Source: Candidatus Hydrogenedentes bacterium CG07_land_8_20_14_0_80_42_17 (GTDB taxonomy: Bacteria > UBA8481). From it: a stretch of DNA of 20,967 nt. How positions within the stretch are numbered: position 1 is the first letter of the stretch; every line of letters starts with the position of its first letter. The notes below the pieces were generated by a model. The model did not search any database, had not been told where the DNA came from, and saw only the letters and a list, made by a program, of their open reading frames with translations. This document shows, piece after piece, positions 1 through 20,967 of the stretch. The DNA is taken from contig PEWQ01000105.1 in the NCBI GenBank assembly GCA_002780065.1, forward strand, positions 6,597 through 27,563, given 5' to 3'. The position numbers were made by a program, and so were the translations under genes.

Positions 1-41
1 CACTGAGACACAGAGAATAAAATAGATAAAAAATCTCAGTG
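1..41. repeat. Imperfect inverted repeat in non-coding left end
   Basis: The first eight bases, cactgaga, are repeated inverted as tctcagtg at 34-41, with an A-rich spacer. A related direct copy of the right part (ataaaaaatctc followed by a variant of gtgg) recurs near 190-206. I see no gene in 1-254. Motifs such as CACTGAGACACAGAG and its complement are, to my knowledge, common intergenic repeats in environmental bacterial genomes. That classification is from memory and not tested. Confidence 0.5.
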
Positions 42-70
42 TCTTGGTATCTGGTATGTTATTATATTTA

Positions 71-105
71 AATTGCAAATTGCAAATTGGAAAGTGCAAA
101 TTGCA
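71..105. repeat. Five tandem 7-bp units (AATTGCA)
   Basis: Five head-to-tail units of 7 bases: AATTGCA, AATTGCA, AATTGGA, AAGTGCA, AATTGCA. Units 1, 2 and 5 are identical; units 3 and 4 each carry one change. The array lies in non-coding AT-rich DNA about 150 bases beyond the end of the minus-strand radical SAM gene. No function is evident. It is far too short a period for a CRISPR array and is best read as a microsatellite-like array. Confidence 0.75.
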
Positions 106-245
106 AATTTTATTTTGCCAATTTTCATTTTTCAATTATTTCACACGTTCTTTGGAAGATAGGCTGGAGACAAGGAAAAAAAAGATAAAATAAAAAATCT
201 CCGTGGTTCAAAAATGCTACTTGCACGAGTCCGCTAATTAATTTC

Positions 246-267
246 AATTCGTGTTTATTCGTGGTTT
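246..267. repeat. CACGAAT-type repeat overlapping a gene end
   Basis: The 7-mer ATTCGTG occurs twice, 10 bases apart (247-253 and 257-263). On the minus strand this reads AACCACGAATAA then ACACGAATT, the form of a dispersed intergenic repeat I recall from many environmental genomes. The copy overlaps the 3' end of the radical SAM gene: the gene's last residues and its TAA stop (255-257) are spelled by the repeat. Confidence 0.55.
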
Positions 268-2033
268 ATCTTTAAAGAGCCGTCTGGAAAGACTTCAGCT
301 ACAAATTCTGCTTGAATCGAATTTGCAATCGCTTCCACCTCTGAATATCCTACGCGTCTAAAGTTATTGTAAAAAATAAATACTGCATCATATTTTTTAT
401 CAAAACGAGAATCGAATTGTTTCTTGAAATTATCGAGAGTAAAAAAACCTCCTTCATAAAGATAAATTTTTTTAACACATGGCAATTTCTTTAAAATATT
501 CTCAACCTGTGGCTGACCGATTACATCAATCTCTATTTTCTCTGAAAATTCTTTAAGCAAATCTGCAGTCAACTCCACCTGCCACATTCGATTTGATCGT
601 AGAAATAAAATCTTCTTCATCGAAGACAGCTCAAATTTATTTACATCTTCTGACAATTTCGATTTGAAAGAAAATTCTTTCTGACACTTCAAGCCTTCAT
701 CGTAACATTTAAGAACATATCTGAAATTTTCCTCGATCTCATTTTTTGAATAATTTGGATACGAGACCACAGAAAAGTTTCCGCCGTCAAATTTAGACCA
801 ATCCTGCTCAAGGAGATACCCCATCCGCTTTACTCGTTCAAAATACGGAGAACCAGGAAGCGGAGTATTAATAGAGACTTGAATATCGGTCAGCAAGCCT
901 TCTCCAACCAGTCTCTGAATTAATTCTCCGGTCTTTCTGTCACCGTCTTTTGAAGAACCCATACCTCCAATAGTAAATGTAGCGTAAACCTTCATTCCAA
1001 TCTCGCGCGCGACTTTAAGATTCTCCTCGAGCTTATCCAATCTGTTCTTTGGGCCGATCCTCATGCCAATCGCACCCATTGGGTCAGCAGTTTCGACTCC
1101 GACCCGTATCTTGTAATACCCAGCGCTCTTCATCGCCTCGAGCATCTCTCTATCAAGCGTCCAGTGTCCGCACATCGCGTTGTATTTCAAATTATCCAAG
1201 CCGGCTTTTTTAATTGCAGAGGTCAACTCCATTACAAAATTTTTATCGGCATTATGCATCTCTTCATCGAAAAATACGCCTTCCATCTCAGGATACTTAT
1301 TCTTCAACAATTTAATCTCTTCGACTACACTTTCAACTCGACGAATTCTATGACTGGATTTTCCGTAGTATAAATTTTGCGCAACGCAAAAAAGACACAT
1401 TAGAGGGCATCCTCGAGAAGCATACATCTGTATCTCAAGATATTCGCAATTGGGCTCGCCTGGCGTAGCATAATCGATTCTTCTGACATCTTCATCTTCA
1501 GGAAAAGGAAGTAATTTTACATCGAGAAGTTCGCGGCGTTGATTAGGATAAAGTCCTCGAATTGAATCCAAAGATTTATCGAGCAAAATATCGAGAACAG
1601 TAAATTCATACTCTCCCTGACAAGCAAAATCCACGCCTCTGGATAGCAGGTCTTCCGGATACGCAGTTGCATGCTGACCGCAAAAAACAATTTTCGTTCC
1701 GAATTTTTCTTTCGACCATAACGCAAGAGAAATATCCTCCTCCAAAGTTCTAGTGGAAGGCTCCATAACAATGTAATTGGGTTCCAAAAGAGCAATGCGT
1801 TCTTTGTATTGTTCGAGGTTAAATTTCTCGAGACAGCCGTCTATAAATTTGACGTGATGTTCTGTATCCCGTTTCAGCAAACTCGATAAGTATGCAAGCT
1901 CCCATGGATAATAGGTAAAAAGGTCTTTTGCATTCTTTACGCCTTGAGACCATCGGCTGGGAGAATGCATAATGTAATAACCTCTAGAATCAATTCCAAC
2001 TGAATTTGCAATGACAACGCGCTTATTCTGCAT
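255..2033 (-). CDS. B12-binding radical SAM protein with C-terminal Rossmann-like extension
   Basis: 592 residues. The N-terminal ~170 residues resemble a cobalamin-binding domain of the kind that precedes many radical SAM enzymes (SLLKRDTEHHVKFIDG; IVFCGQHATAYPEDLL). The radical SAM core carries the [4Fe-4S] motif CPLMCLFC with cysteines 209, 213 and 216, followed by FFDEEMH and a VGVETADP strand. After the core, residues about 472-592 form an extra domain beginning MKKILFLRSN, with IDVIGQPQ and KKYDAVFIFYNN. This looks like the N-terminal half of a family 9 (heptosyltransferase-like) Rossmann fold. The gene starts 5 bases after neuB ends, so the two are probably one operon, and a role in modifying a surface sugar or lipid is inferred. 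The Shine-Dalgarno is weak. The stop lies in a dispersed repeat, so the native C-terminus may have been altered. Substrate unknown. Confidence 0.85.
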   Translation of the reverse strand: MQNKRVVIANSVGIDSRGYYIMHSPSRWSQGVKNAKDLFTYYPWELAYLSSLLKRDTEHHVKFIDGCLEKFNLEQYKERIALLEPNYIVMEPSTRTLEEDISLALWSKEKFGTKIVFCGQHATAYPEDLLSRGVDFACQGEYEFTVLDILLDKSLDSIRGLYPNQRRELLDVKLLPFPEDEDVRRIDYATPGEPNCEYLEIQMYASRGCPLMCLFCVAQNLYYGKSSHRIRRVESVVEEIKLLKNKYPEMEGVFFDEEMHNADKNFVMELTSAIKKAGLDNLKYNAMCGHWTLDREMLEAMKSAGYYKIRVGVETADPMGAIGMRIGPKNRLDKLEENLKVAREIGMKVYATFTIGGMGSSKDGDRKTGELIQRLVGEGLLTDIQVSINTPLPGSPYFERVKRMGYLLEQDWSKFDGGNFSVVSYPNYSKNEIEENFRYVLKCYDEGLKCQKEFSFKSKLSEDVNKFELSSMKKILFLRSNRMWQVELTADLLKEFSEKIEIDVIGQPQVENILKKLPCVKKIYLYEGGFFTLDNFKKQFDSRFDKKYDAVFIFYNNFRRVGYSEVEAIANSIQAEFVAEVFPDGSLKINHE

Positions 2034-2038
2034 TTAGT

Positions 2039-3055
2039 TCAATCGATATCTTGTTTCATGAGAATTTCGCCGGGCTCGGCATTTCGCTTAATTCGTTTGC
2101 CGCAAATTTCATAAATATTGTTAGCAGAAATTCCTCCATCAAAAATCGGTCTCAAAAATTTCAAGTGCTCACGCGTAATGCATTCACCTTTTTTTATTGC
2201 TTTGCGCAAAACGATTCCACGTCTTGTTTTGTTGCAAAGTTCTAATTCTTCATCGCACGGTCTCTTGGCGCCATCTCCGAGAGCAATTTCCGTTTCGCGA
2301 ATATGCTCCACCATTTTTTTGAATTCAATCGGATCCAGCGAATCAGCATGGTCAGGACCGGGAAGTTTTTTATCAATGGTAAAATGTTTTTCAATCACAA
2401 GTGCGCCTGCGGCAACAGCCATAATAGCCGCAGAATCGCCGCGAGTATGATCAGAAAATCCAACAGGCAGATTAAAAAGTGTTTCAAGAGTTCTGATCGC
2501 ACGCAAATTCATGAGATGATGAGGTGTCGGATACAAAGAAACGCAATGAAGAAGAATCAAATCTTCGGTACCGGCACAAGTCAATACCTCGACGGCTTTT
2601 GCCACTTCATCGGAATTAGAAAGTCCGGTTGAGAGAATTACAGGACGATGGACAGTAGCAACATCTTCGAGAAGCGCGTAATTAGTGATGTCCATCGATG
2701 CAATCTTTAGGAAAGCGGCGTCAGTGTCATCGAGTATGCGCACCCATTCTGAATCGAAAGGAGTAGATCCGAAAAGAATGCGGCGCATTCGAGCGCGCTC
2801 TGCAATGGCTGCATAGGCTTCAGGAGGCAAGTACGCCTTTTCAAAAAGATCGCGGTAATCCACGGTGTGGTGCAGGAGTTCATCAGGAGTAAACGATTGA
2901 AACTTTATTGCAGACGCTCCAGCTTCCGCCGCGGCATCAACAAGTTCAAGTGCGAGTTGTAAAGAGCCGTTGTGATTGAATCCAGCTTCCGCAATAACAA
3001 AAACAGGCTCATTCATTCCAACCTTACGATCTTCGATTGTAATAACCTTATCCAT
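2039..3055 (-). CDS. neuB: NeuB/PseI/LegI-family nonulosonic acid synthase
   Basis: 338 residues, the usual length. The family condenses phosphoenolpyruvate with an N-acetyl amino sugar to make sialic, legionaminic or pseudaminic acid in the cytoplasm. Hallmarks in order are IAEAGFNHNG (21-30), AIKFQ, LSTGLS, LLHCVSLYPTP, VGFSDHTRGD, and IEKHFTID with K223-H224, then GPDHADS. The TIM barrel is followed by a C-terminal SAF (antifreeze-like) domain from about residue 280, beginning TRRGIVLRKAIKKGE. The start ATG has no clear Shine-Dalgarno. The gene sits upstream of the radical SAM gene in the same transcription unit and downstream of the truncated glycosyltransferase-like stump. Which nonulosonic acid is made cannot be told, because no CMP-transferase (NeuA) or epimerase (NeuC) lies in the window. 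Confidence 0.9.
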   Translation of the reverse strand: MDKVITIEDRKVGMNEPVFVIAEAGFNHNGSLQLALELVDAAAEAGASAIKFQSFTPDELLHHTVDYRDLFEKAYLPPEAYAAIAERARMRRILFGSTPFDSEWVRILDDTDAAFLKIASMDITNYALLEDVATVHRPVILSTGLSNSDEVAKAVEVLTCAGTEDLILLHCVSLYPTPHHLMNLRAIRTLETLFNLPVGFSDHTRGDSAAIMAVAAGALVIEKHFTIDKKLPGPDHADSLDPIEFKKMVEHIRETEIALGDGAKRPCDEELELCNKTRRGIVLRKAIKKGECITREHLKFLRPIFDGGISANNIYEICGKRIKRNAEPGEILMKQDID

Positions 3056-3101
3056 AAGAAATATGATAGCGCATTTGCAATGATGTCGCTATGAAAGTTA
3101 T

Positions 3102-3355
3102 CTAAAAGCGTTCCTTAAAATTTATATTTCTTTTAAAGTGAAATAAAAAAGTCGGCAATGAGTAAGATGAACCTTTTTTTACTTCAAAAACATACTTTTG
3201 AACTGAATCATAATTTCCTGCAATATTTCTAATCAATGTATCAGAAAAACCTTTTCTAGGATTAATTACCCACAATTCATTATGAGATATTAAATTTTCA
3301 ATAAATTCTGTGTCAGACTTATCTAAAGCAATACTGGATTTCTTATCATATCGCA
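3102..3355 (-). pseudogene. C-terminal stump of a gene, possibly a membrane glycosyltransferase
   Basis: The minus strand reads openly from about 3355 to a TAG at 3102-3104, giving about 84 residues with no start of its own. The translation includes DTEFIENLISHNELWVINPR, then VQKYVFEVKKGSSYSLPTF and a final FKRNINFKERF. A WVI strand with a late hydrophobic strand resembles the soluble tail of GT39-type membrane glycosyltransferases; this is a weak, pattern-level call. Its base composition matches the AT-rich host, and it stops exactly where the GC-rich block begins. It lies just upstream of neuB on the same strand, so the intact gene probably belonged to the same operon. The N-terminal part is not found on the far side of the block. 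Confidence 0.55.
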
Positions 3356-3472
3356 GATGTGGGTCGCGACATAGCGGAAGTTCGGCGCGCCGGCCTCGTC
3401 GCGCGGGATGCCGGCGCGGTCTCGGTCATCGCGGAAGTGGTAGGAGTTCTGGAATAACACCGAGGCAAGATC
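3323..3472 (-). pseudogene. GC-rich fragment of an unrecognised gene
   Basis: On the minus strand a 49-codon open stretch, bounded upstream by a TAG at 3473-3475, includes FQNSYHFRDDRDRAG, then PRDEAGAPNFRYVATHIC. It reads like real protein because of its aromatic and charged pattern, and the GC-rich third positions fit the foreign block. The sense breaks down where the DNA becomes AT-rich (about 3352), and the frame closes at 3323-3325 in a different frame from the overlapping stump. I do not recognise the family. A GTG at about 3460 could be a start, but I read it as an internal fragment left when the block joined the host DNA. Confidence 0.35.
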
Positions 3473-3481
3473 CTACTTATC

Positions 3482-3500
3482 ATTCACCCTTAGGGTGAAT
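3482..3500. promoter_or_regulatory. Perfect 19-bp palindrome, likely antitoxin operator
   Basis: attcaccct and agggtgaat are perfect 9-base inverted arms around one central t. The palindrome ends 8 bases before the TTGACA of the toxin–antitoxin promoter. A related half site (ttaagggtgag, 3538-3548) lies just past the -10. Xre-type antitoxins commonly bind such palindromes to repress their own operon, so HigA is the obvious candidate binder. That assignment is inference. Confidence 0.7.
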
Positions 3501-3508
3501 AAAAACTA

Positions 3509-3537
3509 TTGACAAACCAAGTCGCGGCAAGTAAGGT
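3509..3537 (+). promoter_or_regulatory. Sigma70-type promoter of the toxin–antitoxin operon
   Basis: Consensus -35 TTGACA (3509-3514), a 17-base spacer, then TAAGGT (3532-3537), a 4-of-6 match to the -10. It is bracketed by the 19-bp palindrome upstream and a half site downstream. The predicted transcript would start only about 15 bases before the TTG start of the toxin, so its leader is very short, with GGTGAGG as the ribosome site. Confidence 0.65.
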
Positions 3538-3557
3538 TTAAGGGTGAGGTACCCGAT

Positions 3558-3860
3558 TTGCACGTTGAATTTGCCAACAAGACGCTTCGCGAGTTCTACG
3601 AAGACTGGAAGAAAGTCCGTCGGAAGTGGGGTAATGTTGTCGCTCGAAAATACGTCGAGAGGATCAATATCATCAAGTCCGTTCGTGATTTCGAGGAACT
3701 TCAGCTACTTCCAGGCTTGGGCGTGCATAAGTTGATCGGCGATCGGAAGGGATCATGGGCAATGAAGTTGACCGGACAGCACAGATTGATCTTTTCGATT
3801 CAGCAGGAGCAGTTTGAGATCGTGCTGGTTGAGGAGGTGAGCAAACACTATGACGGCTAG
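3558..3860 (+). CDS. higB: HigB/RelE-family toxin
   Basis: 100 residues, typical of HigB-type RelE-fold toxins, which cleave mRNA at the ribosome. Recognisable features are the N-terminal LREFYEDWKKVRRKWG helix, VRDFEELQLLPGLGVHKLIGDRKGSWAM, a core strand GQHRLIFSI (the usual position of the basic catalytic residues), and the C-terminal VEEVSKHYDG. The start is TTG at 3558, preceded by GGTGAGG with 8 bases of spacing; no in-frame ATG fits upstream. The stop overlaps the antitoxin start by 11 bases. The toxin-first order is that of higBA rather than relBE. The gene is complete with no damage visible. A role in mRNA cleavage is family knowledge. Confidence 0.88.
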   Translation: MHVEFANKTLREFYEDWKKVRRKWGNVVARKYVERINIIKSVRDFEELQLLPGLGVHKLIGDRKGSWAMKLTGQHRLIFSIQQEQFEIVLVEEVSKHYDG

Positions 3861-4980
3861 AGTTCAGGTTCAATCGAACCTTCCTGTTCCTCCGGGAGAG
3901 TATCTCCATGAGGTTCTCGATGAGATGGGAATGAGCCAGGCGGAGCTGAGCCGCCGTATTGGTCGTCCAATTCAGATGATCAACGAGATCATCAAGGGAG
4001 AAAAAGCTATTACGCCTGAGACGGCGATTCAGCTCGCTCAGGTTCTCGTGGTTCCGGCTCATGTTTGGACGGGGCTTGAGATGGAATACGAGCTTACAAA
4101 AGCGAAAATCCAATATGAACAAGATCTAGCCAAGGAGGAATCTGCCGCTCAGCGCTTTCCGTTTCGAGAGCTTATCAAAGACGGTTGGGTAAAATCGGTT
4201 CGAAAGATGTCGGCTAAGGTCGAGGAGCTCCGAAGGTTCTATGGTGTGTCTTCACTGACTCGCCTGGAATATGTGGATCGACTTGAGCCCGCTTTTCGTA
4301 AGAGTTCCGCTTTTCAAAGCATCCCTGGGGCTCTCGCGGCGTGGATTCGCGCCGGGGAACTACGGGCCCGCACGCGTCAAACGCCCGCCTTTGATAAGAA
4401 TAAACTTCAGAGCGCCCTCTCCGATATTCGGCGCCTGTCTCGTTCCGAGCCGTCAGTGTTCGTTCCACGCATTCAGGACATTTTGTCGTCATGCGGGGTT
4501 GCCTTTGTCTTCCAGCGCCACTTCAAGGAGACGTATGTCCAAGGCGCCACCTTCTGGCTGACCTCAGACAAGGTAGCGGTTCTTCTCAGCAATCGAGGTA
4601 AGTGTGCTGACATCTTCTTCTTCAGCCTTTTCCATGAACTCGGCCATGTGCTCCTGCATGGAAAGCGTGACGTGTTTGTGCGCGAGGTCGACGGAGATAG
4701 CAATCCCTTGGAAAAAGAGGCCGATGCGTTTGCCCGGGATCAGTTAATTTCGAGGAACGCGCTAGCTCGCTTTCGTGCACAGTGTTCGGACAAGTATTTC
4801 AGCGCCGAAGCGATTGAGGACTTTGCTGTGGGTATCGGAGTATCCGCCGACATCATAATAGGCCGTCTTCAGCGAGAAGACTTGGTAGGGCCCGAGCATC
4901 TCGCTCGCCTACGGAAAAAGATCAGTGATGAACTTCTCGAGAAAGGAGGTGACGAAAATGGCCAATTACAACCGCAATAG
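3850..4980 (+). CDS. higA: HigA antitoxin fused to ImmA/IrrE-type metallopeptidase
   Basis: 376 residues, far longer than a minimal HigA of about 100. Residues about 12-85 are an Xre helix-turn-helix of the HigA antidote family (PPGEYLHEVLDEMGMSQAEL, then IGRPIQMINEIIKGEKAITPETA). A helical linker follows. The C-terminal half is an ImmA/IrrE (DUF955) peptidase with zinc motif HELGH at 262-266 and a downstream glutamate ligand in EKEADAFA (288-295). The zinc residues are intact, so it may be active. It overlaps higB by 11 bases and has a strong GAGGAGGTGAG ribosome site, so the two are translationally coupled. It probably binds HigB and represses the operon through the upstream palindrome. The peptidase could act on the antitoxin itself or on another regulator; that is inference. 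Confidence 0.88.
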   Translation: MTARVQVQSNLPVPPGEYLHEVLDEMGMSQAELSRRIGRPIQMINEIIKGEKAITPETAIQLAQVLVVPAHVWTGLEMEYELTKAKIQYEQDLAKEESAAQRFPFRELIKDGWVKSVRKMSAKVEELRRFYGVSSLTRLEYVDRLEPAFRKSSAFQSIPGALAAWIRAGELRARTRQTPAFDKNKLQSALSDIRRLSRSEPSVFVPRIQDILSSCGVAFVFQRHFKETYVQGATFWLTSDKVAVLLSNRGKCADIFFFSLFHELGHVLLHGKRDVFVREVDGDSNPLEKEADAFARDQLISRNALARFRAQCSDKYFSAEAIEDFAVGIGVSADIIIGRLQREDLVGPEHLARLRKKISDELLEKGGDENGQLQPQ

Positions 4981-5152
4981 CGGAAAGAACTGGGCGCCAT
5001 CTGACGAGACTCAGCTGGTTCGCTACGCGAGGCAGAACACGCCTACGCGCGTAATCGGACTGAAGCTCGGAAGAACAGAGGATGCCGTGAGATCTAAGGC
5101 TTCAGACCTCGGAATCTCACTTAAACCGACTAACCAAAGTCCTCGCGGATAG
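4958..5152 (+). CDS. Small SANT/Myb-like protein, third gene of the toxin–antitoxin operon
   Basis: 64 residues from the ATG at 4958, chosen because a near-perfect AAAGGAGGTGA lies just before it; an earlier in-frame ATG at 4925 lies deep inside higA. The sequence contains NWAPSDETQLVRYARQNTP, then TRVIGLKLGRTEDAVRSKA and a KPTNQSP tail. This matches a small conserved family I recall from proteobacteria and others, with a SANT/Myb-like helical pattern (tryptophan start, GRTEDAVRSKA recognition-like helix). It overlaps the end of higA by 23 bases, so it is translated with the operon. It may be a DNA-binding accessory regulator. The function is not established to my knowledge. Confidence 0.8.
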   Translation: MANYNRNSGKNWAPSDETQLVRYARQNTPTRVIGLKLGRTEDAVRSKASDLGISLKPTNQSPRG

Positions 5153-5166
5153 CGGTCTGGCACCCC

Positions 5167-5197
5167 GGGTGGGCACGGTTACATTCCGTGTCCACCC
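5167..5197 (+). terminator. GC-rich hairpin after the toxin–antitoxin operon
   Basis: gggtgggcacgg (5167-5178) pairs with ccgtgtccaccc (5186-5197) around a 7-base loop, 12 pairs with one G-T. It lies 14 bases beyond the stop of the third gene. No T-run follows on either strand, so it is not a classical Rho-independent terminator. It could still protect the 3' end of the operon transcript. Confidence 0.45.
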
Positions 5198-5266
5198 ACA
5201 ATGTATAGCGTGAGGTTGTCCCATTCAAGAGGTTCTTCGGGGCCGCCATGAGAAAATCTGATTTGT

Positions 5267-6217
5267 TTATCTGTCGGGAATAAATCCTAATAATTTATTC
5301 CTGCTCATTCTATCACAGTACGAATCCTGAATGCGGCCTGCAGATACCACGTATAGTGGCCGATCTTGTATTTCTATCAGCAGACGATTAAGCTGTGTAC
5401 CTACGAGTCCTATGACGAAAATAAAAATACCAAGTAGTGCGATGCCAATTTTAAAATTCAGTATCGCATAAGTTGTTACAGCACACATAAGTATTCCAAA
5501 AAATAATGTTACGGCGCCGATAATACATATCCAAAGATAAATAAACCATAAATTATAATTTGTAAGCAATTCAAGATTGAGTTTTATAAGTTTCGAAAAA
5601 CGATATCGGCTCGGCCCTACTCTATGCTCCACTTCGACCTCTTTTATCCTGCCTCCTGCCCATCCAACCAGTTCAGGCAGGAAACGACATTTTTCTCTGC
5701 TTTGCATTACAGCTTCAATTACCCAACGCTTGTAAGCAACATTATTACATCCAAAGTCATTCCTCATAACTTTCGATATCTTTCGCATAATTTTATTCAA
5801 CAAAAGAGAAGGCAATTGTCTAAAGATTAAGGAATCATTCCTGGTTCTTCTTCTGCCTGCAACGATATCTACATCATTCTCCAATTTTTCTATAAAAACA
5901 GGTATACAGTCATGAGGAATCTGCAAATCGTCATCCATAGTCATTATTATTCTGCCACGAGCCAATTCTAATCCCAAAGTCATAGCAGGATGCTGTCCAA
6001 AATTTTTAGAGAGACCATAAGCTCGAAATCTTTGATCATCTTTTGCCCAGGATTCAATAATTTTCCATGAATTATCGATAGAACCGTCGTCAATTAAAAT
6101 AATCTCCCAGTCATTCTTTAATGGTTCTATAACTTTCAATAAACTTTTTTTCCATTCTTCGAGGTGCAAAGAAGCATTATAAACAGGAACAACAAAAGAA
6201 ATATCACATTCATTCAT
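5267..6217 (-). CDS. Family 2 glycosyltransferase, polyprenyl-phosphate type with two C-terminal membrane helices
   Basis: 316 residues. The GT-A domain starts SFVVPVYN, with DDGS (43-46) and the metal-binding DDDLQ (95-99), then GPSRYRFSKLIKLNLE before two hydrophobic helices (about 223-250 and 256-280). This is the layout of dolichol/undecaprenyl-phosphate sugar transferases such as GtrB, ArnC and DPM1, which load a sugar onto a lipid carrier at the inner membrane. The start is ATG at 6217: it overlaps the end of the acetyltransferase gene by 8 bases and gives MNECDISFVVP, whereas a longer frame would add 21 residues lying inside that gene. Such lipid-linked sugars feed GT39-type enzymes like the one encoded at 7146. 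The sugar is unknown. The gene's 3' end lies directly beside the GC-rich block. Confidence 0.88.
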   Translation of the reverse strand: MNECDISFVVPVYNASLHLEEWKKSLLKVIEPLKNDWEIILIDDGSIDNSWKIIESWAKDDQRFRAYGLSKNFGQHPAMTLGLELARGRIIMTMDDDLQIPHDCIPVFIEKLENDVDIVAGRRRTRNDSLIFRQLPSLLLNKIMRKISKVMRNDFGCNNVAYKRWVIEAVMQSREKCRFLPELVGWAGGRIKEVEVEHRVGPSRYRFSKLIKLNLELLTNYNLWFIYLWICIIGAVTLFFGILMCAVTTYAILNFKIGIALLGIFIFVIGLVGTQLNRLLIEIQDRPLYVVSAGRIQDSYCDRMSRNKLLGFIPDR

Positions 6218-7109
6218 ATACTTTTTTCCTAAAAGGGTGTCTATGAAAAATAACATCAGATTTAGTAGGACTACCGCCAAATCTGTTCCAAACTCTTTGA
6301 ACAGAAATAGTACTCGCCGATGTCCTGATTACAACTTCTTTAGCTCCCTTTTCAAAAAGTTTTTTTAGCATCTCGGCCAGCATGTAGGAATACACACCCT
6401 GAGATCGATATTCAGGAATAACAGCATTCAATTCAATTCTGCCGATTGTAAAACCGCACATCCTCTCAATGTGAGCAGTTATCATACCTAACGGTTTGTT
6501 TAGGTGATTTCGAGCTACAAGAGCAATACCATCTTTACAGCGTCTCAAAGTTCGTTCTGCCCATTCCTTGTAAAATAAATGCGCTTGTGGCAAAAGCATC
6601 GGATCGGTTGTAAAGCGAGTTCTTATGAATCTCGAATCCGACAAAAGTTTTCCTGTCAAATCCGAAAGTATTTTGATTTCATCCGTTCGCGGCGAAGATA
6701 TAGTAAATTGAGCCGGAAAAACTTCAGGTGAATGTTCAAAAGAATATTCAACAGATTGATCTGCAAAAAACCAACCCTTTTTTTGAAACTCAATAATCAT
6801 TGATGCAATGCCAGCAGGTATTCGAATACTTATATGTCCATTATCCGGAAGAATTTTGTGTATTTCATTTAACAATGTTTCAAAATCATCTGATTCATCA
6901 GATTCCAATGCAATGTCAATATGAAATCTTTTTAATCCGAAAATTCTACTCTCGAAATTTATCTCTTTCTTATGAAGTAATGCTGCATATTTTTTTTCGG
7001 CAGCTAAATAAAATTCTCCATCTTTACGCCATAATAATTCCTGCCATCGTTCCTTTTTTTGTTTAGAAATACCAAGTAGTTTTTTACGTTCAATTTTTCT
7101 AAGTAGCAT
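6210..7109 (-). CDS. GNAT-family N-acetyltransferase, sugar-modifying type
   Basis: 299 residues. The C-terminal half is a GNAT fold: RIELNAVIPEYRSQGVYSYM carries the acetyl-CoA motif A as R235-S-Q-G-V-Y240, followed by RTSASTISVQRVWNRFG, the typical end in which an NxxxxxxYxxxGF-like segment closes the fold. The N-terminal half (FGLKRFHIDIALESDESDDF) resembles the first domain of WecD/RffC-type enzymes, which acetylate nucleotide-linked amino sugars. The location beside a lipid-carrier glycosyltransferase and neuB supports a role in making an N-acetylated surface sugar. It is the first gene of the minus-strand unit, with GGAG about 12 bases before the ATG. The precise acceptor is unknown, and a peptide or amino-acid acceptor cannot be excluded. 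Confidence 0.8.
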   Translation of the reverse strand: MLLRKIERKKLLGISKQKKERWQELLWRKDGEFYLAAEKKYAALLHKKEINFESRIFGLKRFHIDIALESDESDDFETLLNEIHKILPDNGHISIRIPAGIASMIIEFQKKGWFFADQSVEYSFEHSPEVFPAQFTISSPRTDEIKILSDLTGKLLSDSRFIRTRFTTDPMLLPQAHLFYKEWAERTLRRCKDGIALVARNHLNKPLGMITAHIERMCGFTIGRIELNAVIPEYRSQGVYSYMLAEMLKKLFEKGAKEVVIRTSASTISVQRVWNRFGGSPTKSDVIFHRHPFRKKVYE

Positions 7110-7145
7110 ATTTCACTTCTCCAAAAGTTATCATACAATTCATTT

Positions 7146-8669
7146 ATGACAGATTCATTCAATATTTTATATGCAGTAAAGAAACATTCGATTTATGTAG
7201 TAATTCTTCTTATTGCACTTTTAAGAATTGCCGGACCTATTGGAAAAGAACTCTGGCTTGACGAACTTCATTCCTCTTTAGTTTGTTCTCTCAGCATAAA
7301 AGATATTGTCCAACCAGGAGAACTTGGAGGCTATACTCCTCTTTATTTTATTTTCTCAAAACCATTTTCAGAAATGAATAACGACTTTGTCGCAAGATTG
7401 CCTTCTCTGTTCTTCGGGCTGATATCTCTATATGTTATCGTTCTGATATATCGAAATCTCTTCTCTAAAGCTTTTCTAATACCATTGCTTCTGGCAGGAA
7501 TTAATCCCGCTTTGCTTGTCTTCTCATCTTATCATCGAATGTATTCACTCTATACATTATGCGCGTCCTTAATGCTCTACTTCTGGCTTTCATCTAAAAA
7601 AAATTCACTGTTATGGACAGTAATATTTTCCGCTGCAACATGTTTAACCTTTCCGAATGGAATCTTTTACGTCTTAACGCTTCTGCTTCTCTCTATAATA
7701 TCCAATAACAAAGAACGAATTATTAAATCTATTCCATCAGCAATTATTGCCTTGTCTCTGACATTTTTATATTCCTTCAACGGATTGAATAAATTATCAG
7801 AGGAACTTTCAATAAGCACTGTAAACCGTTTTCCATTTATTACATCCGTGAGTTGGTTATCTTTAATAAAATTTTATATGAGCGGGCCCATAGGTTTTAT
7901 GCATCCTGTTTTACGTATTTTTGCCGTAGTTTTGGCAATAATAGGTGTTACAGCGATATTTTACTCTCTCTTCAAATTTGCAAAAGGTAATTCCAATTTA
8001 TCTACCCTAATCGTATTTTTACTGTTACCTCCGCTGTTTGAATTCGCATTCAGATTAATTGACATCTCAATGTTTCAATATAAGTCTTACTTACCTTCAT
8101 CTTTAGCAATCATACTTCTCGTCTCTGTAATGTGCGAAAATATTATAAACGGACGTTACAAAATCTACGGTTATTTTTTACTTGTGATCCTAATTACTTT
8201 AAGTTTAATTATTGATCTAACTTGGATTGATCCTTCAAAACCTTTTTCTATGAAGGAACCGAGAAATGACCGGTATTTATCTTTACTACAGAAACTTGAA
8301 CAGCCGATATTTCCGTATGAAAACGAAGGAAAACTTGTTCCCGTTGTTTTGAGCGGTGCCGAACCTGTGCTTGTCGCCATGAGATATTCCCCTCATTTGC
8401 AAAGAATCCTGTTTGCTCCAACTGATCCTTTGACAAAAGTATCGATTCCCGGCAATTACCGTGAAATGTTCTTCCAAAAAATAAAAGAATCGGAAATCAA
8501 AATAATTAAGAACGACGAAATTCCAGCTCAAGCATTCTGGATAGGCGATAATATTCCAAACTCAGCTGTGCTCGTGACAAAATCTAAAGCAGGAATTCCT
8601 CTCTTCTATATTTCAAATGCTGATCAAAAAGAGATAGAATCTCGAAGTAATGAAAGTATTACTCAATAA
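7146..8669 (+). CDS. GT39-like integral membrane glycosyltransferase
   Basis: 507 residues with about ten membrane helices, then a soluble tail from about residue 362. After the first helix comes WLDELHS with D39-E40, matching the Asp-Glu pair that serves as catalytic base in the first periplasmic loop of ArnT/PMT-type enzymes, followed by GGYTPLYFIFSK. These transfer a sugar from a polyprenyl-phosphate donor to lipid A, protein or glycan outside the inner membrane. The neighbouring family 2 enzyme could supply that donor. The gene is divergent from the acetyltransferase with 36 bases between the starts, and it lacks a clear Shine-Dalgarno. Its 3' end overlaps the importer's binding-protein gene by 20 bases, so the two may be cotranscribed, which is an odd pairing. 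The acceptor is not known. Confidence 0.82.
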   Translation: MTDSFNILYAVKKHSIYVVILLIALLRIAGPIGKELWLDELHSSLVCSLSIKDIVQPGELGGYTPLYFIFSKPFSEMNNDFVARLPSLFFGLISLYVIVLIYRNLFSKAFLIPLLLAGINPALLVFSSYHRMYSLYTLCASLMLYFWLSSKKNSLLWTVIFSAATCLTFPNGIFYVLTLLLLSIISNNKERIIKSIPSAIIALSLTFLYSFNGLNKLSEELSISTVNRFPFITSVSWLSLIKFYMSGPIGFMHPVLRIFAVVLAIIGVTAIFYSLFKFAKGNSNLSTLIVFLLLPPLFEFAFRLIDISMFQYKSYLPSSLAIILLVSVMCENIINGRYKIYGYFLLVILITLSLIIDLTWIDPSKPFSMKEPRNDRYLSLLQKLEQPIFPYENEGKLVPVVLSGAEPVLVAMRYSPHLQRILFAPTDPLTKVSIPGNYREMFFQKIKESEIKIIKNDEIPAQAFWIGDNIPNSAVLVTKSKAGIPLFYISNADQKEIESRSNESITQ

Positions 8670-10623
8670 AAATCGAATTCGTGATGTTGTTCTTTGCTTC
8701 ATATTATCAATCACTTTCTCCTGCGGCACGAATCCGTATCCGGCCGGCAATGCCGATGAGCATGTCTATTACACAAGCTACGCCGAGGATCCAAAACATC
8801 TCGATCCTGCTGTCTCTTACTATGAGCACGAGGCCGCAATTATCGATAACATCTACGAAACGCTGTATCAATATAATTATCTCAAACGGCCTTTCCAGCT
8901 TGAGCCGGCACTGGCAGAAACATTTCCGATTGTGACTGTCAAAAATAATTCGGATACCAGCGAACCGACTGTCGTTTACTCAATAAAAATCAAAAAGGGA
9001 ATTCTATTTCACGATGATCCTTCGCTTCCGTTTTCAGAAAAGCATCATATCAATACTAGAGAGGTCATCGCCGAGGATTTCGTGAATGCATTCAAACGGC
9101 TTAGTGACCCCAAAATTTCCTGCCCCGTACGTCCTATATTCGCAAGCATCATAAAAGGATTCGATGAATTCACTGAAGCAAACAAGAAACTCAATAAAAC
9201 AAATTACGATATTTCGATATCAGGAGTCAAAGCTCTGGACAACCTCACACTTGAAATAACTCTTACTCATCCTTATCCTCAACTTCAGTACTGGCTCGCA
9301 ATGCACTTCACAAGTCCGATTCCTCGTGAAGCGATCGAATATTATAGAGTAGAAGGAAGGCCAACGCTGGACGATCATCCAATAGGCACAGGACCGTATA
9401 AGCTCAAAACGTGGGAGAAAAGACTCCGCGTAGTTCTCGAAAAAAATCCGTTATTCCGCACCGAATATTATCCGGACACAGGCGAGGCGAACGATTTAAA
9501 AGATGGGCTTCTCGATTCCAAAGGTTCAAAACTTCCTCTGCTCGACAAGATATACATGGCTTATGAAGTTGAAGCTATACCGCGCTGGCGAAAGTTTCTT
9601 CAAGGCTGGTACGACGGCACAGGGCTTTCACGCGAGGTATTCGACCGAGTCGTAACCGAACAGCGCGGATTGTCCGAAGAGATGGAAAAGAAAGGAATGA
9701 AACTCGTAAGAATGGTCGAGCCCAGCATCTTCTATTTCGCGTTCAACATGAACGATCCCATCGTTGGAGGAGGAAGTGAACGCGCAAAAAAATTGCGGCA
9801 GGCATTATCACTCTCTTATGATGTTCCCGCATTTCTTCGAATATTAATGAACGGCAGAGGCGAGCCGAGCAATGAAATAATTCCACCTGGAATTTTTGGA
9901 CACAAGGGCGATACATCTCCATACATGGGACCGAACAGAGAAAAAGCAAAAAAGCTTCTCGAAGAGGCAGGATATCCTTACGGAATCGATCCTAAAACAA
10001 ATCGTCCGCTTGTAATAACATTCGACAACAACCTTAACAATGCCTCAGATCGTCCAATGCTCCAATTCATAATCGATCAGTTCTCATCGATCGGAATTCA
10101 TATCGAGCCGCGCACTACTGATTTGAACACATACAGAACAAAGATTAGAGAAGGAAATTACCAACTGATAATGTCAGGCTGGAACCTCGATTATCCTGAT
10201 CCGGAAAATGTTCTCTTTCTTCTGGAAGGCTCTCAAGCAACAATTCCGTTCGGAGGAGAGAACAATGCAAATTTCAGAAATCCTGAATACGACCGTTTAT
10301 ACAAAGAGATGGCGCGCATGGAAAACACAGAAGAACGCGAGAGAATAATCCACAACATGATCGATATATTGCGGGAAGACTGTCCATGGATACCGATCTT
10401 TTTCCGAGAATCATACACAATGACTCATTCATGGGTAAAAAATTTCAAACCCGCGCCTTTTATGAATAATGTATTGAAGTATAGAGACATCGATCCTACT
10501 GCCCGCGAAAAGTATCGAGAAGCTGAATCGAAACCAATCTACTATCCGCTCTTCCTAATCGCAATTCTTTTATTACTCGGAACTGTAATCGGAATACGAT
10601 CGCTTAAAAGAAAAGAATCATGA
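8650..10623 (+). CDS. Peptide-type ABC importer binding protein, family 5, doubly anchored
   Basis: 657 residues, longer than the usual 500-550 of OppA/DppA. The family 5 fold is shown by EDPKHLDPAVSYYEHEAAII, HPIGTGPYKLKTWEK, AKKLRQALSLSYD and ANFRNPEYDRLYKEM. It binds peptides, or related ligands such as nickel or sugars in some members, outside the inner membrane. The N-terminus is a signal sequence ending SITFSC, so C25 may be lipidated although the lipobox is not canonical. Unusually, residues 631-649 form a hydrophobic helix followed by RSLKRK, a second, C-terminal anchor. The last base pairs overlap the first permease by 4. The gene begins inside the end of the glycosyltransferase gene, with no strong ribosome site, so translation may be coupled. 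The substrate is inferred from the family only. Confidence 0.88.
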   Translation: MKVLLNKNRIRDVVLCFILSITFSCGTNPYPAGNADEHVYYTSYAEDPKHLDPAVSYYEHEAAIIDNIYETLYQYNYLKRPFQLEPALAETFPIVTVKNNSDTSEPTVVYSIKIKKGILFHDDPSLPFSEKHHINTREVIAEDFVNAFKRLSDPKISCPVRPIFASIIKGFDEFTEANKKLNKTNYDISISGVKALDNLTLEITLTHPYPQLQYWLAMHFTSPIPREAIEYYRVEGRPTLDDHPIGTGPYKLKTWEKRLRVVLEKNPLFRTEYYPDTGEANDLKDGLLDSKGSKLPLLDKIYMAYEVEAIPRWRKFLQGWYDGTGLSREVFDRVVTEQRGLSEEMEKKGMKLVRMVEPSIFYFAFNMNDPIVGGGSERAKKLRQALSLSYDVPAFLRILMNGRGEPSNEIIPPGIFGHKGDTSPYMGPNREKAKKLLEEAGYPYGIDPKTNRPLVITFDNNLNNASDRPMLQFIIDQFSSIGIHIEPRTTDLNTYRTKIREGNYQLIMSGWNLDYPDPENVLFLLEGSQATIPFGGENNANFRNPEYDRLYKEMARMENTEERERIIHNMIDILREDCPWIPIFFRESYTMTHSWVKNFKPAPFMNNVLKYRDIDPTAREKYREAESKPIYYPLFLIAILLLLGTVIGIRSLKRKES

Positions 10624-11606
10624 ACACTTCCGCATATCTTATTCGAAGAATCATATACGCAGTTCCTGTTTTATTTGGAGTGGCAGTAATCATATTTTTC
10701 CTCTTCTTCGTATATGCGGGCGGCGCGGAAAATATTGCGCGGCAGGTTCTTGGCCCAAAAGCTCCGCGCGAAGCCATATTCGAATGGATTGAAAACAAAG
10801 GTCTGAACAAGCCTCTGTGGTTCAATCAGAAAGCAGAAGGTCCAAACAAACTCAAAGATACATTATTCTATGATCACATGAAATCGCTCTTCACATTTAA
10901 CTTCGGAAAATCTTGGCAAGACGACAGAGACATATTCGGCAAAATCATAGAACGAGCTCCGGCGTCTCTGGCAATCGCAATACCCGAATTCATTCTTTCA
11001 TTTTTTATTGCTATCATATTCTCTCTCTATTTTGCTTTCTTTCGAGGAACAGCAATAGACCGCATCGGCACAATAATCTGCGTTGCTATGATGTCCATTT
11101 CAATTCTGATTTATATCATCGCAGGTCAATTGATATTCGCTATCATATTTAAATGGTTTCCAGTATCCGGATTTGCTCCGTTTCCGCTTGGGTTTAGGTT
11201 TCTTCCGCTTCCTATACTTGTCGGAGTTCTCGCAGGGTTCGGAGGCTCGGTCAGATTCGGACGAACAATAATGCTGGAAGAGATAGGAAAGGAATATGTC
11301 CGAAGCGCAAGAGCTCGAGGAATTCCGGAAACTTCCATTCTTGGAAGACACGTTCTCCGCAATGCGCTGATTCCTCTTCTTACAAGCGCTATTCTTTCTC
11401 TGCCTCTGCTTGTTCTCGGTTCGCTCCTCATTGAAAATTTTTACGGAATTCCAGGACTCGGCTCGATGGGCATCGAATCTATTCAGGCTAATGACTTCAT
11501 GGAACTGCGGGCATTAACGTTTCTGACAGCAATACTTTATCAAATCGGACTTATTCTTACCGATCTCTCTTACACATTCGTCGATCCCAGAGTGCGTCTG
11601 CGATGA
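10620..11606 (+). CDS. dppB: ABC importer permease, DppB/OppB type
   Basis: 328 residues, the normal length. It begins with the typical NTSAYLIRRIIYAVPVLFGV first helix, and the cytoplasmic coupling (EAA) segment lies at about 220-250: EEIGKEYVRSARARG, then RHVLRNALIPLLTS. The C-terminal ENFYGIPGLGSMGIES and DPRVRLR are standard for this permease. It overlaps the binding-protein gene by 4 bases (ATGA) and the next permease by 4, so the five genes form one translationally coupled unit. A longer periplasmic stretch (residues about 40-105) contains LGPKAPREAIFEW and NKPLWFNQ, the region where DppB-type permeases meet the binding protein. No damage is seen. Confidence 0.93.
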   Translation: MNTSAYLIRRIIYAVPVLFGVAVIIFFLFFVYAGGAENIARQVLGPKAPREAIFEWIENKGLNKPLWFNQKAEGPNKLKDTLFYDHMKSLFTFNFGKSWQDDRDIFGKIIERAPASLAIAIPEFILSFFIAIIFSLYFAFFRGTAIDRIGTIICVAMMSISILIYIIAGQLIFAIIFKWFPVSGFAPFPLGFRFLPLPILVGVLAGFGGSVRFGRTIMLEEIGKEYVRSARARGIPETSILGRHVLRNALIPLLTSAILSLPLLVLGSLLIENFYGIPGLGSMGIESIQANDFMELRALTFLTAILYQIGLILTDLSYTFVDPRVRLR

Positions 11607-12667
11607 CGAATTTATTCGAAGTCTTCGGAGATTACAGAGGATTTGCAGAATCATTATTCGAATGCGCAATTGTTCTCGGATTATTTCTCGGAATTGTTAT
11701 TCACTTTTGGCGCGACCGAATTTGGAAGGATCGGTTTAAGAAAATTTTTAAAAACCGAACAGCAAGATTCTCTTTCTATTTCCTGATGCTCTTTTCTTTC
11801 ATCGCAATTCTCGATTCAATTGCGTTACCAATTTTTGAAATCAGAGGTGAAAAAAAAGTTTGGGTAGAGAATCGATCATTGCTTGAATTAATTTATAATC
11901 CCGAATTAGAAGAGACACTCTCCGCACCATTTTCAAAAACTACTTTCGAAGCGCGTCGCGCAACTATGCTGAAAAAATCGCATCCGCTTGGAACAAATCT
12001 CAACGGCCGAGATGTCCTTCTTCTTGGTCTGAAAGGATGCAGAACTGCTCTGATCATCGGAGGCTTGACAACTATAGTGGTAATTCCGCTCGGAATTCTT
12101 TTCGGCGTGCTTGCCGGTTATTTTGGTAAGAAAATCGATGCGATAATTACTTACGTCTTCTCAACGCTGGAAAGCATTCCCGAAATTCTTCTTTTGATAT
12201 GCCTCATGAAACTGATGGGACAAGGTCTATTACAATTATCAGTAGCGCTGGGAATAACAACTTGGGTCGGGCTCTGCCGCGTGGTTCGCGGAGAAACAAT
12301 GAAACTGCGTGAACTTCCTTATGTGCAGGCGGCAAAAGCGCTCGGCTCCGGAAATCTCAGTATCATCAGGCAACACATCATTCCTAATTTAATGCACATC
12401 GTCCTTATTGCATCGGTGCTACGGTTTTCAGGACTAGTGCTTTCTGAAGCAATATTGTCGTATCTCGGAATCGGAGTAGGACCTGAAACCGGCTCATGGG
12501 GCGCAATGATCGATCAAGGCAGAGACGACCTTGCACGGGATCCCGTAGTCTGGTGGAATATTTCCACCGCTGGAATATTTCTCTTCTCGCTGATTCTCTC
12601 GGCAAATATTTTTGGCGACAGAGTTAGAGACGTATTAGATCCGAGATTGAAAGGAATGAAGGAATGA
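11603..12667 (+). CDS. dppC: ABC importer permease, DppC/OppC type, with an extra N-terminal helix
   Basis: 354 residues, longer than the usual ~300. The core is clear: HPLGTNLNGRDVLLLGLKG, the helix beginning TALIIGGLTT, and the EAA segment at about 231-260 (GETMKLRELPYVQAAKALGS, then IIRQHIIPNLMH), ending NIFGDRVRDVLDPRLKG. The family usually has one helix before the HPLGT element. Here two hydrophobic segments precede it, at about 17-36 and 51-71, joined by a basic stretch. The first is an addition whose role is unknown. It forms a heterodimeric channel with the preceding permease. The 4-base overlaps on both sides suggest coupled translation. Confidence 0.92.
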   Translation: MTNLFEVFGDYRGFAESLFECAIVLGLFLGIVIHFWRDRIWKDRFKKIFKNRTARFSFYFLMLFSFIAILDSIALPIFEIRGEKKVWVENRSLLELIYNPELEETLSAPFSKTTFEARRATMLKKSHPLGTNLNGRDVLLLGLKGCRTALIIGGLTTIVVIPLGILFGVLAGYFGKKIDAIITYVFSTLESIPEILLLICLMKLMGQGLLQLSVALGITTWVGLCRVVRGETMKLRELPYVQAAKALGSGNLSIIRQHIIPNLMHIVLIASVLRFSGLVLSEAILSYLGIGVGPETGSWGAMIDQGRDDLARDPVVWWNISTAGIFLFSLILSANIFGDRVRDVLDPRLKGMKE

Positions 12668-13638
12668 CACTTCTTTCAGTAGAAAATCTAAGTGTAATCT
12701 TCGAGACAGAACAAGGAATAGCAAGAGCTGTTGACGGAATAAATCTCTTTATTGAAGAGAGCGAAACAGTCGGACTGGTCGGAGAATCAGGCTGTGGAAA
12801 GACTGTCACAGGTCTTTCTATTCTAAGGCTTATTCCGAATCCGCCGGGAAGAATCGAAGGCGGAAAGATAATTTTCAAAGATGAAAATCTGCTGAATATT
12901 CCGACTCAAAAATTTTCACATTATAGAGGAAAAAAAATAGGAATGATTTTTCAAGATCCTACTGTCTCATTGAATCCTGTTCTCTCAATCAAGGAACATC
13001 TTGTCGAGACAGTGAAACTCCACAAAAAAGTTTCAGGTCAATCTGCTATAAACGAATCTGTAAGACTTCTGGAAGAAGCAGGAATTTCCGATGCACAAAA
13101 GAAACTTAACTCATATCCATTTCAATTATCAGGCGGCGAAAAACAGAGAGTAATGATCGCTCTTAGTCTTGCAGGTGAACCGGAACTATTGATAGCCGAC
13201 GAGCCGACAACTTCACTCGATGTCACGATTCAAGCTCAAATATTAAATTCAATCGACAGAATTCAAAAAGCAAGAGGCATGGCAATGCTTTTGATAACGC
13301 ACGATCTTGGAGTTATTTCCAAACGAACAAAACGAAGTTATGTAATGTATGCCGGCAAAATAGTCGAGGAAGCTCCAACAAAAGAATTATTGTCGAATCC
13401 AAATCATCCTTATACAAAAGCGCTTATCAACGCTCTGCCGTCTCGAAAACGCCGCGGAAAAAAACTCGAGAATATTTCAGGCGCAGTGCCGGCTCCAATA
13501 GACTTTCCAAAGGGTTGCAGATTCAATCCACGCTGTCCGATTGCGATAGAAAAATGCAAAATCGAAGAACCCTCTCTCATTGAAATTACATCCAACCATA
13601 AAACTGCATGCCACTTATGCGGGAGTCGAAATGAATAA
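12664..13638 (+). CDS. dppD: ABC importer ATPase, DppD/OppD type, with a cysteine cluster
   Basis: 324 residues. Walker A GESGCGKT is at 40-47, the signature LSGGEKQRV starts at 155, Walker B LLIADEP has D179-E180, and the switch is ITHD. The C-terminal oligopeptide domain follows the ATPase core and carries cysteines 285, 291, 298 and 316, spaced C-x5-C-x6-C-x17-C in GCRFNPRCPIAIEKCK. In this family the cluster is known to bind a [4Fe-4S] centre in at least one DppD. The gene overlaps the permease by 4 bases and the second ATPase by 8. It should pair with that second ATPase to drive import. All catalytic motifs look intact. Confidence 0.93.
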   Translation: MTLLSVENLSVIFETEQGIARAVDGINLFIEESETVGLVGESGCGKTVTGLSILRLIPNPPGRIEGGKIIFKDENLLNIPTQKFSHYRGKKIGMIFQDPTVSLNPVLSIKEHLVETVKLHKKVSGQSAINESVRLLEEAGISDAQKKLNSYPFQLSGGEKQRVMIALSLAGEPELLIADEPTTSLDVTIQAQILNSIDRIQKARGMAMLLITHDLGVISKRTKRSYVMYAGKIVEEAPTKELLSNPNHPYTKALINALPSRKRRGKKLENISGAVPAPIDFPKGCRFNPRCPIAIEKCKIEEPSLIEITSNHKTACHLCGSRNE

Positions 13639-14413
13639 TTTATTGGAAGTAAAAAATCTTTGCGTCACATATCCAATCTTTGGAGGAGTTCTGAAGAAAA
13701 AAATTGGAGAGGTTCGGGCTGTCGACAAACTCTCGTTTGAAATAAAAAAAGGAGAAGCTGTGGGGCTGGTTGGAGAATCAGGAAGTGGAAAAACAACAAC
13801 TGCGCTTAGTTGCCTTGGTCTGATTCCAATGCAGGGAGAAATAATATGGGAAGGCATTTCGATTGAGACAATGCAAATCAAAATGAGAAAAGAACTATCA
13901 CGGCGTATGCAAATAGTCTTTCAGGACCCTTACTCTTCACTCGACCCGAGAATGAACGTATATGATATTGTCACTGAAGGATTGAGAGCTCATAGAATAG
14001 GAGGAAGGGAAGATAGGCGTAAAAAAGCCGAAGAACTGCTGGATAAAGTGAGGCTTACCAAAGACAGTCTTGATAAATATCCTCATGAATTCTCAGGCGG
14101 TCAGCGCCAACGCATAGCTATAGCTCGAGCATTAGCTCTGGAACCAAAATTTATCTTTTTGGATGAAGCCGTGTCCTCGCTGGATTTGCTTATACAAGCT
14201 CAAATATTGAATCTTTTGTATGAATTACGGGCAGAACTGAATCTGACATATCTTTTTATCACTCATGATTTGAGTATTGTCGAATATTTATGCGACAGAG
14301 TCATAGTAATGAAGGGAGGAAAAAAGGAAGAAGAAGGAAATATAGAGAAAATTTTTGACTCTCCTGAAACTGAATATACTGCTAAACTTTTAGAAGCAAG
14401 GTATGCGATTTAA
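13631..14413 (+). CDS. dppF: ABC importer ATPase, DppF/OppF type, lacking the C-terminal domain
   Basis: 260 residues from the ATG at 13631, which overlaps the previous gene by 8 bases and gives MNNLLEVKNL; an alternative start 17 residues earlier lies inside dppD. Walker A GESGSGKT is at 48-55, the signature FSGGQRQRIAIARAL and Walker B FIFLDEAVSSLD follow, then FITHDLSIVEYL. It ends EYTAKLLEARYAI, just where the oligopeptide domain would begin; most DppF proteins run to about 320-330 residues, so that domain, including its cysteines, is absent. The ATPase core is complete. The next 460 bases contain no gene. It is the last gene of the importer operon, and no clear Rho-independent terminator follows. 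Confidence 0.92.
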   Translation: MNNLLEVKNLCVTYPIFGGVLKKKIGEVRAVDKLSFEIKKGEAVGLVGESGSGKTTTALSCLGLIPMQGEIIWEGISIETMQIKMRKELSRRMQIVFQDPYSSLDPRMNVYDIVTEGLRAHRIGGREDRRKKAEELLDKVRLTKDSLDKYPHEFSGGQRQRIAIARALALEPKFIFLDEAVSSLDLLIQAQILNLLYELRAELNLTYLFITHDLSIVEYLCDRVIVMKGGKKEEEGNIEKIFDSPETEYTAKLLEARYAI

Positions 14414-14422
14414 AAACTCAGC

Positions 14423-14431
14423 TGTGGAAAA
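14423..14431 (+). promoter_or_regulatory. DnaA box-like site
   Basis: TGTGGAAAA differs from TGTGGATAA at one base. It lies 10 bases beyond the end of dppF and is followed by an A-rich run. Confidence 0.5.
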
Positions 14432-14495
14432 AAAAATAAAAAAATCTTGAACGCGTTTTTTTTTCGGTTTTAGAGCTGTAATAAGGCATATTTTT

Positions 14496-14504
14496 TTTTC
14501 CACA
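14496..14504 (-). promoter_or_regulatory. DnaA box-like site, reverse orientation
   Basis: TTTTCCACA on the + strand (minus strand TGTGGAAAA), one base off consensus and identical in reverse to the site at 14423. It directly precedes the AT-only stretch proposed as unwinding element. Confidence 0.5.
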
Positions 14505-14611
14505 AATTGTGAATTTATTTCCACGAAAACATAAAAAATAATATAAAAAATTACTTGCTTACGAATTTTCAAAGACTATACTCACACTTAGGTCGAAGCC
14601 AATATAGCAAT

Positions 14612-14631
14612 TGTGGATTCCCTGTTGATAA
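14612..14631 (+). promoter_or_regulatory. Pair of DnaA box-like sites
   Basis: TGTGGATTC (14612-14620) and TGTTGATAA (14623-14631) lie head-to-tail, two bases apart and 11 bases start to start, about one helical turn. They differ from consensus at two and one positions. The second overlaps the 14619-14640 hairpin. Confidence 0.5.
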
Positions 14632-14640
14632 AAACAGGGA
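14619..14640. repeat. Perfect 8-bp inverted repeat
   Basis: tccctgtt and aacaggga flank a 6-base loop gataaa. No T-run follows, so a terminator is unlikely. It overlaps the TGTTGATAA box, so folding and DnaA binding could be exclusive. Confidence 0.65.
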
Positions 14641-14681
14641 GAGTTTCTATCTTACACCATTCGATGACAAACGTCGGCCTA

Positions 14682-14710
14682 AAATCAGATAAATTTATTT
14701 TATCTGATTT
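14682..14710. repeat. Perfect 12-bp inverted repeat
   Basis: aaatcagataaa (14682-14693) and tttatctgattt (14699-14710) form a perfect stem with loop tttat. It is AT-rich and lies in the middle of the putative origin, about 270 bases from dppF. It could be an origin structural element or a regulator site for dnaA. No T-tract follows to suggest termination. Confidence 0.75.
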
Positions 14711-14857
14711 AGCGTGGAATCAATATTGTAACTTATGTAATTACAGGGGTCTAAGTTTAATAAAAGAATTCAGATCCTTATAAAATCAAAAGCGATTTTT
14801 TGCCTTTGATAAACGCAGAAATGAACGTTTCATCCCGCTTAAAAAAACTGAATAAGC

Positions 14858-14866
14858 TGTGGAGTA
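14858..14866 (+). promoter_or_regulatory. DnaA box-like site overlapping the dnaA ribosome site
   Basis: TGTGGAGTA, two bases off consensus, contains the GGAG Shine-Dalgarno of dnaA (14861-14864), 9 bases before its ATG. DnaA binding here could add to autoregulation. With two mismatches the match may be chance. Confidence 0.35.
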
Positions 14867-14873
14867 ATTAATT

Positions 14874-16202
14874 ATGTCAATGGGGATGTGGAAAGTAATT
14901 GAATCAGATCTTAGAAAAAAAATAGACAGTGAATCTTACAACGGATGGTTTGGAAAAGTCGAAATTGAAGAACGAAAGAACACATTAATTTTATGGGTAC
15001 CTTCACTTTTCCACAAGGATTGGATAGATGAACATTTTAAGGGCGAAATTAAAGATATTTCCGAAAAATATAACAGAGCTCCAATGGATGTCAGAGTGCT
15101 TTGCAAGCATGAAGGTGGAAGTGCAAAGGTAATTAAATCCAGTAAAAGCAGTACAAGATATAAAGCATCGTTAAGTTCGTCAGCTGACTTTTTAAATCCC
15201 TTGTATACTTTTGATTCATTTGTCGTAGGAACTTCAAATCAATTTGCTCATGCCGCATGTCAAGCAGTCGCAGAATCACCGAGCATGAAATACAACCCGC
15301 TCTTTCTATACGGCGGAGTCGGACTTGGAAAAACACATTTAATGCAGGCGGTCGGACATTATGTTTTGAGAAATGAACCCGGTTCAAAAGTAATTTACGT
15401 TTCTGCCGAACAATTTACAAATGAATTCATTAATTCAATACGAGATTCCAAAATGGATGCTTTCCAGAAAAAATTTCGAGAATGCGATTTGCTTCTTGTC
15501 GATGATGTTCAATTCATAGCAAACAAAGACAAATCGAGAGAAGAATTTTTTCATACTTTTACATCGCTGTACGAATCAAAACGTCAATTAGTAATTTCCT
15601 CAGACAGAACCCCTCAAGAAATTCCAATGCTTGAAGACAGATTAAAATCAAGACTGAGTTGTGGATTGATAACAGATATTCAGCCGCCGAATCTTGAAAC
15701 ACGTATTGCCATATTGAGAAAGAAAGCTGACGATGCCGACATCAACATACCGCAAGATTCCATAGAATTCATTGCTCAAAAGGTTAAGTCGAACATTAGA
15801 GATTTAGAAGGTGCATTAATGAGAGTAGGAGCGATGGCGACATTTACTAATCGTCCTATTAACATGACATTGACCGAAGAAGCGCTCCGAGATTTATTAG
15901 AAGTCCACAGAGAAGGAAGAACATCTGTTGATCAAATTCAAAAAGCAGTATCCGAATATTTCAAAGTGCTTCCTCAAGAATTGAAGAGTAAACGAAGAAC
16001 TTCAGATGTGACATTGCCGAGACAAATTGCAATGTATATCTGTCGTGAGATGACAGGTCTTTCTCTGCCTGTAATAGGCATGGAATTCGGTGGAAGAGAC
16101 CATACGACGGTTCTTCACTCATGTAAAAAAATAACTAATCTTGTTGAAAGAGACAGACATTTAAGAAATATCGTCAGCGAAATAAAGACGAATTTGAGGT
16201 AA
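14874..16202 (+). CDS. dnaA: Chromosomal replication initiator DnaA
   Basis: 442 residues, normal length. Domain I (about 1-85) starts MWKVIESDLRKKIDSESYNG. A short serine-rich linker (about 90-108) precedes the AAA+ domain, which begins YTFDSFVVGTSNQFAHAA and has Walker A GGVGLGKT at 147-154, Walker B LLLVDDVQF, and RLKSRLSCGL at the arginine finger region. Domain IV ends with the DnaA signature DHTTVLHSCKKI, D409-H410 onward, which contacts the DnaA box. DnaA melts the origin and is the master initiator. I use the ATG at 14874 with GGAG 9 bases upstream; a second ATG at 14880 is possible. It leads dnaN–recF on the same strand. Confidence 0.97.
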   Translation: MSMGMWKVIESDLRKKIDSESYNGWFGKVEIEERKNTLILWVPSLFHKDWIDEHFKGEIKDISEKYNRAPMDVRVLCKHEGGSAKVIKSSKSSTRYKASLSSSADFLNPLYTFDSFVVGTSNQFAHAACQAVAESPSMKYNPLFLYGGVGLGKTHLMQAVGHYVLRNEPGSKVIYVSAEQFTNEFINSIRDSKMDAFQKKFRECDLLLVDDVQFIANKDKSREEFFHTFTSLYESKRQLVISSDRTPQEIPMLEDRLKSRLSCGLITDIQPPNLETRIAILRKKADDADINIPQDSIEFIAQKVKSNIRDLEGALMRVGAMATFTNRPINMTLTEEALRDLLEVHREGRTSVDQIQKAVSEYFKVLPQELKSKRRTSDVTLPRQIAMYICREMTGLSLPVIGMEFGGRDHTTVLHSCKKITNLVERDRHLRNIVSEIKTNLR

Positions 16203-16390
16203 ATTTGAAATGTTATTGAATACATATTCAAGAACTGTGAAAAAGCAGTTGATATCAAAACAGTTTGTGCAAAAAAAGAATAACTATTCATACAGATGTT
16301 CATCAGTGTTACACAAATTAAATCTATGTAATTTTGAGAGTTCGAAAAGTTGTGAACATTTTCAACCGGTCTATTACGACTACAACTGTT

Positions 16391-16414
16391 TATTAATATA
16401 TAAAAATATTAATA
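16391..16414. promoter_or_regulatory. Paired TATTAATA palindromes before dnaN
   Basis: TATTAATA occurs at 16391-16398 and 16407-16414, each self-complementary, 16 bases start to start, inside the 239-base dnaA–dnaN gap (16203-16441). A possible promoter lies upstream: TTGTGA (16350), 16 bases, TATTAC (16372). The rest of the gap holds weak TGTGAA-type motifs (16236, 16351) but no gene I can support. Confidence 0.4.
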
Positions 16415-16441
16415 GTAATGAAAAAACGAAAGGTGATTTTT

Positions 16442-17554
16442 ATGAATGCTAGTATCTCAAAAAATGATTTTATGAACGCATTGACAAAAGTAGCTTCTGC
16501 GTTGCCGTCAAGAGCGACGAGTATATATGCTCTTCAAAATATTTTACTTGAGTTTAAGGAAGGGGAAGGTGCTATACGCATTTCGGCAACAGATCTTGAA
16601 GTTTCTAGTGTTGTTGATTCTCCGGCAACGGTGCAAGAGGAAGGCTCTTTAGCTGTAATCGGAAGTAAATTAATTGAATCAATTCGGGAACTTCCTGACG
16701 ATGAAATTATTCTTTCGAGTTCAGAAAAAAATGTTTTGAATTTAAAATCAGGAAAAACAAGGTTTAATCTCAGAGGAGTTTCCAGAGAAGAGTATCCTAC
16801 TCTTCCTGTTTTAACCGGTGAGAAGAGTTTCAAGGTAAGTTCAAAGGTTTTGAAAGAAGCAATTAAGAAAACAATTATTGCTGTGTCAGTAAATGAAGCA
16901 CGAACTTTTCTAACAGGAGCTTATTTTACAATAGTCGACAAAAAAATAAGACTTGTATCCACTGATGGACACAGATTAGCTCTTTCTGATATTACTGCAG
17001 GTGAAATAGGAAAAGAGAAGAAAAATGTTTCTGTTATAATTCCTGCGAGAATTCTTTTAATTGCGGCCGCCGCATTTGAACCTGATGAAAAAATAACTAT
17101 TAGTCTTAGTGAAACGCATGTTGTATTTTCAGGAGAAACAGGGCGGTTTAGCGGAAGACTTATTGTGGAAAAATTTCCTGATTATCAAAAGATAATTCCT
17201 AAAAAATTCGAGACAAGCATTAAAATTAATAGACAAGTATTATTAGATACTCTTCGCAGAGTCTCTGTTTATTCAACTGGAGAGATGACTCCGGTTTCAT
17301 TTAATGTTAAGAGTGGTAAAATTTTTCTACATGCGGAATCCCCTGAATTTGGTGACGCTCAGGATGAAATAGAAGCAGAAGTGAAAGGTCCTGCGATTGA
17401 AATTAATTTTAATTCTAAATTTATTCAGGATGTATTGAAAGTTTTGACTGGTGATGAGCTTAATATTGAAATGAGTTCAAAGATTGCGCCTGCTTTATTT
17501 AAGACAGATAATGACAAGGAATATATTTATATTTTGATGCCGCTTCGCGGCTGA
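16442..17554 (+). CDS. dnaN: DNA polymerase III sliding clamp, beta subunit
   Basis: 370 residues from the ATG at 16442, chosen because AGGTGA lies 5 bases upstream and the product begins MNASISKNDFMNALTKVA like other clamps; an ATG at 16418 would add 8 basic residues with no ribosome site. The clamp is a ring-forming dimer that tethers polymerase to DNA. Family landmarks are GVSREEYPTLP, TGAYFTI, STDGHRLAL (about 173-181) and a C-terminal YILMPLRG, the hydrophobic pocket end that binds clamp partners. Three repeated clamp domains fit the length. It lies between dnaA and recF, 21 bases ahead of recF, as in many bacteria. Confidence 0.96.
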   Translation: MNASISKNDFMNALTKVASALPSRATSIYALQNILLEFKEGEGAIRISATDLEVSSVVDSPATVQEEGSLAVIGSKLIESIRELPDDEIILSSSEKNVLNLKSGKTRFNLRGVSREEYPTLPVLTGEKSFKVSSKVLKEAIKKTIIAVSVNEARTFLTGAYFTIVDKKIRLVSTDGHRLALSDITAGEIGKEKKNVSVIIPARILLIAAAAFEPDEKITISLSETHVVFSGETGRFSGRLIVEKFPDYQKIIPKKFETSIKINRQVLLDTLRRVSVYSTGEMTPVSFNVKSGKIFLHAESPEFGDAQDEIEAEVKGPAIEINFNSKFIQDVLKVLTGDELNIEMSSKIAPALFKTDNDKEYIYILMPLRG

Positions 17555-17575
17555 TTCGGCTTCTATGGATCATAG

Positions 17576-18676
17576 ATGCCGATAACTCAATTAAGACTTG
17601 CCCGATTTAGAAATCACTTTGAATCAATTTTTGAAGTTGGAAATGCAGATACAATTTTTTTAAATGGACCGAACGGAGCTGGAAAAACCAGTGTATTAGA
17701 AGCTCTTCATTTATGTGCTACGGGAATTGGAATGCGTTCCAGGCGCGATAAAGAATTAATGATGTTTGATAAAGAGGGCTATCGTATAGATTTTTCGTTT
17801 GATGATGGAAGAAACTTTTCTTTGAAATATTTACAAAAAGATGGAAGAACAGCTTTTCATGATGACGTTGAATTTTCAAAATGGCTTGAGCTTATAGGCA
17901 TTTTAAGAATGACTTGTTTGAAACCGGATGATATTGAATTGATCGAAGGGGCTCCGGCAGTTAGAAGAAGATTCTTGGATATTTTGCTTTCTCAAATGGA
18001 TAAAAAATATTTTTCTGCTCTTTGCAGATATCGTAGGGCTTTAAAACAGGCATATCGAGCTGAACGAAACAATCATCTAAAACTTGCCGGTTCGTTTTCA
18101 CAACTCATGATTGAAGATATGCCTTACATTTTTTTGAAAAGAGATTGGGTCGTGAAGAAATTGTCAGAAATAATATCATTGATTGCTTTGAAGAAATTTT
18201 CAGACATGACTATTGAATTGGAATACAAGCCCGCTATTCCTTCTCTGCAAGTGCCGGTTGACTGGAATAAAATTTCGGAAACTTGTCTGAAAGAAAATAT
18301 GGAGTTTGAAAATGCAGGTGTATTTCATAGATATGGACCGCTTCGAGATGAAGTGATTTTAAAATTCAACGGCATCAAATTCAGACAATTTGGTTCTCAA
18401 GGTCAAAAGAGAATTGGAGCTATACTATTGAAGATTGCAGAGTCATCAATTTTATCTGAGGGTTATGGACATGTGATATTGGTGGACGATGTATTTGGAG
18501 AGCTTGATTCTGTCACAAGGGATTTTTTACTTGAACTGCTGAAGAATTCTAAAGGACAGGTATGGATAGCCGGCACCGAAACCGAAATATTCGAGAATAG
18601 ATGGCAGAATTGGCGTAAGTTTGAACTGAAAAGCGGTAGAATCGAAAAAATTACGAATAGCGGAATTATTTCGTGA
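17576..18676 (+). CDS. recF: DNA replication and repair protein RecF
   Basis: 366 residues. RecF helps load RecA at single-strand gaps with RecO and RecR. It begins LRLARFRNHFES, with Walker A GPNGAGKT at 31-38, the CLKPDDIELIEGAP motif and RRRFLDILLSQ. The ABC-type signature FGSQGQKR at 272-279 replaces the common FASQGQQR with conservative changes, and Walker B VILVDDVFGELD is at 300-311. All functional motifs are present. The ATG at 17576 follows dnaN by 21 bases with only a weak ribosome site, so coupling to dnaN is likely. The 101 bases after the stop (18677-18777) contain the eno leader and no gene. Confidence 0.95.
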   Translation: MPITQLRLARFRNHFESIFEVGNADTIFLNGPNGAGKTSVLEALHLCATGIGMRSRRDKELMMFDKEGYRIDFSFDDGRNFSLKYLQKDGRTAFHDDVEFSKWLELIGILRMTCLKPDDIELIEGAPAVRRRFLDILLSQMDKKYFSALCRYRRALKQAYRAERNNHLKLAGSFSQLMIEDMPYIFLKRDWVVKKLSEIISLIALKKFSDMTIELEYKPAIPSLQVPVDWNKISETCLKENMEFENAGVFHRYGPLRDEVILKFNGIKFRQFGSQGQKRIGAILLKIAESSILSEGYGHVILVDDVFGELDSVTRDFLLELLKNSKGQVWIAGTETEIFENRWQNWRKFELKSGRIEKITNSGIIS

Positions 18677-18777
18677 TAAAGTTTAAAATAAAGATGAAAA
18701 AAAATAATTTGGGTAAATTGCAAAATAATTATAAACTATTATTCACATAAAGAAATGATTTCAATTTGGAGGATTTC

Positions 18778-20046
18778 ATGAAGACAAGGATAAAAGAATT
18801 AAGGGCATTGGAGATTTTGGATTCAAGAGGCAATCCAACCGTCAGAGTTATATGCATATTAGATAACGGAATAAAAGTTTCCGCGTCAGTGCCGTCCGGA
18901 GCATCTACTGGTGAGAATGAAGCCGTAGAACTGCGTGACGGTGACAAGAAACGATACGGTGGAAAAGGGGTGCTAAAGGCGGTTCGAAATGTTAATAAAA
19001 TTATTGCGCCAAAAATAGAGGGACTCGATCCTTCAGAACAGGGTGTAATTGACCGAGCAATGATAGAGCTCGACGGAACATCCAACAAAGGTAAGCTCGG
19101 CGCAAACGCAATTCTCGCAGTCTCCATGGCTGTTGCCAAGGCGGCGGCGGCTACTGCTGATATGCCGTTGTATCGATATCTTGGAGGAGCCGGAGCAAAT
19201 CGACTGCCTGTGCCGATGATGAACATTTTAAATGGCGGCAAGCATGCTGACAACAGCGTTGACTTTCAGGAATTTATGGTTATGCCGATTGGAGCGCCTT
19301 CATTTGCTGAGGCATTACGATACGGCGCAGAGACTTTTCACTCATTGAAAAAAATACTGGCTTCGAAAAAATATGTCACAAGTGTCGGCGACGAAGGCGG
19401 CTTCGCTCCCAATTTGAAGAGCAACGACGAGGCATGCGAGGTCATAGTCGAGGCAATTAAGTCTGCCGGATATAAACCTGGAAAAGATATTGCGATCGCG
19501 CTTGATCCTGCGGCAAGTTCTTTTTTTGAAAAAGGAGTTTACAATCTTGCAAAGTCCGGCCAAGGTAAGAAATCAAGTAAAGAGTTGACAGATTTTTATG
19601 CGAAATGGATTGAGAAGTATCCGATTGTTTCAATTGAAGACGCGCTGGATGAAAATGATTGGTCAGGATTTAAATCATTTACATCTCGACTTGGCAATAG
19701 AATACAGGTAGTTGGAGACGATATATTCGTTACTAATACTCGTTTCGTTGAGAGAGGCATAAAAGAAGAGTCATGCAATTCGGTTCTTATAAAACTGAAT
19801 CAGATAGGCACAGTGACCGAGACTATTGCGACTATAAATCTATGCAGAAAAGCCGGATGGGGATATGTGATTTCGCATAGATCCGGAGAGACTGAGGATG
19901 ATTTCATGGCTGACTTTGCCGTCGCAATGGGCGGAGGGCAGATTAAGACTGGTTCCGCATGCAGAAGCGAACGAATTGCAAAATATAACCGATTATTGGA
20001 AATTGAAGCTGAGCTCGGTAAGACAGGAATTTTCGGCAGACCGTAA
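18778..20046 (+). CDS. eno: Enolase
   Basis: 422 residues. Enolase converts 2-phosphoglycerate to phosphoenolpyruvate in glycolysis. The ATG at 18778 is preferred over a TTG at 18766 because GGAGG lies at 18768-18772. The sequence opens [19 protein letters not shown]. Magnesium ligands are D243, E287 (SIEDALDE) and D314 (VVGDDIF); the catalytic pair is E206 (GDEGGFAPN) and K339 (IKLNQIG), each three below the E. coli numbers. SHRSGETED and [10 protein letters not shown] are standard. It follows the dnaA–dnaN–recF run on the same strand. No convincing promoter is visible in the 101-base leader, although a TTGGGT–17–TAAACT pair (18709, 18732) is possible. Phosphoenolpyruvate is also the NeuB substrate, but no direct link is implied. 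Confidence 0.97.
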
Positions 20047-20085
20047 AGCAGATATTATGGTGATGATTTTATGGGGAGGATGTCG

Positions 20086-20967
20086 ATGAACGGCGATACA
20101 GTGAACAGAAAGAATAATTGGCCGATAATTATTTTGTCTTTATTAGCAGTGATCTGTTTGCTGTTTGCCGGCTATATTGCATGGAACAAAGAGCAACGTG
20201 AAAATAGGCTTGGTGAAGAAGGCTCTCCACTAATTTTTTTAATTTCTCGTGAACATGGAAAAAATTTAAGTGATAAAGACTTGCGTTTTATTTCCGATTT
20301 TTTGAAAAATGAAACGGGAATGTATTTTACGGTTCATACGACGCCTTCATCATTGCAGGCAATAGAATCATTTTCTTCTGAAGCTGATATTGGGCTATTA
20401 AACCTTTTTGAGTATTTGCTGACTAGACATGCTTACGGAGTTGAGGCGGTTCTTCAGGTAATTAGAAGAGGGACTGAATCCGAATACTCCGGAGTAATAG
20501 TCACAAAAGCTGATCAAAAAATAAATTCAATTAAAGATTTAGAAGGAAAGCGTTTTGCATTTGGAGATCCGTTTTCTACGAGTGGTTTTGTTTATCCTGC
20601 AAAATTATTGAAAGATAAGGGAGTTTCTGTAAGTAAGGTATTCAGCGGAAGTCATACCGAGGCTTTATCACTTCTTAAAGAGGGGAAAGTAGATGCCGCC
20701 GCAGTTTTTGCCGATGCTGTGAAGAATGATTCATCTTTGAGAGTTATTGCATTTACCGATTCTATTCCTAATGAGCCGATTTTTTTGAGAGCTGATATGC
20801 GAGCTGAAAAGCGCGATAAAATAATTTCAGGACTTAGAAGATTAGCTTCGACACCTGAAGGCATAAGTGTGCTTTCACGAATTGCAGACATTTCAGGTTT
20901 CAAAATAATTGAAAATAAAAATTACGATGATGTTATTGAAGTAATACACGACGCTGGAATGACGATT
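20086..20967 (+). CDS. PhnD-type phosphate/phosphonate binding protein, membrane-anchored, incomplete
   Basis: 294 codons open to the window edge, so the C-terminus is missing. The ATG at 20086 is chosen from three in-frame ATGs (20071, 20080, 20086) because GGGGAGGA sits 5 bases before it. A hydrophobic helix (about 13-33), with no lipobox and no cleavage-like site, precedes the binding domain, so it is probably tethered rather than free periplasmic. Family marks are IGLLNLFEYLLTRH, the SIKDLEGKRFAFGDP segment leading to GDPFSTSG (160-167), and FSGSHTEALSLLKEGKVDAA (GSH at 188-190). PhnD proteins bind phosphonates, phosphite or related oxyanions for an ABC importer; the stretch before the PhnD core is longer than usual. 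It lies 39 bases after eno. Any permease would be beyond the right end. The ligand is unknown. Confidence 0.85.
   Translation, partial: MNGDTVNRKNNWPIIILSLLAVICLLFAGYIAWNKEQRENRLGEEGSPLIFLISREHGKNLSDKDLRFISDFLKNETGMYFTVHTTPSSLQAIESFSSEADIGLLNLFEYLLTRHAYGVEAVLQVIRRGTESEYSGVIVTKADQKINSIKDLEGKRFAFGDPFSTSGFVYPAKLLKDKGVSVSKVFSGSHTEALSLLKEGKVDAAAVFADAVKNDSSLRVIAFTDSIPNEPIFLRADMRAEKRDKIISGLRRLASTPEGISVLSRIADISGFKIIENKNYDDVIEVIHDAGMTI

Follow-up and report, generated by a model that had tools for sequence, protein, structure and literature searches.

The three overlapping genes at positions 3558–5152 of the window (the whole 20,967-nucleotide stretch of DNA that was analysed) are best explained as an autoregulated two-gene toxin–antitoxin module, here called genes A and B, that carries a small third gene, C, probably incidental to its function. 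In this module toxin activity would be released by a protease fused to the antitoxin, probably in response to phage infection or DNA damage, and we put the probability of this reading at roughly 65%. The sequence comparisons show the gene families, the pairing of A with B and the conservation of the catalytic residues of B and of the candidate operator; C is not conserved. The features of the locus are as follows.

3345..5260, no strand: GC-rich insert that contains genes A to C and has host genes on either side; limits approximate
3482..3500, no strand: candidate operator, a 19-bp perfect palindrome, ATTCACCCTTAGGGTGAAT (palindrome scan and shuffles)
3542-3547: extra half-site, GGGTGA
3558..3860, plus strand: gene A, 100 aa from a TTG start, homologue of HigB-family (RelE-like) toxins
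3850..4980, plus strand: gene B, HigA antitoxin fused to an M78/ImmA-IrrE peptidase, 376 aa, ATG start
Residues ~12-90 of B, plus strand: HigA part (TIGR02607)
Residues ~210-345 of B, plus strand: M78/ImmA-IrrE peptidase part (PF06114)
4958..5152, plus strand: gene C, Myb/SANT-like HTH protein, 64 aa, ATG start
5167..5197, plus strand: strong RNA hairpin 3' of C, without a U tract (MFE -36.8 kcal/mol for 5140-5230, z -2.8)

The preliminary description of this DNA had reported three overlapping ORFs with strong ribosome sites for the second and third, and both points were re-found: A and B overlap by 11 bp, B and C by 23 bp, and Shine-Dalgarno-like sites precede B (AGGAGGTGA) and C (AAAGGAGGTGA), that of C being near-perfect and lying within the 3' end of B. 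No hairpin was found between B and C, and the one that follows C is a possible transcript end. The genes lie on an insert with a GC content of 0.49–0.54 (about 50–55% for 3345–5260 as a whole), against 0.36–0.44 in the adjoining background, and the insert has a NeuB-like gene on one side and a glycosyltransferase gene on the other. Because this high-GC segment lies between host genes, genes A to C look acquired, and a horizontally spread module is the best explanation of A and B. We note that the GC-rich stretch at 3345–3470, before the operon, could be a gene remnant (minus-strand reading VLFQNSYHFRDDRDRAGIPRDEAGAPNFRYVATH); six-frame translation of this left high-GC fragment gave no identification. 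The assembly consists of 207 contigs and the GC change is sharp on both sides of the insert, as would be expected if a foreign piece, either an inactive remnant or an artefact of assembly, had ended up in a fragmented genome bin. We regard this as extremely improbable, given three intact ORFs with ribosome sites, a catalytic motif and a perfect operator, and host genes that flank the insert on both sides on one contig.

The product of gene A belongs to the HigB family, as had been claimed for it: its score is beyond the curated Pfam cut-off for HigB-like_toxin (PF05015, 2.8e-9; 37.8 versus 27 bits), and the profile of its family matches the structures of HigB and of the GraT "killer protein" (1e-9). 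At E ≤ 1 gene A matched nothing in PADLOC, which does include a PD-Lambda-2_A model.

Gene B exceeds the cut-offs of the NCBIfam HigA equivalog TIGR02607 (61.3 versus 47.7 bits), of Pfam HTH_3 and of Pfam Peptidase_M78 (PF06114, 28.2 versus 22 bits), and its HELGH motif is intact at residues 262–266, so the earlier assignment of a HigA–ImmA/IrrE fusion with an active-looking protease stands, motif position included. Both the HExxH motif and an acidic residue downstream of it, E288, are present, as in M78/ImmA-IrrE peptidases, and E288 is a candidate third zinc ligand. In the AF2 model of B (pLDDT 89) the N-terminal fold is that of HigA (VIA-align versus 3trb: Z 14.8, rmsd 4.3, 91 aligned; the aligned rows span the HigA part only). 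The C-terminal part of the model matches CapP of Thauera in Foldseek (7t5t, E 4e-4), and the sequence profile of B also matches CapP across the HExxH region. Residues 267–288 of B, in the H266–E288 stretch equivalent to the "cysteine switch" of CapP and VapB52, include no cysteine, and a cysteine anywhere in this stretch is found in 9 of 43 homologues, at no fixed place. Since B and most of its homologues have no switch cysteine, control of their peptidase must differ from the CapP/VapB52 model.

Homologues of B are present in 43 of 386 diverse genomes (E ≤ 1e-15) and in 87 plasmid records (E ≤ 1e-5); the viral contigs searched with B gave no relatives. Residue conservation was judged on 43 full B proteins taken from genomes, plasmids and phages, which were collected by similarity to B, and the figures describe the B family only. 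In this set, at 28–45% identity, H262, E263 and H266 are present in every protein and E288 in 42. A small ORF occupies the HigB position upstream of B in 41 of the 43 loci; most of these ORFs overlap B, in many loci by exactly 8 or 11 bp. Some are too divergent to be named by alignment alone, and Arg76, the most conserved HigB residue, is found in 37 of the 41. By these sequence comparisons the conserved unit is the HigB–HigA/M78 pair and not a trio with C.

The pair also has a candidate palindromic operator of the HigBA type, at 3482–3500. Palindrome arms of at least 8 bp arose in 21 of 2000 shuffles. Of 40 homologous operons, 19 have a palindrome of the type TYACC-N5-GGTRA ahead of their toxin gene, where a mean of 0.32 would be expected from shuffled upstream regions (maximum 2, 200 trials) and 0.2 from the background rate; the pattern was picked after the first examples had been seen, and the exact ratio of excess is therefore optimistic. 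Chance is nonetheless an unlikely source of these sites, because their spacing is fixed and the excess is large, and they support a predicted autoregulation via the HigA domain.

A mechanism can be proposed in which B, probably with A, would repress the operon through the TYACC-N5-GGTRA palindrome and would keep A inactive. Upon a signal, which probably comes from phage infection or DNA damage, the peptidase would become active and cut the antitoxin part of B, in cis or in trans, and so release toxin activity; the released toxin would arrest growth or bring about abortive infection in the manner of PD-λ-2 (below). C would be a small DNA-binding protein of prophage origin that at this locus happens to share the transcript of A and B, either as cargo or as a locally recruited accessory. 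We infer the steps of repression, inhibition, cleavage, trigger and defence. The pair could instead be a module for addiction or stabilisation that has no part in defence and whose peptidase would set only the turnover of B or derepression; the plasmid records and the GC-shifted insert are in keeping with this, and the operator implies ordinary autoregulation. An invariant HExxH, however, exceeds what an inhibitor needs, restriction–modification and defence genes are frequent neighbours of B homologues, and the relatives that have been tested (PD-λ-2 and RosmerTA) protect against phage, so that we consider such a module very unlikely.

No Pfam, NCBIfam or PADLOC entry matches gene C. The profile of its family (32 members) weakly matches a PDB SANT domain (DNAJC1, E 0.003), its AF2 model is a three-helix HTH (pLDDT 80), and the only Foldseek matches were weak HTH/Myb ones with E above 0.001. 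The name "SANT/Myb-like" that it had been given is reasonable on the weak profile match and the modelled fold. Members of the C family are found on 57 viral contigs, next to tail genes in Pseudomonas phages and plasmid-borne prophages, in rhizobial plasmids and in a few genomes, and they stand alone in prophage tail regions, where most of the compared loci lie. The preliminary description had taken toxin, antitoxin and SANT protein for one system, and had named a small gene found mostly without higBA as the outcome that would count against it. That neighbourhood comparison was run and did not bear the trio out: none of about 40 other B loci scanned has a C-like gene, and among 75 loci of the C family only the window's own has an adjoining HigB–HigA/M78 pair, about 70 others occurring without one. 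C is probably cargo rather than a core component, as judged from its distribution.

A true three-component system, in which triggering needs C as an accessory, either a DNA-binding sensor or a co-repressor, and the third slot is interchangeable, would fit the near-perfect ribosome site of C in the end of B, the 23-bp overlap and a hairpin placed after C with none between B and C. It would also fit the requirement for PD-λ-2C, a protein unrelated to C, in PD-λ-2 defence (PMC9519451), the tight coupling of other genes to B at other loci (L005, -4; L007, -1; L033, -4), the recurrence in two loci of a third gene of 161 aa (66% identical), and the position of a distant Polaromonas relative of C (39%) close to a CBASS operon and to an HTH-ImmA pair in divergent orientation. 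Against it, C and HigB–HigA/M78 occur together nowhere else among the B loci or the C loci compared, and C family members are solitary in prophage tail regions; we think it fairly unlikely. It is doubtful, and decidedly unlikely in our estimate, that HigB–HigA/M78 is a generic protease-gated core with a swapped third slot, for which a phage-derived C was recruited as trigger or DNA-sensing partner, giving a PD-λ-2-like variant with no cysteine switch.

The genes that follow B at other loci are diverse, with restriction–modification genes and further defence genes common among its neighbours. The next gene is hsdS, for a type I specificity subunit, at L007 (Microscilla pSD15), the start of a type I methylase at L028, a type I restriction-like protein at L017, a type IIG enzyme at L020 and a type III methylase at both L032 and L033; it encodes Schlafen/AlbA-2 proteins at L005 and L021 and a PADLOC PDC-S54 protein at L056. 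Other loci have unrelated genes, or nothing evident, after B. The Schlafen/AlbA-2 proteins occur with HATPase_c_4, tightly coupled 3' of HigA/M78, in two unrelated hosts (L005 3080-4468; L021 2563-3948). The 161-aa protein lies directly after HigA/M78 in an Achromobacter phage and a Paraburkholderia plasmid (L053 4108-4593; L126 3596-4081); it has no Pfam match and is possibly a recurring third component. On the Polaromonas plasmid (L050 1150-4621) the relative of C is the first gene of an operon that runs on to a CBASS cyclase, divergent from a separate HTH plus ImmA/IrrE pair. In three distant hosts HigB–HigA/M78 is followed by a convergent cassette with ADDT/aGPT-Pplase3 (PF18746, PF18724) and thymidylate synthase:

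L051 2371-5377: convergent cassette, E. coli
L010 1959-4932: convergent cassette, Pantoea
L054 2459-6035: convergent cassette, Leptospira plasmid

This arrangement suggests thymine-hypermodification genes that may be guarded by HigB–HigA/M78.

The two-gene reading extends the range of protease-fused antitoxins, a class already published, to a poorly sampled bacterial lineage (only one other genome of the phylum was among those searched), with an invariant catalytic motif and an operator common to very different bacteria, and it does away with the notion that toxin, antitoxin and SANT protein form a conserved trio. The common TYACC-N5-GGTRA operator and the missing cysteine switch are additions to prior work.

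The preliminary description knew of no role for such a gene set, but loci of this kind were predicted in 2009 and relatives have since been studied. The locus shares with classical HigBA type II systems the toxin-first order, the HigB and HigA folds and a palindromic candidate operator; classical HigA is without a peptidase, whereas B has one. Exactly the HigB–HigA/M78 gene pair appears in the account by Makarova et al. (2009, PMC2701414) of COG2856-Xre fusions in RelE-toxin operons, which predicts a likely three-component toxin–antitoxin system, names Microscilla pSD15 (our L007) and already proposes, as computational prediction only, that the protease cleaves the repressor; that account of the fusions discusses neither an operator nor a SANT gene. 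In VapBC52 of M. tuberculosis the antitoxin VapB52 likewise bears an HExxH IrrE-type peptidase, and addition of ssDNA triggers its self-cleavage, which is proposed to free the toxin (2026, PMC13273310); it differs from the window locus in its PIN toxin, in having no HigA domain and in its cysteine switch loop, which B lacks. ssDNA also activates cleavage of DdrO by PprI and of CapH by CapP (PMC10904395). By analogy with these proteins, toxin release by antitoxin self-cleavage is plausible here.

RosmerTA (RmrT/RmrA), from a defence family with ImmA-type antitoxins, pairs an HTH-ImmA protease antitoxin with a toxin, as the window locus is predicted to do, and acts against phage. The toxin partners differ, A has no PADLOC match, and B is closer to PADLOC PD-Lambda-2_B (PDLC03982, E 2.8e-35, residues 22–343) than to the RmrA models, to which its matches are partial (best 1.8e-11). 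PD-λ-2 was shown experimentally to have anti-phage activity (Vassallo et al. 2022, PMC9519451), and in it a HigB-like A is followed by a HigA-HTH–peptidase fusion and then by a third gene. The window locus has a similar order, its A being of the HigB family by Pfam and unmatched by the PADLOC A model. The third protein of PD-λ-2 is of a 374-position family (PDLC03983) related to a P4 phage antitoxin, whereas C has 64 aa, and its defence is by abortive infection; a search of the source genome with the PDLC03983 model gave no match, and neither did the control set. This comparison rests on PADLOC models; the E. coli relatives found carry the thymine-modification cassette, not PD-λ-2C, and were rejected as a PD-λ-2 reference locus. 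Set beside PD-λ-2, the window locus shows a match for B, a resemblance for A and no match for C, and we do not file it as a member. The PD-λ-2 fusion B was toxic by itself, A rescued it, and PD-λ-2C was required for defence (PMC9519451), so that the usual toxin and antitoxin assignment is not to be taken for granted here and the roles of A and B may be reversed. With this proviso, the window locus is, by analogy, predicted to work like PD-λ-2.
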